From: Bacteroidaceae bacterium
GTDB taxonomy: Bacteria; Bacteroidota; Bacteroidia; Bacteroidales; Bacteroidaceae
DNA length: 64,000 bases
Direction of reading: 5' to 3'
Assembly (NCBI GenBank): GCA_017522785.1
Contig: JAFWYF010000015.1
Span: 62,001-126,000 of the forward strand
Shown: in pieces, positions 1 to 64,000 of the stretch
How the letters are laid out: the number at the start of each line of letters is the position of its first letter
Position numbering within the stretch: position 1 is the first letter of the stretch
Made by a program: the position numbers and the translations under genes
The notes under the pieces: generated by a model
Databases searched by the model: none
What the model was told of the DNA's origin: nothing
What the model saw: the letters and a program-made list of their open reading frames with translations, nothing else

Positions 1-534
1 GAGTCCATCGTTTTTCTGTATTTTCTTGTAACCCTCACCATTTACAATTATAGCATCGGCAGAAATCCAATCGGCAAACTTACATGCTACAGAAATACCC
101 AAATCGGCACTGCTACCAAATTTATATTCATCTTGAAATGACTTCATTATATAACGATAACCCCAGAATTTCTCTTGAAAATTGAATTGTGTTGTTGATA
201 TTAGACCTCCATTTAATGTCAATTTCCCATTTTTCCAAGATACCATAGCATTTTTAATGTAGGCGATACGCTGATAATCTGAAACATCGCTCGATTTGCC
301 AATATCCATTACAGCCTTTGCAGAAAGTCCTTTACCAAAGTTGTATTCGTAACCGAAATAACTACGTTCCAGCTCGAAACCCCTGTTGTCATTTTCTGCT
401 CCAAAGCCTGTGTGGAAATTTCCAAACACTAGTACAATTGCTTTGCCCTTCGGCTCTTCTGTTTTGATATCCTGTGCCTGTGCACCAATACCGATGCAGG
501 TTAAAAGACCTGCTAAAATTACTTTTGTTTTCAT
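1..534 (-). CDS. Porin-like outer-membrane protein, 3' end beyond window
   Basis: The reading frame is open from an ATG at 534 to the window edge, giving the first 178 residues. They start with a clear signal peptide (MKTKVILAGLLTCIGIGAQAQ) and continue with alternating polar and aromatic strands (FGNFHTGFG, RSYFGYEYNF) typical of outer-membrane beta-barrels. The segment SFQDEYKFGSSADLGISV resembles the porins that sit beside phosphate-uptake genes in Bacteroidales, but that is from memory and not tested. The gene is divergent from the two-component system starting at 724. The barrel C-terminus is missing, so the family cannot be settled here. Confidence 0.7.
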   Translation of the reverse strand, partial: MKTKVILAGLLTCIGIGAQAQDIKTEEPKGKAIVLVFGNFHTGFGAENDNRGFELERSYFGYEYNFGKGLSAKAVMDIGKSSDVSDYQRIAYIKNAMVSWKNGKLTLNGGLISTTQFNFQEKFWGYRYIMKSFQDEYKFGSSADLGISVACKFADWISADAIIVNGEGYKKIQKNDGL

Positions 535-564
535 TTTGTTTTGTTTTTTTAAAATTTGACACAG

Positions 565-572
565 CAAAAGTA
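565..572 (-). promoter_or_regulatory. Probable -7 element for the porin-like gene
   Basis: On the minus strand this reads TACTTTTG, matching the Bacteroidota -7 consensus TAnnTTTG, 31 bases before the start codon. I do not see a good -33 TTTG at the expected spacing. Confidence 0.45.
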
Positions 573-581
573 TCGGGATAA

Positions 582-600
582 CATTTCATAAATGTTTCAA
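582..600. promoter_or_regulatory. Candidate Pho-box-like direct repeat
   Basis: TTTCA occurs at 584-588 and again at 595-599, an exact 11-bp period with an A/T-rich spacer, in the divergent region between the porin-like gene and the OmpR-type regulator. PhoB boxes have this layout (two 7-mers at 11-bp spacing). Assignment to PhoB is inference only. Confidence 0.25.
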
Positions 601-694
601 AATAATTAGGCTTTTGTGAAATGCTGACAATGAGTAAAATGTTACATTTTCATTAAATCTTTTTGAGGGAGTTTCTTCATTCGCCAATTCTCTT

Positions 695-702
695 TAATTT
701 TG
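695..702 (+). promoter_or_regulatory. Probable -7 element of the two-component operon
   Basis: TAATTTTG fits TAnnTTTG, and TTTC at 672-675 lies about where the -33 TTTG is expected. The ATG at 724 follows 21 bases downstream, so the leader is short. Confidence 0.5.
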
Positions 703-723
703 CGCATAAATATTTATTAATAT

Positions 724-1425
724 ATGGCAACGAATCGTATATTGATTGTAGATGATGAAGAAACTTTGTGTGAGGTTCTTAAGCTAAATCTAGAGAATGA
801 GGGCTTTGATGTAGATACAGCCTTCAGTGCGGAGCAAGCATTAGGTTATAATCTAAAGGAGTATTCTCTTATTTTACTCGATATTATGATGGGTGAAATC
901 AGTGGTATTAAAATGGCTAAAATGCTGAAAGCCGATGTTGCAACAGCTGATATTCCCATAATTTTTTGTACTGCACGCGATACGGAGGATGATATGGTTA
1001 TGGGATTGAACCTCGGTGCCGATGATTATATTATGAAGCCCTATACTGTTCGTAATGTTATTGCACGAGTGAAGAGCGTTTTACGTCGTACAGCTATCCA
1101 TAAAAACAACAATAATACTCCAACAGAGAAAACAAATCAATTCGTGGTTGATGGCTTATGTCTTGATTTAGAGTTTAAACGTTGCACTGTCGATGGCGAA
1201 GAGGTAAAACTCGCTCGTAAAGAGTTCGAGTTGTTGGCATATTTAGTGTCGCATCGTGGAAAAATATGTTCGCGCGAACAGATACTGAGTCGTGTTTGGA
1301 GCGATGAGGTCGTTGTCTTAGACCGTACTATTGATGTAAACATCACACGTCTGCGTTCAAAAATTGGAGCATACGGCTCCTATATAGTAACCCGTTCAGG
1401 TTTTGGCTATGGCTTCCGAGATTAA
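724..1425 (+). CDS. OmpR/PhoB-family response regulator
   Basis: A 233-residue regulator. Residues 1-120 form a receiver domain with the acidic pair D10/D11, phospho-acceptor D53 (LILLDIMMG), T83 and K105 (YIMKP), all intact. Residues about 135-232 form an OmpR-type winged helix (KEFELLAYLVSHRGKICSRE ... TRSGFGYGFRD). It is translationally coupled to the downstream histidine kinase, whose ATG lies inside its last codons. The porin-like neighbour and the 11-bp TTTCA repeat between them suggest a phosphate (PhoB-like) role, but sequence alone does not separate PhoB from other OmpR-type regulators. Confidence 0.93.
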   Translation: MATNRILIVDDEETLCEVLKLNLENEGFDVDTAFSAEQALGYNLKEYSLILLDIMMGEISGIKMAKMLKADVATADIPIIFCTARDTEDDMVMGLNLGADDYIMKPYTVRNVIARVKSVLRRTAIHKNNNNTPTEKTNQFVVDGLCLDLEFKRCTVDGEEVKLARKEFELLAYLVSHRGKICSREQILSRVWSDEVVVLDRTIDVNITRLRSKIGAYGSYIVTRSGFGYGFRD

Positions 1426-2704
1426 AGTATCGTTTCACAAACGTTTGTTTCTGATGTTGCTCGCCTTTTCGTGGGCTATTGTGCTATGTTTTATAGGGTT
1501 CCAGTATCTGCGTGAGAAAGAGTATAAATCGGAGTTTTTGAATGCGCAGCTTCAACAATACAATCGTCATCTACTTGATACGGTTGATGAGGGACTACCG
1601 TATGAAGATTACATCGCTACTCACGATAAGCCTTTTGATGAGCTACGAATATCTATTATCACACTTTCGGGTGCTGTGATTTACGACAACACCATTTCGC
1701 TCGATTCACTCGACAACCACCGTAATAGGCCCGAGGTGGCAAATGCTTTGTTAAAAGGCAAAGGATATAACATAAGCCGACAATCGGCAAGTGACGGACG
1801 CGAATATTTCTACTCTGCCACACGAGGTGAGAGGGTTGTTGTTCGCACAGCAATTCCATATTCAAATACGCTACGCGACCTGCTTGAAGCGGATTGGTCG
1901 TTTCTGATGGTTATGATTGCTATCACATTTACAATGAGTGTGATAGCCTACTTTACAACTCGCGAGTTGGGTAAAGATATTGAACGCGTCAATCGTTACG
2001 AGGCCGAGCAGGAGAGAAATCGCCTTAAACGACAACTTACAAACAATATAAACCACGAACTGAAAACCCCTGTTGCATCTATTCAGGTTTGCCTTGAAAC
2101 ATTGCTTTCAGGTATTAGCCTTAGTAATGAAAAACGTCAGGAATTAATAGAGCGTTGCTATATGCATAATGAGCGTCTTCGTCGATTGCTTAACGATGTA
2201 TCACTCATTACTCGAATGGAGGATGGAAGTGCATTAATAAGCAAAGAAACAGTTACAATCAATGAAATAATAGATGAGGTAGCAGAAGAGTTGAATATTA
2301 TGCCCGAAGAGGAACGTTTGACTTTACATACCGACTTTAATGAGATAGTTACAATTGAAGGTAATACATCGTTGATAGGCTCAATTTTTAGCAATCTCAC
2401 AGAGAATGCCATTGCCTATTCCGAAGGTAAGAACATCTATATAACACTGCTTGAAAACTCAAAAGAACAGGCTTGCATCCGCTTTGAAGATGACGGTAAA
2501 GGGGTGGAACAAAAGCAACTGCCACATCTTTTCGAACGATTCTATCGTGTGGACAAGGGACGCTCCCGCCAAAAAGGTGGTACAGGTCTTGGACTTGCTA
2601 TAGTAAAACATGCCGTTCAGTTCCATGGCGGTACAATAACTGTTACCAATCGTCCAAATGGTGGGTTGAGATTTGATTTCACCCTAAGCAAACACAATAT
2701 ATAA
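1409..2704 (+). CDS. Sensor histidine kinase of the upstream OmpR-type system
   Basis: About 431 residues. A membrane helix lies at roughly 12-35, a periplasmic sensor segment follows to about 165, and a second helix spans about 168-190. The dimerisation/phospho-acceptor motif NHELKTPVASIQ places the phosphorylated His at residue 216. The HATPase_c domain follows, with N box (NLTENAIAYSE), G1 box (FEDDGKGVE), F box (LFERFYRVD) and G2 box (GGTGLGLAIVK). I chose the ATG at 1409, which overlaps the regulator stop by 17 bases; a TTG at 1403 in the same frame is the alternative. The architecture matches PhoR-type kinases but the signal is unknown. Confidence 0.92.
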   Translation: MASEIKVSFHKRLFLMLLAFSWAIVLCFIGFQYLREKEYKSEFLNAQLQQYNRHLLDTVDEGLPYEDYIATHDKPFDELRISIITLSGAVIYDNTISLDSLDNHRNRPEVANALLKGKGYNISRQSASDGREYFYSATRGERVVVRTAIPYSNTLRDLLEADWSFLMVMIAITFTMSVIAYFTTRELGKDIERVNRYEAEQERNRLKRQLTNNINHELKTPVASIQVCLETLLSGISLSNEKRQELIERCYMHNERLRRLLNDVSLITRMEDGSALISKETVTINEIIDEVAEELNIMPEEERLTLHTDFNEIVTIEGNTSLIGSIFSNLTENAIAYSEGKNIYITLLENSKEQACIRFEDDGKGVEQKQLPHLFERFYRVDKGRSRQKGGTGLGLAIVKHAVQFHGGTITVTNRPNGGLRFDFTLSKHNI

Positions 2705-2766
2705 TGAACTACCACTTTGTTGGTTTCCTCAAATATTAATAGCCAACATTGCAAAACATTTTTTGT

Positions 2767-5154
2767 TTATAGCTCGATTAAAACCCTTGCATTTATTTGT
2801 CGTCCTGTAAGATAGTTGGGTACAGCATAGTTTTCATTATATATATCTGTTACCCAATAGTAGGAATTCACATTATTAATATCGAGTAGGTTGAATGCAT
2901 CTATTCCAAGCCATATATTTTTAATGTAACGCGATATACCGCTTCGTCTGCTATACACCTCGTTGTTCATTACCCGGTAGGACATTCCTATATCTACACG
3001 CTTATATGCAGGTGCTGTAAAAGTGTGTTCTTCTCGTCCTGTGTGCGGAGGACCAAAAGGTAAGCCGTCGGCATATACAGCACGCAGGCTCATCTTCCAA
3101 CGGTCTGTTCCCGGAAAGAAATCGGTAAAATATAACGATGCATTAAATGTCTGATTTGTAGGGCGGGGTAGCCAATCGCTACCATTTATTTTCTCTTTTG
3201 TATCCATTACCGAGAATGTCAGCCATGAGTCGGTTCCCGGAACAAATTCTCCAAAAAGTTTCATATCTATACCTGTAGCATAACCATGTGCGCAATTCTC
3301 TCCATAATATACAATACGTACATTGTCTACATTGTATGGTATCAGATTGTCTAGTTTCTTATAGTACGCTTCGGCTGTAAATTTAAATGGTCGCTCAAAA
3401 AGTTTGAATTCATAGTCCCCACCTAATACAAAGTGTATGGAGCGTTGCGATTTAATATTTTTGTTAAGCACAACGGTTGTCATTCCATTTGCTGTTGTTG
3501 TGTCGCGCATCTCTTTAAAGAATGGAACCTGATAATAAACGCCTGTCGAAAAACGTAGTGTCAGGTTGTTGTTGAACTCAGGGATTAAGCCTACTGATGC
3601 TCGTGGCGAAAATAGCGTCTCGCCATTCCAATCCCAATGTGATAGACGCGCTCCGGCGTTTATGGATATCACTCCTAAACTGCTATTAAATTTATATGTG
3701 TCTTGTATATATGCATTTATGTGATTGCTCTTTGTTGCAGTTCTCGACCTCAAACTGTAAATTGGCAAAAGAGAATTGCCGGTGTGAGGTATGTTATACC
3801 CAGCAGAATCGCGCATTTCCCATTGACGTTGGTTCTCCGAAACACTTTCGCCCTTCCAGAGTATTCCCCAACGTAGTTCATGTGATTTAAGAAAATGAAC
3901 ACCGCTCAACGATACTGTCTGCACATCGGCTTCAAGGTAATTGCGTGCATGCTCCATGTATCGCCCAACACTCATGTTTTCCTCGGCATTAACATCGTCA
4001 ATCCAATATTCTCCTGCAATGTCGTATGTCTCCTCTTCCTTTGTGTTGAATGCCGATGTCTGTAGTGATAACTTGTTATACTCATTTGGAGTAAAGTTCA
4101 TAGATAACGAACCGAACAGGGTACGAAACAGGTCGCTTTCCCATCCGTCGAAGTATACTTTGAACTCTTTGGCCTGCTCCATTGTGCCAAAAGTGGTGTT
4201 GCGGTCGCTAGGGGTAAAATTGTATTTGTTTCGAGATATGTTTCCAATAAAACTTATGCTTAACTTTGGTGTTGGACGCCAATCGAAATAGGTTTGGTAG
4301 TCGATGAACTCAGGGTCATATTCTCCTTTTGTGTCTAGTGTACCAAGCAAATATTGATTTGTTTTATAGCGTACAGAGTTTGAAAAACTGTACTTCTTGT
4401 TTCCTACTCCTACATAAACACTACCACCTAAAAGGCTTGCCGATACGGTACTTTCAAATTCAGTAGGTTTACGATATGTAATATCTAATACCGACGACAT
4501 TTTATCTCCATATTTGGCTTCGTAGCCACCGGTTGAGAATGCAACGGAACCAACCATGTCGGGGTTTAAGAAACTGAGTCCTTCTTGTTGTCCTGCTCTA
4601 ATTAGAAGTGGACGATATATCTCAATTCCATTTACATATACACTGTTTTCATCAAAATTTCCACCGCGCACATTGTATTGTGAACTCAATTCATTATGTG
4701 AACTAACCCCGGCTTGTGTCGATATGATTGATTCAACACCATTTCCACTGGCATCGGGTAGCAGACGCATATTGTCGGGCATTTCAATGTTCTTTGTCCC
4801 TGTCAGCTGGCGCTGTTTGTCTACAACCTCAACACCTTCGAGTGTGTAATCCATGGCAGGCAGAGTAACATTAATAATAATTGTATCCGATGGGTTTCTA
4901 AGAGTCTTTTTTCTGGTTTGATAACCTATCATTGAATAACTTATCACAAGGCTGTCGCTACTTTGGCAATCTAATGTGTAATTACCTTTTAAATCGGTTA
5001 TGGTGCCAATACCTTGTTCGGTTACATGTATGTTTGCAATCTCAATAGGATTTTGTTTTTCATCGGTAACCTTGCCTTTGATTGTTACTCGCTGTGCTAA
5101 TGCAGGAGTGGAAATAATTAACAGCAGAATATATATATAAACTTTATATCTCAT
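2767..5154 (-). CDS. TonB-dependent outer-membrane receptor with carboxypeptidase-like N-terminal domain
   Basis: 795 residues with a signal peptide (MRYKVYIYILLLIISTPALA). A carboxypeptidase-regulatory-like beta-sandwich occupies about 22-105 (GKVTDEKQNPIEIANIHVTE), then a plug domain with SQYNVRGGNFDENSVYVNG, then a 22-stranded-type barrel ending in an aromatic/leucine-rich C-terminus (INARVLIEL). It imports a bulky substrate energised by TonB/ExbBD. There is no SusD-like partner, sigma or anti-sigma gene beside it, so the substrate cannot be inferred. It is convergent with the histidine kinase gene; the 62-base gap holds only a weak inverted repeat (TGTTGG/CCAACA). Confidence 0.9.
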   Translation of the reverse strand: MRYKVYIYILLLIISTPALAQRVTIKGKVTDEKQNPIEIANIHVTEQGIGTITDLKGNYTLDCQSSDSLVISYSMIGYQTRKKTLRNPSDTIIINVTLPAMDYTLEGVEVVDKQRQLTGTKNIEMPDNMRLLPDASGNGVESIISTQAGVSSHNELSSQYNVRGGNFDENSVYVNGIEIYRPLLIRAGQQEGLSFLNPDMVGSVAFSTGGYEAKYGDKMSSVLDITYRKPTEFESTVSASLLGGSVYVGVGNKKYSFSNSVRYKTNQYLLGTLDTKGEYDPEFIDYQTYFDWRPTPKLSISFIGNISRNKYNFTPSDRNTTFGTMEQAKEFKVYFDGWESDLFRTLFGSLSMNFTPNEYNKLSLQTSAFNTKEEETYDIAGEYWIDDVNAEENMSVGRYMEHARNYLEADVQTVSLSGVHFLKSHELRWGILWKGESVSENQRQWEMRDSAGYNIPHTGNSLLPIYSLRSRTATKSNHINAYIQDTYKFNSSLGVISINAGARLSHWDWNGETLFSPRASVGLIPEFNNNLTLRFSTGVYYQVPFFKEMRDTTTANGMTTVVLNKNIKSQRSIHFVLGGDYEFKLFERPFKFTAEAYYKKLDNLIPYNVDNVRIVYYGENCAHGYATGIDMKLFGEFVPGTDSWLTFSVMDTKEKINGSDWLPRPTNQTFNASLYFTDFFPGTDRWKMSLRAVYADGLPFGPPHTGREEHTFTAPAYKRVDIGMSYRVMNNEVYSRRSGISRYIKNIWLGIDAFNLLDINNVNSYYWVTDIYNENYAVPNYLTGRQINARVLIEL

Positions 5155-5209
5155 TTTAATGTTGTACTAAATATTGTACCAATATCATAGATATAACGTG
5201 AGTTTTGGC

Positions 5210-6199
5210 TTAAACGTATATAGCATGTAATATTTTATTTATTCTGTTCCATTTGAAATGGTACCAGCGTAATGTGCTAACCTGTTTTCCTCCAAAATTT
5301 AGAACAAGATTTATATATCCGGAACTTTTGCGTGAAAATAAATTTGTTTCACAAAATTCAAAATGTGAATACCCCTGTTTGTATGCATCTGTTATTGCAA
5401 CCCATATTGCCATTATACCGGGGTAGAGTAGTGGATGACTTTTGCGTAAACCACAACTATATGCCAAATATGCTCTGTCGTTTTCGTAAAAACAGATTGA
5501 ACAACCTATAATTTTATCTTTGTATCGGACAATGAACATGCGAAATTGTTGCGATAGAATGCCATCATTTCCAATCAGCAACTCTTTCAGAATCTTTTTC
5601 TGTGGCAGATGTCGTCTTATTTTTGAGATGTAATATTTGTATAGTAACTCTATGCCAATTTCAATATCTTCAATGTGTGTGGCTTGTTCGCATGTTACAC
5701 CCCGTTTCTCTGCATTTTTAATATGTGTTTTGTATGCTCTGGCTAGGCGTTCTTGAGGTGTCTTGCTATGTAACGAGTTGTATATTCGTATGCATCTGCG
5801 TGGGAAAAAGTTTCTATCACTCAATACCTTATATGCAAAACTGCTATCTGCTATGTTGCGTATCTCAATAAATGAGTGTTTAAATTTGAATAGTTTTAAT
5901 AAATTGTCAATGAATAATGCAAAAATGTTTTCTTTCTCTTTTTTGTATTCCTCTTTGTATACTCCTTCGCCGTATATGCTGTACCACGTATAAATCCCCG
6001 GTGGTATTAACCGGAATTCTCTTTGTTCAACAACTAAAAGGTGGGCAATTATATCATCTCCTTCCTTACATATAAATAGATGCGGTTTAGTCTTGTCGCA
6101 CCTAATAAGTACGTTGAACATTTCTACCGAGTGTATTGTCCCACTCGTTAAAAGTTTAGGTAAATCTTCAATTCTTGTATATACTTCTATTTGTTTCAT
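5210..6199 (-). CDS. FemAB/GNAT-like acyltransferase (peptidoglycan-bridge or lipid-modifying type)
   Basis: 329 residues from the ATG at 6199; an in-frame ATG five codons upstream (6214) is possible. The C-terminal half carries the GNAT-fold signature of FemAB/Acetyltransf_6 proteins: KTHIKNAEKRGV, then FIVRYKDKIIGCSICFYEND, then AYSCGLRKSHPLLYPGIMAIW and a closing HFEFCETN. Such proteins transfer aminoacyl or acyl groups from tRNA or CoA donors to cell-wall or lipid acceptors. The substrate is not evident. It is divergent from tsaD and 55 bases upstream of the TonB receptor gene on the same strand. Confidence 0.7.
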   Translation of the reverse strand: MKQIEVYTRIEDLPKLLTSGTIHSVEMFNVLIRCDKTKPHLFICKEGDDIIAHLLVVEQREFRLIPPGIYTWYSIYGEGVYKEEYKKEKENIFALFIDNLLKLFKFKHSFIEIRNIADSSFAYKVLSDRNFFPRRCIRIYNSLHSKTPQERLARAYKTHIKNAEKRGVTCEQATHIEDIEIGIELLYKYYISKIRRHLPQKKILKELLIGNDGILSQQFRMFIVRYKDKIIGCSICFYENDRAYLAYSCGLRKSHPLLYPGIMAIWVAITDAYKQGYSHFEFCETNLFSRKSSGYINLVLNFGGKQVSTLRWYHFKWNRINKILHAIYV

Positions 6200-6255
6200 T
6201 AGATAGATAAACATTTTTTATCCCATGTAAAGGTAGTGAAAAAGAAATTATATTG

Positions 6256-6263
6256 TATCTTCG
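6256..6263 (+). promoter_or_regulatory. -7 element of tsaD
   Basis: TATCTTCG followed by C, the form seen before many genes of this window. It lies 40 bases before the tsaD start. The -33 element is weak. Confidence 0.5.
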
Positions 6264-6303
6264 CAGGCGATAAAAGTGCATCTGTTTTTTTTGCACAGAT
6301 AAA

Positions 6304-7338
6304 ATGAACGTTAATATGGAAAAAGTATATATATTGGCTATAGAGTCGTCGTGCGATGATACTTCGGCGGCTGTTATGTGCAACGATGTTGTATTGTCGA
6401 ATATAACAGCAAGTCAGGCGATACATGAGCAATACGGTGGTGTAGTTCCTGAATTGGCATCTCGTGCGCATGAATTGAATATAGTTCCCGTAGTAGACGC
6501 TGCTCTGAAAAAAGCCGATGTTTCAAAAGAGCAACTTTCAGCTATTGCTTTTACTCGTGGCCCGGGTCTCATGGGTTCTTTGTTGGTTGGTGTCTCTTTT
6601 GCAAAAGGTCTTGCTGCATCGTTGAGCATTCCTATGATAGAGGTTAATCATTTGCAAGGACATATATTGGCTCATTTTATTAAAGAGGATGGTGTTGAAC
6701 ATAAATCTCCTGAATTTCCGTTCTTGTGTTTGATGGTTTCGGGTGGTAACTCACAAATTGTAAAGGTCAATAGCTATAAAGATATGGAGATTATTGGGCA
6801 GACAATCGATGATGCAGCAGGCGAGGCTATGGACAAATGTGCTAAAATAATGGGCTTGGGATATCCCGGTGGCCCCATTATAGACCGTTTGGCACGTAGT
6901 GGTAACCCTACTGCATATCAATTCAGTAAACCACATATTCCCGGGTTCGACTATAGCTTTAGTGGGTTGAAAACATCGTTCCTTTACACCTTGCGAAAAT
7001 TGGTTGCGGAAGATGCCGATTATGTAGAGAAGCATATAAATGATTTGGCTGCATCGTTTGAGGTTACGGTTGTTAGCATTCTGATGGATAAATTATATAA
7101 GGCTTCTAAGCAGTTGAAGATTAAACGTATTGCGCTGTCCGGTGGTGTGTCGGCAAACACTGCTTTGCGCGAGGCTTATCATTCGTATGCAAAACGTTAC
7201 GGATGGGAAATATTTATCCCAAAATTTGGTTTTACAACCGACAATGCCGCAATGATTGGTGTTGTTGGTTATTATAAATATCTGGATAAGGACTTCTGCG
7301 CAATGAACGAACCAGCTTTCTCCAGAACTGTTATATAA
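6304..7338 (+). CDS. tsaD: tRNA N6-adenosine threonylcarbamoyltransferase TsaD
   Basis: 344 residues, full length. TsaD transfers threonylcarbamoyl to A37 of ANN-decoding tRNAs together with TsaB/TsaE. Diagnostic segments are the N-terminal IESSCDDTSAA, GGVVPELASRAH, the metal-binding NHLQGHILAHF with two His ligands, VSGGNSQIV, the nucleotide loop FSGLKTSF, and the C-terminal LSGGVSANTALRE. The ATG at 6304 is used; a second ATG at 6316 (MEKVYILAIESSC) would align better with the usual short N-terminus and may be the true start. pncC follows after 15 bases in the same direction. Confidence 0.96.
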   Translation: MNVNMEKVYILAIESSCDDTSAAVMCNDVVLSNITASQAIHEQYGGVVPELASRAHELNIVPVVDAALKKADVSKEQLSAIAFTRGPGLMGSLLVGVSFAKGLAASLSIPMIEVNHLQGHILAHFIKEDGVEHKSPEFPFLCLMVSGGNSQIVKVNSYKDMEIIGQTIDDAAGEAMDKCAKIMGLGYPGGPIIDRLARSGNPTAYQFSKPHIPGFDYSFSGLKTSFLYTLRKLVAEDADYVEKHINDLAASFEVTVVSILMDKLYKASKQLKIKRIALSGGVSANTALREAYHSYAKRYGWEIFIPKFGFTTDNAAMIGVVGYYKYLDKDFCAMNEPAFSRTVI

Positions 7339-7353
7339 TATAACAATGTCTAT

Positions 7354-7842
7354 ATGAATGATTGTAAACAACTGGCTTTAGATGTCAATGCCACTTTGCG
7401 TGAACAAGGACTGATGTTGGCAACCGCAGAGAGCTGTACCGGTGGTTCTATTGCTGCATCCATTACATCTTGTGCCGGTAGCTCAGATGTCTTTAAAGGT
7501 GCAGTTGTGGCCTATTCCAACGAAGCGAAATCATCAATATTAGGCGTATCGCCTAGAACTATTGCAGTATATGGTGCAGTAAGTGAACAGGTTGTTCGCG
7601 AAATGGTACTTGGGGCGCAAAGAGTGCTCCATTGCGATTGTGCCGTTGCAACTTCGGGCATAGCCGGCCCTTCGGGTGGAACAGCAGATAAACCTGTTGG
7701 GACAGTTTGGATTGCAGTGGCAGTTGGGGAAAATGTAAAAACTGAACTTTTGCAACTCGAAGATAAAGGTAGGAGCGAGAATATTTGCGCATCTGTAAAA
7801 AAAGTACTATCTTTGTTGCTGAATACAGTACGTGAAAACTAA
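7354..7842 (+). CDS. pncC: CinA C-terminal-type nicotinamide-nucleotide amidohydrolase (stand-alone PncC)
   Basis: 162 residues covering only the C-terminal domain of CinA; the N-terminal MoaB-like domain is absent. Motifs include TAESCTGGSIAASITSCAGSS (in two parts around residue 24-45), VVAYSNEAKSSILGV, and the closing SGIAGPSGGTADKPVGTVW. PncC deamidates nicotinamide mononucleotide to nicotinate mononucleotide in pyridine-nucleotide salvage. The gene follows tsaD closely and is probably co-transcribed with it. Confidence 0.92.
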   Translation: MNDCKQLALDVNATLREQGLMLATAESCTGGSIAASITSCAGSSDVFKGAVVAYSNEAKSSILGVSPRTIAVYGAVSEQVVREMVLGAQRVLHCDCAVATSGIAGPSGGTADKPVGTVWIAVAVGENVKTELLQLEDKGRSENICASVKKVLSLLLNTVREN

Positions 7843-7940
7843 TGTTCAAAGCATTTTGGTGGTTTTTTGTCTGTTTATCTGCTTTTGTGGCTCGATATTT
7901 CAACAAATTATTACGGTATAAAAAAATAAATGCTTTTTTG

Positions 7941-7972
7941 TTTGCAAGGTATGAGTAAAATTTATATCTTTG
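7941..7972 (+). promoter_or_regulatory. Full promoter of the rpmB operon
   Basis: TTTG at 7941-7944, 20-base spacer, TATCTTTG at 7965-7972. This is the best match in the window to the sigma-ABfr promoter. The leader is about 45 bases and A-rich just before the ATG. Confidence 0.8.
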
Positions 7973-8022
7973 CACGCTGTTTTAGGTAAGCACGTAGAAT
8001 AAAAACAAAAAAATATATAGCA

Positions 8023-8283
8023 ATGTCTAAAATTTGTCAAATCACCGGTAAAAAAGCTATGGTGGGTAACAATGTATCACACTCAAAGAGAAGAACAAAA
8101 CGTCTTTTCAATGTGAACTTGTTTACCAAGAAGTTCTTCTATGTAGAAGAGAATTGTTGGATTCAGTTGCGCGTGAGTGCAGCGGGGTTAAAAATCATCA
8201 ACCGAGTAGGTCTCGATGCAGCGTTGAAAGATGCAGTAAGCAAAGGACACGTTGCTTGGGAGGAAATTAAAGTACTCGATTAA
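8023..8283 (+). CDS. rpmB: 50S ribosomal protein bL28
   Basis: 86 residues beginning [21 protein letters not shown], the L28 signature, followed by the basic [13 protein letters not shown] segment. Length is typical of the Bacteroidota form, which carries a C-terminal extension. It is the first gene of the rpmB-rpmG-DUF4295 operon; rpmG starts 20 bases downstream. Confidence 0.97.
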
Positions 8284-8288
8284 AGTTT

Positions 8289-8295
8289 AAGGAGG
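8289..8295 (+). promoter_or_regulatory. Unusually strong Shine-Dalgarno sequence before rpmG
   Basis: AAGGAGG, fully complementary to the 16S anti-Shine-Dalgarno, with 8 bases before the rpmG ATG. Most starts in this window have only A-rich leaders, as expected for Bacteroidota where the ribosome hides its anti-Shine-Dalgarno, so a canonical site stands out. Confidence 0.75.
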
Positions 8296-8303
8296 TAAGG
8301 AAT

Positions 8304-8492
8304 ATGGCTAAGAAGGTTAAAGGAAACCGCGTTCAGGTAATTCTTGAATGCACAGAGCAGAAGAGTAGTGGTGTTCCCGGAATGTCTCGTTATATTACTA
8401 CGAAAAATCGTAAGAATACTACAGAGCGTCTGGAGTTGAAGAAATACAACCCCTATTTGAAGAAAGTAACCGTTCACAAAGAAATAAAGTAA
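8304..8492 (+). CDS. rpmG: 50S ribosomal protein bL33
   Basis: 62 residues. The central [26 protein letters not shown] and terminal [10 protein letters not shown] are characteristic of bL33. There is no CxxC pair, so this is the zinc-independent form. It is preceded by a complete Shine-Dalgarno sequence and followed after 7 bases by the DUF4295 gene. Confidence 0.97.
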
Positions 8493-8499
8493 TTAAAAG

Positions 8500-8652
8500 A
8501 TGGCTAAGAAAGCAGTTGCAACACTACAGACCGGTGATAAAGAGAAATTCGTAAAGGTGGTAAAATTGGTTAAATCACCTAAGACCGGTGCTTATATGTT
8601 TGCCGAGGAGATGCTTCCTCAAACAATGGCAGACGCGGCTTTGAAAAAGTAA
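8500..8652 (+). CDS. DUF4295 family small basic protein (Bacteroidota ribosome-associated)
   Basis: A 50-residue gene starting MAKKAVATLQTGDKEKFVKV and ending MADAALKK. It matches the Bacteroidota-specific DUF4295 family, always found just after rpmB-rpmG. I recall this family being reported as a ribosomal protein (bL38) in a Flavobacterium ribosome structure; I am fairly but not fully sure of that link. It is basic (many Lys) and ends 36 bases before the operon terminator. Confidence 0.9.
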   Translation: MAKKAVATLQTGDKEKFVKVVKLVKSPKTGAYMFAEEMLPQTMADAALKK

Positions 8653-8687
8653 GCAGAGAACACAGCCCAAAAGGCTTTTAAGATATT

Positions 8688-8720
8688 ACAGCGAATAGTA
8701 AACTATTCGCTGTTTTTTTT
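8688..8720 (+). terminator. Rho-independent terminator of the rpmB operon
   Basis: An 11-bp perfect stem (8688-8698 with 8703-8713), loop TAAA, then a run of eight T. Confidence 0.93.
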
Positions 8721-8777
8721 ATTTCTGTTATATCCTTTTCATCATACATTTATGCCTCTTATTTACTTACTTTGTGT

Positions 8778-8785
8778 TATCTTCG
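8778..8785 (+). promoter_or_regulatory. -7 element of dgt
   Basis: TATCTTCG. It lies downstream of a possible TTG start at 8772, which therefore cannot be used from this promoter; this supports the ATG at 8805 as the dgt start. Confidence 0.55.
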
Positions 8786-8804
8786 CAAAGGAATATTATA
8801 TAAT

Positions 8805-10154
8805 ATGATAGACGACCTGTTTTTAACAAGCACATTGGGTAATCCCGACAAAGAGTTTTTGCAATATGCGTACAGCAAAATAGATGTTCCCGAACTCAAA
8901 AAGCGTGAATACAATGATATAGCATCAAATGGCAGACAACGTAATGCTTATCATCGCGATTACACACGTGTTTTGTACTCTTCATCTTTTCGTTGTTTGC
9001 AAGGTAAAATGCAAATATTGGGTATTCAAACCGATGCGTCGTTTCGTAATCGCTTAACTCATAGCCTCGAGGTGTCGCAAATAGCACGTTCAATAGCCGA
9101 ACAAGTGGGAGCTGCTATTGGTAGCAATGCCTATACCAACAATAACGATTTGTATGTCATTGAGGCTGCTGCTCTTGCTCACGATATTGGGCATCCGGCG
9201 TTTGGTCATTGTGGCGAAAAGGTTTTGGATACATTGGAAGAAGGGCTTCGTTTCGAAGGTAATGCTCAAAACTATAGAGTTCTGCGCACGTTGGAAAAAA
9301 AGATTCCGGAGCATGGTGGCCTTAATCTGACAAATAGAATGTTACTCTCTGTAAACAAGTACATTGTGCGTGAAGATGAGCAAATCGCAGTAGATTGTAG
9401 AGCCAATAAATTTATGTATGCCGATGACTATGACTTCCTTATGGGCGTAAGGCGAGAATGTGGATTGGAGAATGAGCGTACACTCGACGTGCAAATAATA
9501 GATGTTGCCGATGAGATTGCCTATGCTGTACACGATTTGGAAGATGCACTATCCATAGGCTATTTCGATGTTAATGAGTTGGCATACCTATTAGAAGATT
9601 ATCTGAAAAATGAACCGGAATGTATGCTCGTGTTTAAACATTGTGTTAAAAAAGCCGATGATACAGCACGCAGAGTCCTCACCGGTACAGTACAGGAGTA
9701 TTCTTCGATCTTTAGAAAAGAACTTGTTTCGGAACTTACAAATGTGCTTATAAACGATATTGGTGTTGTTGATATTAGCGAAAAATGCAATCTTGAGCAT
9801 GGTACTAATGTAAATAAAGAGCTTGGTTTTGCCCGTTATAAAGCATTGGCAAAGGGACTCAAAAAAGTTACATTTGAATGTATAAATCGCAGGGATAGTG
9901 TTGCACTCTACGAACAGCGCGGCGAAACGGTTATAAAAGGATTGTATGGAATGTTTACCGATATTCAATATAATAGGAACTACAATCTTTTGCCTCCCGA
10001 ATATCGTCCCGATACGCCTGAAATGCTATCTCGCAGTGTGATAGATTATATTGCTGGAATGATGGATACTTTTGCAATATCACTCTATGAAAAACATTTC
10101 GGAGTTAAGTTCGATGAAATAAAATATCTCTCTAAAAGGGATTTTTATAAGTGA
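8805..10154 (+). CDS. dgt: Deoxyguanosinetriphosphate triphosphohydrolase (dGTPase)
   Basis: 449 residues. It hydrolyses dGTP to deoxyguanosine and triphosphate, helping control dNTP pools. It is an HD-domain enzyme: metal-site residues are seen in RNRLTHSLEVSQIA, AAALAHDIGHPAFGHCGE and DVADEIAYAVHDLEDAL. The N-terminal YHRDYTRVLYSSSFRCLQGK is also typical of Dgt. The start is set by the promoter element at 8778-8785. rpe begins 59 bases downstream and may be in the same transcript. Confidence 0.94.
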   Translation: MIDDLFLTSTLGNPDKEFLQYAYSKIDVPELKKREYNDIASNGRQRNAYHRDYTRVLYSSSFRCLQGKMQILGIQTDASFRNRLTHSLEVSQIARSIAEQVGAAIGSNAYTNNNDLYVIEAAALAHDIGHPAFGHCGEKVLDTLEEGLRFEGNAQNYRVLRTLEKKIPEHGGLNLTNRMLLSVNKYIVREDEQIAVDCRANKFMYADDYDFLMGVRRECGLENERTLDVQIIDVADEIAYAVHDLEDALSIGYFDVNELAYLLEDYLKNEPECMLVFKHCVKKADDTARRVLTGTVQEYSSIFRKELVSELTNVLINDIGVVDISEKCNLEHGTNVNKELGFARYKALAKGLKKVTFECINRRDSVALYEQRGETVIKGLYGMFTDIQYNRNYNLLPPEYRPDTPEMLSRSVIDYIAGMMDTFAISLYEKHFGVKFDEIKYLSKRDFYK

Positions 10155-10213
10155 ATATAATATAATTAGAAAATAAATATTTAAGTTTGCATATATTTAA
10201 AAAAAAGAATATT

Positions 10214-10864
10214 ATGGCTCAAATGGTCTCGCCGTCGTTGTTGTCGGCAAATTTCGGATATTTACAAAAGGATTTGGATATGATAAACCGCAGCGACGCT
10301 GATTGGTTGCATATTGATATTATGGACGGTACGTTTGTTCCAAATATTTCGTTCGGCCCTCCGGTGCTTAAATATGTTGCGGAATTGTGCAATAAACCAC
10401 TCGATGTGCATCTTATGGTAGTTAATCCCATGAACTATCTCGATGCCGTCAAATCGCTTGGCGCTCGTGTAATGAATATTCATTATGAAGCCGAAATACA
10501 TCTGCATCGTGCAATAATGAAAATTAAAGAGAGTGGTATGATGGCAGGTGTAACACTAAATCCGTCTACTCCGGTGTGTATGCTCAAAGATATTATTCGC
10601 GACCTCGATTTAGTTTTGCTCATGAGTGTAAACCCCGGCTTTGGTGGTCAAAAATTTATTCCTCACACAGTTGATAAAGTACGAGAGTTACGCGAACTAA
10701 TAGAATCTACATCATCCAACGCTTTAATAGAGGTTGATGGCGGAGTAAATGTAGAAACCGGGAAATTGCTTGCCGATGCAGGTTCCGACGTTCTTGTTGC
10801 AGGTAATGCGGTCTTTAAAGCCGAAAATCCCGAGGGGGTAATCTCGGCATTACGAACTCTCTAA
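10214..10864 (+). CDS. rpe: Ribulose-phosphate 3-epimerase
   Basis: 216 residues, a complete TIM barrel. It interconverts ribulose-5-P and xylulose-5-P in the pentose phosphate pathway. Signatures: SPSLLSANFGYL, the metal-binding LHIDIMDGTFVPNISFGPPV and HLMV, MSVNPGFGGQKFIP and EVDGGVN. The ATG at 10214 is chosen over an in-frame TTG at 10187 because it gives the normal N-terminus (MAQMVSPSLLSA). comEC follows after 26 bases. Confidence 0.96.
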   Translation: MAQMVSPSLLSANFGYLQKDLDMINRSDADWLHIDIMDGTFVPNISFGPPVLKYVAELCNKPLDVHLMVVNPMNYLDAVKSLGARVMNIHYEAEIHLHRAIMKIKESGMMAGVTLNPSTPVCMLKDIIRDLDLVLLMSVNPGFGGQKFIPHTVDKVRELRELIESTSSNALIEVDGGVNVETGKLLADAGSDVLVAGNAVFKAENPEGVISALRTL

Positions 10865-10890
10865 GAATCATATAATTAATATCGGGCAAC

Positions 10891-12981
10891 ATGTTCAGCC
10901 GAAATCCCATGTTGAGACTTGCAATTCCTTTTATATTAGGAATTGCAGTGGCATGGTTGTATACGTTGCCCATGTTATTCCTCTCATCTATTTTTGTTGT
11001 AGCAGCGCTGTTGCTTGTTATAGGATTTCTGCGCACTCCAAAAATGCTTTTTGGAGTTGGTGCAACGCTTATGATGTTCGCGCTCGGTACAATTGCAATG
11101 AGTGTCGATAGGGCAAATGACGAATTGCAATGGAGTGGCGAAAAAGGACATTTCGAAGCGTTGTTGCTTGAGGTTCCCCGTTTGGGAGACAAAACTGTTA
11201 AGGTCGTAGCACAAGCTGAACGAATAGGACGTGATAGCGTTCCCGGAATGCGTCGTGTCGGGTTAGTATATTTATATTTCTCAAATAGTGTAGAAGCGGA
11301 ACAACTACAAATTGGTGAACGAGTCTGTTTTGAGGGAAAACTTTCCCCTCCATGTAATAATGGCAATCCTGCAGAATTTGATGTCGAAAACTATTATGCA
11401 GTAAAAGGAATAACAGGCTCAATCTATCTTCCTGTTGGTGGATGGTATAGCAAGGGGGTGGTGGAGCCAACATGCAAAATGAAATTTCTGCTTTTGCGTG
11501 ATAAAATAACCTCTTTGTTTTCTTCGTTGGGTTTCGCCGGAGATGAACTCTCTGTTTTGTCTGCACTTACAGTGGGTGAAAAACGCGACTTGTCAAAAGA
11601 CATAAAAGAACTGTATGCTTCTGTTGGTGCAAGTCATGTCCTCGCTCTTTCGGGTCTACATGTTGGTATCTTTTACATGATAATAACGTTGTTATTTCCT
11701 TTCAGGACAGGTCGCAGAATAACTGTTTTTATTCGTGAGGGTGTTGCACTTCTTTTGCTTTGGTGTTTCGTCGCTGTGGCCGGTTTTACTCCTTCGGTGT
11801 TGCGTGCAGCAATACTCTTTACCTTGCTTTCGGTTGGTAGGTGTCTACATAAAGATAATTCATCGTTGAACACCTTGGCTTTTGCAGCAATAGTGATGTT
11901 GTTATATTCGCCACGCTATCTATTCGATGTTGCTTTTCAATTATCATTTGCTTCGGTATTCTCCATATTGTTGCTTGCCCCTCATATTCAAAATTTGTTT
12001 AATGTAGAAAAGCATGGAACTATATATGGGTATATAGTGGGAATATTATCGATATCTATTGCGGCACAAATAGGTGTTCTTCCGTTCATTTGGTACTACT
12101 TTGGCACATTCCCACTCTATTTCCTATTGACAAACCTATTGGTTGTTCCCGGAGCATTTGTAATTATGGTGCTGGCGCTTATCCTTCTTCTGCCTATACC
12201 TTTTTTCCAACCTTTCGTTGCATGGATATTGCAATGGATAATATATGGCATGAACAGTGCTTTGCGTCTTATCTCAGAAATTCCGGGCGCATCTTTTGAA
12301 CTGCCACACATTGGACTGCTTGGAGCCTGTTTGGTGGGAATTGCGCTTGTAATCTTTTGCTATGGGATAATAAAAAAGAAGATATTCCTTTCTGTAGTCT
12401 CTATTGTGTGTACCTCTATTTTTGTAAGTGCTACTATATATGTAAAATCGAAAAACCATGATAGGCACTATGTTCTCTTTTTTAATAGCAACAAATGCCC
12501 AATAGCACAACTCGTGGAGTCGCGAGAAGAGTCGTATGTTCTATCGTCTCGTCCGTCGCAGGATGTAGAACTAGATTATGTGGCAGAATCATTCTGGCGT
12601 CGCGAAGGCATGGCAGAACCATTATGGCTTTGTGATGATTATGTTGGCGATAAACTGTCAATAGACAATGGATTGGCTCAATTCTATGGTAGACGCATGA
12701 TGATTCTCTCCGACGATTGCTGGAAGGACAATGAATATATTCAACCGGTCGATTGCCTGTTCCTTTGTCGCGGTTTCTTGGGTAGCATAAAAGAGTTGTT
12801 TCGTGTATATCCGGCAACATGTGTTGTGTTAGATGCTACACTATATGCACATAGTCGCCGTAGAATTATACGGGAATGTCGCGATATGGGAGTTCGTTAC
12901 ATTGATATTTCGGAAACCGGAGCAGTGAAATGGTTGTGCGATGAACCCGGTTTTTTTGTGGAGTATATGCGAGGTAAATAG
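10891..12981 (+). CDS. comEC: ComEC/Rec2-family DNA-uptake membrane protein
   Basis: 696 residues. The N-terminus holds two to three helices and a DUF4131-like soluble segment (about 60-190). The competence domain follows with the hallmark GASHVLALSGLHVGIFYM near residue 245, AVAGFTPSVLRAAI, and FDVAFQLSFASVFSILLLAP, in a block of about eight helices to residue 500. In many bacteria ComEC forms the inner-membrane DNA channel and carries a C-terminal metallo-beta-lactamase nuclease. Here residues about 515-696 have no HxHxDH motif, so that domain is absent or degenerate. It sits between rpe and nrnA. Confidence 0.9.
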   Translation: MFSRNPMLRLAIPFILGIAVAWLYTLPMLFLSSIFVVAALLLVIGFLRTPKMLFGVGATLMMFALGTIAMSVDRANDELQWSGEKGHFEALLLEVPRLGDKTVKVVAQAERIGRDSVPGMRRVGLVYLYFSNSVEAEQLQIGERVCFEGKLSPPCNNGNPAEFDVENYYAVKGITGSIYLPVGGWYSKGVVEPTCKMKFLLLRDKITSLFSSLGFAGDELSVLSALTVGEKRDLSKDIKELYASVGASHVLALSGLHVGIFYMIITLLFPFRTGRRITVFIREGVALLLLWCFVAVAGFTPSVLRAAILFTLLSVGRCLHKDNSSLNTLAFAAIVMLLYSPRYLFDVAFQLSFASVFSILLLAPHIQNLFNVEKHGTIYGYIVGILSISIAAQIGVLPFIWYYFGTFPLYFLLTNLLVVPGAFVIMVLALILLLPIPFFQPFVAWILQWIIYGMNSALRLISEIPGASFELPHIGLLGACLVGIALVIFCYGIIKKKIFLSVVSIVCTSIFVSATIYVKSKNHDRHYVLFFNSNKCPIAQLVESREESYVLSSRPSQDVELDYVAESFWRREGMAEPLWLCDDYVGDKLSIDNGLAQFYGRRMMILSDDCWKDNEYIQPVDCLFLCRGFLGSIKELFRVYPATCVVLDATLYAHSRRRIIRECRDMGVRYIDISETGAVKWLCDEPGFFVEYMRGK

Positions 12982-13017
12982 TTTTATATAACTGTTGTCT
13001 ATTTGCAATCTCTTTTT

Positions 13018-13025
13018 TATCTTCG
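13018..13025 (+). promoter_or_regulatory. -7 element of nrnA
   Basis: TATCTTCG followed by C, 36 bases before the nrnA ATG. TTGT at 12994-12997 lies at the 20-base spacing expected for the -33 element. Confidence 0.5.
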
Positions 13026-13061
13026 CATAGTAGATTTATAAATTCAAACATTTTTCTAATT

Positions 13062-14093
13062 ATGCTTGATAAAATGATTGATGTTGTGTCGGTTGATGCT
13101 GTCAAAGAAATAGTAGATAAGGGTAATAGATTTACAATAATTGTTCATCGTAATCCCGATGGTGATGCAATTGGTTCGGCATTGGCATGGGCGCATTATT
13201 TACGTTTGAAAGGCAAATTTGTAGATATCATTGCGCCTAATTCGTTTCCCGATTTCTTGAAATGGCTACCCGGCTCCGACAATATTCTGCTTTATGATAC
13301 TATGAAAAATGACGCAGATGCTTTATTGTGTAGCTCTGATGCAATATTTTGTCTCGATTTTAATGCAATGTCTCGTGTTGCAGATATAGCAGATGTTGTA
13401 AATGAACTTGATATCCCTCGTCTGCTTATCGACCATCATCTCTATCCCGAAAATAACTTTACAGTCTCAATATCCAATATAACATCATGCTCTACCGCAG
13501 AACTCGTGTATCGCCTTATATATGCTTTGGGCGATGATGATATGCTTAACAAGGATATGGCAGAGTGTATTTACACCGGTATTATGACAGATACCGGAAA
13601 TTTTGCATACGCTTCGAATCGCAAAGAGATATACATAATTGTTGCAAGGCTCATAGAGGCAGGAATAGATAAAGATAAGATATACCGACGAGTCTTCTAT
13701 AATTATTCAATAGACCGATTACGCCTATTTGGTTTTGTGATGAACGAGAAACTGCAGGTTTTCTCCAACTATAATGCGTCAATAATGACTTTATCGCATA
13801 ACGAGATTAAGCGTTTTAATGCAGTGAAGGGCGATACTGAGGGGTTGGTAAATATGCCTTTGCAAATAAAAGGCTTACGTTTCTCTTGTTTCTTGCGCGA
13901 GGAATACCCCGGAAAAATAAATGTATCACTTCGTAGTGTCGATGATTTCCCCTGTAATAAAGTAGCGGCAGAATTTTTTGGTGGAGGTGGACATAAAAAT
14001 GCATCGGGTGGCGAGTATATTGGGAGAATTGAAGATGCGGTTGCTCTATTTAAAGAAGCAATAGCAAAGTATTCAAATGAATTGACAAATTGA
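13062..14093 (+). CDS. nrnA: DHH/DHHA1 phosphoesterase, NrnA-like (nanoRNase / pAp phosphatase)
   Basis: 343 residues. The DHH domain carries HRNPDGDAIGSALAW (metal ligands H and D), CLDFNAMSR and the name-giving DHH triad in LLIDHHLYPE. TGIMTDTGNFAYASN supplies another metal Asp. The C-terminal DHHA1 domain ends with FGGGGHKNASGGEY. NrnA-type enzymes degrade 2-5-mer RNA and dephosphorylate pAp; some relatives hydrolyse c-di-AMP or pApA, and the exact substrate is not decided here. It has its own promoter. Confidence 0.9.
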   Translation: MLDKMIDVVSVDAVKEIVDKGNRFTIIVHRNPDGDAIGSALAWAHYLRLKGKFVDIIAPNSFPDFLKWLPGSDNILLYDTMKNDADALLCSSDAIFCLDFNAMSRVADIADVVNELDIPRLLIDHHLYPENNFTVSISNITSCSTAELVYRLIYALGDDDMLNKDMAECIYTGIMTDTGNFAYASNRKEIYIIVARLIEAGIDKDKIYRRVFYNYSIDRLRLFGFVMNEKLQVFSNYNASIMTLSHNEIKRFNAVKGDTEGLVNMPLQIKGLRFSCFLREEYPGKINVSLRSVDDFPCNKVAAEFFGGGGHKNASGGEYIGRIEDAVALFKEAIAKYSNELTN

Positions 14094-14197
14094 GATGTAA
14101 CACGAAATTCTCTTTATAACTCTAAAAAAACAGCCATATAACTGTTATTTAGAATTAAATACTCTCTGTTTTTAATGTTTTTTGATTTTACTTTTTG

Positions 14198-14205
14198 TAT
14201 CTTCG
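14198..14205 (+). promoter_or_regulatory. -7 element of the DUF4827-glmM pair
   Basis: TATCTTCG followed by C, 48 bases before the lipoprotein start. The -33 element is not clear. Confidence 0.5.
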
Positions 14206-14253
14206 CGAGAAATTATTAACTTTCGGAATTGAATAAAGAATATTAGATAATAT

Positions 14254-14904
14254 ATGAGAAATAGTTGGTTCTCTTGGGGAGTGTTGGCTATGATGGCTAT
14301 GCTGTTTTGGTCGTGTGATGATGAGGTTACTTATTCTGATATGAAGGAGAGGGAACGTTCTCTTGTCAATAATTACATAGTGGAGCAGGGAATAAACGTT
14401 ATTTCCTATTCGCAGTTTGCAGAAAACGATTCAACAACAGATTTTAATAAGAACGAATATGTTCTTATTGACGATTGTTACATGCAGATAGAACGTAATC
14501 CTAAAAACAACATAAATGAGGCACCTGATGCACGTCAAATGAAAAATGGAGAGACTCTTGAGTTCCTCGTTCGTTTTGTGGAGTATAATATATCGGAGGG
14601 AGATACTATTAACGGTAATACTTTTGATACCGATAATCCCGACCGCATGCGAGTAACATACGAAGATGGGTCGTACAATGCAACATTTACAGATGGTTAT
14701 ATGAATGCCAAGTATGGCGGTGCAGTGCCATCGGGTTGGCTTGTTGCATTCCCTTATCTCTATTTTACTCGTCATGATGCTCATGTTGCAAAGGTAAATC
14801 TCATTGTGCCTCACACTAAAGGAACATCTACTGCGGCTACTTATGTATATCCATGTTATTACAGCATAACCTTTAAACCAGTAAAACTATATGACACTAA
14901 TTAA
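14254..14904 (+). CDS. DUF4827 family lipoprotein (FKBP-like fold)
   Basis: 216 residues with a lipoprotein signal ending at C21 (AMLFWSC). The remainder (VLIDDCYMQIERN, GETLEFLVRFVEYNI, MRVTYEDGSYNATFTDGYM, VPSGWLVAFPYL) matches the Bacteroidales family DUF4827, which lies before glmM in related genomes and, from memory, has an FKBP-like fold. The function is unknown. Its end overlaps the glmM start by 14 bases, so the two are translationally coupled. Confidence 0.85.
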   Translation: MRNSWFSWGVLAMMAMLFWSCDDEVTYSDMKERERSLVNNYIVEQGINVISYSQFAENDSTTDFNKNEYVLIDDCYMQIERNPKNNINEAPDARQMKNGETLEFLVRFVEYNISEGDTINGNTFDTDNPDRMRVTYEDGSYNATFTDGYMNAKYGGAVPSGWLVAFPYLYFTRHDAHVAKVNLIVPHTKGTSTAATYVYPCYYSITFKPVKLYDTN

Positions 14905-16279
14905 ATCTATTTCGGGTATCAGAGGCACAATCGGTGGACATGCCGATGAAGGTTTAACTCCTCTTGACATTGTAAAATTGACGTCGGCATACGCTGCGTT
15001 AATACGTAAAACAACAACCAAAGATAGCAATAAGATTGTTGTAGGTCGTGATGCACGTCTTTCGGGTGCAATGGTAAACCACATCGTTTGTGGTACACTC
15101 ATGGGCATGGGCTTCGACGTAGTTGATATAGGCTTGGCTTCTACTCCCACAACAGAGTTGGCTGTAACTATGGAAGGTGCTTGTGGTGGTATTATACTCA
15201 CAGCAAGCCATAACCCACGTCAGTGGAATGCTCTCAAATTGTTAAATGAGCATGGCGAATTCTTGAATGCAGCCGAAGGACAAGAGGTTCTGCGTATCGC
15301 TGCTGCCGAGGAATTTGATTATGCCGATGTTGAAACACTTGGAAAATATCGTCTCGACGAAACATATAACCAGAAACATATTGATGCGGTATTGAGCCTT
15401 CCTCTTGTTGATAAAGAGGCAATCAAAAATGCCGGTTTCAGAGTTGCTATTGACTGTGTGAACTCAGTGGGTGGTGTTATTCTTCCTATGCTTTTTGAAC
15501 AATTGGGCGTTAAGAGTGTAGAGAAACTCTATTGCGAGCCTACAGGTGATTTCCAACATAACCCCGAGCCTTTGGCTAAAAATCTTACAGACATAATGGG
15601 ACTTATGGCTAAGGGTGGTAATGATGTCGCTTTTGTCGTAGACCCCGATGTAGACCGTTTGGCTATTATCTGCGAAAATGGTGATATGTACGGCGAGGAG
15701 TATACTCTCGTAACTGTAGCCGATTATGTATTGAAACATACTCCCGGTAACACTGTCTCTAACCTCTCTTCTACACGTGCACTTCGCGACGTAACAAATG
15801 CTCGTGGTGGTAAATATTCAGCTTCTGCTGTTGGCGAGGTAAATGTTGTAACTAAAATGAAGGAGACAGGTGCTGTTATTGGTGGTGAAGGTAATGGTGG
15901 AGTTATCTATCCCGAAAGCCACTATGGTCGCGATGCATTGGTTGGTATTTGCTTGTTCCTCAGCCATCTTGCACACGAGGGAAAAACTGTTAGTGAACTA
16001 CGTGCTACATATCCTGCATACTTCATGGGCAAGAACCGTATCGACCTTAAACCCGGTACCGATGTAGATGCAATCCTTGCAAAACTTAAAGAACTATATA
16101 CCGGTAAAGCAGAAATTAACGATATCGACGGTGTCAAACTCGATTTCGAGAATACTTGGGTACACTTGCGCAAGAGCAATACAGAGCCTATTATCCGTAT
16201 CTACTCCGAAGGACCAACTCAGGAGGCTGCAGATGCAATAGGTGAGGAAATCCTTAAGGTTGCTCAAACACTAATGTAA
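14891..16279 (+). CDS. glmM: Phosphoglucosamine mutase
   Basis: 462 residues. It converts GlcN-6-P to GlcN-1-P for UDP-GlcNAc synthesis. The active-site phosphoserine is S106 in ILTASHNPRQWNALK; the Mg-binding loop is DPDVDRLAI, sugar recognition GGEGNGGVIYP, and phosphate binding RKSNTEPIIRIYSEGP. Residues around the serine loop (QWNALK) fit the GlmM-like group seen in Bacteroidota rather than phosphoglucomutase, but phosphomannomutase activity cannot be excluded. Confidence 0.88.
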   Translation: MTLIKSISGIRGTIGGHADEGLTPLDIVKLTSAYAALIRKTTTKDSNKIVVGRDARLSGAMVNHIVCGTLMGMGFDVVDIGLASTPTTELAVTMEGACGGIILTASHNPRQWNALKLLNEHGEFLNAAEGQEVLRIAAAEEFDYADVETLGKYRLDETYNQKHIDAVLSLPLVDKEAIKNAGFRVAIDCVNSVGGVILPMLFEQLGVKSVEKLYCEPTGDFQHNPEPLAKNLTDIMGLMAKGGNDVAFVVDPDVDRLAIICENGDMYGEEYTLVTVADYVLKHTPGNTVSNLSSTRALRDVTNARGGKYSASAVGEVNVVTKMKETGAVIGGEGNGGVIYPESHYGRDALVGICLFLSHLAHEGKTVSELRATYPAYFMGKNRIDLKPGTDVDAILAKLKELYTGKAEINDIDGVKLDFENTWVHLRKSNTEPIIRIYSEGPTQEAADAIGEEILKVAQTLM

Positions 16280-16307
16280 TTTAGTTTTGTTTTCATAATA
16301 ATTTCTT

Positions 16308-16343
16308 GCGGTTGTGCTGTGAATATGGTGCAACCGCTTTTTT
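16308..16343 (+). terminator. Rho-independent terminator of glmM
   Basis: 7-bp stem GCGGTTG/CAACCGC with a 16-base loop, followed by six T. Confidence 0.75.
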
Positions 16344-16432
16344 GTTGTGATTAAGAATTTGCAAATGACGTTGGTTTTTAATTGTTCAAGATTAAAATAA
16401 ACAGCATTGGTTTCTTAATATGACGGAAGTAG

Positions 16433-16480
16433 TTAATAAAATAATGACGACAAAAATTTTTGTCGTCATTATTTTATTAA
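16433..16480. terminator. 48-bp perfect palindrome, probable bidirectional terminator
   Basis: The 24 bases 16433-16456 are the exact reverse complement of 16457-16480, with AT-rich outer arms and a GACGACAAAAA core. It lies between the convergent glmM and GH35 genes, 9 bases before the GH35 stop, so it can end transcripts from both sides. Confidence 0.8.
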
Positions 16481-16489
16481 TCGTATATT

Positions 16490-18367
16490 TTATCTAAGGT
16501 CTGTAAGAATCGGAGCCTTAACACATTTCACTTCGTTATGTATGGTGTCGTTTTGTTGTTCAAAGATTACAATCTTGTTCTCGCCTTTGTTCAACCACAC
16601 ACCGGGAATATATAGTGTTTGCTGGGGGCCTACGTTCCAATAACGTCCAATGTTGTGTCCGTTTACAAAAACAATTCCTTTACCCCATGTTCCCATGTCA
16701 ATAAACGTGTCGCCTGTTTCGTCAATGGTGAATGTACCTTCGTAAAGTGCAGGGCAACCTTGCAGACGTTTTGCCTGCGATTCGTTGTTGGTCATGGTTG
16801 CACGTCCCATTTTCGATAGGTCGGGCATTTCGCTCATTGGTAATTGGTACATCTCCCAGTTGCCTGTTATCTCTTGGTCGGCAATGGTAATAGGGCTAAT
16901 TATACCTTTTGTGTTATATACAATTTCACTTCCGTAGTTAATGCGTCCCATATTCTCTACCAGAATTTGCAGAGTGGCATTGAATGGAACATTAATCTCC
17001 ATGTCGTATGTTTGAGTGTTACGGTTGAGCTCGCCTACTTTTTCACCATCGACATACACAATTGCATAATCGCGTAGTCCGGGAATAGATAGTGTCCCGC
17101 TTATGGGTTGGTTAAAATGACGGCTATAAAGCACATATCCGTATCCTTGATTCAACTGCTCAAATGTTAGCGGAGTCTGGTTGCTAACAGGTGTTGTGCG
17201 CTCTGCGTATGCAAGCACGTCGGCCACCTTGTTTAATTTAATAGATGGTATCTCAATGAGGGGAATTTGTGCAGGAGCATCGGGAACCTCATACTCTACA
17301 TATTTTTTTATCACGTTGCGAATAGAGTCGTACTTTGGTGTTACCCAACCTGCTTCGCTAATAGGTGCGTCATAATCGTAACTTGTTAGGTCGGGCTGTA
17401 TGTCGTGGCGCTTGTCGTAGTTCGCTCCGCTTGTGAATGCGAAGTTTGTTCCACCATGCACCATGTAAAAATTGAAAGAGACATCGTTTTTAAGATATTC
17501 CTCGGTCTGACGTGCTATCTCTGAATCGTCTACGTCGGGGTGTGGCTCAGCCCAGTGTGCCAACCATCCGGGATAGAACTCGGCTACCATATAAGGACCT
17601 TTACCTTCATGGTATTCATCTACAACTTTCTTTAGATTAGTGATGTTGCTTTCTCCGTTGGCTGTAGGCAATGCTCCCGGAGTGCTTCCACCCTCAAATA
17701 ACCAACTGCCGTCCGATGTGAAAAGTGGCACGTTGAAACCGGCATCTGCCAGCTGTTGTTTTATCTTGGCATTGTATGAGCGATGCTCTTCTATAGGAAT
17801 ATCGGGACGTTGAGCAACGTATGAACCAAATTCATTTTCACATTGCACCATAATTATGGGACCACCATTTGTGCATTGCAAATGTCCAACCTCTTTGAAT
17901 AGGCGGTCGATATAAAGTTTTGTGTGTTTTAGGAATTGCTCGTTGTCGCGACGAATCTCCATTCCTTCGATATTCTGTAACCACCATGGATAGCCTCCAA
18001 ATTCCCATTCTGCACATACATAGGGACCGGGACGTAAAATGACCATCATACCCTCTTCGCCTGCAATTTTAATATATTCGGCAATATTCTTGTCGCCTTC
18101 AAAATCCCATACTCCGGGTTCTACCTCGTGCCAGTTCCAAAATACGTATGTGGCAACAGTGTTCAATCCCATTCCTTTCATCATTTGTAGACGATGACGC
18201 CAATATTGGTGTGGAATACGTGAATAGTGCATCTCTCCCGATAGAATAGGAGTTGCTTTATCATTTACATAGAAATCGCCATCTTTAATCTCGAAGGAAA
18301 TCTCTTTTTGTGCAAATACTCCCAGTGATATAAGCACCAGAAGCAGTAGGTTAGTTATTCTTTTCAT
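16490..18367 (-). CDS. Secreted GH35 beta-galactosidase
   Basis: 625 residues with a signal peptide (MKRITNLLLLVLISLGVFAQ). The catalytic TIM barrel (about 25-340) shows SGEMHYSRIPHQYW, TYVFWNWHEVEPG, RPGPYVCAEWEFGGYPWWL, acid/base E179 in QCENEFGSY and nucleophile E263 in MVAEFYPGWLAHWAE. The C-terminal half has the jelly-roll domains usual in GH35, closing with GKGIVFVNGHNIGRYWNVGP. It removes terminal beta-galactose, probably in the periplasm. It stands alone, with no SusCD pair nearby. Confidence 0.95.
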   Translation of the reverse strand: MKRITNLLLLVLISLGVFAQKEISFEIKDGDFYVNDKATPILSGEMHYSRIPHQYWRHRLQMMKGMGLNTVATYVFWNWHEVEPGVWDFEGDKNIAEYIKIAGEEGMMVILRPGPYVCAEWEFGGYPWWLQNIEGMEIRRDNEQFLKHTKLYIDRLFKEVGHLQCTNGGPIIMVQCENEFGSYVAQRPDIPIEEHRSYNAKIKQQLADAGFNVPLFTSDGSWLFEGGSTPGALPTANGESNITNLKKVVDEYHEGKGPYMVAEFYPGWLAHWAEPHPDVDDSEIARQTEEYLKNDVSFNFYMVHGGTNFAFTSGANYDKRHDIQPDLTSYDYDAPISEAGWVTPKYDSIRNVIKKYVEYEVPDAPAQIPLIEIPSIKLNKVADVLAYAERTTPVSNQTPLTFEQLNQGYGYVLYSRHFNQPISGTLSIPGLRDYAIVYVDGEKVGELNRNTQTYDMEINVPFNATLQILVENMGRINYGSEIVYNTKGIISPITIADQEITGNWEMYQLPMSEMPDLSKMGRATMTNNESQAKRLQGCPALYEGTFTIDETGDTFIDMGTWGKGIVFVNGHNIGRYWNVGPQQTLYIPGVWLNKGENKIVIFEQQNDTIHNEVKCVKAPILTDLR

Positions 18368-18424
18368 CTCTGCTGATTATAATTAGTTGTTTTTTATTAT
18401 GTGATTTATTTTGCAATACGTCAG

Positions 18425-18432
18425 CAAAGATA
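18425..18432 (-). promoter_or_regulatory. -7 element of the GH35 gene
   Basis: TATCTTTG followed by C on the minus strand, 57 bases before the start codon. No clear -33. Confidence 0.5.
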
Positions 18433-18495
18433 GTTTAATTTATGAAAATATAATAACTATTTATAAAATTATGGAGTTACATATACTATATATGT

Positions 18496-19623
18496 CTATT
18501 CTATATATATAAGGTCGCGTATTATAGCATCACTTATAAATATTCCTTTTTTTGTGAGTGCAATACAATTGCCTTTCTCTTCTAATGTCCCATTTTTAAT
18601 ATGAGATGTGGCATTTTCTTGCAGATACTTCAAATATTTATTATCAAAATTTTCTCTTAACCACTCTAATGGTAATCCATCTGCTGTGCGTAAGCGTGTA
18701 AGTAGTGCGTCGTTATAGCGGTCATTTTCGCTCAACTCTTCAATTTCACACTCCATATAGCCTTCTTCAATAGCTTCGATATATTTCTTGATATCCGAGA
18801 TATTCCACTGTCTCGATGTCCTATTGTAGGAGTGTGCGGCGGCACCACATCCTAGGTAAGGTATGTCGTGCCAATAACTACTGTTGTGTTTGCTCTCTTT
18901 CCCGGGGAACGCAAAATTTGAAATTTCGTAATGCACATAACCTGCTTGTGATAGTTTTTCTATGAGCATTTCGAACTGTTCAATGTTCTCCTCTTCCGAT
19001 AGTGGAGTAATCTCTCCTTTCTTCAAAAGATTGTATAGAGGTGTCCCTTCTTCGTATGTCAGGTTATAAGCCGATATATGTGTAGGATGCAGTGATATGG
19101 CTTGGTCTAAATCGTATAACCATTCTTGCGATGTAGATGCTGGTAGAGCAAATATAAGGTCGATACTTATATTTTCAAAACCGACATTACGGGCATTGTC
19201 AACAGCTTCGCGCACCTTCTCGGCTGTGTGGCGTCGGCCTAAGCGTTGCAACTGTTTATCGTTGAAACTTTGTACCCCCATGCTTATTCGGTTGAACGAA
19301 AGGCTATGCAGTGCTTCAAGATATTCATGTGTAAGGTCGTCGGGGTTTGCTTCAATGGTTCTTTCGGCTTGTGGCGATACCTCGAAATTTTCTTCAATAG
19401 TATTTATGATTTTTTGTAATTGCTCTTTCTTTAGAACAGATGGCGTACCACCACCAAAATAGATTGTGTCTATGCCTTCCTTAATATAATTCTTGCGCAT
19501 ACCTAGTTCCAGACATAAGGCGTTTGTATATCTATCTTGCAAATTATGCAATGTTGTTGAATAAAAGGCGCAATATTTGCATCTTTGTTTGCAAAATGGA
19601 ATATGTATGTAAATGCCTGCCAT
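18496..19623 (-). CDS. hemW: Radical SAM family heme chaperone HemW
   Basis: 375 residues. The radical SAM cluster motif is C11-x3-C15-x2-C18 (PFCKQRCKYCAFYS), followed by IYFGGGTPSVL, TIEANPDD, RISMGVQSFND and IDLIFALPASTSQEW. The C-terminal HemW-type domain is present (YEISNFAFPGKESKHNSSYW). HemW delivers heme to membrane respiratory proteins; older annotation calls such proteins oxygen-independent coproporphyrinogen oxidase. The motif after the third Cys (CAF, not CDFNS) fits HemW rather than HemN. Confidence 0.92.
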   Translation of the reverse strand: MAGIYIHIPFCKQRCKYCAFYSTTLHNLQDRYTNALCLELGMRKNYIKEGIDTIYFGGGTPSVLKKEQLQKIINTIEENFEVSPQAERTIEANPDDLTHEYLEALHSLSFNRISMGVQSFNDKQLQRLGRRHTAEKVREAVDNARNVGFENISIDLIFALPASTSQEWLYDLDQAISLHPTHISAYNLTYEEGTPLYNLLKKGEITPLSEEENIEQFEMLIEKLSQAGYVHYEISNFAFPGKESKHNSSYWHDIPYLGCGAAAHSYNRTSRQWNISDIKKYIEAIEEGYMECEIEELSENDRYNDALLTRLRTADGLPLEWLRENFDNKYLKYLQENATSHIKNGTLEEKGNCIALTKKGIFISDAIIRDLIYIE

Positions 19624-19652
19624 AATCTTTACTTTTTTGTCAAATTTTGATG

Positions 19653-19660
19653 CGAAGTTA
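19653..19660 (-). promoter_or_regulatory. -7 element of hemW
   Basis: TAACTTCG on the minus strand, 29 bases before the start codon. Confidence 0.4.
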
Positions 19661-19700
19661 ATTTTTTTTTATCCATTTTAAAAAAAGGTAACAGTTTCTA

Positions 19701-19732
19701 TTTGCATTTGTTTGTATTTTTTCCTACATTGC
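19701..19732 (+). promoter_or_regulatory. Probable promoter of fusA2
   Basis: TTTG at 19701-19704, exactly 20 bases, then TACATTGC at 19725-19732, a variant of TAnnTTTG. The implied leader is about 42 bases. Confidence 0.45.
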
Positions 19733-19780
19733 CGTCGTATTTAAAAATCTAATCTAACTAACCAATTTGATAAAGACAAT

Positions 19781-21934
19781 ATGAAGACTTATCAGACTAA
19801 CGAAATCAAGAACATCGCAATTGTTGGTTGTTCTGGCTCTGGAAAAACCACTCTCACAGAGGCTATGCTCTTTGAGGGTGGTATCATTAAACGTAGAGGT
19901 ACGGTAGAGGCTAAAAATACCGTAAGTGACTATTTTCCTGTTGAGCAGGAGTATGGTTATTCGGTTTTCTCAACCGTATTCCAAATTGAGCAGGCTAATA
20001 AGAAATTGAACCTTATTGACTGCCCGGGTGCCGACGATTTTGCCGGTGGTACAGTTTGTGCAATGACTGTTTGCGACCTTGCAATGATGGTCATCAACGG
20101 CCAGTATGGTGTAGAGGTAGGAACTCAGAACTGCTTCCGCTATATTAAAAAAATGAACAAACCGGTGATGTTTGTTGTCAATCAGGTAGACCATGAGAAA
20201 TGCGAATATGATACTGTAATTGAGCAATTGCAGTCTATCTATGGTTCAAAGGTTGTTCCCGTACAGTATCCTGTTAAATCGGGCCCCGGCTTTAACTCAA
20301 TTATCGATGTGTTGCTAATGAAGAAACTCACTTGGACTGGTGAGGGTCAGGCTCCTATTGTAGAAGATATTCCTGCTGATGAGGTAGAGAAGGCAAGAGC
20401 ATTGCACCGCGAATTAGTAGAAAAAGCTGCTGAGAATGATGAGTCTTTAATGGATAAATTCTTTGAATCAGAAGAGCTTGGAACAGATGAAATCCGTATG
20501 GGTGCCCGTATGGGTCTTTCTACAGGTGATGTATATCCTGTTCTATGCTGTTCTGCTGCAACAGATGTTGCCGTAAGTCGTTTGTTGGAGTTTTTGGCTA
20601 ACGTGGCTCCCGAGGTAGACGATATGCCCAAACCACAGAATGCCGATGGAGAAACTGTTCCCTATGACAGCAATGCTCCTACATCTATTTTGTTCTATAA
20701 GACATCTGTTGAACCACACATTGGCGAAGTAAACTATTTTAAAGTGATGAGTGGAACACTCAAAGCCGGTGATGATTTGGTAAATGCCGATAGAGGCTCA
20801 AAAGAGCGTATTGCTCAATTGTATTGCAGTGCAGGTGCTAACCGTGTTGCAGTAGAGGAACTCAAAGCCGGTGATTTAGGTTGTACCGTTAAACTTAAAG
20901 ATGTCAAAATAGGTAATACTCTTAACTCAAAAGATGCAAATAACAAGTTTGTACTTGTGAAATATCCGGCATCTAAATATTCACGTGCCATAAAACCTGT
21001 TAATGAGTCAGAAATTGAAAAGATGATGCAGGCCCTCAACCGTATGCACGAAGAGGATCCTACATGGCGCATTGTTCAGTCTAAGGAGTTACGCCAGACA
21101 ATTGTATATGGTCAGGGTGAGTTCCACTTGCGCACTCTCAAATGGCGTTTGGAGAATGTAGAGAAAATTAATGTTAAATACGAGGAGCCAAAAATTCCTT
21201 ATCGCGAGACAATTACAAAGGCTGCACGTGCCGACTACCGTCATAAGAAACAGTCGGGTGGTGCCGGTCAGTTTGGTGAGGTTCATCTCATTGTGGAACC
21301 TTACGAAGAGGGTAAACCATTGCAAGAAGTTTATCGCTTCGGTGGCCAAGAGTTTAAGATTAATGCAAAGGCTACAGAAGAGGTAACACTCGAGTGGGGT
21401 GGTAAATTGGTATTTGTAAATAGTATTGTCGGTGGTTCTATCGATGCTCGTTTCATGCCTGCAATTCTAAAAGGTGTAATGGAGCGTATGGAACGTGGTC
21501 CTCTTACCGGTTCTTATGCACGTGATGTTCGTGTTATCGTTTACGATGGTAAGATGCACCCGGTAGATTCGAACGAACTTTCGTTTATGCTTGCAGGACG
21601 TAATGCATTTAGTGCAGCATTCCGTGAGGCCGGTCCCAAAATCCTTGAGCCTGTTTACGATGTAGAGGTATTTGTTCCCTCTGACAAGATGGGTGATGTG
21701 ATGAGTGATATTCAGGGACGTCGCGGTATGATTATGGGCATGGAGAGTGAGAATGGTTATGAGAAACTCTCGGCAAAAGTTCCTTTGAAAGAGATGGCAT
21801 CATATTCAACAACTCTAAGTTCACTAACTGGTGGTCGTGCATCGTTCATAATGTCGCCTTCGACATACGAACTTGTTCCCGGTGATGTACAGAACAAACT
21901 TGTTGAGGAACTTGCTGTTAAAGACGAAGAATAA
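19781..21934 (+). CDS. fusA2: EF-G paralogue EF-G2 (GTPase site altered)
   Basis: 717 residues with the full EF-G domain order: G domain, domain II, III, IV (about 470-600) and V. The P-loop is GCSGSGKTT (16-24). Switch II reads D80-C-P-G-A84, so the catalytic His of the DTPGH motif in EF-G is Ala, and the base-specificity motif NKxD reads NQVD (134-137). Both changes argue against normal GTP hydrolysis. In Bacteroides thetaiotaomicron an EF-G2 paralogue is known to support translation without GTPase activity during starvation and gut colonisation; equating this gene with it is inference from sequence. It stands alone between its own promoter and terminator. Confidence 0.9.
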   Translation: MKTYQTNEIKNIAIVGCSGSGKTTLTEAMLFEGGIIKRRGTVEAKNTVSDYFPVEQEYGYSVFSTVFQIEQANKKLNLIDCPGADDFAGGTVCAMTVCDLAMMVINGQYGVEVGTQNCFRYIKKMNKPVMFVVNQVDHEKCEYDTVIEQLQSIYGSKVVPVQYPVKSGPGFNSIIDVLLMKKLTWTGEGQAPIVEDIPADEVEKARALHRELVEKAAENDESLMDKFFESEELGTDEIRMGARMGLSTGDVYPVLCCSAATDVAVSRLLEFLANVAPEVDDMPKPQNADGETVPYDSNAPTSILFYKTSVEPHIGEVNYFKVMSGTLKAGDDLVNADRGSKERIAQLYCSAGANRVAVEELKAGDLGCTVKLKDVKIGNTLNSKDANNKFVLVKYPASKYSRAIKPVNESEIEKMMQALNRMHEEDPTWRIVQSKELRQTIVYGQGEFHLRTLKWRLENVEKINVKYEEPKIPYRETITKAARADYRHKKQSGGAGQFGEVHLIVEPYEEGKPLQEVYRFGGQEFKINAKATEEVTLEWGGKLVFVNSIVGGSIDARFMPAILKGVMERMERGPLTGSYARDVRVIVYDGKMHPVDSNELSFMLAGRNAFSAAFREAGPKILEPVYDVEVFVPSDKMGDVMSDIQGRRGMIMGMESENGYEKLSAKVPLKEMASYSTTLSSLTGGRASFIMSPSTYELVPGDVQNKLVEELAVKDEE

Positions 21935-21945
21935 TAAATTTATTT

Positions 21946-21977
21946 ATAAGGCACTCGCATGCGAGTGCCTTATTTTG
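21946..21977 (+). terminator. Terminator of fusA2
   Basis: A 28-bp perfect palindrome (arms 21946-21959 and 21960-21973, core GGCACTCGCA) ending in T-rich sequence, 11 bases after the fusA2 stop. Confidence 0.85.
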
Positions 21978-22030
21978 TGTAAAAGTTACGTGTGAAGGAC
22001 ATTATAAATGCATAATTAATTTAAACTATT

Positions 22031-25000
22031 ATGAGAAAAACTATTACTAAATTTATACAACGAATATCTGTTGCTACATTCTTGTTTTTATGTAGCAATG
22101 TTAATTCGTTTGCTCAGACTGTGCTTTATCCGGCGGCTGAGAGTCCCGGTGTAGCATCTATTGAGACAAAAGATAACAGTTGGGTGTTGTCTAATGATTT
22201 ATTCTCGGCAGAGTATGCTCTTGAGAATGGAAAATTGGTTTTTAAAGGATGTGAACTACTCGATCTTGTTTCGAGCAACGAACTGTTTTCTTTGACTCTC
22301 GCTAATGGAACTGTTATAAGTTCTAATGATATGACCGTGGGCGATATCACAGTAGAATCATTAACTGCAAATGAAAAAGCTACTCGTGGTGTTGAACGAT
22401 TTGATGGTAAGCAACTTAAAGCTGTATTTACAAGTGGTAATATTACTGTAAACTGGTATGCAGTGTTGCGCAACGATTCTCACTATCTGCGTACATATTT
22501 GGAGGTTGCTTCATCTGTTGATCAGGCTATGGAACGTCTAACACCAATGCTTTACACTGTTAAAAATGATAATGGTGTGCCTGAGTCGGCCGGTAATACA
22601 TGGGGTTCAATGTTAAGAACAAAAACTATTTTTGCAGGTTTGGAAACTCCGATGGGATTAAACTCGGTTGTTGGTGCCGAAGTGAACAATTTCTCTCTTA
22701 ATAGTTGGACGCCGGAATCGTTTGTTGCTCAGTCATCTGTTCCATCTGAAGTAATAGCTTTGAAATCGAACTTCTCTTCAAACAATATTGTTGCAGCTGT
22801 TGGTAACGTAACTGTTGCCGAAGCAGGTTCTGCTACAATTACATTTACATATACAAGTGGAACTCATCGCCTAAATGTTGTTGGTGTCGATTTGGTATCG
22901 GAGGATGGTACGGTAGTGGCAAAAGATTATCATATAGGATTTACCGGAGATAATTATTCAAATAACTCCTATTCGTTGAATATACCGTCATCGGGGGATT
23001 ATAAACTACGCTTTTGGATGGAAACAGCAACAGAAACCATTACAAGTTCCGGTTCAATAACATATAGCGGAGTTACTATTGCTAAGAGAGTAGAATCCTC
23101 GGGTGAGAATGTTTCTTATATACAAGGTGTGTGGAGACGTCCTACAACGTTAAATGCCGGTAAAGTATGGACAATAGGCTCTGTGGTTGGATATATACCA
23201 CAAGATAGCAAACAAGACCAATCGCGTCGTTCTGTGCTTGCATATGTTGAACGCGAACGTGCTGTGCCTTGGCGCTCACATGCTCATTATAATTCATGGT
23301 ATGAGTTGAATATTGACAGAAATAATGCCAATCCTCCTACCGGTAATATGAATATTGACCAGTGTGTCGATGTTGTCAATCAGTGGAAAAAGAATCTATA
23401 TGACAAGTACAATGTTGGTGTTGAAAGTTTTGTATGGGATGATGGTTGGGATAATTATGGAACATGGGAGTTCCATGGCGGTTTCCCCAATGGTCTCAAT
23501 GAGACTGTAGATGTTTGTGCTTCTATGGGAAGCGGACAAGGTGCTTGGTTAGGCCCTGTTGGCGGTTATGGAACATCCGGTAATTTGCGCCGTAAATATT
23601 GGACCGACAGAGGTGGACAAATGTTATTGAGCTATGAACCTTATCGTAAGGTGTTTATTGATGCTTGTGAGTCTCTTGTTAAGAACTACGATTTCCGTTA
23701 CTTTAAATTCGATGGCTTAAGTGCAATATCAGATGCAACAGGTCCCGATTTGACAAAAGGTGCAAATGGTGCCGATGGTATTGAAAGTATCGAACAATTT
23801 ATTGAGATGAATAAGTCAGTACGTGAAATTCGTCCCGATATATACATAAATGCAACAGTTGGAACATGGGCTTCTCCATTCTGGTATCATTTTGCCGATG
23901 CAACATGGCGTCAGCAAGCCGATTGGGCTGCCGTTTCTTCAACATCGGATAACGGAGATGATCGTGAGCGTTGGATAACATATCGCGATAATCTTGTTCA
24001 CGAAAAGTATGTTACGAACTCTCCTCTTTGTCCTATCAATAACCTAATGACTCATGGAGTTATTGTAACAGCTCGTGGAGACGTAAGTAAATCATTCGAT
24101 TATGATGGAATTGTTCGTGAGATGAGATGTGCTTTTGCTTGTGGCTCCGGCTTAGTAGAATTATATGTGGACTATGCAAAGTTTAACGAAATAAATAATG
24201 GTGCTTTATGGGGCGATTTGGCCGATTGTATTAAATGGCATAGAAGTAAAGCCGATGTAATGGCCGATGTTCATTGGGTTGGCGGAGACCCATGGGATGG
24301 TTCAAATGTCAATGTTTACGGTTGGGCTGCATGGAATGAAGAAAAAAGTGTTCTAACACTGCGTAATCCCAGCACTAATTCAAAAACATTCACATTTACA
24401 TTGCGTGATGCTTTGGAGATTCCTGAATATGTTACAGGTGAAATTACCCTTACTCCTGCTTTCGAACAGGTTGAAATTGCCGGTTTGTCAAATGCAAAAG
24501 TACATATTGATAAAACTATTACTGTAACACTTCCCGGTTCAACAGTGGTAGTATTCGATGGCGCTAATGACAACAAAGCAGAGCCTCTTCCCGAAGGGCC
24601 TCATGCAATTACTTCTCTTGCCGATATAAATAATAATTCGGTTTATACTATACAATCATTGGGACGTGGTCCTATATTTACTGATGCAACAGTAAAAGAG
24701 GGTGCTGCAGATTATGTTGTTTCAAATAGTCATGACAATGTTGCCGACAATGTTGCCCCCGGTGATACAGATAATTATAGATTTGCCCTTTTGCGTGGTA
24801 ATAACACAGCAAGCGGACACTATTATCTATACTCTTTGGCAACAAATAAATTTGTGGAGGTTGATGACACTAAACTTAAATTGGTCAATACCCCCTCTGT
24901 AACATTCTCGATAGAGAAGGCTACGGGAAACTATGAGTCTTATTGGGCTATCCGTTCAGGTGATTTAGAGGTTAATGTTTCGGGATGGGATGGCAACTAT

Positions 25001-25798
25001 GGTATTCGAGTTGATGATGCCGACTTTGATGAAGGTAACGTATTTACAATAACCAACGTTGCAAATGTCGATTTAACAGAAGCACTTTCTAAAATATCTG
25101 CAATAGAGAGTGGTGAGGAACTTCCTCAGTTCCCAATCTCGTTCAATATTTCGGCTACAAAGAGCGACCGTTTGCTCGATGGTGTGTCAATTACCGGTAG
25201 TGTAAGCGGTACACAATCCAAGACATTCTCTTCAAATCGTAAAATCTATTACAACCTGACAGAAGAGATAGATTTTGTTGTTAAAGCCGGTGAAACACTA
25301 ACATTAGCTCCTGCCAATAACACAGCAAGCCCAATTATTTGGATGCATTCATATGTATACATCGATTTGGACCAAAATGGTGTGTTGGATGTTGAAACAA
25401 TAGACGATTTGGAACTTGTAGCATATAGTTTCTTCTCACAAGATAATTCCGATTCCGGCTATAACAGCGATGGCAATTTAAAAATGAGTAATGTTGCTAT
25501 TGACCAAATTCCGTCGTTCGTAGCTCCAAGTGTGCCGGGTGTTTACTATCTGCGTTATAAAATTGATTGGAATAATGTTCAACCCGAAGGATGCCCCGGT
25601 CCAAAAAACTTTATAGTAGATAACAGAGGAAACATTGTGGATATAAAGCTAATTGTTGAGGCTGACGAAACTGGTATAGACTATGTAGAGCCGTCAGAAA
25701 TAAAGGATGTTACAATATATGATCTCAGTGGTCGTAATGTTGAAAATCCGGCCAAAGGACTATATATAGTAAATGGTAAAAAGGTTTATATAAAGTGA
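22031..25798 (+). CDS. Large secreted clan GH-D-like glycosidase with accessory domains and sorting-like C-terminus
   Basis: 1255 residues with a signal peptide ending at SFAQ. Residues about 35-240 form an N-terminal beta domain like that before GH27/GH31/GH36 barrels. A beta-sandwich insert (about 245-355, TITFTYTSGTHRLNVVGVDL) looks carbohydrate-binding. The barrel follows, with SFVWDDGWD (D470/D471) and YFKFDG (D561, the likely nucleophile, as in alpha-galactosidases). Residues about 855-1015 look like a beta-trefoil, then a GEVED-type domain (HSYVYIDLDQNGVLD), then a C-terminal tail (DVTIYDLSGRNVENPAKG) of the surface-sorting kind. Alpha-galactosidase-like activity is likely but unproven. 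The gene is flanked by terminators and is monocistronic. Confidence 0.7.
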   Translation: MRKTITKFIQRISVATFLFLCSNVNSFAQTVLYPAAESPGVASIETKDNSWVLSNDLFSAEYALENGKLVFKGCELLDLVSSNELFSLTLANGTVISSNDMTVGDITVESLTANEKATRGVERFDGKQLKAVFTSGNITVNWYAVLRNDSHYLRTYLEVASSVDQAMERLTPMLYTVKNDNGVPESAGNTWGSMLRTKTIFAGLETPMGLNSVVGAEVNNFSLNSWTPESFVAQSSVPSEVIALKSNFSSNNIVAAVGNVTVAEAGSATITFTYTSGTHRLNVVGVDLVSEDGTVVAKDYHIGFTGDNYSNNSYSLNIPSSGDYKLRFWMETATETITSSGSITYSGVTIAKRVESSGENVSYIQGVWRRPTTLNAGKVWTIGSVVGYIPQDSKQDQSRRSVLAYVERERAVPWRSHAHYNSWYELNIDRNNANPPTGNMNIDQCVDVVNQWKKNLYDKYNVGVESFVWDDGWDNYGTWEFHGGFPNGLNETVDVCASMGSGQGAWLGPVGGYGTSGNLRRKYWTDRGGQMLLSYEPYRKVFIDACESLVKNYDFRYFKFDGLSAISDATGPDLTKGANGADGIESIEQFIEMNKSVREIRPDIYINATVGTWASPFWYHFADATWRQQADWAAVSSTSDNGDDRERWITYRDNLVHEKYVTNSPLCPINNLMTHGVIVTARGDVSKSFDYDGIVREMRCAFACGSGLVELYVDYAKFNEINNGALWGDLADCIKWHRSKADVMADVHWVGGDPWDGSNVNVYGWAAWNEEKSVLTLRNPSTNSKTFTFTLRDALEIPEYVTGEITLTPAFEQVEIAGLSNAKVHIDKTITVTLPGSTVVVFDGANDNKAEPLPEGPHAITSLADINNNSVYTIQSLGRGPIFTDATVKEGAADYVVSNSHDNVADNVAPGDTDNYRFALLRGNNTASGHYYLYSLATNKFVEVDDTKLKLVNTPSVTFSIEKATGNYESYWAIRSGDLEVNVSGWDGNYGIRVDDADFDEGNVFTITNVANVDLTEALSKISAIESGEELPQFPISFNISATKSDRLLDGVSITGSVSGTQSKTFSSNRKIYYNLTEEIDFVVKAGETLTLAPANNTASPIIWMHSYVYIDLDQNGVLDVETIDDLELVAYSFFSQDNSDSGYNSDGNLKMSNVAIDQIPSFVAPSVPGVYYLRYKIDWNNVQPEGCPGPKNFIVDNRGNIVDIKLIVEADETGIDYVEPSEIKDVTIYDLSGRNVENPAKGLYIVNGKKVYIK

Positions 25799-25834
25799 TA
25801 GACTCCATTTAAATATTTGAATAGTAATAGATGT

Positions 25835-25875
25835 GAACCCCAAAAGTTAGACAAAAAACTTTTGGGGTTCATTTT
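25835..25875 (+). terminator. Terminator hairpin resembling an IS3-family end
   Basis: 13-bp perfect stem (25835-25847 with 25858-25870), 10-base loop, followed by ATTTT. The sequence GAACCCCAAAAGTTAGACA also resembles terminal inverted repeats of the IS3/IS150 type, but no transposase is near. Confidence 0.7.
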
Positions 25876-25973
25876 AATTAGTTGCCATTTAATTATATAC
25901 TTTTGTAATTATATACAATTATCTTTTGTTTATAATAGTTATAATAGAATATTTACCAAATCAAAATATCGTT

Positions 25974-26651
25974 ATGAAACCATACATAATTTGTCATATG
26001 ATTGCTTCGCTCGACGGTCGCATAGACTGCGATATGACTGAGCAAATAGAGGGTGGAAATGAATATTACGAAGCATTGGAAGCGCTCGATTGTCCGTCGA
26101 TGCTTATGGGACGTGTTACAATGCAAATGCATTATGCTCTTCCTGAACCTTTTGTGGCATCCGATTCAATACCTATTGGGCGTGAGACTTTCAACGTTGC
26201 TTGTAAAACAAATGCCTATTGTGTGGCTATAGATACCCATGGCTCTTTGCAATGGGGAGATAATGAATACGATGGACAGTCGTTGCTTGTTATTACCGAT
26301 GAGCAATCTCCAAAGTGCTATCATGAGCGTCTAACCGAGCAGGGTATCTCGTGGATTGCTACAGGCAGAAACGGCATAAATCTTTCTAGAGCAATGGAGA
26401 TACTATGTGATAATTTTGGTATTGAACGATTGGCCGTAACAGGTGGAGGACATATAAACGGGGCATTTTTGGAGGCCGGTCTGCTCGACGAGGTTAGTTT
26501 TATGCTTGCTCCCGGCATTGATGGGCGTGCCGGCATGGCTGCAGTCTTCGATGGTATTGCCGACAAGAATCGTCCGGCGACAAAACTCACTCTATGTGAT
26601 GTAAAGCAGATGGGAGAAACGGTATGGCTCAGATATAAATTTAAAAAATAA
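25974..26651 (+). CDS. RibD C-terminal/dihydrofolate reductase-like oxidoreductase
   Basis: 225 residues from the ATG at 25974 (MKPYIICHMIASLDGRID), chosen over an upstream start that would add an unlikely hydrophobic tail. The fold of the RibD reductase domain is visible: MIASLDGRI, SMLMGRVTMQMHY, IERLAVTGGGHINGAFLEAGLLDEVSFMLAPGIDG (in two halves). The deaminase domain of true RibD is missing, so it is a stand-alone NAD(P)H-dependent reductase of unknown substrate. The flavin-reductase-like gene follows after 6 bases. Confidence 0.85.
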   Translation: MKPYIICHMIASLDGRIDCDMTEQIEGGNEYYEALEALDCPSMLMGRVTMQMHYALPEPFVASDSIPIGRETFNVACKTNAYCVAIDTHGSLQWGDNEYDGQSLLVITDEQSPKCYHERLTEQGISWIATGRNGINLSRAMEILCDNFGIERLAVTGGGHINGAFLEAGLLDEVSFMLAPGIDGRAGMAAVFDGIADKNRPATKLTLCDVKQMGETVWLRYKFKK

Positions 26652-26657
26652 AATATT

Positions 26658-27215
26658 ATGAGAAAGAATTTCGGGAAAAAGAGTTGGCTCTATCCCATGC
26701 CTGTACTTATTGTTGCAGCATACGACGAAAAGGGTGTGCCAAATGCCATGAATGCCGCATGGGGTGGAATATTTAGCGACGACATGATAGGACTATGTCT
26801 CTCCGAAGGGCACAAAACAACAGAGAATATACGTGCAACAGGGGCTTTTACTGTTAGCATGGCTACTACAGACCAAATTGTAGCATGTGATTTTGTCGGT
26901 ATTGTCTCGGGGAATAAAGAGCCAGATAAGTTTGTTAAGGCCGGTTTTACAGCAGAAAAATCGGAGTTTGTTAATGCCCCTATTATAAAAGAGTTGCCAA
27001 TGACTTTGGAATGTGAACTGTTGTCGTATGACGAGGAGAGTAATCACCTTGTTGGTCGCATTCTGAATGTCAGTGCCGATGAGAGAATCCTAACCGATGG
27101 GAAAATTGATGTGATGAAATTATCTCCTATTACATACGACCCCATAAATCATCGATACATTGAACTTGGTTCTGTTGTTGGCAATGCATTTTCAGATGGA
27201 AATAAGTTGAAGTAA
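26658..27215 (+). CDS. Flavin reductase-like FMN-binding protein
   Basis: 185 residues. The pattern PMPVLIVAAYDEKGVPNAMN, WGGIFSDDMIGLCLSE, HKTTENIRATGAFTVSMAT and the late HLVGRILNVSADE corresponds to the flavin reductase-like (PF01613) split-barrel family, which binds FMN and uses NAD(P)H. Single small proteins of this type are common in anaerobes and their acceptors are usually unknown. It forms a two-gene unit with the RibD-C-like reductase and is closed by the terminator at 27241. Confidence 0.88.
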   Translation: MRKNFGKKSWLYPMPVLIVAAYDEKGVPNAMNAAWGGIFSDDMIGLCLSEGHKTTENIRATGAFTVSMATTDQIVACDFVGIVSGNKEPDKFVKAGFTAEKSEFVNAPIIKELPMTLECELLSYDEESNHLVGRILNVSADERILTDGKIDVMKLSPITYDPINHRYIELGSVVGNAFSDGNKLK

Positions 27216-27240
27216 AATTTATCTAATTCTTGTATTGCGG

Positions 27241-27277
27241 CAAAGAGCAACATAAAAGTTGCTCTTTGTCTTTTTTT
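27241..27277 (+). terminator. Terminator of the reductase pair
   Basis: 11-bp stem CAAAGAGCAAC/GTTGCTCTTTG with a 6-base loop, followed by a C and seven T. Confidence 0.92.
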
Positions 27278-27453
27278 GTAGCCTATTTATACTTTTGTAA
27301 AAGAATAGACTATATTTTTATTAGTTTAGTTAATTTATTGCTAGTTTTGTATAATTACTTTGTAAAATGATTTATTAAGTTGATAAAATAGTAATTATAA
27401 TTTAATTTTTTGTTAATTATAAAGAAATGCAGTGAAATCGTGTTAAGTAAATG

Positions 27454-27483
27454 TTTGATACTTTAATGATGTTATTATATTTG
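27454..27483 (+). promoter_or_regulatory. Probable rprX promoter
   Basis: TTTG at 27454-27457, 18-base spacer, TATATTTG at 27476-27483. The -7 element is fused to the first copy of the GCAACC-TAAA-GGTTGC hairpin. The implied leader is about 160 bases, unusually long for this genome. Confidence 0.55.
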
Positions 27484-27618
27484 CAACCTAAAGGTTGCGA
27501 AAACAGTCAGCACTCGTTGCAAAACGTCAAATAAATTTGCGTTTCACTCGTTTGCATAGTCTTTGCAACCTAAAGATTGCAAAAACAAGTGTTTGTCGCA
27601 AAGTGGCAAATAAAATTG
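27476..27618 (+). repeat. Imperfect ~80-bp tandem duplication in the rprX leader
   Basis: TTTGCAACCTAAAGGTTGC at 27480-27498 recurs as TTTGCAACCTAAAGATTGC at 27562-27580, both followed by an A-rich AAAACA. A second shared block CAAATAAA lies at 27528-27535 and 27607-27614. The two copies are thus offset by 79-82 bases. Each first block contains an inverted repeat GCAACC-TAAA-GGTTGC (perfect in copy 1, one mismatch in copy 2). Confidence 0.8.
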
Positions 27619-27647
27619 AGTTAATATAGATACTGCAATAGAACTGC

Positions 27648-29180
27648 ATGAAAAAGAATGTAATCTGGTTTGTGGGGCTTGTGATGATGGTCTGCTGTGT
27701 CGGGTTGTTATATTTGCAAGTTAGTTACATCGAGGCAATTGTAAATATGCGTCGCGAGCACTTTAAAGAGGGTGTTCGCCGAAGCTTGTATCAGGCTGCA
27801 TACAATTTGGAACTCGATGAAATGAAATATTATCTGACCAAAGATGTGCAGAACGATATTCATCGTACACAAATTAAAGATGGTTATATAAAATTGGAAC
27901 ATAGTTTCATGTTCTCTTCATCAGAGGGCGACCTTGCCATCGATTCCAAAACGACGGTGCGCGACCTCTCGGGAACAATGTTTAAACTAAAGAATGTCAA
28001 TAGGTTTGGTACAATGTCTATAAAAGATGCTCAGCGTATATCGCTGGATATTCTAAAACAGAGGTATAAGTATCAGCGCTCAATACTCGATGAGGTAATC
28101 TATAACATGCTCTACAAAGCAAGCGATAAGCCTCTTGAGAAAAGAATCAATTTTCGTCGTCTCGACCAAAGTATAAAATCGGAATTTGCTCATAACGGAA
28201 TAGACCTCCCTTACCACTTCAGAGTTTTGTCGAGCGATGGTAAAGAGGTGTACAAATGCCCTGACTATGTGCAAGGAGATGAGGACCACATATATAAGGA
28301 GACAATTTTTAAGAACGACCCTCCGAGCCGAATGGGAACATTGGAAGTTAATTTCCCTACACTTACTTTGAACAAATATATTTATAGTTCGGTTAAATTT
28401 ATGATTCCTTCGATACTATTTACTTTTGTTTTATTGATAACATTTGTGATTACTTTGTATTTATCGGTTAGGCAAAAGAAAATATCGGAGATGAAAAATG
28501 ACTTCATAAATAATATGACTCACGAATTTAAGACACCTATATCGACAATATCGTTGGCTGCGCAGATGTTGCAAGACCAGTCTGTAGCCAAGTCGCCTGC
28601 ACTGTTTGGTAAGCTGTCGGGTGTAATATCGAGTGAGACAAAGAGACTGCGTTTTCAGGTAGACAAGGTGTTGCAAATGTCAATGTTCGAAGACAGAAAA
28701 ACTGCCGCTTTGAAAATGAAAGAACTCGATGCGAATGAACTGATAAATGGTGTTATTAACACATTTGCTGTTAAAGTAGAACAGAGTGGAGGACATATAA
28801 CATGCTCGCTAGAGGCAAATGACCCCTATGTCTATGTCGATGAAATGCACTTCACAAATGTTGTCTTTAATTTAATGGACAACGCACTCAAATATAAGAA
28901 AAATGATGAACCATTATCGCTCGATGTACGTACATGGAATGCAAATGACCATTTTATGTTGTCGATAAAAGATAATGGAATAGGACTCCGTCGCGAAGAT
29001 TTGAAAAAAATCTTTGATAAGTTCTATCGTGTACACACCGGAAACCTGCACGATGTTAAAGGCTTCGGCTTGGGTCTTGCTTATGTAAAACAAATAATTC
29101 AAGCACATAAAGGTACAATACGTGCCGAAAGTGAACTTGGAGTTGGAACAACGTTTATAATTGTATTACCTTTAAAATAA
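27648..29180 (+). CDS. rprX: Sensor histidine kinase RprX
   Basis: 510 residues. A first membrane helix spans about 5-24, a large periplasmic sensor domain runs to about 245, and a second helix covers about 247-273. The phospho-acceptor is H292 in NNMTHEFKTPISTISLAAQM. The ATPase domain shows N box (NLMDNALKYKK), G1 (IKDNGIGLR), F box (IFDKFYRVHTG) and G2 (GFGLGLAYVK). Order, size and the H-box agree with RprX of Bacteroides fragilis, first found through effects on tetracycline resistance. rprY follows after 7 bases. The leader carries a tandem repeat. Confidence 0.9.
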   Translation: MKKNVIWFVGLVMMVCCVGLLYLQVSYIEAIVNMRREHFKEGVRRSLYQAAYNLELDEMKYYLTKDVQNDIHRTQIKDGYIKLEHSFMFSSSEGDLAIDSKTTVRDLSGTMFKLKNVNRFGTMSIKDAQRISLDILKQRYKYQRSILDEVIYNMLYKASDKPLEKRINFRRLDQSIKSEFAHNGIDLPYHFRVLSSDGKEVYKCPDYVQGDEDHIYKETIFKNDPPSRMGTLEVNFPTLTLNKYIYSSVKFMIPSILFTFVLLITFVITLYLSVRQKKISEMKNDFINNMTHEFKTPISTISLAAQMLQDQSVAKSPALFGKLSGVISSETKRLRFQVDKVLQMSMFEDRKTAALKMKELDANELINGVINTFAVKVEQSGGHITCSLEANDPYVYVDEMHFTNVVFNLMDNALKYKKNDEPLSLDVRTWNANDHFMLSIKDNGIGLRREDLKKIFDKFYRVHTGNLHDVKGFGLGLAYVKQIIQAHKGTIRAESELGVGTTFIIVLPLK

Positions 29181-29187
29181 GAAAATT

Positions 29188-29889
29188 ATGGAAGAGAAAC
29201 AGAGTATTTTGCTATGCGAAGATGATGAGAACCTAGGTATGTTGCTTCGCGAATATTTACAGGCAAAAGGATATCATGCAGAACTATGTGCCGACGGTGA
29301 GGCCGGTTACAAAGCTTTTCTAAAGAATAAGTTCGATATTTGTGTGTTGGATGTTATGATGCCAATTAAAGATGGATTTACATTGGCGCAGGAAATTCGT
29401 GCGACAAATGCCGAAGTACCTATCATTTTCCTAACAGCCAAAACACTTAAAGAGGATATTTTGGAAGGATTCAAAATTGGTGCCGATGACTATATTACAA
29501 AACCTTTCAGCATGGAAGAACTTGTATTCCGTATTGAAGCAATTCTACGTCGTGTATGTGGCAAGAAGAATAAAGAGAATACCCAATACAAGATTGGACG
29601 TTTCTTGTTCGATACACAAAAACAGTTGCTTACAATTGATGGACAACAGACTAAACTCACCACTAAGGAGTCGGAATTATTGAGCCTTCTCTGTGCACAT
29701 TCTAATGAAATATTGCAACGCGACTTCGCACTAAAGACAATTTGGATAGATGATAACTATTTTAATGCAAGAAGCATGGATGTCTACATCACTAAATTGC
29801 GCAAGCATCTTAAAGCCGATGAAAGCATTGAGATTATAAATATCCATGGTAAAGGATATAAACTTATAAACCCCGAAGTTGAAGCTTAA
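29188..29889 (+). CDS. rprY: Response regulator RprY
   Basis: 233 residues. The receiver has D12/D13, phospho-acceptor D55 (CVLDVMMP), T83 and K105 (YITKPFS). An OmpR-type winged helix occupies about 132-230 (TKESELLSLLCAHSNE, SMDVYITKLRKHL, IHGKGYKLI). In Bacteroides and Porphyromonas, RprY controls genes linked to primary metabolism and oxidative stress; here its targets are not visible. The pair ends at a 40-bp palindrome. Confidence 0.92.
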   Translation: MEEKQSILLCEDDENLGMLLREYLQAKGYHAELCADGEAGYKAFLKNKFDICVLDVMMPIKDGFTLAQEIRATNAEVPIIFLTAKTLKEDILEGFKIGADDYITKPFSMEELVFRIEAILRRVCGKKNKENTQYKIGRFLFDTQKQLLTIDGQQTKLTTKESELLSLLCAHSNEILQRDFALKTIWIDDNYFNARSMDVYITKLRKHLKADESIEIINIHGKGYKLINPEVEA

Positions 29890-29898
29890 CCCAATAGA

Positions 29899-29938
29899 AC
29901 GACACCCCTCTCTAACAGCTGTTAGAGAGGGGTGTCGT
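29899..29938. terminator. 40-bp perfect palindrome after rprY
   Basis: The 20 bases 29899-29918 are the exact reverse complement of 29919-29938, with a GC-rich core (ACACCCCTCTCTAACAG). On the plus strand it is followed by A rather than T, so it lacks the usual U-tract; it may still stop or protect the rprXY transcript. Confidence 0.6.
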
Positions 29939-29968
29939 AAAAAAAAGAGCGATAGAAATATCGCTCTT
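29939..29968 (-). terminator. Terminator of the small membrane protein gene
   Basis: Read on the minus strand: stem AAGAGCGATA/TATCGCTCTT with a 4-base loop, followed by about eight T. Confidence 0.85.
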
Positions 29969-29989
29969 AAATTGTAAACTAATAAAATA

Positions 29990-30172
29990 TTAGTTTTTCT
30001 CCATACTCTTCTTGCCGGCAATGATGTATGTAATAAATCCACCAATCATTGCAACCATAGCCAATATGCTAATTGCATTGTTATTAACCCAGCCCAAGAA
30101 GTAGCCGATAAATAAGATTGCAGCTCCTATAACAATGAGAGCCAATCCTAGATTTTTGATTATTGAAGACAT
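29990..30172 (-). CDS. Small two-helix membrane protein
   Basis: 60 residues with two hydrophobic helices (about 8-28, LGLALIVIGAAILFIGYFLG, and 33-52, AISILAMVAMIGGFITYIIA) joined by WVNNN and ending in a basic KKSMEKN tail. I know similar short proteins in Bacteroidales but no function. It has its own terminator, and TTTCTTTG at 30204-30211 (minus strand) may be its -7 element. It is convergent with rprXY. Confidence 0.75.
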   Translation of the reverse strand: MSSIIKNLGLALIVIGAAILFIGYFLGWVNNNAISILAMVAMIGGFITYIIAGKKSMEKN

Positions 30173-30397
30173 ATCTTATAGTTTTATTGATTTTTCCGTT
30201 TTGCAAAGAAACACATAAAATTTTATAGAACGAAATATTTTTATTAAAATTTTTCTATTATTGAAGCTAAGTACGCACAAGTATACTTACTTATATGGTA
30301 ATTCCTGCAAAATAGCAATATATCTATGTATTGCATATACTTCTTCTCATAGATTAAAAAAGTCTTCTCTTATGTTTCTTTATTCCTAAACTTGTGT

Positions 30398-30405
30398 TAT
30401 CTTCG
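30398..30405 (+). promoter_or_regulatory. -7 element of the AmgK-RapZ/murU operon
   Basis: TATCTTCG followed by C, 35 bases before the ATG. The short leader also contains a small hairpin, GTGCA-TTG-TGCAC, at 30412-30424. Confidence 0.55.
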
Positions 30406-30440
30406 CATTTGGTGCATTGTGCACTATAAATTAATATATA

Positions 30441-31865
30441 ATGATATCTGTTTTAAAGGAATTATATAAAAATAGGGTAGGCGAAGAACCATGCTCGGTA
30501 GTTAAACTCACCGGTGATGGCTCTAATCGTGCCTATTACCGAATGATGTCTCCACACGCCTCACTAATTGGTGCTGTTGGTACATCCGTAGAGGAGAATA
30601 GGGCTTTTATAGCCCTTGCAAATGAATTTCGCAAGTGCGGTTTAAAGGCTCCCGAAATAGTTGCAGTATCAGAAGATTATTACTGTTATTTGCAAGAAGA
30701 TTTCGGAGACGAAACTCTGTTCATTCGTTTGAAGGAAGCGCGTGAGAGCGGTTCCTTCTCTGACAACGATGTGGATATGCTGTGTCAAGTGATGCGTCTT
30801 TTGCCCGATATACAATACAAAGTGGCGAAAGGGTTCGATTTTGCACTCTGTTACCCGGTTGTAGAGTTTGACCGACGTTCGTTGTTTTGGGACCTAAACT
30901 ATTTCAAATATTGTTTTTTAAAGGGTGTTGGAATAGACTTCGATGAGGTGGCTTTAGAGAATGAATTTGAGCATTTGGCTACATTGCTGTTGGACGAGGA
31001 GTGTGATACTTTTATGTATCGCGATTTTCAATCGCGTAATATAATGTGGCACGGCAATGCTCCATGTTTCATCGATTTTCAAGGAGGCAGAAAAGGTCCC
31101 ATTTACTACGATGTTGCTTCGTTCGTCGGGCAGGCCCGTGCAAAATACCCCGACTGTGTAGTCGAAAAGATGATAGACGCATACATATCGTCGTTGGAGC
31201 GCTATCGTAAGGTAGATAAAATTGAGTTTATGCAAAAACTGAATGCCTTCTCTCTTTTCCGCTTATTGCAAAATCTGGGCACTTATGGATTTCGAGGGCT
31301 TTATGAGCGCAAGAAGGCTTTCATTGAGAGCATACCGGCGGCGTTGCATCGCTTGTCTGCATTGTTAAGTAGAATGAGTAATGATTTCCCTTTACTCTCT
31401 TTATTGGTTCAACAGATTGCCGAACTTCCTCGTTTTGTTACAGCTGGAACAGATGGTTTGACGGTTGATGTAATGAGTTTCTCATACAAACGTGGTATTC
31501 CCGAAGATTATTCGGGTAATGGCGGTGGCTTTGTTTTTGATTGTCGTGCAATACATAATCCCGGGCGATACGAACCATACAAAAAACTGACAGGAATGGA
31601 TGCCCCCGTTATAGAGTTTCTTGAAACTAAAAGTAACATTACCGAATTTGTGGAAAATGCCTGCTCTTTAGTTGATGAAATGGTTTCCACGTACATTGAA
31701 CGTAAATTCAATCATATTCAGGTGTGTTGCGGATGCACAGGTGGACAGCATCGTTCTGTATATAGTGCAGAACATATAGCACAACATATATCTGATAAAT
31801 TCGGTGTTAAGGTGGTTGTAACACATAAAATGTTAAACAAACAATATATAATAGAGGCAAAATGA
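30441..31865 (+). CDS. AmgK-like sugar kinase fused to a RapZ C-terminal domain
   Basis: 474 residues, two domains. Residues 1 to about 320 are an aminoglycoside-phosphotransferase-type kinase with GDGSNRAYYRM (nucleotide loop), the catalytic YRDFQSRNIM and the metal-binding FIDFQGGRKGP, as in AmgK, the anomeric MurNAc/GlcNAc kinase. Residues about 335-474 match the C-terminal domain of RapZ (GFVFDCRAIHNPGR, TGMDAPVIEFL, GCTGGQHRSVY), which in E. coli binds small RNAs and glucosamine-6-P; the P-loop kinase half of RapZ is absent. It overlaps murU by 4 bases (ATGA). I infer MurNAc salvage with built-in sensing or regulation; the RapZ part is not proven to bind RNA here. Confidence 0.85.
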   Translation: MISVLKELYKNRVGEEPCSVVKLTGDGSNRAYYRMMSPHASLIGAVGTSVEENRAFIALANEFRKCGLKAPEIVAVSEDYYCYLQEDFGDETLFIRLKEARESGSFSDNDVDMLCQVMRLLPDIQYKVAKGFDFALCYPVVEFDRRSLFWDLNYFKYCFLKGVGIDFDEVALENEFEHLATLLLDEECDTFMYRDFQSRNIMWHGNAPCFIDFQGGRKGPIYYDVASFVGQARAKYPDCVVEKMIDAYISSLERYRKVDKIEFMQKLNAFSLFRLLQNLGTYGFRGLYERKKAFIESIPAALHRLSALLSRMSNDFPLLSLLVQQIAELPRFVTAGTDGLTVDVMSFSYKRGIPEDYSGNGGGFVFDCRAIHNPGRYEPYKKLTGMDAPVIEFLETKSNITEFVENACSLVDEMVSTYIERKFNHIQVCCGCTGGQHRSVYSAEHIAQHISDKFGVKVVVTHKMLNKQYIIEAK

Positions 31866-32590
31866 ATGCAGTGATTTTGGCGGCCGGTTTAGGAACTCGT
31901 TTGCGACCATTGACCGATGACAAACCAAAGGCAATGGTTGAGATTGATGGTGCACCAATGTTGCAACATCAGATTTTGAAGATGCGTAATGCGGGTTTCA
32001 AACGTATAGTGGTAAATGTGCATTACATGGGTGAACAAATAATAGATTTTTTAAAAGCAAACAATAATTTTGGCATAGATATAATGGTCTCCGACGAGCG
32101 TAATCTCCTATTGAATACCGGTGGAGGAATTGCGCGGGCGGCAATGATGTTCGGCGACGACAAACCGGTGCTGGTGCATAATGTAGATATATTCTCAAAT
32201 GTCGATGTGGCACATTATTACAATGAATGTGCAGGATGTGATGCACTGTTGCTGTTGCAGGAACGTGAAACATCGCGTCGTTTGTGCTTTACAAATGATA
32301 TGCGTCTTGCCGGGTGGTATAATGTCAATGAAGGCGAGGTAACAGCTTCGTATACGGGTTACGATATCGAAGATTTAAAAATGTATGCTTTCTCAGGAAT
32401 ACATGTGCTGTCGGCTGGTTTTGCAAAGGCTATGCCACAAAACGAGGCCTTCCCACTATTTTCATTCTATCTGTCGCAAAAGAATGATAGATTCATAAAA
32501 GGAGTTGTGCTTCCCGATGATACACGTTGGGTCGATGCAGGTACGCCACAATCTTTGGTTGAGGCTGCCGAAATTGTCAGAATTGCTTAG
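31862..32590 (+). CDS. murU: Nucleotidyltransferase MurU-like (sugar-1-P uridylyltransferase)
   Basis: 242 residues of the NTP_transferase fold. The N-terminal AVILAAGLGTRLRPLTDDKP is the nucleotide-binding signature, with K in DDKPKAMVEIDGAPML, then VHNVDIFSNVD (metal Asp) and RWVDAGTPQSL at the end. Directly after an AmgK-type kinase, the natural reading is MurU, which makes UDP-MurNAc from MurNAc-1-P and bypasses the fosfomycin-sensitive MurA step. A GlmU-like or mannose-1-P activity is the alternative. Confidence 0.82.
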   Translation: MNAVILAAGLGTRLRPLTDDKPKAMVEIDGAPMLQHQILKMRNAGFKRIVVNVHYMGEQIIDFLKANNNFGIDIMVSDERNLLLNTGGGIARAAMMFGDDKPVLVHNVDIFSNVDVAHYYNECAGCDALLLLQERETSRRLCFTNDMRLAGWYNVNEGEVTASYTGYDIEDLKMYAFSGIHVLSAGFAKAMPQNEAFPLFSFYLSQKNDRFIKGVVLPDDTRWVDAGTPQSLVEAAEIVRIA

Positions 32591-32627
32591 TCTATAGTGA
32601 ATAACAAATAAATATTTAGATAAAATT

Positions 32628-33905
32628 ATGAAACGATTATTAGAAATGTTAGATAGCTCGCCTGTGAATTTTTTGGCAGCTGAATATGCAGTAAACAGGC
32701 TTTTAGATGCCGGTTTTGAGAGGGTGTCATTAACTGCTCTTCCCAAATTGGAGCCGGGTAAAGGCTATTTTATCACAAAAAACAGTTCATCTGTTTTTGC
32801 TTTTCGTGTAGGTTCGGGTGCTCTTACCGATGGTTTTAAACTGATTTGTGCGCACACCGACTCTCCCTGTTTCCGCGTAAAGCCATGCCCCGAAATGGTT
32901 AGTGAGGGTGGCATGATACGCTTGAATACAGAGGTCTATGGTGGTCCCATTCTCTATACATGGTTCGACCGTCCATTGTCTCTTGCCGGTCGTGTTATCT
33001 TACGTGGGGAATCGCCTTTGCATCCTCAAGTTCGTCTGTTACATATACGTCGTCCTTTACTCATAATTCCTCATTTGGCTATACATTTTAACCGCGAGGT
33101 TAATGAGGGCAATAAAATAAATCGTCAAAGAGACATGATGCCTGTTCTTGGTTTTATAAAAGAGCATTTCGAAAAGGAAAACCTGCTGTTGAATATAGTA
33201 GCCGAGGAGTTGGGCGTCGATGCGAGTGATATATTGGATTTCGATTTATCGCTATACGATGCAACACCTGCCTCTCTTTGTGGTTTGAACAACGAATTTG
33301 TTTCGAGTGGTCGTCAAGATGACCTCTTAATGGCATTTGCAGGTTTAGAAGCTCTGTTGTCGAGCAAACCTTCGGCAATGACACAAGTTTTGGCATTGTT
33401 CGATAATGAAGAGACCGGTAACATGACAAAGCAAGGTTCGGCATCTCCAATGCTACGTAATTTGTTGGATGCACTTATCTTGAATCGTGGTGGTGCGCAG
33501 GGAGATTTATATGCGGCTGTAGAGAATTCATTTATGGTTTCTGCCGATATGGCACATGCTTTGCATCCCAATTATGCCGACAAGCACGACCCAACAAATC
33601 ATCCTGTTATGGGTGGTGGCCCTGTCATCAAATACAATGCAAATCAAAAATATGTTACCGACGCAGAGTCGGCTGCTGTGTTTGCCGAGGTATGTCGTGC
33701 GGCAGGTGTACCATTCCAATATTTTGTAAACCGTTCTGATATAGCCGGTGGTTCCACATTAGGTAATACTCTTACAACACAGTTGCCCATGCGTGGTGTA
33801 GATATGGGCAATCCCATGTGGGCTATGCATTCGGCTCGTGAAACATCGGCATTGGTAGACACCGAATACGCAATCAAAGCCTTTACAAAATTCTATGATA
33901 TTTGA
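32628..33905 (+). CDS. M18 family zinc aminopeptidase
   Basis: 425 residues. Metal-ligand segments of the M18 family are visible: LICAHTDSPCFRVKP (His, Asp), ALFDNEETGNMTKQGS (Glu-Glu), SADMAHALHPNY, and the C-terminal GGSTLGNTLTTQLPM with AMHSARET (His). These cytosolic tetrahedral enzymes remove N-terminal acidic or neutral residues from peptides. The gene lies 37 bases after murU in the same direction and ahead of a terminator, so it is probably the last gene of that operon. Confidence 0.93.
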   Translation: MKRLLEMLDSSPVNFLAAEYAVNRLLDAGFERVSLTALPKLEPGKGYFITKNSSSVFAFRVGSGALTDGFKLICAHTDSPCFRVKPCPEMVSEGGMIRLNTEVYGGPILYTWFDRPLSLAGRVILRGESPLHPQVRLLHIRRPLLIIPHLAIHFNREVNEGNKINRQRDMMPVLGFIKEHFEKENLLLNIVAEELGVDASDILDFDLSLYDATPASLCGLNNEFVSSGRQDDLLMAFAGLEALLSSKPSAMTQVLALFDNEETGNMTKQGSASPMLRNLLDALILNRGGAQGDLYAAVENSFMVSADMAHALHPNYADKHDPTNHPVMGGGPVIKYNANQKYVTDAESAAVFAEVCRAAGVPFQYFVNRSDIAGGSTLGNTLTTQLPMRGVDMGNPMWAMHSARETSALVDTEYAIKAFTKFYDI

Positions 33906-33929
33906 TTGACCTAAGTTATATGTTTTTTT

Positions 33930-33969
33930 ACGAGTACACCAAGTGTAAAGGTGTACTCGTTCTTTTTCT
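33930..33969 (+). terminator. Terminator after the M18 aminopeptidase gene
   Basis: 11-bp stem ACGAGTACACC/GGTGTACTCGT with a 9-base loop, followed by TCTTTTTCT. Confidence 0.9.
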
Positions 33970-34036
33970 AGCCCATAACTTTCTATTAATGGCTAATTAT
34001 CCTTAGCTCTTTCTTTTACTTTTCGGAAATTTTAGA

Positions 34037-34044
34037 TAACTTTG
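34037..34044 (+). promoter_or_regulatory. -7 element of the ileS operon
   Basis: TAACTTTG followed by C, 47 bases before the ileS start. The -33 element is weak. Confidence 0.5.
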
Positions 34045-34091
34045 CGCGATTAAATAGAGTATAATAGCAAAACTATATAGTTTTACAGAAA

Positions 34092-37000
34092 ATGAAGAAG
34101 AAATTTCCGGTTTATAACCAATTAAATTTGCCTCAGTTGAACAAAGAGGTTCTTGCAGAGTGGGATAAGAATGATGTCTTTTCAAAGAGTATGACAGAGC
34201 GTGAGGGTGCTCCCTCGTTTGTCTTTTTCGAAGGTCCTCCTTCTGCAAATGGTATGCCGGGTATTCACCATGTTATGGCACGAAGCATCAAAGATGTCTT
34301 TTGCCGTTTTAAAACAATGAAAGGCTTTCAGGTTAAACGTAAGGCCGGTTGGGATACTCACGGATTGCCGGTAGAACTAGGAGTTGAAAAGAAACTTAAT
34401 ATAACAAAAGAGGATATAGGTAAAAAAATCTCTGTCGATGATTACAATCGTAATTGTCGCGAAGAGGTCATGAAATATACAAAGGAGTGGACCGATTTAA
34501 CTCGCCAAATGGGCTATTGGGTAGATTTGGAGAACCCTTATATTACATACGAAAATAGCTATATTGAGACTCTTTGGTGGTTGTTGAAACAGTTGTATAA
34601 CAAAGGACTCCTATACAAAGGTTATACAATTCAGCCATACTCACCTGCTGCAGGAACAGGTCTTAGCTCGCACGAGTTGAATCAACCCGGTTGTTATCGT
34701 GATGTAAAAGATACAACAGCTGTCGCTCAGTTCCGTATGCTCGACCCCAAAGCAGAAATGGCAGAGTGGGGTACTCCCTATTTTATAGCATGGACAACAA
34801 CTCCATGGACTTTGCCTTCTAATACAGCACTCTGCGTGGGTCCAAAAATCGATTATGTTGCTGTACAAACATATAATGCATATACAGGTGAACCTATAAC
34901 AGTGGTACTTGCAAAGGCTCTCCTCGCCATGCATTTTAATCCTGCCGGTGCGGAATTGCCTCTTGACAGTTATAAACAAGGTGATAAAGTGATACCCTAC
35001 AAGGTCGTAGGTGAATACAAGGGAACCGACTTGGTGGGTATGCATTACGAGCAACTCTTCCCATGGGTGAAACCTGTTGTAAAGAATGACGATAAGGTGG
35101 TTGAAGCGTCAGCCGATGCATTCCGAGTTATTCCGGGAGATTATGTTACAACTGAAGATGGTACCGGCATTGTGCACATTGCACCTACATTTGGTGCCGA
35201 TGATGCCTTTGTTGCTAAAGCTGCAGGAATTCCATCGTTGTTTATGGTAAACAAGAAGGGCGAAACACGTCCTATGGTCGATTTTACAGGTAAATTCTGG
35301 AACATCGATGAACTCGACGAGGGGTTTGTGAAAGAGTGTGTCAATGTAGAACTCTATTCAAATTTTGCCGGTGCTTATGTGAAAAATGCATACGACCCAC
35401 AATATACAGTTGATGGTCGCTACGATGAAAAGGCGGCATCAAAATCCGAGACATTGGATATTGCTCTCTGTATGCTCCTGAAGCAACAAAACAAGGTGTT
35501 TAAGATTGAAAAACATGTGCATAATTATCCTCATTGTTGGCGTACAGACAAGCCTGTGCTTTACTATCCATTGGATAGCTGGTTTGTGCGTGCATCGGAA
35601 ATGAAGGAGCGCATGAGTGAACTCAACAAGACTATCACATGGAAACCCGAATCAACCGGAACAGGTCGTTTTGGTAAGTGGCTCGAGAATTTGAACGACT
35701 GGAATCTTAGCCGAAGTCGCTATTGGGGAACTCCGTTGCCTATCTGGATTAGCGAAGATGGAGAGCAAAAGTGTATAGGCTCTATCGAGGAACTATATAA
35801 CGAAATAGAACAGGCAGTTGCTACCGGCATCATGGCAAGCAACCCATTTAAAGAGAAAGGATTTGTCCCCGGAGATTACAGCAAAGATAACTACGATAAG
35901 ATTGATTTGCATCGTCCTTATGTCGATGATATACTATTGGTTTCTTCTACCGGAAAGCCAATGAAACGCGAACTCGACCTAATCGACGTGTGGTTCGATT
36001 CCGGTGCTATGCCTTATGCACAAATTCATTATCCTTTTGAAAATAAAGAGATATTGGATAATCGCACTGTATATCCTGCCGATTTCATCGCAGAGGGTGT
36101 CGATCAAACACGCGGATGGTTCTACACATTGCATGCAATTGCAACAATGGTATTCGATAGCGTTGCATATAAGACTGTAATTTCTAACGGTCTTGTTCTC
36201 GACAAGAATGGCGATAAAATGTCAAAACGATTGGGTAATGCAGTAGACCCATTCGAAACAATAAACAAGTATGGTAGCGATGCGCTGCGTTGGTATATGA
36301 TTACCAATTCAGCACCATGGGATAATTTGCGTTTTAACGAAGAGGGTGTCAAAGAGGTAACACGTTCTTTCTTTGGAAAGTTGTATCAGACATACAGTTT
36401 CTTTACAATGTATGCAAATGTAGACGGCTTTACATTCGAAGAGGCTGAAATTCCTTTGAACGAGCGTCCGGAACTTGACAGATGGATTATTTCGGAGCTA
36501 AACTCTTTGGCTAAAAATGTAAACGCTTGCTTGAACGATTATGAGCCAACAAAGGCAGGTCGTCTTATACAGGAGTTTGTAATTGATAATGTAAGTAATT
36601 GGTTCGTGCGTTTGAGTCGTAAACGTTTCTGGGGCTCCGATATGAGTAACGATAAGTTATCGGCATATCAAACTCTGTATACATGTTTGGAGACGGTAGC
36701 GCGCCTAATGGCGCCAATCGCTCCTTTCTATGCCGACCGTTTGTATCAGGATTTGACATCGGCTACAGGACGTGCAACAAACTCTTCGGTGCATCTTGCA
36801 GGGTATCCCGAGTGTAACGAGGCTTGTGTCGATAGCGAATTGGAGTACCGTATGAAACTTGCTCAACAAATTTCATCAATGGTTCTTGCTTTGCGCAAAA
36901 AAGAACAGATAATTGTACGCCAGCCACTACAGAAAATTGCTATCCCCACAACAGACGAGGTGATGAAGAACCGCATCGAAGCTGTTAAACAACTTATTTT

Positions 37001-37574
37001 GAGTGAAGTGAACGTTAAAGAGCTTCATTTTGTTGAAGGTGATGGTATCCTAGTAAAGAAAATTAAATGTAATTTCCGTACACTCGGCAAGAAATTCGGT
37101 AAACTGATGAAGAGTGTGAATGTGGCAGTTACAGGAATGTCGCAAGAACAAATATCGGAACTCGAAAAGAACGGTTGCATAACATTGCTTGTCGAAGGTA
37201 CAGACGCTGTTATAGAACTTGCCGATGTAGAAATCTATAGCGAAGATGTTCCCGGTTGGACCGTTGCAAACGAAGGTGCACTTACTGTTGCCTTAGATGT
37301 TGAGGTTACAGATGATTTGCGTCGCGAAGGAATAGCACGCGAAATTGTGAAACGTATTCAGACATTGCGTAAAGATTGTGGATTCGATATTACCGATAGA
37401 ATAACAGTTGAGGTTTCTACTAACGAGGCTAGTGATGAGGCTGTAAAACAGTTCTCCGATTACATTTGTAATCAGGTGCTTGCCGATTCATTACAAATAC
37501 GCGAAGGATTGAACGAAGGCGAAGAGATTGATTTAGACGGTATAGTTCTACATATCTTGGTGAAAAAGAATTAA
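34092..37574 (+). CDS. ileS: Isoleucyl-tRNA synthetase with a GIHH signature
   Basis: 1160 residues, class I, of the longer IleRS2-like type. The HIGH-motif position reads G57-I58-H59-H60 (ANGMPGIHHVMAR) instead of HxGH. The editing domain is present (TTPWTLPSNTALCV), as is WFDSGAMPY, and the second signature is K709-M-S-K-R713. The C-terminal tRNA-binding region lacks a zinc ribbon. From memory, a swap of the first and third residues (GxHH) has been reported in mupirocin hyper-resistant IleRS2 enzymes, so this enzyme is predicted to be highly resistant. It is the first gene of the ileS-dksA-lspA operon. Confidence 0.95.
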   Translation: MKKKFPVYNQLNLPQLNKEVLAEWDKNDVFSKSMTEREGAPSFVFFEGPPSANGMPGIHHVMARSIKDVFCRFKTMKGFQVKRKAGWDTHGLPVELGVEKKLNITKEDIGKKISVDDYNRNCREEVMKYTKEWTDLTRQMGYWVDLENPYITYENSYIETLWWLLKQLYNKGLLYKGYTIQPYSPAAGTGLSSHELNQPGCYRDVKDTTAVAQFRMLDPKAEMAEWGTPYFIAWTTTPWTLPSNTALCVGPKIDYVAVQTYNAYTGEPITVVLAKALLAMHFNPAGAELPLDSYKQGDKVIPYKVVGEYKGTDLVGMHYEQLFPWVKPVVKNDDKVVEASADAFRVIPGDYVTTEDGTGIVHIAPTFGADDAFVAKAAGIPSLFMVNKKGETRPMVDFTGKFWNIDELDEGFVKECVNVELYSNFAGAYVKNAYDPQYTVDGRYDEKAASKSETLDIALCMLLKQQNKVFKIEKHVHNYPHCWRTDKPVLYYPLDSWFVRASEMKERMSELNKTITWKPESTGTGRFGKWLENLNDWNLSRSRYWGTPLPIWISEDGEQKCIGSIEELYNEIEQAVATGIMASNPFKEKGFVPGDYSKDNYDKIDLHRPYVDDILLVSSTGKPMKRELDLIDVWFDSGAMPYAQIHYPFENKEILDNRTVYPADFIAEGVDQTRGWFYTLHAIATMVFDSVAYKTVISNGLVLDKNGDKMSKRLGNAVDPFETINKYGSDALRWYMITNSAPWDNLRFNEEGVKEVTRSFFGKLYQTYSFFTMYANVDGFTFEEAEIPLNERPELDRWIISELNSLAKNVNACLNDYEPTKAGRLIQEFVIDNVSNWFVRLSRKRFWGSDMSNDKLSAYQTLYTCLETVARLMAPIAPFYADRLYQDLTSATGRATNSSVHLAGYPECNEACVDSELEYRMKLAQQISSMVLALRKKEQIIVRQPLQKIAIPTTDEVMKNRIEAVKQLILSEVNVKELHFVEGDGILVKKIKCNFRTLGKKFGKLMKSVNVAVTGMSQEQISELEKNGCITLLVEGTDAVIELADVEIYSEDVPGWTVANEGALTVALDVEVTDDLRREGIAREIVKRIQTLRKDCGFDITDRITVEVSTNEASDEAVKQFSDYICNQVLADSLQIREGLNEGEEIDLDGIVLHILVKKN

Positions 37575-37605
37575 TATTAACAAACTATAATATAATAAAT
37601 TAGTT

Positions 37606-37980
37606 ATGTCAGAGAAAGTACGTTATTCGGACGAGGAACTCGAGGAATTCCGCGCCGTGATTATGCAGAAATTGGAACTTGCCAAAAGTAATTATGACCA
37701 AATAATGAGATCGTTGCGTCACGAAGATGGTAATGATGTTGCCGACACATCACCCACCTATAAAGGATTGGAGGATGGTAGCGATGCTGCATCACTCGAA
37801 GAGCAAATGCAGTTGGCACAGCGTCAGGCAAAGTTCATTCAGGGTTTACAAGGTGCCTTGGTACGTATCGAAAACAAGACATACGGTATCTGTCGCGAAA
37901 CAGGAAAACTCATTTCCAAAGAGCGTCTGATGGCTGTACCTCATGCTACACTCAGTATTGAGGCTAAGAAAAATCGCTAA
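37606..37980 (+). CDS. DksA/TraR-family protein lacking zinc-finger cysteines
   Basis: 124 residues: an N-terminal coiled coil (about 8-38 and 60-92), an acidic tip (DGNDVADTSP) and a C-terminal globule ending LMAVPHATLSIEAKKNR. At the four zinc-ligand positions of DksA it has C96, T99, S117 and A120, so the finger cannot bind zinc in the usual way. DksA-like proteins enter the RNA polymerase secondary channel and work with ppGpp. Cys-poor DksA paralogues are known that work when zinc is scarce. It lies between ileS and lspA, ending 2 bases before lspA. Confidence 0.88.
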   Translation: MSEKVRYSDEELEEFRAVIMQKLELAKSNYDQIMRSLRHEDGNDVADTSPTYKGLEDGSDAASLEEQMQLAQRQAKFIQGLQGALVRIENKTYGICRETGKLISKERLMAVPHATLSIEAKKNR

Positions 37981-37982
37981 GA

Positions 37983-38606
37983 ATGGGGCTACCGCTTAAA
38001 TCGCGAGCAATAGTTGCGTGGCTTTTGATATTTGGAGCAATCATCATAGACCAAATCATTAAGGTTGTGGTGAAATTGTCCATGTATCTGCATGAGAGTA
38101 TTCCTGTTTTTGGAGATTGGTTCTATATCTCATTTACAGAGAATCCGGGAATGGCATTTGGTTTGGAATTCTTTGATAAGATTTTTCTAACCCTCTTCCG
38201 TTTAGTGGCTGTATCCTTTCTTGTATATTATCTCTACAAGATTGTACGCAATCCACGATTCCCGACAGGCTATGTAATATGTATTGCAATGATACTTGCC
38301 GGTGCTGCAGGCAACATCATAGATTGCCTCTTTTATGGCGAAATTTTTACCGGTAGCGAAGGGCAAATAGCTTCACTGGTTCCATGGGGCGAGGGATATG
38401 GAAGTTTCATGTATGGCAAAGTTGTGGACATGTTCTACTTCCCATTATTCTCGTTCTATTGGCCCGATTGGCTTCCATTCATTGGTGGAGATTTCTTCCT
38501 CTTCTTTAGCCCAATATTTAATTTTGCCGATGCATGTGTGAGTTGTAGCGTAATAGTGCTGTTTATATTCTATAGCAAGTATGTAAATATGCCATTTCGT
38601 AAATAA
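37983..38606 (+). CDS. lspA: Lipoprotein signal peptidase II
   Basis: 207 residues, longer than the usual ~160 because of an insert (about 115-150) normal in Bacteroidota. Four membrane helices are visible. Catalytic Asp residues lie in GNIIDCLFYG and FNFADACVS, with the conserved FTENPGMAFGL segment. It cleaves lipoprotein signal peptides before the lipidated Cys; several such lipoproteins are coded nearby (for example 38610, 40606, 57064). Confidence 0.96.
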   Translation: MGLPLKSRAIVAWLLIFGAIIIDQIIKVVVKLSMYLHESIPVFGDWFYISFTENPGMAFGLEFFDKIFLTLFRLVAVSFLVYYLYKIVRNPRFPTGYVICIAMILAGAAGNIIDCLFYGEIFTGSEGQIASLVPWGEGYGSFMYGKVVDMFYFPLFSFYWPDWLPFIGGDFFLFFSPIFNFADACVSCSVIVLFIFYSKYVNMPFRK

Positions 38607-38609
38607 GAT

Positions 38610-39407
38610 ATGTGTAGACGTATTATTATAAAGTTTTTAATGCCTCTTGCGCTCTTTGTTTTAATGGGCTGTGAGGTGAAAATTCCAGAGGAGGTAATTA
38701 AACCTGCCCAGATGGAACCACTTTTATATGATTACCATTTGGCACAAGCAATGAGCAGAGATATTGTAGGTGCTGATTATAAAAAGAAACTTTATAGTAA
38801 ATATGTTCTTAAGAAACATGGCTATACAATAGAGCAGTTCGACTCTTCGATGGTATGGTATTCTCGTAATCCAAAGCATCTATATGATATTTACACATCG
38901 TTGCAAAAATGTTTGGATGCAGAGGTGCTGGATATGGACAATACGACTTCCAATGTTGCCGAAAGAGAGTTGAGGAAAATAGACATGCAGAGCGATACTC
39001 TTAACTTGTGGTTCGGACGTAAAACAGAACTATTGTCGGCAACAGCTTTCAAGAATCGTCTGCTTTACACCTGTGATGTCGATACTACTTTTGAGTTGGG
39101 CGATAGCATTGCTATGAGCTTTAATGTGAAATTTGCGAATGGTGGCAATGCTTCAGTGTCGCAACTCGCACATACTGCAATGGTGGTAGAATATGACGAT
39201 AGCACATCCGTTGCTTGTGGCTACTCTTTTGCTGATTCGGGAAATCAAATTCTTACTGTAAACAGAAATTTCAATAGTAAGATAAAAGATATTCGTTCAT
39301 ATATCTATTATACAGATGATGATTCGCTTTTTGATGCTAGGATGTTGGTTAGTGATATAAAATTACTTAGAATACATCCTTTAAAGGGCGAACTGGATGA
39401 AGAGTAA
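38610..39407 (+). CDS. DUF4296 family lipoprotein
   Basis: 265 residues with a lipobox ending at C21 (FVLMGC). The segment EPLLYDYHLAQAMSRDIVG ... YSKYVLKKHGYTIEQFDSS matches DUF4296, a Bacteroidales family of unknown function always found just after lspA. Residues about 125-255 form a beta-rich region. It starts 3 bases after lspA and 2 bases before the next small gene, so it is clearly part of the operon. Confidence 0.82.
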   Translation: MCRRIIIKFLMPLALFVLMGCEVKIPEEVIKPAQMEPLLYDYHLAQAMSRDIVGADYKKKLYSKYVLKKHGYTIEQFDSSMVWYSRNPKHLYDIYTSLQKCLDAEVLDMDNTTSNVAERELRKIDMQSDTLNLWFGRKTELLSATAFKNRLLYTCDVDTTFELGDSIAMSFNVKFANGGNASVSQLAHTAMVVEYDDSTSVACGYSFADSGNQILTVNRNFNSKIKDIRSYIYYTDDDSLFDARMLVSDIKLLRIHPLKGELDEE

Positions 39408-39409
39408 AA

Positions 39410-39694
39410 ATGTTTTATGTAGCTCGTAAAATATATATCGAAAATAATAACCCTCTTATGCTTCATGTTATTCAAGTGGAGCATGGGAGGGTTGTTTCTA
39501 TCTTTCCATTCGATGTGGAGCGCCCGTCAATGGAACTGATTGATGCTGTTTTTCTCTCTAATAGCACATGCCCCGAAATTAAATCCCTTCCTGAGAATAT
39601 ATGCAAAGAAGCCTCTTTTGTAAAAGAGTTCCCGCTCTATGCGTTTAAGATAGATAACAATGGTGCAACTACAACCTTAGAACGGCTTTATTAG
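39410..39694 (+). CDS. Small conserved hypothetical protein of the lspA operon
   Basis: 94 residues (MFYVARKIYIENNNPLMLHV ... TTTLERLY), no signal peptide or membrane helix. I do not recognise a named family, though comparable ~100-residue proteins occur at this operon position in related genomes. The pattern VIQVEHGRVVSIFPFDVE resembles the N-terminal beta-strands of amidohydrolases, so it may be a truncated relative of one. It is convergent with the SpoU methyltransferase gene, separated by 5 bases. Confidence 0.6.
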   Translation: MFYVARKIYIENNNPLMLHVIQVEHGRVVSIFPFDVERPSMELIDAVFLSNSTCPEIKSLPENICKEASFVKEFPLYAFKIDNNGATTTLERLY

Positions 39695-39699
39695 TTCTG

Positions 39700-40458
39700 T
39701 TAGATTGCTCTACGTCTGAACTCAGCGCATATAATTGCGGTTGCTGTTGAAACATTAAGGGACTCCGATGTCTCGCGGTCTGTGGGGTAGTTCGGGATAA
39801 AAAGATGTTCATCGACGCACTCTTTACATCTTTTGCCTATTCCGTTTCCTTCATTGCCCATAACGATAATTCCTTTCTGTTTCAGCTCTTTTTTATATAT
39901 GTTCTCTCCATTAAGAAACGTACCGTATATTGGAACCTCGCCCTTTAGCGATTTTAAATAGTTTGGTAAGTCTATGTAATGCACCTTTACACGACATATA
40001 GCACCCATTGTTGCTTGTACCGTCTTTGGGTTGTAAATGTCGGCTGTGTTCATTGAACAGAATACGTGCTCAATGCCAAACCAATCGGCAATGCGTATTA
40101 TGGTACCAAGGTTTCCGGGGTCCTGTACATCATCGAGTGCAATGCATAATTCTCTTTTTGGAATTTCATTGTCAATGTTGCTCTCTCTCTGACGAAACAA
40201 CCCTAAAACACCTTGTGGAGTGCGAAGAAAACTAATGCGTTGTAACTCCTCTTCGCTTGCTGTCAAAACCGGAATATCCTGTTTTATTTGGTTTTCGGAT
40301 AACCACTCTTCTGTTGCTATAATTTTGCAACATTCTATATCGGAATTTAAAATATCTATAACTGTTTTACCACCCTCGGCGACAAATAATCCGCTCTCTT
40401 TGCGAAATTTTTTCAGTTCTAATGAATGTATCTGTTTTTGTAGTGATTTGCTTATCAT
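39700..40458 (-). CDS. SpoU-family RNA 2'-O-methyltransferase
   Basis: 252 residues. The N-terminal substrate-binding part (about 1-90, KKFRKESGLFVAEGGKTVID) precedes the SPOUT knot with its three motifs: LDDVQDPGNLGTIIRIADWF, IVMGNEGNGIG and IPNYPTDRETSESLNVSTAT. It methylates 2'-O positions in rRNA or tRNA using SAM; the target nucleotide is not predictable. It is divergent from the BamA/TamA-like gene. Confidence 0.9.
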   Translation of the reverse strand: MISKSLQKQIHSLELKKFRKESGLFVAEGGKTVIDILNSDIECCKIIATEEWLSENQIKQDIPVLTASEEELQRISFLRTPQGVLGLFRQRESNIDNEIPKRELCIALDDVQDPGNLGTIIRIADWFGIEHVFCSMNTADIYNPKTVQATMGAICRVKVHYIDLPNYLKSLKGEVPIYGTFLNGENIYKKELKQKGIIVMGNEGNGIGKRCKECVDEHLFIPNYPTDRETSESLNVSTATAIICAEFRRRAI

Positions 40459-40520
40459 AAAATATGCATTTCGTGGTATTAAAGTGGTGCAAATCTACCT
40501 TAAATCTTTTAAGAATTTAG

Positions 40521-40528
40521 TATATTTG
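40521..40528 (+). promoter_or_regulatory. -7 element of the BamA/TamA-like gene
   Basis: TATATTTG followed by C. It supports translation starting well downstream, at 40606, rather than at the in-frame TTG at 40555. Confidence 0.45.
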
Positions 40529-40605
40529 CGAAATATTTTTATAAGATAGGTGTTTTGTGCGGAATTTTCCGCAGGTTATTTATTTTACGGAACTTTTATT
40601 CGGGA

Positions 40606-42906
40606 ATGTCGTTAAAACGAGTGGCATATTTGTGTATTTGTTTGCTGTTGTTGGCATCATGTTCGGTTACAAAATTTGTACCAGAAAATGAGTACTTGCT
40701 CAACGACGTAAACATTATATCCAATACCAATCCCGAAATGGCCAAAAAAGCACACTCTTATGTGCGACAACAACCAAATGCCAAATGGTTCAGTCTTGTG
40801 AAACTGCCTCTCTACACCTATTCCTTGTCGGGGAAAGATTCTACAGTGTGGGTGAACCGCTTCCTGCAAAAAATAGGTGAACCACCGGTGATATATAGCC
40901 CCAAACTAGCCGAACAAACTCGTGCCAACATTGAACAGATGTTAAGAAACGAAGGCTATCTGCATGCAACTGTGGACCTTGAGCGCGAATATGGAAAGAA
41001 GCACCGTTTGAACGCAATATACTATTTGCATGAGAGAGAACGATATACTATATCTTCCTTCGCTTTAGAGACGCAAGATAGTGCACTTGCAAAAGTTCTT
41101 GCCGAAGAAGCCGATGCCTCTTTGCTACGTCCCGGAATGCCATTTAGTGTCGATAAATTAGAGGCAGAACGAAAACGCATTACCACAATGTTGAAAGATA
41201 GGGGGTATTATCGTTTTCAGAAAGACTATATAACATTTGTCGCAGATACAGCACAACACTCTACAAAGGTGAATGTGAAAATGTATATTGCCCTGTTCCG
41301 TCAGGGAGCAAATAAAACACCTGTTAATCACAAGATATATAAATTTAATAATATCTCATTCGTCTCCGATGCAGGTTTACGCCTCTCGGACAATGCATTG
41401 ACGTCTTGTGATTCGCTGAATTACTCCGGATATAATATTTTATATAACAACAAGATGTTTCTTCGCCCTAAAAAAATGGTGAATAATACTTTTATAGAGC
41501 CCGGCGGAGTCTATTCGCAAAGTAAGGTCGATAGAACATATAACTCTTTTGCACAACTTTCGGCATTGCGTTATACGACATTACGCATGGTTGAGCATCC
41601 CGATACATCTTTGCTCGATTGTTATATAATGTTTGAACGTAGCAAACGTCGTTCTGTGTCATTTGATTTGGAGGGAACGAATACGGCAGGAGACTTTGGT
41701 GTTGCATCATCTGTTACCTTCTCCGACAAAAACCTTTTTAAAGGCTCTGAATTGCTTTCGTTAAGAGTTTTTGGTGCATACGAAGCAATATCGGGACTCA
41801 GCGGATATTCGGGAGATAGATATTTTGAGTATGGTGCAGAACTGAGTTTGCGTCTGTTTGGTGGTCTGTTCTCCGATTTGACACCAATAAACAGAAATCT
41901 GCTGACATCGTCTACGCTATTCTCTATAAAATATAACTCACAGGAACGTCCTGAATTTGAACGCCGTCTTTTGTCGGGTGCGTGGAGTTACATTTGGAGC
42001 AAATCGCCACAATCAATGTCGAAAGTGGATTTGCTCGATGTGAACTATATATATGTTCCTTGGATATCGGAAACATTCAAAAAGGAGTATCTCGACAATA
42101 TCTCAAGTAGAAACTCAATTCTAAAGTATAACTACGAAAACTTGTTGATAACAAAATTGGGTTACTCCTATTCCTACTCCTCTGCAAATATTAGAGATAG
42201 AAAACAAAAACCTGTTATATTTTCAGTTAGAACAAATGTAGAAAGTTCAGGAAATATACTCAGAGTGGCAAATGCCCTTTTTGGTGGACATACAAACGCC
42301 GATGGCCAATATAAATTTTTGGATATTGCCTATGCACAATATGTGAAGGGCGATTTCGATTTCACTACATATATGAATTTTGACGAGCGCAACTCGTTGG
42401 TTTTCCATATTGGACTTGGAGTGGCATATCCATATGGTAATTCCAGAATATTACCGTTTGAAAAACGCTATTTCTCCGGTGGTGCCAACAGTATGCGTGG
42501 TTGGAGTGTACGCGGATTGGGACCGGGACGTTATCGTAGTAGCGATAGCAATATAAACTTCATTAATCAGTCGGGAGATATAAAGTTCGATTGTAATCTG
42601 GAGTTTCGTTCACATCTGTTTTGGAAACTACATTCGGCACTGTTTGTCGATGCCGGAAATATATGGACACTTAGAGAATATAAAGAGCAACCCGGTGGTC
42701 AGTTCGATATCAAAAGTTTCCACAAAGAAATAGCATTCTCCTATGGATTGGGTTTGCGTTTTGAATTAGACCTTTTTGTATTCCGTCTCGACGGTGCAAT
42801 GAAGGCTGTTAATCCGGCATTTAGCGGAAAAGAAAAATATCCGCTGATTGCCCCCGACTTCGGAAGAGATTTCACTTTGCATTTTGCAATAGGATATCCT
42901 TTCTGA
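40606..42906 (+). CDS. BamA/TamA-like outer-membrane lipoprotein
   Basis: 766 residues from the ATG at 40606, which gives a proper lipoprotein signal (LLLLASC, C19). POTRA-like repeats occupy about 25-300 (NEYLLNDVNII, EGYLHATVDLERE, RGYYRFQKDYI). The C-terminal Omp85 barrel contains RYFSGGANSMRGWSVRGLGPG and ends with LHFAIGYPF, a terminal Phe as expected for Bam substrates. Such proteins, widespread in Bacteroidota, probably help insert or export envelope proteins or lipids. The yycJ-like gene overlaps or follows immediately. Confidence 0.85.
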   Translation: MSLKRVAYLCICLLLLASCSVTKFVPENEYLLNDVNIISNTNPEMAKKAHSYVRQQPNAKWFSLVKLPLYTYSLSGKDSTVWVNRFLQKIGEPPVIYSPKLAEQTRANIEQMLRNEGYLHATVDLEREYGKKHRLNAIYYLHERERYTISSFALETQDSALAKVLAEEADASLLRPGMPFSVDKLEAERKRITTMLKDRGYYRFQKDYITFVADTAQHSTKVNVKMYIALFRQGANKTPVNHKIYKFNNISFVSDAGLRLSDNALTSCDSLNYSGYNILYNNKMFLRPKKMVNNTFIEPGGVYSQSKVDRTYNSFAQLSALRYTTLRMVEHPDTSLLDCYIMFERSKRRSVSFDLEGTNTAGDFGVASSVTFSDKNLFKGSELLSLRVFGAYEAISGLSGYSGDRYFEYGAELSLRLFGGLFSDLTPINRNLLTSSTLFSIKYNSQERPEFERRLLSGAWSYIWSKSPQSMSKVDLLDVNYIYVPWISETFKKEYLDNISSRNSILKYNYENLLITKLGYSYSYSSANIRDRKQKPVIFSVRTNVESSGNILRVANALFGGHTNADGQYKFLDIAYAQYVKGDFDFTTYMNFDERNSLVFHIGLGVAYPYGNSRILPFEKRYFSGGANSMRGWSVRGLGPGRYRSSDSNINFINQSGDIKFDCNLEFRSHLFWKLHSALFVDAGNIWTLREYKEQPGGQFDIKSFHKEIAFSYGLGLRFELDLFVFRLDGAMKAVNPAFSGKEKYPLIAPDFGRDFTLHFAIGYPF

Positions 42907-42938
42907 TGGTTTTTTTGAAGAAGATAAAAATATATAAT

Positions 42939-43745
42939 ATGGAAATTCGATTTATGAGTATTGGTAGCGGAAGCTGTGGCAACTGCTACTATTTAGGAGT
43001 GGATGATTATGGCATACTGATAGATGCCGGAATTCCATCGAAAACAATTAGAATGGCACTGAAAAAAGAGGGAATACCTTTTGAGACTATTTGTGCTATA
43101 TTTGTTACACACGACCATGCCGACCACATAAAGTCGTTGGGAGTTATAGCATCAAAGGCCAATATACCTATATATGCCACAAAAGAGGTACATAAAGGCA
43201 TTAACAATAACTATTGTATAAGTAAACCCATCGACCCGGTCTATGTGCGTTATGTCGAAAAAGAGGAAAAAACAGTTTTTCGTGCTTTTGAGATAACACC
43301 TTTTGAAGTACCTCATGATGGAACAGACAATGTAGGCTATTTCATTGAGATTGGCGACAAAGCTTTTTGTATAGCAACCGATTTGGGACATATAACAGAC
43401 ACTGTTGCTTATTATATCGACAAGGCAAACTATTTGGTTATAGAGTCCAATTACGAAGAGCAGATGCTTGCAATGGGACGTTATCCACAATTCCTAAAGG
43501 ACAGAGTGGCCGGGCCCACAGGACATCTAAGTAATCAAATGACCGCAAAATATATTGCATCACATCTGAATGAACATCTCAAATATATATGGTTGTGCCA
43601 TTTGAGTGAAGAGAATAATCATCCCGAATTGGCATATAAGGCCATGCAAATGGAGTTGGGACAATATGGCATAATAGCAGGAAAAGATTTGGTATTGACA
43701 GTACTCAAACGTACAACTCCTTCGGAGATGTTTTATTTGAGTTAA
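42939..43745 (+). CDS. YycJ/WalJ-type metallo-beta-lactamase-fold hydrolase
   Basis: 268 residues from the ATG at 42939 (MEIRFMSIGSGSCGNCYYLG), the usual YycJ start; an ATG at 42906, overlapping the previous stop, would add 11 residues. The metal site THDHADHI and later His/Asp residues (VPHDGTDN, ATDLGH, CHLSEENNHPE) are intact. YycJ-like enzymes are predicted nucleases; the substrate is not settled. Confidence 0.88.
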   Translation: MEIRFMSIGSGSCGNCYYLGVDDYGILIDAGIPSKTIRMALKKEGIPFETICAIFVTHDHADHIKSLGVIASKANIPIYATKEVHKGINNNYCISKPIDPVYVRYVEKEEKTVFRAFEITPFEVPHDGTDNVGYFIEIGDKAFCIATDLGHITDTVAYYIDKANYLVIESNYEEQMLAMGRYPQFLKDRVAGPTGHLSNQMTAKYIASHLNEHLKYIWLCHLSEENNHPELAYKAMQMELGQYGIIAGKDLVLTVLKRTTPSEMFYLS

Positions 43746-43784
43746 TTTTATACTCTTAACACACGTTAAGAGATGGAAAATAAC

Positions 43785-43792
43785 TATCTTTG
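43785..43792 (+). promoter_or_regulatory. -7 element of tyrS
   Basis: TATCTTTG followed by C. It lies inside the 5' extension of the tyrS frame, so the upstream ATG at 43773 cannot be the start from this promoter; the ATG at 43842 is. Confidence 0.6.
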
Positions 43793-43841
43793 CAATCGAA
43801 ATAATTTATTAGGAAAATATAAACAAATTAATAATACAACG

Positions 43842-45137
43842 ATGAACTTCGTACAAGAACTTAAATGGCGTGGTATGATACAAGATATGACGCCGGGAAC
43901 AGAAGAACAATTACAAAAAGAGATGACAACGGCATATTTGGGTATTGACCCAACAGCCGATTCATTGCACATTGGACACCTTGTTGGTGTTATGATGCTT
44001 CGCCATTTTCAACGCTCAGGACACAAGCCTATAGCCCTTATAGGTGGAGCAACAGGTATGATAGGCGACCCATCGGGTAAGTCTAAAGAGCGTGTGTTGA
44101 TAGATGAGGAGCGTTTGCGCCACAACCAAGAGGCTTTGCGTAAGCAGTTGGCACGTTTCCTCGATTTCGAGAGTGATGCCCCAAATGCGGCAGTGCTTGT
44201 GAACAACTACGATTGGATGAAGAATTTTACATTCCTCGATTTCATACGTAATGTAGGAAAATTGATAACTGTAAATTATATGATGTCCAAAGACTCCGTA
44301 AAGCGTCGTTTGTCGGGTGATAATGGAGCCGACGGTATGTCATTTACCGAGTTCTCCTATCAGTTGTTGCAGGGTTACGATTTTGTTCATCTTAACGAAA
44401 CTCACGGATGTAAATTGCAATTGGGTGGAGCCGATCAATGGGGTAACATCACAACCGGAACCGAAATGATTAGAAAAATCTCAGGAAATGAGGCATTTGC
44501 ACTCACATGTCCTTTGATTACCAAAGCCGATGGCAAAAAGTTTGGTAAAACAGAGCAGGGCAATATCTGGCTCGACAAACGATATACATCGCCTTATCGC
44601 TTCTATCAATTCTGGTTGAATGTCAGTGATGAGGATGCCGACAAGTACATAAAGATTTTTACATCTATCGAGAAAGAGGAAATTGATACTCTGCTTGCCG
44701 AACATGCACAAGCACCCCATTTGCGTCTGTTGCAAAAACGTTTGGCACAGGAGGTAACAGTTATGGTTCATGGCGAAGAGGAGTATAACAAGGCTGTAGA
44801 GGCATCGGGCATTCTCTTTGGAAATGCCACATCCGACGCACTTCGTTCACTCGACGAGGATACTTTACTTGCTGTATTCGACGGTGTTCCCCAGTTCGAG
44901 GTATCACGCGATGTGGTTGCGCAGGGTGTAAAAGCTGTGGACCTTGCAACAGAACATGCCGCAATATTCCCATCTAAAGGCGAAATGCGTAAATTAGTGC
45001 AGGGTGGTGGTGTTTCAATAAACAAAGAGAAACTTGCATCATTCGACCAAATTATCACAACCGAGAATTTGCTTAACGACAAGTATGTACTTCTTCAAAA
45101 AGGTAAAAAGAATTACTATTTGATTATAGTTAAGTAA
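43842..45137 (+). CDS. tyrS: Tyrosyl-tRNA synthetase
   Basis: 431 residues from the ATG at 43842 ([19 protein letters not shown]). Class I motifs: [17 protein letters not shown] and the KMSKS equivalent [10 protein letters not shown]; tyrosine recognition [12 protein letters not shown] and [11 protein letters not shown]-terminal S4 RNA-binding domain (about 365-430) ends with [13 protein letters not shown]. The start is set by the promoter at 43785-43792. serS follows after 58 bases. Confidence 0.97.
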
Positions 45138-45195
45138 TTAAACCGATTATTTAACCCATACAGTTTAGGGTGTAAATTAAAAAAATAATATACTA

Positions 45196-46470
45196 ATGCT
45201 AACACTTAAAGTTATCGGCCAAGAGACCGAAAAGGTTATTAAAGGTCTCGAGAAAAAGCATTTTAAAAATGCTAAGGAGACTATCGAGAAAGTATTGGAA
45301 CTCGACCGTGAGCGTCGTAGTACACAATCGGAACTAGATGCAACATTGGCACAAAGCAAGCAATGTGCGGCAAAAATTGGCCAGTTGATGAAGGCAAAAG
45401 CGCTCGATGAGGTAGAACAGGTAAAGGCAGAGGTTGCCACCTTAAAGGAGAACGCGAAAGCTTTGCAAGATAAAATGGATGCAGCGGCTAATGCTGTGCA
45501 GGAACTGCTTTATACTATTCCTAATATTCCCTATGACGAGGTGCCCGAAGGTGCTGTAGCCGAGGATAACGTTGTAGAAAAAACAGGTGGCATGGAGACT
45601 ACATTGCCTGCAAATGCGCTTCCTCACTGGGAGTTGGCAAAGAAATACGACCTTATAGATTTCGACCTTGGTGTCAAAATTACAGGTGCCGGTTTCCCTG
45701 TATACAAAGGCAAAGGAGCACAATTGCAACGCGCTCTCATCAACTTCTTCCTTGACGAGGCTCGCAAAGCCGGATATGTAGAGATTATGCCTCCCACAGT
45801 GGTTAATGCGGCGTCGGGATATGGAACAGGTCAGTTGCCCGACAAAGAGGGTCAGATGTATCATTGCCAAATAGACGATTTCTATCTCATTCCAACAGCC
45901 GAGGTTCCTGTAACAAACATATATCGCGATGTTATTCTTGATGAAAAACAGTTGCCAATCAAAAACTGTGCATATACACAATGTTTCCGTCGCGAGGCAG
46001 GTTCGTATGGTAAAGATGTACGTGGTTTAAATCGTTTGCACGAGTTCTCGAAAGTTGAAATTGTGCGCATAGACACTCCTGAACATAGTAAGGAATCACA
46101 CAAAGAGATGTTGGAGCATGTCGAGGGACTACTTCAAAAATTGGAGTTGCCCTATCGCATCTTGCGTCTATGTGGTGGCGATATGAGTTTCACCGCTGCT
46201 CTTTGTTTCGACTTTGAGGTCTATTCCGAGGCGCAGCAACGTTGGCTCGAGGTAAGTTCAGTTTCAAACTTCGATAATTATCAGGCGAACCGTTTGAAAT
46301 GTCGTTATCGCAATGCCGATAAAAAGATAGAATTGTGTCATACACTTAATGGTTCGGCACTTGCTCTCCCACGTATAGTTGCGGCGTTGCTCGAAAATAA
46401 TCAAACTCCCGAAGGCATACGTATTCCAAAAGCGTTGGTTCCCTATTGTGGCTTTGATATTATTGACTAA
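45196..46470 (+). CDS. serS: Seryl-tRNA synthetase
   Basis: 424 residues. The N-terminal antiparallel coiled coil (about 28-100) binds the long variable arm of tRNA-Ser. Class II motifs are present: motif 2 FRREAGSYGKDVRGLNRLHEFSK (given here as one region around 275-297) and motif 3 NGSALALPRIVAALLEN. The motif TAEVPVTN, typical of SerRS, precedes them. It lies between tyrS and the NfnAB-like gene on the same strand. Confidence 0.97.
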   Translation: MLTLKVIGQETEKVIKGLEKKHFKNAKETIEKVLELDRERRSTQSELDATLAQSKQCAAKIGQLMKAKALDEVEQVKAEVATLKENAKALQDKMDAAANAVQELLYTIPNIPYDEVPEGAVAEDNVVEKTGGMETTLPANALPHWELAKKYDLIDFDLGVKITGAGFPVYKGKGAQLQRALINFFLDEARKAGYVEIMPPTVVNAASGYGTGQLPDKEGQMYHCQIDDFYLIPTAEVPVTNIYRDVILDEKQLPIKNCAYTQCFRREAGSYGKDVRGLNRLHEFSKVEIVRIDTPEHSKESHKEMLEHVEGLLQKLELPYRILRLCGGDMSFTAALCFDFEVYSEAQQRWLEVSSVSNFDNYQANRLKCRYRNADKKIELCHTLNGSALALPRIVAALLENNQTPEGIRIPKALVPYCGFDIID

Positions 46471-46512
46471 GCAACCGAATAGATTTTGTTAAAACAGTTA
46501 AAGATTGCACAT

Positions 46513-48816
46513 ATGTATAAGATAGTATCAAAAGAACAGTTTTCGGAAAAGGTCTTCCGTTTACGTGTTGAGGCTCCACTCATTGCAAAATCGTACAGAG
46601 CCGGAAACTTTGTTATCGTAAGAGTAGGTGATAAGGGTGAACGTATTCCTCTTACCATTGCACATGCCGATACCGAAAAAGGTATAATTACACTGGTTAT
46701 ACAAAAAGTAGGATTAAGTTCTTCGCGTCTATGCGATTTGAACGAAGGCGATTATATAACCGACGTTGTTGGTCCTTTGGGGCAAGCAACACACATCGAG
46801 AATTTTGGAACAGTTGTTTGTGCAGGCGGTGGTGTAGGTGTTGCTCCTATGTTGCCAATAGCAACTGCACTCAAAAAAGCAGGTAACAGAGTGATATCTG
46901 TGTTGGCAGGTCGTTCAAAAGACCTTATAATCCTCGAAGAAGAGGTACGCGCAGTTTCCGACGAAGTAATAATAATGACCGATGATGGCTCTTATGGTAA
47001 TAAAGGACTTGTTACCGAGGGTGTTGAGAGTGTTATAAAACGCGAAAAGGTAGATAAGTGTGTAGCCATTGGCCCTGCTATAATGATGAAATTCGTATGT
47101 CTTTTGACAAAGAAATACGAAATACCTACCGAGGTTTCATTGAATACAATTATGGTAGACGGTACCGGAATGTGTGGTGCATGTCGTGTAACAGTAGATG
47201 GAAAAACCAAGTTTGTATGCGTCGATGGTCCCGAATTCGATGGACATAAGGTCGATTTCGATGGTATGATGAAGCGTTTGGGCTCTTTTAAACGCGAGGA
47301 GAAAGAGGAGTTGGACCGTTTCTTACATCACGAAGAGGAGTGTGCTGTCGAAGCAAAAGATGTCGATGAACTTACCGACCGTAATGCTACATGGCGTGCC
47401 GACTTGCGTGCCAAAATGAAGCCTAAAGAGAGAACAACCATTGAACGTTGCGACATGCCGGAACTTGAGCCTGCTTATCGTGCTACAAAATTGCGCGAAG
47501 AGGTTAATACCGGTCTTACAGTAGAAATGGCACAACAAGAGGCACAACGCTGTCTCGATTGTCCCAACCCTGCATGTATGGAGGGCTGTCCTGTAAGCAT
47601 CAAAATACCTTCGTTCATTAAAAATATTGAGCGTGGCGAATTTGGTAAAGCTGCCAAGGTGCTCAAAATGACAAGTTCTTTGCCCGCTGTTTGTGGTCGT
47701 GTATGTCCTCAAGAGAAGCAATGTGAGTCTAAGTGTATTCATCTTAAGATGGGTCATAAGGCTGTTGCAATTGGTGCGTTGGAGCGCTTCGCTGCCGACT
47801 ACGCACGTGAGCATGGTTTGAACGAGGTTCCTGCAATTGCTCCTTCAAACGGAACAAAGGTTGCTGTTGTTGGTTCAGGTCCCGCAGGATTGTCTTTTGC
47901 CGGTGATATGGCAAAATTGGGTTACAGTGTAACCGTTTTCGAGGCTTTGCACGAAATTGGTGGTGTGCTCAAATATGGTATACCGGAATTCCGTTTGCCT
48001 AATGCTATTGTCGAGACCGAAATAGAGATACTTCGCAAAATGGGTGTTGAGTTTGTTAAAGATTGTGTAATAGGTAAAACTCTGTCAATCAAACAACTCG
48101 AAGAAGATGGATATAAAGGAATCTTTGTGGCATCGGGTGCAGGTTTGCCCAATTTCATGAATATTCCCGGTGAGAACTCTATAAACATTATGTCATCTAA
48201 CGAGTATCTCACACGTGTAAACCTCATGGATGCTTCCAATCCCGATACTGATACCCCTATGCACATAGGTAAACGTGTTGCTGTTGTCGGTGGTGGTAAT
48301 ACAGCTATGGACTCGGTGCGCACAGCTTTGCGCTTAGGTGCCGAGAAAGCAATGATAATCTATCGTCGTAGTGAAGCTGAAATGCCCGCACGCCTCGAAG
48401 AGGTTAAGCATGCCAAAGAGGAGGGTGTGGAGTTCCTCACCTTGCATAACCCCATTGAATATATTGCCGACGAGAACGGTTGTGTAAAACAGATTGTTTT
48501 GCAAAAAATGGAGCTTGGTGAACCCGATGCTTCGGGTCGTCGTTCTCCGGTACCCATCGAAGGTGCAATAGAAACAATAGATATAGACATGGCTGTGGTT
48601 TCTGTAGGTGTATCACCCAATCCTCTTGTACCTACATCGGTAGAGGGTTTGGAACTTGGTAGAAAGAACACCATTGCTGTAAACGAAAAGATGCAATCGT
48701 CTATACCTACAATATTTGCCGGTGGCGACATTGTACGTGGTGGCGCAACAGTTATCTTGGCAATGGGCGACGGTAGAAAAGCCGCTGCTTCAATGCATGA
48801 GATGTTGAGCAAGTAA
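46513..48816 (+). CDS. Fused NfnAB-type ferredoxin:NADP oxidoreductase (FNR-like plus GltD-like)
   Basis: 767 residues from the ATG at 46513 (MYKIVSKEQFSEKVF); an in-frame TTG at 46486 is less likely. Residues 1 to about 280 are a ferredoxin-NADP reductase-like subunit with FAD/NAD sites and a [2Fe-2S] motif (GTGMCGACRVTV, then FVCVDGPEFDGH). Residues about 300-767 are a glutamate-synthase-small-subunit-like subunit with cysteine motifs CLDCPNPACMEGCPV and CGRVCPQEKQCESKC for Fe-S clusters, and two dinucleotide folds (VGSGPAGLSFAG, VGGGNTAMDS). In clostridia the separate subunits form the electron-bifurcating NfnAB; fusion suggests the same chemistry but this is untested. Confidence 0.85.
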   Translation: MYKIVSKEQFSEKVFRLRVEAPLIAKSYRAGNFVIVRVGDKGERIPLTIAHADTEKGIITLVIQKVGLSSSRLCDLNEGDYITDVVGPLGQATHIENFGTVVCAGGGVGVAPMLPIATALKKAGNRVISVLAGRSKDLIILEEEVRAVSDEVIIMTDDGSYGNKGLVTEGVESVIKREKVDKCVAIGPAIMMKFVCLLTKKYEIPTEVSLNTIMVDGTGMCGACRVTVDGKTKFVCVDGPEFDGHKVDFDGMMKRLGSFKREEKEELDRFLHHEEECAVEAKDVDELTDRNATWRADLRAKMKPKERTTIERCDMPELEPAYRATKLREEVNTGLTVEMAQQEAQRCLDCPNPACMEGCPVSIKIPSFIKNIERGEFGKAAKVLKMTSSLPAVCGRVCPQEKQCESKCIHLKMGHKAVAIGALERFAADYAREHGLNEVPAIAPSNGTKVAVVGSGPAGLSFAGDMAKLGYSVTVFEALHEIGGVLKYGIPEFRLPNAIVETEIEILRKMGVEFVKDCVIGKTLSIKQLEEDGYKGIFVASGAGLPNFMNIPGENSINIMSSNEYLTRVNLMDASNPDTDTPMHIGKRVAVVGGGNTAMDSVRTALRLGAEKAMIIYRRSEAEMPARLEEVKHAKEEGVEFLTLHNPIEYIADENGCVKQIVLQKMELGEPDASGRRSPVPIEGAIETIDIDMAVVSVGVSPNPLVPTSVEGLELGRKNTIAVNEKMQSSIPTIFAGGDIVRGGATVILAMGDGRKAAASMHEMLSK

Positions 48817-48830
48817 GTCTTGTCTCACTG

Positions 48831-48872
48831 GAAACTGTTTTAATCTTATTTATATAAAATTCAAACAGTTTC
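48831..48872 (+). terminator. Weak inverted repeat after the NfnAB-like gene
   Basis: 10-bp arms GAAACTGTTT/AAACAGTTTC separated by 22 bases, without a good T-run. It may stop the serS-nfn transcript. Confidence 0.35.
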
Positions 48873-48895
48873 TAAATTTATACAAAAAGAATTAT

Positions 48896-48903
48896 TATAT
48901 TTG
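48896..48903 (+). promoter_or_regulatory. -7 element of fba
   Basis: TATATTTG followed by C, about 106 bases before the ATG, giving a long leader. The leader begins with two copies of TTGCCAA (48901-48907 and 48912-48918). Confidence 0.45.
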
Positions 48904-49009
48904 CCAACGTGTTGCCAAATAAATGGTACAATTGTTACTAAAATTGGTAATATAATATTGAAAAATAGAATTTTGAAATATATTTAGTTACTTTTAAAAG
49001 TATAATACT

Positions 49010-50011
49010 ATGGTAAATTTTAAAGAGTTAGGTCTTGTGAACACTCGCGATATGTTCGCAAGAGCAATGAAGGGCGGTTATGCAATTCCCGCGTTCAACT
49101 TCAACAACATGGAGCAGCTTCAAGCTATTGTTATGGCTGCCGTAGAGACAAAATCACCTGTTATTCTTCAGGTATCGAGTGGCGCTCGCAAGTATGCAAA
49201 CCAGACACTTCTCCGTTACATGGCTGAGGGTGCTGTAGAGTATGCAAAAGAGCTTGGTTGCGCAAATCCCGAGATTGTTCTTCACTTGGATCACGGTAAC
49301 TCATTCGAACTCTGCAAATCTTGTATCGACATGGGATTCTCTTCTGTAATGATCGATGGTTCACACCTTCCCTACGAAGAGAACGTTGCTCTTACAAAGA
49401 AAGTTGTTGAGTATGCTCATCAGTACGATGTAACTGTTGAAGGTGAGCTTGGTATCCTTGCCGGTGTTGAGGATGATGTTGTTGCTGAGCATCACACATA
49501 CACACGTCCCGAGGAGGTTGTAGACTTTGTTACAAAGACAGGTTGCGACAGCTTGGCTATCTCTATCGGTACTTCTCACGGTGCTAACAAGTTCAAACCC
49601 GAGCAGTGCACACGTAACGAGAAAGGTGTACTTGTTCCTCCTCCCTTGGCATTCGACGTTCTCGAGGGTTGTATGAAAGAACTTCCCGGTTTCCCCATCG
49701 TTCTTCATGGTTCATCTTCTGTTCCTCAAGAAGAGGTTGAGACAATCAACAAATATGGTGGTGCATTGAAAGATGCTATCGGTATCCCCGAAGAGGAGTT
49801 GCGTAAGGCTGCATCTTTGGCTGTTTGTAAAATCAACATCGACAGCGACAGCCGTCTTGCAATGACTGCTGCAATTCGTGAGGTTTTCGCTACCCAGCCT
49901 GCTGAGTTCGACCCCAGAAAATACCTTGGTCCTGCTCGCGAGAACATGAAGAAACAGTACATCCACAAAATTGTGAACGTACTTGGTTCTGACAACAAAC
50001 TTGCTCAGTAA
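49010..50011 (+). CDS. fba: Class II fructose-1,6-bisphosphate aldolase
   Basis: 333 residues, TIM barrel. It cleaves fructose-1,6-bisphosphate to DHAP and glyceraldehyde-3-P. Zinc-site segments are LHLDHGNSFELC, GELGILAGVEDD, and VLHGSSSVPQEE; substrate binding AISIGTSHGANKF and KINIDSDSRLAMTAAIRE. The codon use (many GTT, CGT, TTC) looks like that of a highly expressed gene. It is monocistronic, between its own promoter and a strong terminator. Confidence 0.96.
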   Translation: MVNFKELGLVNTRDMFARAMKGGYAIPAFNFNNMEQLQAIVMAAVETKSPVILQVSSGARKYANQTLLRYMAEGAVEYAKELGCANPEIVLHLDHGNSFELCKSCIDMGFSSVMIDGSHLPYEENVALTKKVVEYAHQYDVTVEGELGILAGVEDDVVAEHHTYTRPEEVVDFVTKTGCDSLAISIGTSHGANKFKPEQCTRNEKGVLVPPPLAFDVLEGCMKELPGFPIVLHGSSSVPQEEVETINKYGGALKDAIGIPEEELRKAASLAVCKINIDSDSRLAMTAAIREVFATQPAEFDPRKYLGPARENMKKQYIHKIVNVLGSDNKLAQ

Positions 50012-50031
50012 TTAATCTAAGCGGTATATTT

Positions 50032-50068
50032 AAAAACATTGGCAACCAATTGGTTGCCAATGTTTTTT
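50032..50068 (+). terminator. Terminator of fba
   Basis: 36-bp perfect palindrome (arms 50032-50049 and 50050-50067) with core ATTGGCAACCAA and a T6 tail. Confidence 0.93.
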
Positions 50069-50096
50069 GTTTTTGTAAGTTCTCCTATTAGCTACG

Positions 50097-50167
50097 TTGC
50101 CCGGGTGTGGGAGCCTGTTTGGACTCATCGCCAATGAGGGAGAGCTCCTGCTTGTGATACCGGGCAA
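50097..50167. other. Compact GC-rich foldable block of unknown nature
   Basis: An 8-bp outer stem TTGCCCGG/CCGGGCAA (50097-50104 with 50160-50167) encloses GGAGC/GCTCC (50110-50114 with 50144-50148) and CTCAT/ATGAG (50124-50128 with 50134-50138). The block is clearly richer in G+C than its AT-rich surroundings. It has no TpsiC-type loop, so it is not a tRNA. Being palindromic it can fold on either strand. It lies between fba and the 3' end of the BspA-like gene. It could be a small RNA, a transcript-end structure or one copy of a dispersed repeat. Confidence 0.4.
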
Positions 50168-50189
50168 AGTAAGGGCGTCTATAACAAAA

Positions 50190-53003
50190 TTACTTTATAA
50201 ACACCTTTTTACCGTTCACAATATAAACACCATTGCCGGGATTCTCAACCTTGCATCCTTTCAAGTTATAAACAACATTGCTGTTTACACCCTGTGCATC
50301 TACATCATTGATAGAGGTGGTGTCGTTATCGTTTGGCAGGTAGTTTATTGTGGCATTGGTTAAATAATCGTTATAATATCCAATAGTAATATCGACCCAC
50401 TCAGTTTCACTACCTACATAGTTGACCGTAGTAAGAGCATAACAACCATCAAATGCACCATTTCCAATGTTTATTACCGAGTTGGGAATGGTAATCTCGG
50501 CAAGAGCTGAACAAAACTGAAATGCACCATTTCCAATGTTTATTACCGAGTTGGGAATGGTAATCTCAGCAAGACTGTAACAACCTTCAAATGCACCATT
50601 TCCAATGTTTGTTACCGAGTTGGGAATGGTAATCTCGGCAAGAGCTGAGCAAGCATAAAATGCGCTTTCTCCAATGTTTGTTACCGAGTTGGGAATGGTA
50701 ATCTCGGCAAGATTGTAACAATCATAAAATGCGCGTTTTCCAATGGTTGTTACTGTAGAAGGAATAGAGACCGATGTAATGGACCTATTTACATAGGCAA
50801 TTAATGTTGTTTTCTCTTTATTAAACAGCATAGTTCCATTGGCACTGTAATTGGGATTATCTGCAGATACTGTTAAATCAGTGAGATTGCAACCATAAAA
50901 AGCCTGTTCTCCGATGTTTGTTACCGAGTTGGGAATGGTAATCTCAGTAAGAGCATAACAACCATAAAAAGCCAGTTCTCCAATGTTTGTTACCGAGTTG
51001 GGAATGGTAATCTCTGCAAGATTGTAACAACCATCAAATGCACGTTCTCCAATGGTTGTTACAGAATTGGGAATGGTAATCTCAGTAAGAGCAGAACAAC
51101 CGGAAAATGCACTATTTCCGATGTTTGTTACCGAGTTGGGAATATCAACTTTGGTAAGAGCAGGACATCTGGAAAATGCACTTTCTCCAATGGTTGTTAC
51201 AGAATTGGGAATGGTAATCTCAGCAAGAGCTGAGCAACCGGAAAATGCGCTTTCTCCAATGTTTGTTACCGAGTTGGGAATATCAACTTTAGTAAGAGCA
51301 CGACATCCGGAAAATGCACTTTCTCCAATGTTTGTTACCGAGTTGGGAATGGTAATCTCTGTAAGAGCTGAGCAACCATCAAATGCACTATTTCCGATGT
51401 TTGTTACCGAGTTGGGAATGGTAATCTCGGTAAGTCTGTAACAATTTTCAAATGCACTATTGCCAATGTTTGTTACTGAGTTGGGAATGGTAATCACGGC
51501 AAGTATGTAACAACTTTCAAATGCACTATTTCCAATTGTTGTTACTGAGTTAGGAATATCAACTTTAGTAAGAGAGTAGCAACTGGAAAATGCATTGTTA
51601 CCAATGGTTGTTACCGAGTTTGGAATAGTAATCTCGGCAAGAGCAGAACAAAATTCAAATGCACTGTTCCCAATGGTTGTTACAGAGTTAGGAATAGTAA
51701 TCTCGGCAAGAGCTGAACAAGACTTAAATGCACCATTTTCAATGTTTATTACCGTAGAAGGAATAGAGACCGATGTGATGGCTTTATTTACACAAGTAAT
51801 TAATGTTGTTTTATCTTTGTTAAACAACAAAGTTCCATCGGTACTATAATTTGGATTATCTGCAGATACTGTTAAATCGGATAAACTGCAATCATAAAAT
51901 GCATCTTCTCCAATAGTTGTTACAGAATTGGGAATGGTAATCTCAGCAAGAGCTGAGCAACCATAAAATGCACCATTTCCAATGTTTGTTACCGAGTTGG
52001 GAATGGTAATCTCTGCAAGATTGTAACAACCATCAAATGCTCTTTCTCCAATGGTTGTTACAGAATTGGGAATGGTAATCTCAGTAAGAGCAGAACAACC
52101 GGAAAATGCACCATTTCCAATGGTTGTTACAGAATTGGGAATGGTAATCTCAGCAAGAGCTGAGAAACCATAAAATACGCGTTCTCCAATGGTTGTTACC
52201 GTAGAAGGAATAGAGACCGATGTAATGGACCTATTTACACAGGCAATTAATGTTGTTTTGTCTTTGTTAAGCAATAATGCTCCATCGGCGCTGTAATTGG
52301 GGTTATCTGCAGATACTGTTAAATCAGTGAGATTGCAACCATCAAATGCATCTTTTCCAATGTTTGTTACCGAGTTGGGAATGGTAATCTCAGTAAGAGA
52401 GTAACAACCATAAAATGCGCTTTCTCCAATGGTTGTTACCGAGTTAGGAATATCAACTTTAGTAAGAGCACGACATCCATAAAATGCACTTTCTCCAATG
52501 GTTGTTACAGAATTGGGAATGGTAATCTCTGTAAGAGCTGAACAAAACTGAAATACACCATTTCCAATGTTTATTACCGAGTTGGGAATAGTAATCTCGG
52601 CAAGAGCTGAGCAACTATCAAATGCGCTTTCTCCAATTGTTGTTACCGAGTTGGGAATGGTAATTTCTGTAAGAGCTGAACAAGACTGAAATGCACTGTT
52701 GCCAATTGTTGTTACAGAGTTAGGAATCGTAATCTCGGTAAGACTGAAACAAAATCTAAATGCACTTTCTCCAATGCCTACAACTGTATATTCTTTAGAG
52801 TCGTTAGTAACCGTAGAGGGAATATCTACACTGCCGGCGTATTTATAAGACTCATCCCCTTTATATGTTACCTCAACAGTAAGGTCGGTCTCGGAAACAA
52901 CATTGTAATAGATTCCATCAGATTCGAAATCCTGCGCCCATGTAATATTGGGCATCATAATCGCCAATAAAGCGATTAACATTGTAAGTAAAGTTTTTTT
53001 CAT
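50190..53003 (-). CDS. BspA-like leucine-rich-repeat surface protein
   Basis: 937 residues. A signal peptide (MKKTLLTMLIALLAIMMPN, cleaved after TWAQ) is followed by a short beta region and about 30 LRR_5 repeats of 23 residues, consensus AFxxCsaLteITIPNSVTtI. Three repeats carry a longer insert (ADNPNYSxDGxLLFNK, near residues 230, 395 and 745). The tail NLKGCKVENPGNGVYIVNGK resembles the C-terminus of the secreted glycosidase at 22031, suggesting a shared export or anchoring signal. BspA-like proteins of Tannerella and Treponema bind host matrix proteins and other bacteria; adhesion is a reasonable guess. Confidence 0.92.
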   Translation of the reverse strand: MKKTLLTMLIALLAIMMPNITWAQDFESDGIYYNVVSETDLTVEVTYKGDESYKYAGSVDIPSTVTNDSKEYTVVGIGESAFRFCFSLTEITIPNSVTTIGNSAFQSCSALTEITIPNSVTTIGESAFDSCSALAEITIPNSVINIGNGVFQFCSALTEITIPNSVTTIGESAFYGCRALTKVDIPNSVTTIGESAFYGCYSLTEITIPNSVTNIGKDAFDGCNLTDLTVSADNPNYSADGALLLNKDKTTLIACVNRSITSVSIPSTVTTIGERVFYGFSALAEITIPNSVTTIGNGAFSGCSALTEITIPNSVTTIGERAFDGCYNLAEITIPNSVTNIGNGAFYGCSALAEITIPNSVTTIGEDAFYDCSLSDLTVSADNPNYSTDGTLLFNKDKTTLITCVNKAITSVSIPSTVINIENGAFKSCSALAEITIPNSVTTIGNSAFEFCSALAEITIPNSVTTIGNNAFSSCYSLTKVDIPNSVTTIGNSAFESCYILAVITIPNSVTNIGNSAFENCYRLTEITIPNSVTNIGNSAFDGCSALTEITIPNSVTNIGESAFSGCRALTKVDIPNSVTNIGESAFSGCSALAEITIPNSVTTIGESAFSRCPALTKVDIPNSVTNIGNSAFSGCSALTEITIPNSVTTIGERAFDGCYNLAEITIPNSVTNIGELAFYGCYALTEITIPNSVTNIGEQAFYGCNLTDLTVSADNPNYSANGTMLFNKEKTTLIAYVNRSITSVSIPSTVTTIGKRAFYDCYNLAEITIPNSVTNIGESAFYACSALAEITIPNSVTNIGNGAFEGCYSLAEITIPNSVINIGNGAFQFCSALAEITIPNSVINIGNGAFDGCYALTTVNYVGSETEWVDITIGYYNDYLTNATINYLPNDNDTTSINDVDAQGVNSNVVYNLKGCKVENPGNGVYIVNGKKVFIK
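50420..52790 (-). repeat. Coding tandem repeats (~69 bp) of the LRR protein
   Basis: About 30 copies of a 69-bp unit with near-identical DNA, for example the recurring ATTGGGAATGGTAATCTC on the plus strand. Three units are longer. Such identity favours recombination between units and changes in repeat number. Confidence 0.9.
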
Positions 53004-53465
53004 GTTTGTTTAGTATTTAATATTAATAATTTGTTGAATTGTAAAAACAAAAAATGTGCTATCTATGGCACGTTACTGTACAGCACCAAAGCGTATAATG
53101 TTTGTATCTGCTTTGGAGTGTATAACGCTGTGCTATATGTTGTCTTGTTTGCCTGCATGTCATATATTATATATGCTTTTTGCTTTATAATTTTAGGGAC
53201 AACGCAATGGATATCTTTGCAATTACTGAACTAATTCTATGAAAGAATACTTGCTGTCCTCAACCTTAGTTTATGTAATTTATTACAAACATAACTATTT
53301 TAATAATTAACATTCAATTGTTAAATGTATTTTTTTTGGCAACTAGCAGCCATTTTGTATTTATTAACTAAAGAGCGATTTTAAGATGCTGTTTAAGTAT
53401 GTAACTACAATGCACCCCCAAAAAACTTCTGGGGGTGCATTGTGTGTCTCTATGGATTTGAACTC
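53004..53465 (+). other. Intergenic region between the LRR gene and rhaD
   Basis: I see no credible gene. It holds nested inverted repeats (AGCAC 53082-53086 with GTGCT 53130-53134; CCAAAGC 53086-53092 with GCTTTGG 53110-53116), an orphan plus-strand TATCTTTGC at 53212-53220 without a good -33, and the hairpin at 53407-53443. No clear minus-strand promoter for the LRR gene was found. Confidence 0.55.
53407..53443. terminator. Strong hairpin downstream of rhaD
   Basis: 14-bp perfect stem ACAATGCACCCCCA/TGGGGGTGCATTGT with a 9-base loop, 22 bases past the rhaD stop. No T-run follows on either strand. Its CCCCCAAAAA...GGGGG core is similar in style to the hairpin at 25835. Confidence 0.55.
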
Positions 53466-54272
53466 TTAGGATGGCAAGTTAAATACAGGAACGAGTTCTT
53501 CCAACTGCTCGTGGGTCATTCCCTCCGGTTCAAATCCGGCCCAACGTGCATTGAAATATATCTGTGCCGACTTGCTCATGGTGTCAATGGCATCAAAACA
53601 ATCGATTATGTCGTCTCCAACAGCAAGAACACCATGTTTCTCCCACAACAACATATCGTATTTTTCCAACTGTTTTATTGTTGCGTATGCAAGCTCCATG
53701 CTACCGGGGTGTGCGTATGGGACAAGGCCAATGCCTTTGGGGACAACGATGCGTGCTTCGGGTATCATGCTCCACAGCATGCGTGTAAGTGTTGTGGAAT
53801 CTTTGTATGGCTTGCAGTGCGATAGTCCTATCAAATCTGTGGGGTGGGTGTGTAAAACAACAGTGGTCTGACGCCCTATGCTACGTAAATAGTTATGCAT
53901 CATAAGGTGTGAGTGTATCTCCATTGTTGGTCCTACAGGTTGTTCGGCTATAATGTCGAAACTTGTTCCATCGGGTGCAATGCGAATAATAGAGCCATTC
54001 TCAAATGGTGCTTGTGCAACGTAGCGCATGCGTTTGCCTGTTCCTGTAACATAGAAAAAATTACCGCCAAGGAATGGTACTGTTTCGTTGAGTTGGCGTG
54101 TTGGGGCAAGTGCCGGTAGTGCTTTTCCCTCTTCGTCCATTAAGTTGGTGATGTTTACAGATATATTTCCTCCGTTACGCTCCGCCCATCCTTTTGTCCA
54201 GAGGTATCCGGCAACTTCGGCAATACGTTCTATCTCTGCCATCAATTTTTTGTTGTTTCTTATTGCATCCAT
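53466..54272 (-). CDS. rhaD: Rhamnulose-1-phosphate aldolase
   Basis: 268 residues of the class II aldolase/AraD family. RhaD cleaves L-rhamnulose-1-P into DHAP and L-lactaldehyde. Visible: WAERNGGNISVNITN, FFYVTGTGKRMR, the zinc-binding HLMMHNY and LHTHPTDLIGLSH, and WEKHGVLAVGDD with a third His. Residue length and the RhaD-type PTMEIHSHL segment separate it from L-fuculose-1-P aldolase. It follows rhaB after 4 bases. No rhamnose isomerase, permease or regulator is nearby. Confidence 0.93.
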   Translation of the reverse strand: MDAIRNNKKLMAEIERIAEVAGYLWTKGWAERNGGNISVNITNLMDEEGKALPALAPTRQLNETVPFLGGNFFYVTGTGKRMRYVAQAPFENGSIIRIAPDGTSFDIIAEQPVGPTMEIHSHLMMHNYLRSIGRQTTVVLHTHPTDLIGLSHCKPYKDSTTLTRMLWSMIPEARIVVPKGIGLVPYAHPGSMELAYATIKQLEKYDMLLWEKHGVLAVGDDIIDCFDAIDTMSKSAQIYFNARWAGFEPEGMTHEQLEELVPVFNLPS

Positions 54273-54276
54273 AATA

Positions 54277-55752
54277 TTATTTTTTTATAAGTTTTTTGTA
54301 TCTGTAATATGCTTCTTCCCACAACTGTATATCCTGAGGCATATAAAGAGTTGGAGGCTCAATCTTGCGTATAAGTTTGCGCATCTCCCAACGGTCTCCT
54401 GCCAAGCCGGCGGCACGTGCCTGTATCATGCAGTTGCCTATTGCTGTAGCTTCCGATGGCCCTGCTTCAACAGGCATTCCTATGGCATTAGCGGTAAACT
54501 GGTTCAGCAGTACATTCTTTGAGCCACCGCCTATGATGTGTAGCTGTTTTATTTCGTGAGGGGCTACTTTGCATAGTGCATCCAGTGTCTCTTTGTAACA
54601 TAAAGCAAGGCTCTCAAATATGCAACGTATGAATTGTGCATCGTTTTCGGGAACAGGCTGGCTACTCTCTTTGCAATAGTCGGCTATTGCTCTGGTCATG
54701 CTTTGTGGGTTTGTGAATTTTGCGTCATCGGGGTTTATTATGCTCCGGAATGGGGTTGCATCGTTTGCCATTGCTACGATATCGGTGTAACTATGTTTGC
54801 GTCCGGCTTTTTCCCACTCCTTACGGCATTGCTCCAACAGCCACATGCCTGTTATATTCCTTAGATAACAGGTTGTACCATCTATACCTCCTTCGTTAGT
54901 GAAGTTGTTCTCTAACGAATAGCTTTCTGTTATCGGTTGCTCAATTTCAATACCCATTAAACTCCATGTGCCACTGCTAAGATATGCAAACTCCTTGTTT
55001 TTGGCCGGAGTAGCGGCAATTGCCGATGCAGTGTCGTGTCCGGTTACGGAATAAACGGGAACTTTTCCTATTCCTGTTTCTTGCGCAATGCCATCGTTTA
55101 ATGTTCCTATAAGTGTTCCCGGCATGACAATGGGTAATAATATGTCGGGGTTAATATCAGCAACTTCCAATAGTCTCTTCTCAAATTGATGGCTCTTTGG
55201 ATTAACCATCTGCGAAGTAGATGCTTCGGTGTATTCGCATGCCATTTTGCCTGTAAGCATATATGCAAACAGGTCGGGCATAAAGAGAATATGTTTTGCG
55301 TTATTAAGTGCTGTGCTTCCCTCTGTTTTTGCGGCATACAGCTGGAACAGACTATTGAAATTCATTATTTGTATTCCTGTAGTGCTGTACAACTCTTCTC
55401 TAGGAACAATTTCAAAATATTTCTGAGGAATTCCTTCGGTGTAGGGGTCGCGATAGGCGCGCGGTAATCCCAAAATTGAACCATCTTGGGCAATATATCC
55501 AAAATCTACACCCCATGTATCTATGCCGATAGAGTGGGGTACAATACCTCTGTTTTTACATTCTATAAGAGCCTTTTTTAACTCTTCATATATACTATAA
55601 ATGTTCCAATAGAATTTACCATGCAATTCAATTATTGCATTTGGAAAACGGTGTATCTCCTCAATACTAAACTTTTGGTCGTTTAATGTACCTAGGACTG
55701 CACGTCCACTTGTCGCACCTAAATCGAATGCTAAGAATGTGTGTTCCTTCAT
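54277..55752 (-). CDS. rhaB: Rhamnulokinase
   Basis: 491 residues of the FGGY kinase family. It phosphorylates L-rhamnulose. The N-terminal phosphate loop AFDLGATSGRAVLG, IDTWGVDFGYI with catalytic Asp, YRDPYTEG, SVTGHDTASAIAATP, and the C-terminal IIGGGSKNVLLNQFTANAIG are typical of RhaB. With rhaD it forms a two-gene operon whose promoter is at 55776-55783. Confidence 0.94.
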   Translation of the reverse strand: MKEHTFLAFDLGATSGRAVLGTLNDQKFSIEEIHRFPNAIIELHGKFYWNIYSIYEELKKALIECKNRGIVPHSIGIDTWGVDFGYIAQDGSILGLPRAYRDPYTEGIPQKYFEIVPREELYSTTGIQIMNFNSLFQLYAAKTEGSTALNNAKHILFMPDLFAYMLTGKMACEYTEASTSQMVNPKSHQFEKRLLEVADINPDILLPIVMPGTLIGTLNDGIAQETGIGKVPVYSVTGHDTASAIAATPAKNKEFAYLSSGTWSLMGIEIEQPITESYSLENNFTNEGGIDGTTCYLRNITGMWLLEQCRKEWEKAGRKHSYTDIVAMANDATPFRSIINPDDAKFTNPQSMTRAIADYCKESSQPVPENDAQFIRCIFESLALCYKETLDALCKVAPHEIKQLHIIGGGSKNVLLNQFTANAIGMPVEAGPSEATAIGNCMIQARAAGLAGDRWEMRKLIRKIEPPTLYMPQDIQLWEEAYYRYKKLIKK

Positions 55753-55775
55753 TTCGTCTGTTTTGGCATTTACCG

Positions 55776-55783
55776 CAAAGATA
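55776..55783 (-). promoter_or_regulatory. -7 element of rhaBD
   Basis: TATCTTTG followed by C on the minus strand, 23 bases before the rhaB start; TTTC lies near the expected -33 position. Confidence 0.55.
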
Positions 55784-55845
55784 ATAAGTAGATTCTTAAA
55801 TGAAAGTAATAATTGTTTTAATTTTGTTCATGGACATTATTTATA

Positions 55846-55881
55846 CAAAAAAATCACTCATATTTTGAGATATGAGTGATT
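55846..55881 (-). terminator. Terminator of the DUF2147 gene
   Basis: 12-bp stem AATCACTCATAT/ATATGAGTGATT with a 6-base loop; on the minus strand it is followed by a T-run (the A-run at 55846-55851 of the plus strand). Confidence 0.88.
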
Positions 55882-55901
55882 CTATATTTATGTGGTTTAA
55901 C

Positions 55902-56357
55902 TTATTTAAGTTTTTGCCAGTATATTGTTGTTCCAATACCAAATATTGTTCCGCGTAATTTCAGTTTCTTGGGTTCAATAAATTCTGCACTGACATTTAC
56001 TCTGATACCTTTTGATGGGTCATATATCTTTGCGTCTCCCCACTCTTTATCTTCTTTAAGATATTTAAGACCTTTTACAATTACAACTTTGTCTATATCT
56101 ACATTGCGTAGCTTTTCGTCGGGGTTCTTAACATCTTTACGTTTGTTTCCATTCTTATCCAATGGCTTCTCTACCCAAAACATTTGTGCTGTGTATGTGC
56201 CATCAGCAGCCTTAGTTACTCGAACTTTACTTTTGCTACCACCTCTGTCGGTTAAGTATTCACCTACGATGTTGTCGCCATTGTCGTTCATGTTTTGCGC
56301 AAATGAGGGCATTGCAAATACAATAGCACAGAAAAGAGTTACAAATAATTGTTTCAT
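55902..56357 (-). CDS. DUF2147 family secreted protein
   Basis: 151 residues from the ATG at 56357, which gives a signal peptide (MKQLFVTLFCAIVFAMPSFA); the frame is open further upstream but without a plausible start. The mature part (IVGEYLTDRGGSKSKVRVTK, MFWVEKPLDKNGNKRKDVKN, GIRVNVSAEFIEPKKLKLRG) fits DUF2147, a periplasmic beta-barrel-like family of unknown function. It has a good promoter and its own terminator. Confidence 0.88.
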   Translation of the reverse strand: MKQLFVTLFCAIVFAMPSFAQNMNDNGDNIVGEYLTDRGGSKSKVRVTKAADGTYTAQMFWVEKPLDKNGNKRKDVKNPDEKLRNVDIDKVVIVKGLKYLKEDKEWGDAKIYDPSKGIRVNVSAEFIEPKKLKLRGTIFGIGTTIYWQKLK

Positions 56358-56386
56358 TTTTTTACTATTTATATGTAAATTATGCA

Positions 56387-56417
56387 CAAAAGTATCTCTT
56401 TTTTTGCTCATGGCAAT
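56387..56417 (-). promoter_or_regulatory. Promoter of the DUF2147 gene
   Basis: On the minus strand ATTG (-33, at 56414-56417), 19-base spacer, TACTTTTG (56387-56394), with a 29-base leader. Confidence 0.6.
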
Positions 56418-56514
56418 AAATTGAACAAATATTTTGCACAAATTAAGCCTGTTTGTGCAATTATGGATAATTATTTGTAAAAAGAGTATGGCTGCCTGCA
56501 TGATGTTTGTCTAT

Positions 56515-56560
56515 ATAAAAAAATGTAGTGATGCAATCGCATCACTACATTTTTTTATAT
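56515..56560 (-). terminator. Terminator of the DUF4488 genes
   Basis: A 21-bp perfect stem (56515-56535 with 56540-56560), loop AATC, with A-rich/T-rich outer ends that provide a T-run on either strand. Confidence 0.9.
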
Positions 56561-56575
56561 AAACTACTCTTTTTT

Positions 56576-57064
56576 CTATTTAAAATTGTTTACAAAAACA
56601 ACTCTTCTCCATACCTCTGAAACTGCAACACCTGTTTCGTTGTTTACAAAATCGACATGCAGATATTCCATGTTTTCATCCTCGAACTTGTATGTCATAA
56701 TTGATTTTGTTCCAATAAACTGTTTACGGTTGTGAATGTCTATCAATTCATTGTATGTGTTATCGTTTACAATCTCATATCTGCCACGCTGTGTTATGAT
56801 GGCTCGTACCTCCTGCATGGATGTTCCTTCTACTGGCTTCATGCTACCGGCACTAACAAAATAGGTGTTGTCGTTGTTAATTATTTTGTAGATAGGACGA
56901 TGTGTATATTTTACAACACCTTCTACTTCTGTTGCAATTGGTTGGCAATATTGCCACATTCCTACAAGAGGATGCTCTGCAACTTTCTCATTTTTACTTG
57001 TGCGTGAACTTGCGCAACCAATGCATATAAGGGCTGCCGCAAAAATGAACATTAACTTTTTCAT
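56576..57064 (-). CDS. DUF4488-like lipoprotein, copy 1
   Basis: 162 residues with a lipobox ending at C17 (ALICIGC). The body (LVGMWQYCQPIA, RPIYKIINNDNTYF, IITQRGRYEIVNDNTYNELI, VSEVWRRVV) matches the next gene upstream and the Bacteroidales family DUF4488, a lipocalin-like beta-barrel of unknown ligand. It lies 38 bases downstream of its paralogue and is probably co-transcribed with it. Confidence 0.8.
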   Translation of the reverse strand: MKKLMFIFAAALICIGCASSRTSKNEKVAEHPLVGMWQYCQPIATEVEGVVKYTHRPIYKIINNDNTYFVSAGSMKPVEGTSMQEVRAIITQRGRYEIVNDNTYNELIDIHNRKQFIGTKSIMTYKFEDENMEYLHVDFVNNETGVAVSEVWRRVVFVNNFK

Positions 57065-57102
57065 AGCAATTCCATTTTAATTAGATGAATACTATATGTT
57101 TT

Positions 57103-57624
57103 CTATTTACCTATTTTCGGGTCTACAACTATTCTGTTTTGCGAAGGTGTAACAACGCGGGTCCACGTTTCTGCAAACCATTTTTGCAAATTCTCATTGA
57201 AATATTCAATTCGTAGAAGGTCTTGTTTGTCGTACATGTATTTGTAGCGTAATTGGGATGCGCTAACTGTCATAGATTTGTCTATGTGTTCCGTTATAAA
57301 TTCATTATATATAGAATCATTCTCAATTTCGTATGTTCCTTTTTGTATTATAACAGTCGATTGTATTTGAGTGTATAATTTATTGGGAATATTGAGTTCT
57401 TCGGGTAGCTCTGTTGCTGTATATGCCATTGTTTGATAGGTGTTGTCGGCATTAATTATCTTGTATATTGGCTTGCGGTCAAGCACCTCTCTGCCATCGT
57501 CGAGTTTAATGGTGTTTGTGTATTGCCAAATTCCCACTAATGAGTGTTGTTTGTCGATAACTTGCGCTGATGCTGTTCCTAAACAGATTACAAATAAGAT
57601 TAAATATGATACTATTCTGTTCAT
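57103..57624 (-). CDS. DUF4488-like secreted protein, copy 2
   Basis: 173 residues from the ATG at 57624 (MNRIVSYLILFVICLGTASA), with a normal signal peptide rather than a lipobox. It shares LVGIWQY, KPIYKIINADNTYQ, IIQKGTYEIENDSIYNEFI and ETWTRVV with its downstream neighbour, so the two arose by tandem duplication. One copy is predicted to be lipid-anchored and the other free in the periplasm. Function unknown. Confidence 0.8.
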   Translation of the reverse strand: MNRIVSYLILFVICLGTASAQVIDKQHSLVGIWQYTNTIKLDDGREVLDRKPIYKIINADNTYQTMAYTATELPEELNIPNKLYTQIQSTVIIQKGTYEIENDSIYNEFITEHIDKSMTVSASQLRYKYMYDKQDLLRIEYFNENLQKWFAETWTRVVTPSQNRIVVDPKIGK

Positions 57625-57798
57625 TGTTCTGACGGTTTTATTAATCTTTCGCAATATACAATTTGTTTTTAAGAATTGCTTAGTTTTCTACTAAAAAATA
57701 TTTGTTAGAATTAATTTTTATCTGCTTTATATACTATTTCCTACGCCTTTTATCAATTTTTGTTGTTATATTGCTATAGTTGCGCGCATTAAATTTTG

Positions 57799-57806
57799 TA
57801 TCTTCG
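57799..57806 (+). promoter_or_regulatory. -7 element of the DUF454 gene
   Basis: TATCTTCG followed by C, 20 bases before the ATG. Confidence 0.5.
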
Positions 57807-57826
57807 CGCTTGAATTCAGAAAGGTA

Positions 57827-58189
57827 ATGAGAGTTATATATATACTGTTTGGAACTATTTCATTGATGTTGGGAATTATAGGTATTTTTTTACCAATATT
57901 GCCTACAACTCCTTTTTTGCTACTCTCTGCCGCGTTATACTTTCGTGGCTCAACACGTTTATATGATTGGTTGTTAGGACATCCTCATCTGGGGCCTTAT
58001 ATAAAAAATTTCAGAGAGCACAGAGCCATTCCTTTGCGTGTGAAAATTCTATCGGTGAGCATGGTTTGGATTACTCTGCTTAACTGTGCGATATTTGTTG
58101 CCGAGGAGTGGTGGTTACGACTCTTTTTTGTGTTGTTGGCTGTTGCAATAACTGTACATATATTGCATTACAAGACACTAAAGAAGTAG
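57827..58189 (+). CDS. DUF454 (YbaN-like) inner-membrane protein
   Basis: 120 residues with membrane helices at about 4-40 and 75-113. The conserved segment LGIIGIFLPILPTTPFLLLSAALYFRGS followed by HPHLGPYIKNFREHRAIP identifies DUF454; it is described here in pieces of positions 15-42 and 52-69. The role is unknown. It is convergent with the acetyltransferase gene. Confidence 0.92.
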   Translation: MRVIYILFGTISLMLGIIGIFLPILPTTPFLLLSAALYFRGSTRLYDWLLGHPHLGPYIKNFREHRAIPLRVKILSVSMVWITLLNCAIFVAEEWWLRLFFVLLAVAITVHILHYKTLKK

Positions 58190-58213
58190 TGTTATATGTT
58201 TTGACGTAATAAT

Positions 58214-58780
58214 TTACTCTTCAGTTATATTGCGTATTACATGGCAAGGGTTACCAACTGCCACAACATTCGATGGAATATCTTTTGTTACAACACTTCC
58301 GGCGCCAATTACACAATTGTCCCCTATTGTAACACCGGGTAATACGCACACTTGTGCTCCAATCCATACATTATTTCCAATTGTAATGGGTTTTGCATAT
58401 TCAAGTCCTTTGTTGCGCAATGTGGCGCCTATGGGGTGTCCTGCAGTGTAAAATCCACATCCCGGGGCAACAAAAACATTGTCGCCGAATGTAACTTTTG
58501 CACCATCGAGAATTACACAGTTTACATTCATATAGAAATTTTCTCCTATCTCAATGTTGTAACCGTAGTCGCAAAAAAAGATAGGCTCTATACAGAAATT
58601 CTCTTTTGTCTTGCCAAACAGCTTGCGTATAATTGCTTTTCGCTTCTCCTGTTCTGTTGGTAGTGTGTTATTGTACTCATGACATAGCATTTTACACTCG
58701 TCGCGCTCTGCTATCAACTGAGGGTCGTAGTTTGCATCATATAGTTCGCCTTTTGCGGCTTTCTCCTTTTCTGTAGTCAT
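58214..58780 (-). CDS. Maltose/galactoside O-acetyltransferase-like protein
   Basis: 188 residues, full length for the family. N-terminal AAKGELYDANYDPQLIAERD is the Maa/LacA start, followed by a left-handed beta-helix of hexapeptide repeats (FGDNVFVAPGCGFYTAGHPI with the catalytic His, IGNNVWIGAQVCVLPGVTIG, IGAGSVVTKDIPSNVVAVGN). It acetylates a sugar hydroxyl from acetyl-CoA; the acceptor is unknown. It starts 9 bases after the LuxR-type gene and seems to be the last gene of the feoAB operon. Confidence 0.92.
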   Translation of the reverse strand: MTTEKEKAAKGELYDANYDPQLIAERDECKMLCHEYNNTLPTEQEKRKAIIRKLFGKTKENFCIEPIFFCDYGYNIEIGENFYMNVNCVILDGAKVTFGDNVFVAPGCGFYTAGHPIGATLRNKGLEYAKPITIGNNVWIGAQVCVLPGVTIGDNCVIGAGSVVTKDIPSNVVAVGNPCHVIRNITEE

Positions 58781-58789
58781 GACTTTCTA

Positions 58790-59389
58790 TCAATTAAAAT
58801 CGGACATATCTACCAACTTGTTCATTATGGCATAAACAGTGAGGCCCGGAATACTGTTAATGCCCAATTTACGTGATATATTACGTCGATGCGATATTAC
58901 AGTGTATATAGATATGTTAAACTCGTCGGCAATCTCTTTGTTGGTCTTTCCTTTTGCCACTGCAACAAGAATATCACGCTCACGGGTCGATAACTCGTTT
59001 AGCTCATTCTTTGGGTTCTGTTGCATCTCCTCGACTGCACTATGCAGTTTTTGTATTATTCTCGCAGTGTTGTCATAAATGTTTATGCAACCGTCATACT
59101 GCCGCATAACGTTCTCTTCATAGCCTGCATTTGTTAATGCAACAATGGAAATGTTCTCTCCGTTGGAACAAAAGTATGAACGTATATCGAAACGTTCGTT
59201 GTAGTTTATCACTGTAGGGTTTATAACTATTATGTCGGGTTTCGACTGCATAGTGTTGTAGTATCCCGGGGTTGAAATAGTATTCATTATCTCAAACCCA
59301 TGGCTCTTGCCAACAATCTCTTTGAAACCGGTGGCGATAATCTCCGACGGCTCAATAAGCAATATCTTTAGTTTTTCTTGCCTATTCAT
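58790..59389 (-). CDS. LuxR/NarL-type regulator with a non-phosphorylatable receiver
   Basis: 199 residues. Residues about 7-120 have the size and strand pattern of a receiver (ILLIEPSEIIATGF, PDIIVINPTV, ISIVALTNAG), but the acidic pair is E13-P14 and the phospho-acceptor position is N57, so normal phosphorylation is not possible. The C-terminal HTH is intact: LSTRERDILVAVAKGKTNKE, then IADEFNISIYTVISHRRNIS and RKLGINS. It overlaps the RIC-like gene by 8 bases, which implies joint expression. I infer it responds to something other than a histidine kinase. Confidence 0.87.
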   Translation of the reverse strand: MNRQEKLKILLIEPSEIIATGFKEIVGKSHGFEIMNTISTPGYYNTMQSKPDIIVINPTVINYNERFDIRSYFCSNGENISIVALTNAGYEENVMRQYDGCINIYDNTARIIQKLHSAVEEMQQNPKNELNELSTRERDILVAVAKGKTNKEIADEFNISIYTVISHRRNISRKLGINSIPGLTVYAIMNKLVDMSDFN

Positions 59390-60086
59390 AGTCCTTCTCT
59401 AATTTTTCTACAAGTGGAACAAGTAGTTTGTTTTCTATCAGTGAGTGTTTGCGTAAATCGTTCTCTACTGCATAGATATCTTTTAATATTTCGAAACGTA
59501 TGTTCGATGAATACTCTTCGGGAATATACTTAATAATTATATTTTTAAGGTCATTTAGTTTTTCTCCAATATTGCTATGATTCTTTTCGAACTTTACAAT
59601 ACTGAATTTATTATCGGAAAAACCATCCCTCTCTAAAAGGGTGTCTATGTATGGAAATACTGTGTTTTCTTCGAACATGAAATGGTTGGTTACTTCGTTG
59701 TCGTAGTCGTCATAGAATTTATCTATCAGATGACGGTTTACATCGTCGAGCTCCTTTACCAATATATGTATCTTATTGTGAATTTCCGGAAAACATATCT
59801 CCTTATAATATTTATGCGACCTGCGTAGGTATCCTGTAATATCTGCTATGTCGCTCTTATGCAATAACTCAATCTGGGGTACGTAGTCGTGAAATGAATA
59901 TATATTGCATATTATAAGGAACAGGTCTGTCGATATTTCGTAACGTGAACAAATCTCGCTCACACTTGCTTCGCCAAAGCCCAATTTTATATTCAGACGA
60001 TGTAGTATCGACAACAGATTGTTATCGGTTGCTATAAGGTCTGCAAGTTTCATTCTCTTAGAGTATAATGTTTCGTTGTTGCTCAT
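59382..60086 (-). CDS. RIC/ScdA-like hemerythrin-domain protein
   Basis: 234 residues. Residues about 12-60 resemble the small N-terminal domain of ScdA/RIC proteins but without its CC pair. Residues about 85-230 form a hemerythrin-like four-helix bundle: HKYYKEICFPEIHNKI, HFMFEENTVFPYI (HxxxE), FEKNHSNIGEKL and LRKHSLIENKLLVPLV (HxxxE), enough ligands for a di-iron site. RIC proteins repair iron centres after nitric oxide or oxidative damage. It lies 36 bases after feoAB and overlaps the LuxR-type gene. Confidence 0.85.
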   Translation of the reverse strand: MSNNETLYSKRMKLADLIATDNNLLSILHRLNIKLGFGEASVSEICSRYEISTDLFLIICNIYSFHDYVPQIELLHKSDIADITGYLRRSHKYYKEICFPEIHNKIHILVKELDDVNRHLIDKFYDDYDNEVTNHFMFEENTVFPYIDTLLERDGFSDNKFSIVKFEKNHSNIGEKLNDLKNIIIKYIPEEYSSNIRFEILKDIYAVENDLRKHSLIENKLLVPLVEKLEKDYE

Positions 60087-60122
60087 TATGTTTTTAGTTT
60101 TTAGTTATTATTCATTAGTTGT

Positions 60123-62513
60123 TTAAAATAGTCCTCCAATAATGTATACGATATATCCGGCTAACCATGCTACGGCTGTATTGTATATAACAGAGAATAC
60201 AGCCCATCGTTTACTGCCTGTTTCTTCGGCTATTGCCGCTATCGTGGCTATGCATGGGAAAAATAGTAATATAAATACCAAGAATGCCGCTGCTGAACGT
60301 GGCGTAAAATCGCGTGATGCAATAATCGCATCGGGCAATCCTTCTTCGCCTTCGCTACTATACAGCACTCCAAGCGTACTTACAACTAACTCTTTTGCCG
60401 GTATGCTTGTTATTATTCCAATAGTTGCACGCCAATTCAATCCCATTGGTTGCATAACAGGCGCTATTGCCTTGCCTATCATTCCTATGTATGAGTGTTC
60501 ATAATTATCATCTACACTCATTTCTGTAGTAACCTCATTATCCAAAGCGTTTGATTCGGGACGAGGATAATAACTTAGGAACCATATAATTATTGTTGCG
60601 GCCAATATCACTGTTCCAATCTTACGCAGGTATTGTTCACACTTCTCCCACATGTGGCGTAGTGTTGCACTAAGTGTAGGCATACGGTAGGGTGGAAGCT
60701 CCATAACAAACGGTGTCTCATCCGATTGAAAACGTGTTTTGCGTAGCAAACGTGCTGTTATAGCTGCTACAAAAATTCCAAGTGTATATAAACCAATAAG
60801 CACTATTGGCGCATGTGATGGAAAGAATGTTCCTGCAAAGAGTATCAACACCGGCAGACGTGCACTACACGACATGAATGGTGTGATGAGTATTGTGATA
60901 ATTCTGCTACTACGGCTCTCTATGGTGCGTGTTGCCATTATCGCCGGTACATTACAGCCAAATCCCATTAGCATTGGTATGAACGATTTGCCATGTAATC
61001 CCATTTTATGCATTATACGGTCCATGATAAATGCTGCGCGCGACATGTACCCCGAATCCTCCATAAGAGATATGAACAGATATAAAATAAGAATCTGTGG
61101 AAGGAATACAGCAACACTACCCACACCATTGATTATTCCATTTACAAGCAGGTCTTGTACTGCTCCTTTGGGCATTACATCGGTTATCCAATCGCCCAAA
61201 AAACCAAATGCGGCATCAATCCAATCTTGTGGGTATGCACCCAACTGAAAAACTGCTGTGAACATTAGCCACATGAGCAACATAAACAGAGGAAATCCCA
61301 ACCATTTGTTTGCCACAAGACGGTCAATGCGACGTGTTTGTCGTTGGGTGTCTCTGTTCCCGGCTGTATATGTCTCTTGTAATGCTCCATTAATAAAACC
61401 ATATTTTGCATCACTTATAGCTGTTTCAACATCAACTCCTTGTTGATGTTGAACATTCTTTGCGGCTTTTTCTGCCTTAGTCTGCCATTGCTCAATGTTC
61501 TTGCAATATTGCAACAGGTTTAGCGCCTCTTTGTCCTGTTCCAACAATTTTAGAGCCCAATAGCGTACCGGAAATTGCTGTGGCAAATCGTCGGCGGAGT
61601 GTAATTCCTGCGACAGTGGTGCCAATTCGGTCTCTATAATGTTTCCATAGTTGATGTGTATGTGTCTTATGGTTTTATCACGTCCTTCGAATAGGTCTAT
61701 AACTGTGTCCAATAATTTATCCAGTCCTTCTCCAACCTTTGCTATTGTTGGAATCATTGGTATACCCATCATGGCACCAAGATGTTCGTAATTTAGTTTT
61801 GCTCCACTTGCAACCAATTCGTCGTACATGTTCAATGCAACAACTGTTCGTTGGTTCATGTCGATGAGCTCTGTGGTAAGATATAAATTACGCTCAAGGT
61901 TCGATGCTACAACTGCATTTATAATAATGTCGGGTATATTCTCGAAGAGATGACTTCGTACAAAACGTTCTTCGGGAGAATATGCCGAAATGGAGTAGGT
62001 TCCCGGAAGGTCGGTCAAATTAATTCTATAACCCTTGTAATTGAGACTGCCTGTTTTTGCGTCTACTGTTACACCGCTGTAATTTCCTACATGCTCACTA
62101 CTGCCCGACAAAGCATTGAAAAGCGATGTCTTGCCACTGTTGGGGTTTCCTATAAGTGCAACATTAATAATGTTGTTACGTTTCGCTTTTATAGGACGAT
62201 AGGCACAATTTTGTCCTATACCATTACAACTATCACACACCGATGAACATCCAAAAGAGTTTATAGGGGTAAGTTCTTTCTTTGCCTCCTCTTCGGGAAG
62301 AACCTCTATCATGGATGCTTCGTTTCGTCGTAGTGATACATCGTACCCCATTACATGATATTTAACGGGGTCGTGCATGGGGGAGTCAAGCACCGACTTT
62401 ACTTTCTCGCCGCGTATGAACCCCATTTCCATTATGCGTTTACGAAAACCACCATGCCCCGACAGACGGACAATTACGGCGGTTTCGCCATTCTTTAATT
62501 CCGATAATTTCAT
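60123..62513 (-). CDS. feoB: Fused FeoA-FeoB ferrous iron transporter
   Basis: 796 residues. Residues 1-72 are a FeoA (SH3-like) domain. A linker carries C89, C93, C96 and C103. The G domain starts at 118: P-loop GNPNSGKTS (122-130), NYSGVTVD (switch I), DLPGTYS (G3), NMYDE (G4). The membrane part begins near 400 with the Feo gates FIPMLMGFGCNVPAIMATR and SIPAKELVVSTLGVLYS. It imports Fe(II) across the inner membrane. It is the first gene of a four-gene operon (feoAB, RIC-like, LuxR-type, acetyltransferase) with a good promoter. Confidence 0.96.
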   Translation of the reverse strand: MKLSELKNGETAVIVRLSGHGGFRKRIMEMGFIRGEKVKSVLDSPMHDPVKYHVMGYDVSLRRNEASMIEVLPEEEAKKELTPINSFGCSSVCDSCNGIGQNCAYRPIKAKRNNIINVALIGNPNSGKTSLFNALSGSSEHVGNYSGVTVDAKTGSLNYKGYRINLTDLPGTYSISAYSPEERFVRSHLFENIPDIIINAVVASNLERNLYLTTELIDMNQRTVVALNMYDELVASGAKLNYEHLGAMMGIPMIPTIAKVGEGLDKLLDTVIDLFEGRDKTIRHIHINYGNIIETELAPLSQELHSADDLPQQFPVRYWALKLLEQDKEALNLLQYCKNIEQWQTKAEKAAKNVQHQQGVDVETAISDAKYGFINGALQETYTAGNRDTQRQTRRIDRLVANKWLGFPLFMLLMWLMFTAVFQLGAYPQDWIDAAFGFLGDWITDVMPKGAVQDLLVNGIINGVGSVAVFLPQILILYLFISLMEDSGYMSRAAFIMDRIMHKMGLHGKSFIPMLMGFGCNVPAIMATRTIESRSSRIITILITPFMSCSARLPVLILFAGTFFPSHAPIVLIGLYTLGIFVAAITARLLRKTRFQSDETPFVMELPPYRMPTLSATLRHMWEKCEQYLRKIGTVILAATIIIWFLSYYPRPESNALDNEVTTEMSVDDNYEHSYIGMIGKAIAPVMQPMGLNWRATIGIITSIPAKELVVSTLGVLYSSEGEEGLPDAIIASRDFTPRSAAAFLVFILLFFPCIATIAAIAEETGSKRWAVFSVIYNTAVAWLAGYIVYIIGGLF

Positions 62514-62572
62514 TTTGCATTACAATTATAATCAGCATGTTCTTTTTCTCAAAGAAAACAGTAATGCTAATT

Positions 62573-62754
62573 TTGCTATGCAAAATTAGTAATCTCATGT
62601 TTAACATACAATAATAATTATATGTAAAAAAAGAGAAAATATTAGTCATATATTGCTATAGAAAACTATTTTATGTCATGTTTACTAACATGTTGCTATA
62701 AAATGATATTAAAATCACAAATAGAGTGATTGTGGGCTTCTTAATGTTGCTATA
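62573..62754. repeat. Recurring TTGCTATA motif between the feoAB and small-RNA promoters
   Basis: TTGCTATA occurs at 62653-62660, 62693-62700 and 62747-62754, and TTGCTATG at 62573-62580. The third copy overlaps the plus-strand -7 element. A 16-bp inverted repeat CATGTT-TACT-AACATG lies at 62677-62692. Candidate regulator sites; no protein can be assigned. Confidence 0.4.
62581..62612 (-). promoter_or_regulatory. Promoter of the feoAB operon
   Basis: On the minus strand ATTG (62609-62612), exactly 20 bases, TAATTTTG (62581-62588). The implied leader is about 60 bases. Confidence 0.7.
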
Positions 62755-62760
62755 ATTTTG
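62729..62760 (+). promoter_or_regulatory. Promoter of a probable small RNA
   Basis: ATTG (62729-62732), exactly 20 bases, TAATTTTG (62753-62760). No open reading frame follows; the next signal is a terminator at 62927-62970. Confidence 0.65.
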
Positions 62761-62766
62761 CAACGT

Positions 62767-62970
62767 GAATAGAAACGATTTGTGATGTTGAGTCTTGTAA
62801 GAGAGTGTTCGATGTTTCTATTTATGTGAATAGACCACAAATAAATTAAATCTGATTATCTCAACGTATTATCCCATTGGCTGTCGTGAGACATCCCGAG
62901 ATAATCGAAAATGTTATCTTAAGCCAAAAAAATATTTCCTGCAAACAACCATTTGCAGGAAATATTTTTT
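62767..62970 (+). ncRNA. Probable stand-alone structured small RNA (~205 nt)
   Basis: The segment runs from a good promoter to a strong terminator and has no reading frame. Three further helices can form: AATAGAAAC/GTTTCTATT (62768-62776 with 62814-62822); GATTATCTC/GAGATAATC (62854-62862 with 62898-62906), the latter enclosing TGTC-GTGA-GACA (62882-62893); and an alternative GTTGAG/CTCAAC pairing that would compete with the second. Length and isolation resemble 6S RNA, but I cannot confirm the 6S bulge. The neighbouring gene is convergent, so it is not a leader. It is divergent from feoAB. Confidence 0.55.
62927..62970. terminator. Bidirectional terminator of the small RNA and the His-rich gene
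   Basis: 19-bp stem (62927-62945 with 62952-62970), 6-base loop, core ATTTCCTGCAAA, with A-run on the left and T-run on the right, so it gives U-tracts in both directions. Confidence 0.92.
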
Positions 62971-63011
62971 GTAATGTGTCTAATTAATTATGAAACTTGT
63001 ATTTATGCTTT

Positions 63012-63467
63012 TTAATTGGAAAGCATCGATATTATTCCGGCAACTCCCAATACAATTGCAGCTGCTTCTACCACATCGTTATCGCAGTGGTGGTGAACTA
63101 CCGGGTAATGCACCGATGAATAAACCGGGACATTGCAGTTGTGGCTTATTACTACCGGTCTTGGTGCCGGTTTGTGTATCACAACAGGACGTGGTGCTAC
63201 TACAGGGTGGTGCTTGTGTTTATGTGAAACTATAGGGCGTGGCTTTGAATGGTTAATGTGATTCTTGCCAATATGCTTCTTGTGCTCACCTTTTTTCTTT
63301 GTGTTGAAATTCTTACTACCTTTGTTTACCTCCTTCTTGTTATTGTTTCTCTTCTTGTCGATTTGCACCTTGCGCTCTCCCTTTTCCATTCTTCTGTTCT
63401 GTGCAATACTCTGTGCAGGCATAAGCAATGCGCCTATCATCACTGCAATAATCATCATCTTTTTCAT
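63012..63467 (-). CDS. His-rich secreted small protein
   Basis: 151 residues from the ATG at 63467 (MKKMMIIAVMIGALLMPA); another ATG three codons upstream is possible. After the signal peptide the chain is very basic (KKRNNNKKEVNKGSKNFNTK) and then rich in His and Pro (HKHKHHPVVAPRPVVIHKPA, HYPVVHHHCDND), ending in a hydrophobic helix (AAAIVLGVAGIISML). It could bind metal in the periplasm or envelope; being next to feoAB makes that attractive, but there is no family match I can name. Confidence 0.72.
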   Translation of the reverse strand: MKKMMIIAVMIGALLMPAQSIAQNRRMEKGERKVQIDKKRNNNKKEVNKGSKNFNTKKKGEHKKHIGKNHINHSKPRPIVSHKHKHHPVVAPRPVVIHKPAPRPVVISHNCNVPVYSSVHYPVVHHHCDNDVVEAAAIVLGVAGIISMLSN

Positions 63468-63512
63468 AGCTCTCATTTTTTGAAGTTAAACATCTGTTGT
63501 CTGTTTCTGCAA

Positions 63513-63544
63513 CAAAGGTATGGATGTAAATATCCCCCTGCAAC
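63513..63544 (-). promoter_or_regulatory. Promoter of the His-rich gene
   Basis: On the minus strand GTTG (63541-63544), exactly 20 bases, TACCTTTG (63513-63520). The -33 element is part of the 5' arm of the hairpin at 63533-63571. Confidence 0.6.
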
Positions 63545-63571
63545 GTTAATTACCTAATCGTTGCAGGGGGA
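63533..63571 (-). terminator. Hairpin after the kelch-like gene
   Basis: 13-bp perfect stem TCCCCCTGCAACG/CGTTGCAGGGGGA with a 13-base loop, 29 bases past the stop at 63600. No T-run follows on the minus strand. It overlaps the promoter of the next gene. Confidence 0.55.
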
Positions 63572-63599
63572 ATCCCTAAACATGTGAGGTGTTTCCTCT

Positions 63600-64000
63600 T
63601 TAATCTTTGTACTGGTGTATCTGCGGGGTACGTATACCCGGTTTTAGTTCACCTCCAATATAGAAAATATTCTCATCGTCTCCAATTATCACTGCTCCGG
63701 CACGTGCAAATACGTCATCACTGCATTTCTCATACCATTCTCCATTTGCATCATATATGAGCAGGTATTTATTAAAGGAGTACCATTCTGCTGGTTGATA
63801 CATATATTCCTCTTTGGAAATAATGTTATATCTACCCGATATGGCATCGGCGAAGATATGGCGATTGACACCTCCGGCAACAATAATGCTGTTGTCTATA
63901 TTTGTTGCAACGCCACCCGAAACGGTTATAGTATCTCCATTCACAACAATATGTGGTAAATGGCTCCACTTCTTTTCTTTTATATTATAGCATACTCCGT
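63600..64000 (-). CDS. Kelch-repeat protein, N-acetylneuraminate epimerase-like; 5' end beyond window
   Basis: The frame is open to the window edge, giving the last 133 residues. They contain kelch-type blades (VSGGVATNIDNSIIVAGGVN, RAGAVIIGDDENIFYIGGEL) and end with GIRTPQIHQYKD. This resembles the C-terminus of NanM-like mutarotases of sialic-acid catabolism, in which cyclic kelch blades form a propeller; other kelch proteins are possible. The internal GTG at 63944 is not a start, since coding continues upstream of it. Confidence 0.7.
   Translation of the reverse strand, partial: GVCYNIKEKKWSHLPHIVVNGDTITVSGGVATNIDNSIIVAGGVNRHIFADAISGRYNIISKEEYMYQPAEWYSFNKYLLIYDANGEWYEKCSDDVFARAGAVIIGDDENIFYIGGELKPGIRTPQIHQYKD

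Follow-up and report, generated by a model that had tools for sequence, protein, structure and literature searches.

The stretch of DNA analyzed here (the window, 64,000 nucleotides) is part of a 2.1-Mb genome, and the relatives in its genus are metagenome assemblies from the ruminant gut that are titled Bacteroidaceae or Bacteroidales bacterium. Beside feoAB, a gene for uptake of ferrous iron, lies a region of about 204 non-coding bases, with a promoter at one end and a strong terminator at the other. The genes and elements of this locus, in which P1, P2 and P3 are helices of the RNA, are as follows.

60123-62513, minus strand: feoAB, 796 aa, with FeoA and FeoB domains within a single frame
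62691-62698, plus strand: promoter element TGTTGCTA (TRTTGYTA as consensus), which precedes the -7 box by about 60-70 bases and recurs near this place in 28 aligned promoters
62713-62731, no strand assigned: palindrome AATCAC-N7-GTGATT, a putative regulator site, the right half of which overlaps the -33 box
62730-62732, plus strand: -33 box TTG, separated from the -7 box by 20 bases; ATTG almost unchanged across 28 copies
62753-62760, plus strand: -7 box TAATTTTG (Bacteroidetes TAnnTTTG); TA and TTTG invariant in 28 homologues
62767-62970, plus strand: predicted small RNA gene, its start placed from the promoter and its end from the terminator, with homologues
62767-62776, plus strand: P1 5' arm GAATAGAAAC, in the same place but of different sequence in most homologues
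62814-62823, plus strand: P1 3' arm GTTTCTATTT, pairing probability 0.74
62826-62848, plus strand: first part of the conserved single-stranded motif, GTGAATAGACCACAAATAAATTA, counterpart of the short-form GAATAAACCnAACAAATGAATT
62854-62862, plus strand: P2 5' arm GATTATCTC; 8 of 9 P2 pairs changed on both sides
62866-62874, plus strand: second part of the motif, GTATTATCC, a putative seed, nearly invariant in both forms of the RNA
62879-62896, plus strand: P3 hairpin GGCTGTC-GTGA-GACATCC; 2 of 6 pairs changed on both sides, GNRA tetraloop kept
62898-62906, plus strand: P2 3' arm GAGATAATC, with the same P2 covariation
62912-62925, plus strand: conserved tail TGTTATCTTAAGCC, kept in most long forms
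62927-62970, no strand assigned: strong, nearly symmetrical intrinsic terminator, seen in the fold and in homologues

The sequence-only reading had proposed a discrete small RNA gene of about 205 nt, divergent from feoAB. Such a gene is strongly supported by the promoter register, the covarying helices and the terminators in homologues. No convincing reading frame is present on the plus strand of the RNA region in the list of open reading frames, as had been claimed; the largest plus-strand frame nearby has 36 aa and starts with TTG. We also rejected ATGAATTGTATTATCC as a peptide, since the ATG inside the motif is not kept, being lost in homologues (AAATGAATTG / AAATAAATTG). The locus thus has the features generally expected of an intergenic sRNA, namely its own promoter, an intrinsic terminator and no conserved reading frame, together with conserved structure with compensatory changes.

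The promoter with 20-base spacing was likewise confirmed. The upstream regions of 28 homologous copies align almost without gaps, with the promoter in a fixed register, and the TT of the TRTTGYTA element reaches about 1 bit per column. A composite promoter pattern searched across the genome matched this promoter alone, and the full palindrome, at 0 or 1 mismatch, also occurs in only one place in the whole genome. The TGATTG half of the palindrome is kept in nearly all homologues and the left half in about half of them; a degenerate version of AATCAC-N7-GTGATTG is present in some copies. Since the palindrome is absent from the upstream regions of feoAB loci without the RNA, it goes with the RNA gene and not with feoAB. 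No Fur box was recognised at the RNA promoter. Another near-perfect palindrome, CTAATTTTGC-TAT-GCAAAATTAG (62567-62589), overlaps the -7 box of feoAB; variants are found at other loci of the genus (e.g. L008, L012, L014), and it is a candidate feoAB operator.

Plain DNA similarity gave one clear relative, elsewhere in the genus, so pattern and covariance searches were needed. The core GTATTATCC ... GGCTGTCGYGAGACATCC of this relative was turned into a search pattern and then into covariance models, and a short form of the RNA, which keeps GAATAAACCnAACAAATGAATTGTATTATCC, was found by reading the upstream regions of feoAB. Counting either form, homologues are present at 26 of the 37 other feoAB loci of the genus, and 11 loci have no recognisable copy. 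Most linked copies (23 of 26) are divergent from feoAB and adjoin it; the RNA is on the feoAB strand in L034 and L040, directly upstream, and in L022, beyond two His-rich genes. Three further copies (L002, L090, L134) have no feoAB within the flanking bases examined. A single RNA copy is found in most genomes here. In L034 (2213-2290) and L040 (2212-2290) the RNA gene and its promoter share the strand of feoAB, which suggests inversion of the unit. Several strict-pattern and weak model matches (L074, L076-L079, L091-L098, L101-L103, L117, L128, L130, L133, L136) were discarded because they came without promoter and terminator context.

No homologue outside the genus was found at E < 0.001. An order-wide search (R2) gave nothing convincing, and in a family-wide search (R3) of 301 genomes every match outside the genus had an E of 0.0025 or worse per genome. 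In Rfam, no family reached its gathering score in the window, 6S included, or in three short-form loci; loose-threshold matches, such as those of miRNA models on the terminator, are chance only. From these comparisons the RNA family appears to be new and confined to one uncultured gut Bacteroidales genus.

Two forms of the RNA occur in the genus, a short form of 98-131 nt and a long form of about 190-225 nt, to which the window copy belongs. The short form consists of an optional 5' hairpin, a single-stranded motif of about 31 nt (GAATAAACCnAACAAATGAATTGTATTATCC), a hairpin and the terminator. In the long form, recognised in ten copies (the window, L002, L007, L009, L010, L011, L016, L034, L040 and L090), helix P2 and the GNRA hairpin P3 frame GTATTATCC. 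One long form only, L011, has an extra perfect hairpin, GCGAGT-TATGACG-ACTCGC, in the P2 linker upstream of GTATTATCC.

The window RNA folds at -50.8 kcal/mol, compared with -32.9 +/- 3.6 for shuffles (z -5.0), much of this coming from the terminator; the inner 102 nt by themselves give a z of -1.3. Energy alone would therefore not prove internal structure; the evidence for it is comparative, in that P2 and P3 covary strongly and P1 is supported. In the alignment of the ten long forms 95.5% of cells are paired, and 10 of the 15 pairs of P2 and P3 changed two-sidedly, with 29 such cells against 8.8 in shuffles, counts that lean towards the structure because the alignment was fitted to it. The P2/P3 covariation score is 0.516, against 0.164 +/- 0.031 for shuffles and at most 0.138 for slid controls, which for the same reason are helpful but not independent. 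The alignment (A5) was made from hand-aligned sequences because MAFFT could not align P2; it was padded with N, some loop inserts were dropped, and it was used for the model and the pair counts only.

For P1, taken by itself, the best helix joining the first bases to those just ahead of the motif was compared with shuffles; 14 of 20 copies reach about p = 0.05 or lower, with sequences that differ between species. As these sequences are related, the combined p of 9e-13 exaggerates the significance. In the remaining copies few or no bases precede the motif from which a P1 could form. In the ensemble of the complete window transcript, pairing probabilities are 0.74 for P1, 0.85 for P2 and 0.94 for P3. 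The several helices of the sequence-only reading are thus borne out by P2/P3 covariation and by the recurring P1, but its switchable fold is not. Both of the mutually exclusive pairings exist in the sequence; only GATTATCTC/GAGATAATC is a conserved helix, and GTTGAG/CTCAAC reaches 0.07 compared with 0.85.

The motif is conserved while its flanks vary; its roughly 31 nt run uninterrupted in the short form, and P2 divides them in the window. GTATTATCC is unpaired with a probability of 0.88 in the window ensemble and is mostly open elsewhere, with one exception, the long form L010, in which the motif is predicted to be paired. TTTAAGCC recurs within the terminator loop of many short forms. Many short forms, L012, L014, L017, L020 and L026 among them, have UUUAAGCC or something close to it in or near the terminator loop, and it matches the single-stranded tail TTAAGCC of long forms. 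The terminator at 62927-62970 is real: of 28 homologues, 26 scored for a terminator hairpin after the core, and in the other two one can be made out by eye. Because it is nearly symmetrical, it may also serve the convergent gene at 63012-63476.

That gene (minus strand) encodes a small, secreted-looking protein with many His, Lys and Arg residues and no Pfam match; it is possibly metal-binding. A His-rich gene adjoins the RNA gene in several loci, with two copies in L022, and small His-rich secreted-looking proteins and kelch proteins are frequent on this side of the RNA. On the other side, feoAB is followed by a hemerythrin-domain gene and then by a LuxR-type regulator at every genus locus with enough sequence. 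The best NCBIfam match of the hemerythrin-domain protein is the Fe-S repair protein RIC, at an E of 1.8e-12, below the curated cut-off. This pair occupies 58790-60086 (minus strand) in the window, with the LuxR-type gene at 58790-59389, and is found in L005-L034, L039, L041, L042 and L062; in Tannerella (L036, L037) the same pair is divergent from feoAB. Judged from sequence, feoAB with the RIC-like and LuxR-type genes appears to form a conserved iron and Fe-S-repair cluster.

An iron- or redox-linked role had been proposed for the RNA. Its place beside feoAB is kept in most of the genus, so that such a link is reasonable; three copies, however, have no nearby feoAB, and no pairing with feoAB or its neighbours was seen. 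Going by location, an iron or nitrosative-stress role is plausible from the neighbourhood. In Proteobacteria, the iron sRNAs of RyhB type are small RNA genes linked to iron genes, and a functional analogy to the RNA here is possible; we know of no relation in sequence or structure. It may even be, although we hold this rather doubtful, that feoAB, the Fe-S-repair-like hemerythrin, the LuxR-type regulator and the sRNA form a circuit that senses iron or nitric oxide, with the RNA as its output, which would retune iron-protein synthesis in trans as a Bacteroidota counterpart of RyhB.

Taken together, the comparative evidence indicates that the RNA beside feoAB is a genuine sRNA gene, not catalogued before, that has a promoter and terminator of its own and conserved folds, and it is probably a regulator. 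Could it instead be the 3' UTR of a read-through transcript, or intergenic sequence that has no function and forms hairpins by chance? Strong and nearly symmetrical, the terminator might be that of the convergent gene at 63012-63476 alone, and much of the energy excess is due to it, but the conserved dedicated promoter, the covarying helices and the conserved motif, as well as the lack of a co-oriented gene directly upstream in the window, make this explanation hardly credible. Scarcely more probable is a diverged 6S RNA, which would putatively bind RNA polymerase. A 6S RNA has been reported in B. thetaiotaomicron (PMC7366714), the long form is a stand-alone structured RNA similar in length to 6S RNA (RF00013) and 6S-Flavo (RF01685), it is present in single copy, and no 6S is recognised in the genus. 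Even at the looser Rfam threshold, however, no 6S family appears in the window; RF01685 has weak matches in two other genera only, and RF00013 matches nothing in the 41 Bacteroidales genomes searched (the window's and 40 relatives), a weak test since this model seems blind to Bacteroidales 6S here. The topology also differs. 6S RNA is a rod with a central bubble and a closing stem between its 5' and 3' ends, whereas here P1 is a local 5' hairpin, followed by an exposed motif, and P2 and P3 form a separate 3' domain; the short forms of 98-131 nt keep no rod, and neither the recurrent 5' hairpin nor the linear motif is a 6S feature. The 6S-like RNA of the sequence-only reading is therefore not supported.

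A cis element of feoAB, that is, a local regulatory region, leader or antisense RNA for the adjacent gene only, would account for the recurring place of the RNA next to feoAB at 26 of 37 other loci. A leader would be expected on the same strand, upstream and read through, but the RNA is divergent in the window and in 23 of the 26 other linked loci. The RNA and feoAB do not overlap, promoter and terminator are the RNA's own, and its orientation varies (L034, L040, L022). It is also present in places with no feoAB close by (L002, L090) and does not pair with the feoAB start, so that a cis element is improbable. The main rival is a protein-binding RNA, a sponge or scaffold in which the UUAUC repeats, GNRA hairpin and exposed motif would titrate or position a protein with no mRNA pairing. 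The two conserved single-stranded motifs, the conserved GNRA hairpin and the lineage-specific helices fit it as well as they fit pairing, and the search for targets agrees with it. Complementarity of the RNA to the start regions of feoAB, RIC, LuxR and the His-rich gene gave no consistent signal. Exact complements of GTATTATCC show no enrichment in the genome, at 18 compared with 42 for the reversed control, and none of them lies at a clear translation start; one exact GGATAATAC site is found 65 bases ahead of a DAHP-synthase-like frame (L213). What the short form retains, however, lacking P2, P3 and often P1, is chiefly the linear motif, and this is at least as compatible with a pairing seed; we regard protein binding as possible but not likely.

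A stand-alone sRNA of a new, genus-restricted family, acting in trans through an exposed conserved seed, is the best explanation of the exposed linear motif, the independence from feoAB orientation and the dedicated promoter and terminator, and we favor it with some confidence. That the RNA retains its promoter both in the other orientation to feoAB (L034, L040) and with no feoAB nearby (L002, L090) speaks for action in trans. According to this proposal, RNA polymerase would start at about 62765-62767 from the conserved promoter, the conserved palindromic DNA of which would be used as a dedicated regulator site. The transcript of about 204 nt would fold, as the comparison of homologues shows, into the 5' hairpin P1, the exposed motif and the P2/P3 domain, which would present GTATTATCC unpaired, and would stop at the intrinsic terminator. 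The exposed motif of about 31 nt may act as a seed that pairs with mRNAs in trans, possibly with a protein helper, and the RNA may answer to iron or to redox or nitrosative conditions, as its location suggests.

Among known sRNAs, FopS/GibS of Bacteroides thetaiotaomicron are similar in being intergenic RNAs of the same phylum with a Bacteroidetes promoter and an intrinsic terminator, and their conserved single-stranded 5' seed resembles the short form here (PMC11697453, PMC7366714). A 5' single-stranded seed with an intrinsic terminator is found in the short forms without P1 (L012-L015, L062, L131), whereas the motif of the window RNA sits behind P1. FopS is a family of 14 copies (PMC11697453), in contrast to one copy in most genomes here; it lacks the P1, P2 and GNRA hairpin of the long form, and the 26 published bases of its R1' consensus (PMC11697453) are not found in the window at up to 3 mismatches. 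SnoA, a nitrite-responsive RNA locus of B. thetaiotaomicron, also lies beside a stress- or iron-related gene and has a conserved segment predicted to be unpaired and a conserved hairpin (PMC13370916, preprint). SnoA is opposite and complementary to the hcp promoter (PMC13370916, preprint), while the RNA here neither overlaps nor complements feoAB; SnoA works differently.

Few sRNAs of Bacteroidota have been characterised so far, most of them in one species. The new family would add one with comparative structural support, in which the promoter has a palindromic site of its own, the exposed motif is located precisely and the link to ferrous-iron uptake recurs. Since the promoter is defined, the motif exposed and the feoAB link recurrent, its seed, regulator and targets are directly testable. 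Moreover, the occurrence of forms of about 110 nt and about 200 nt within one genus suggests rapid structural remodelling around a fixed motif.
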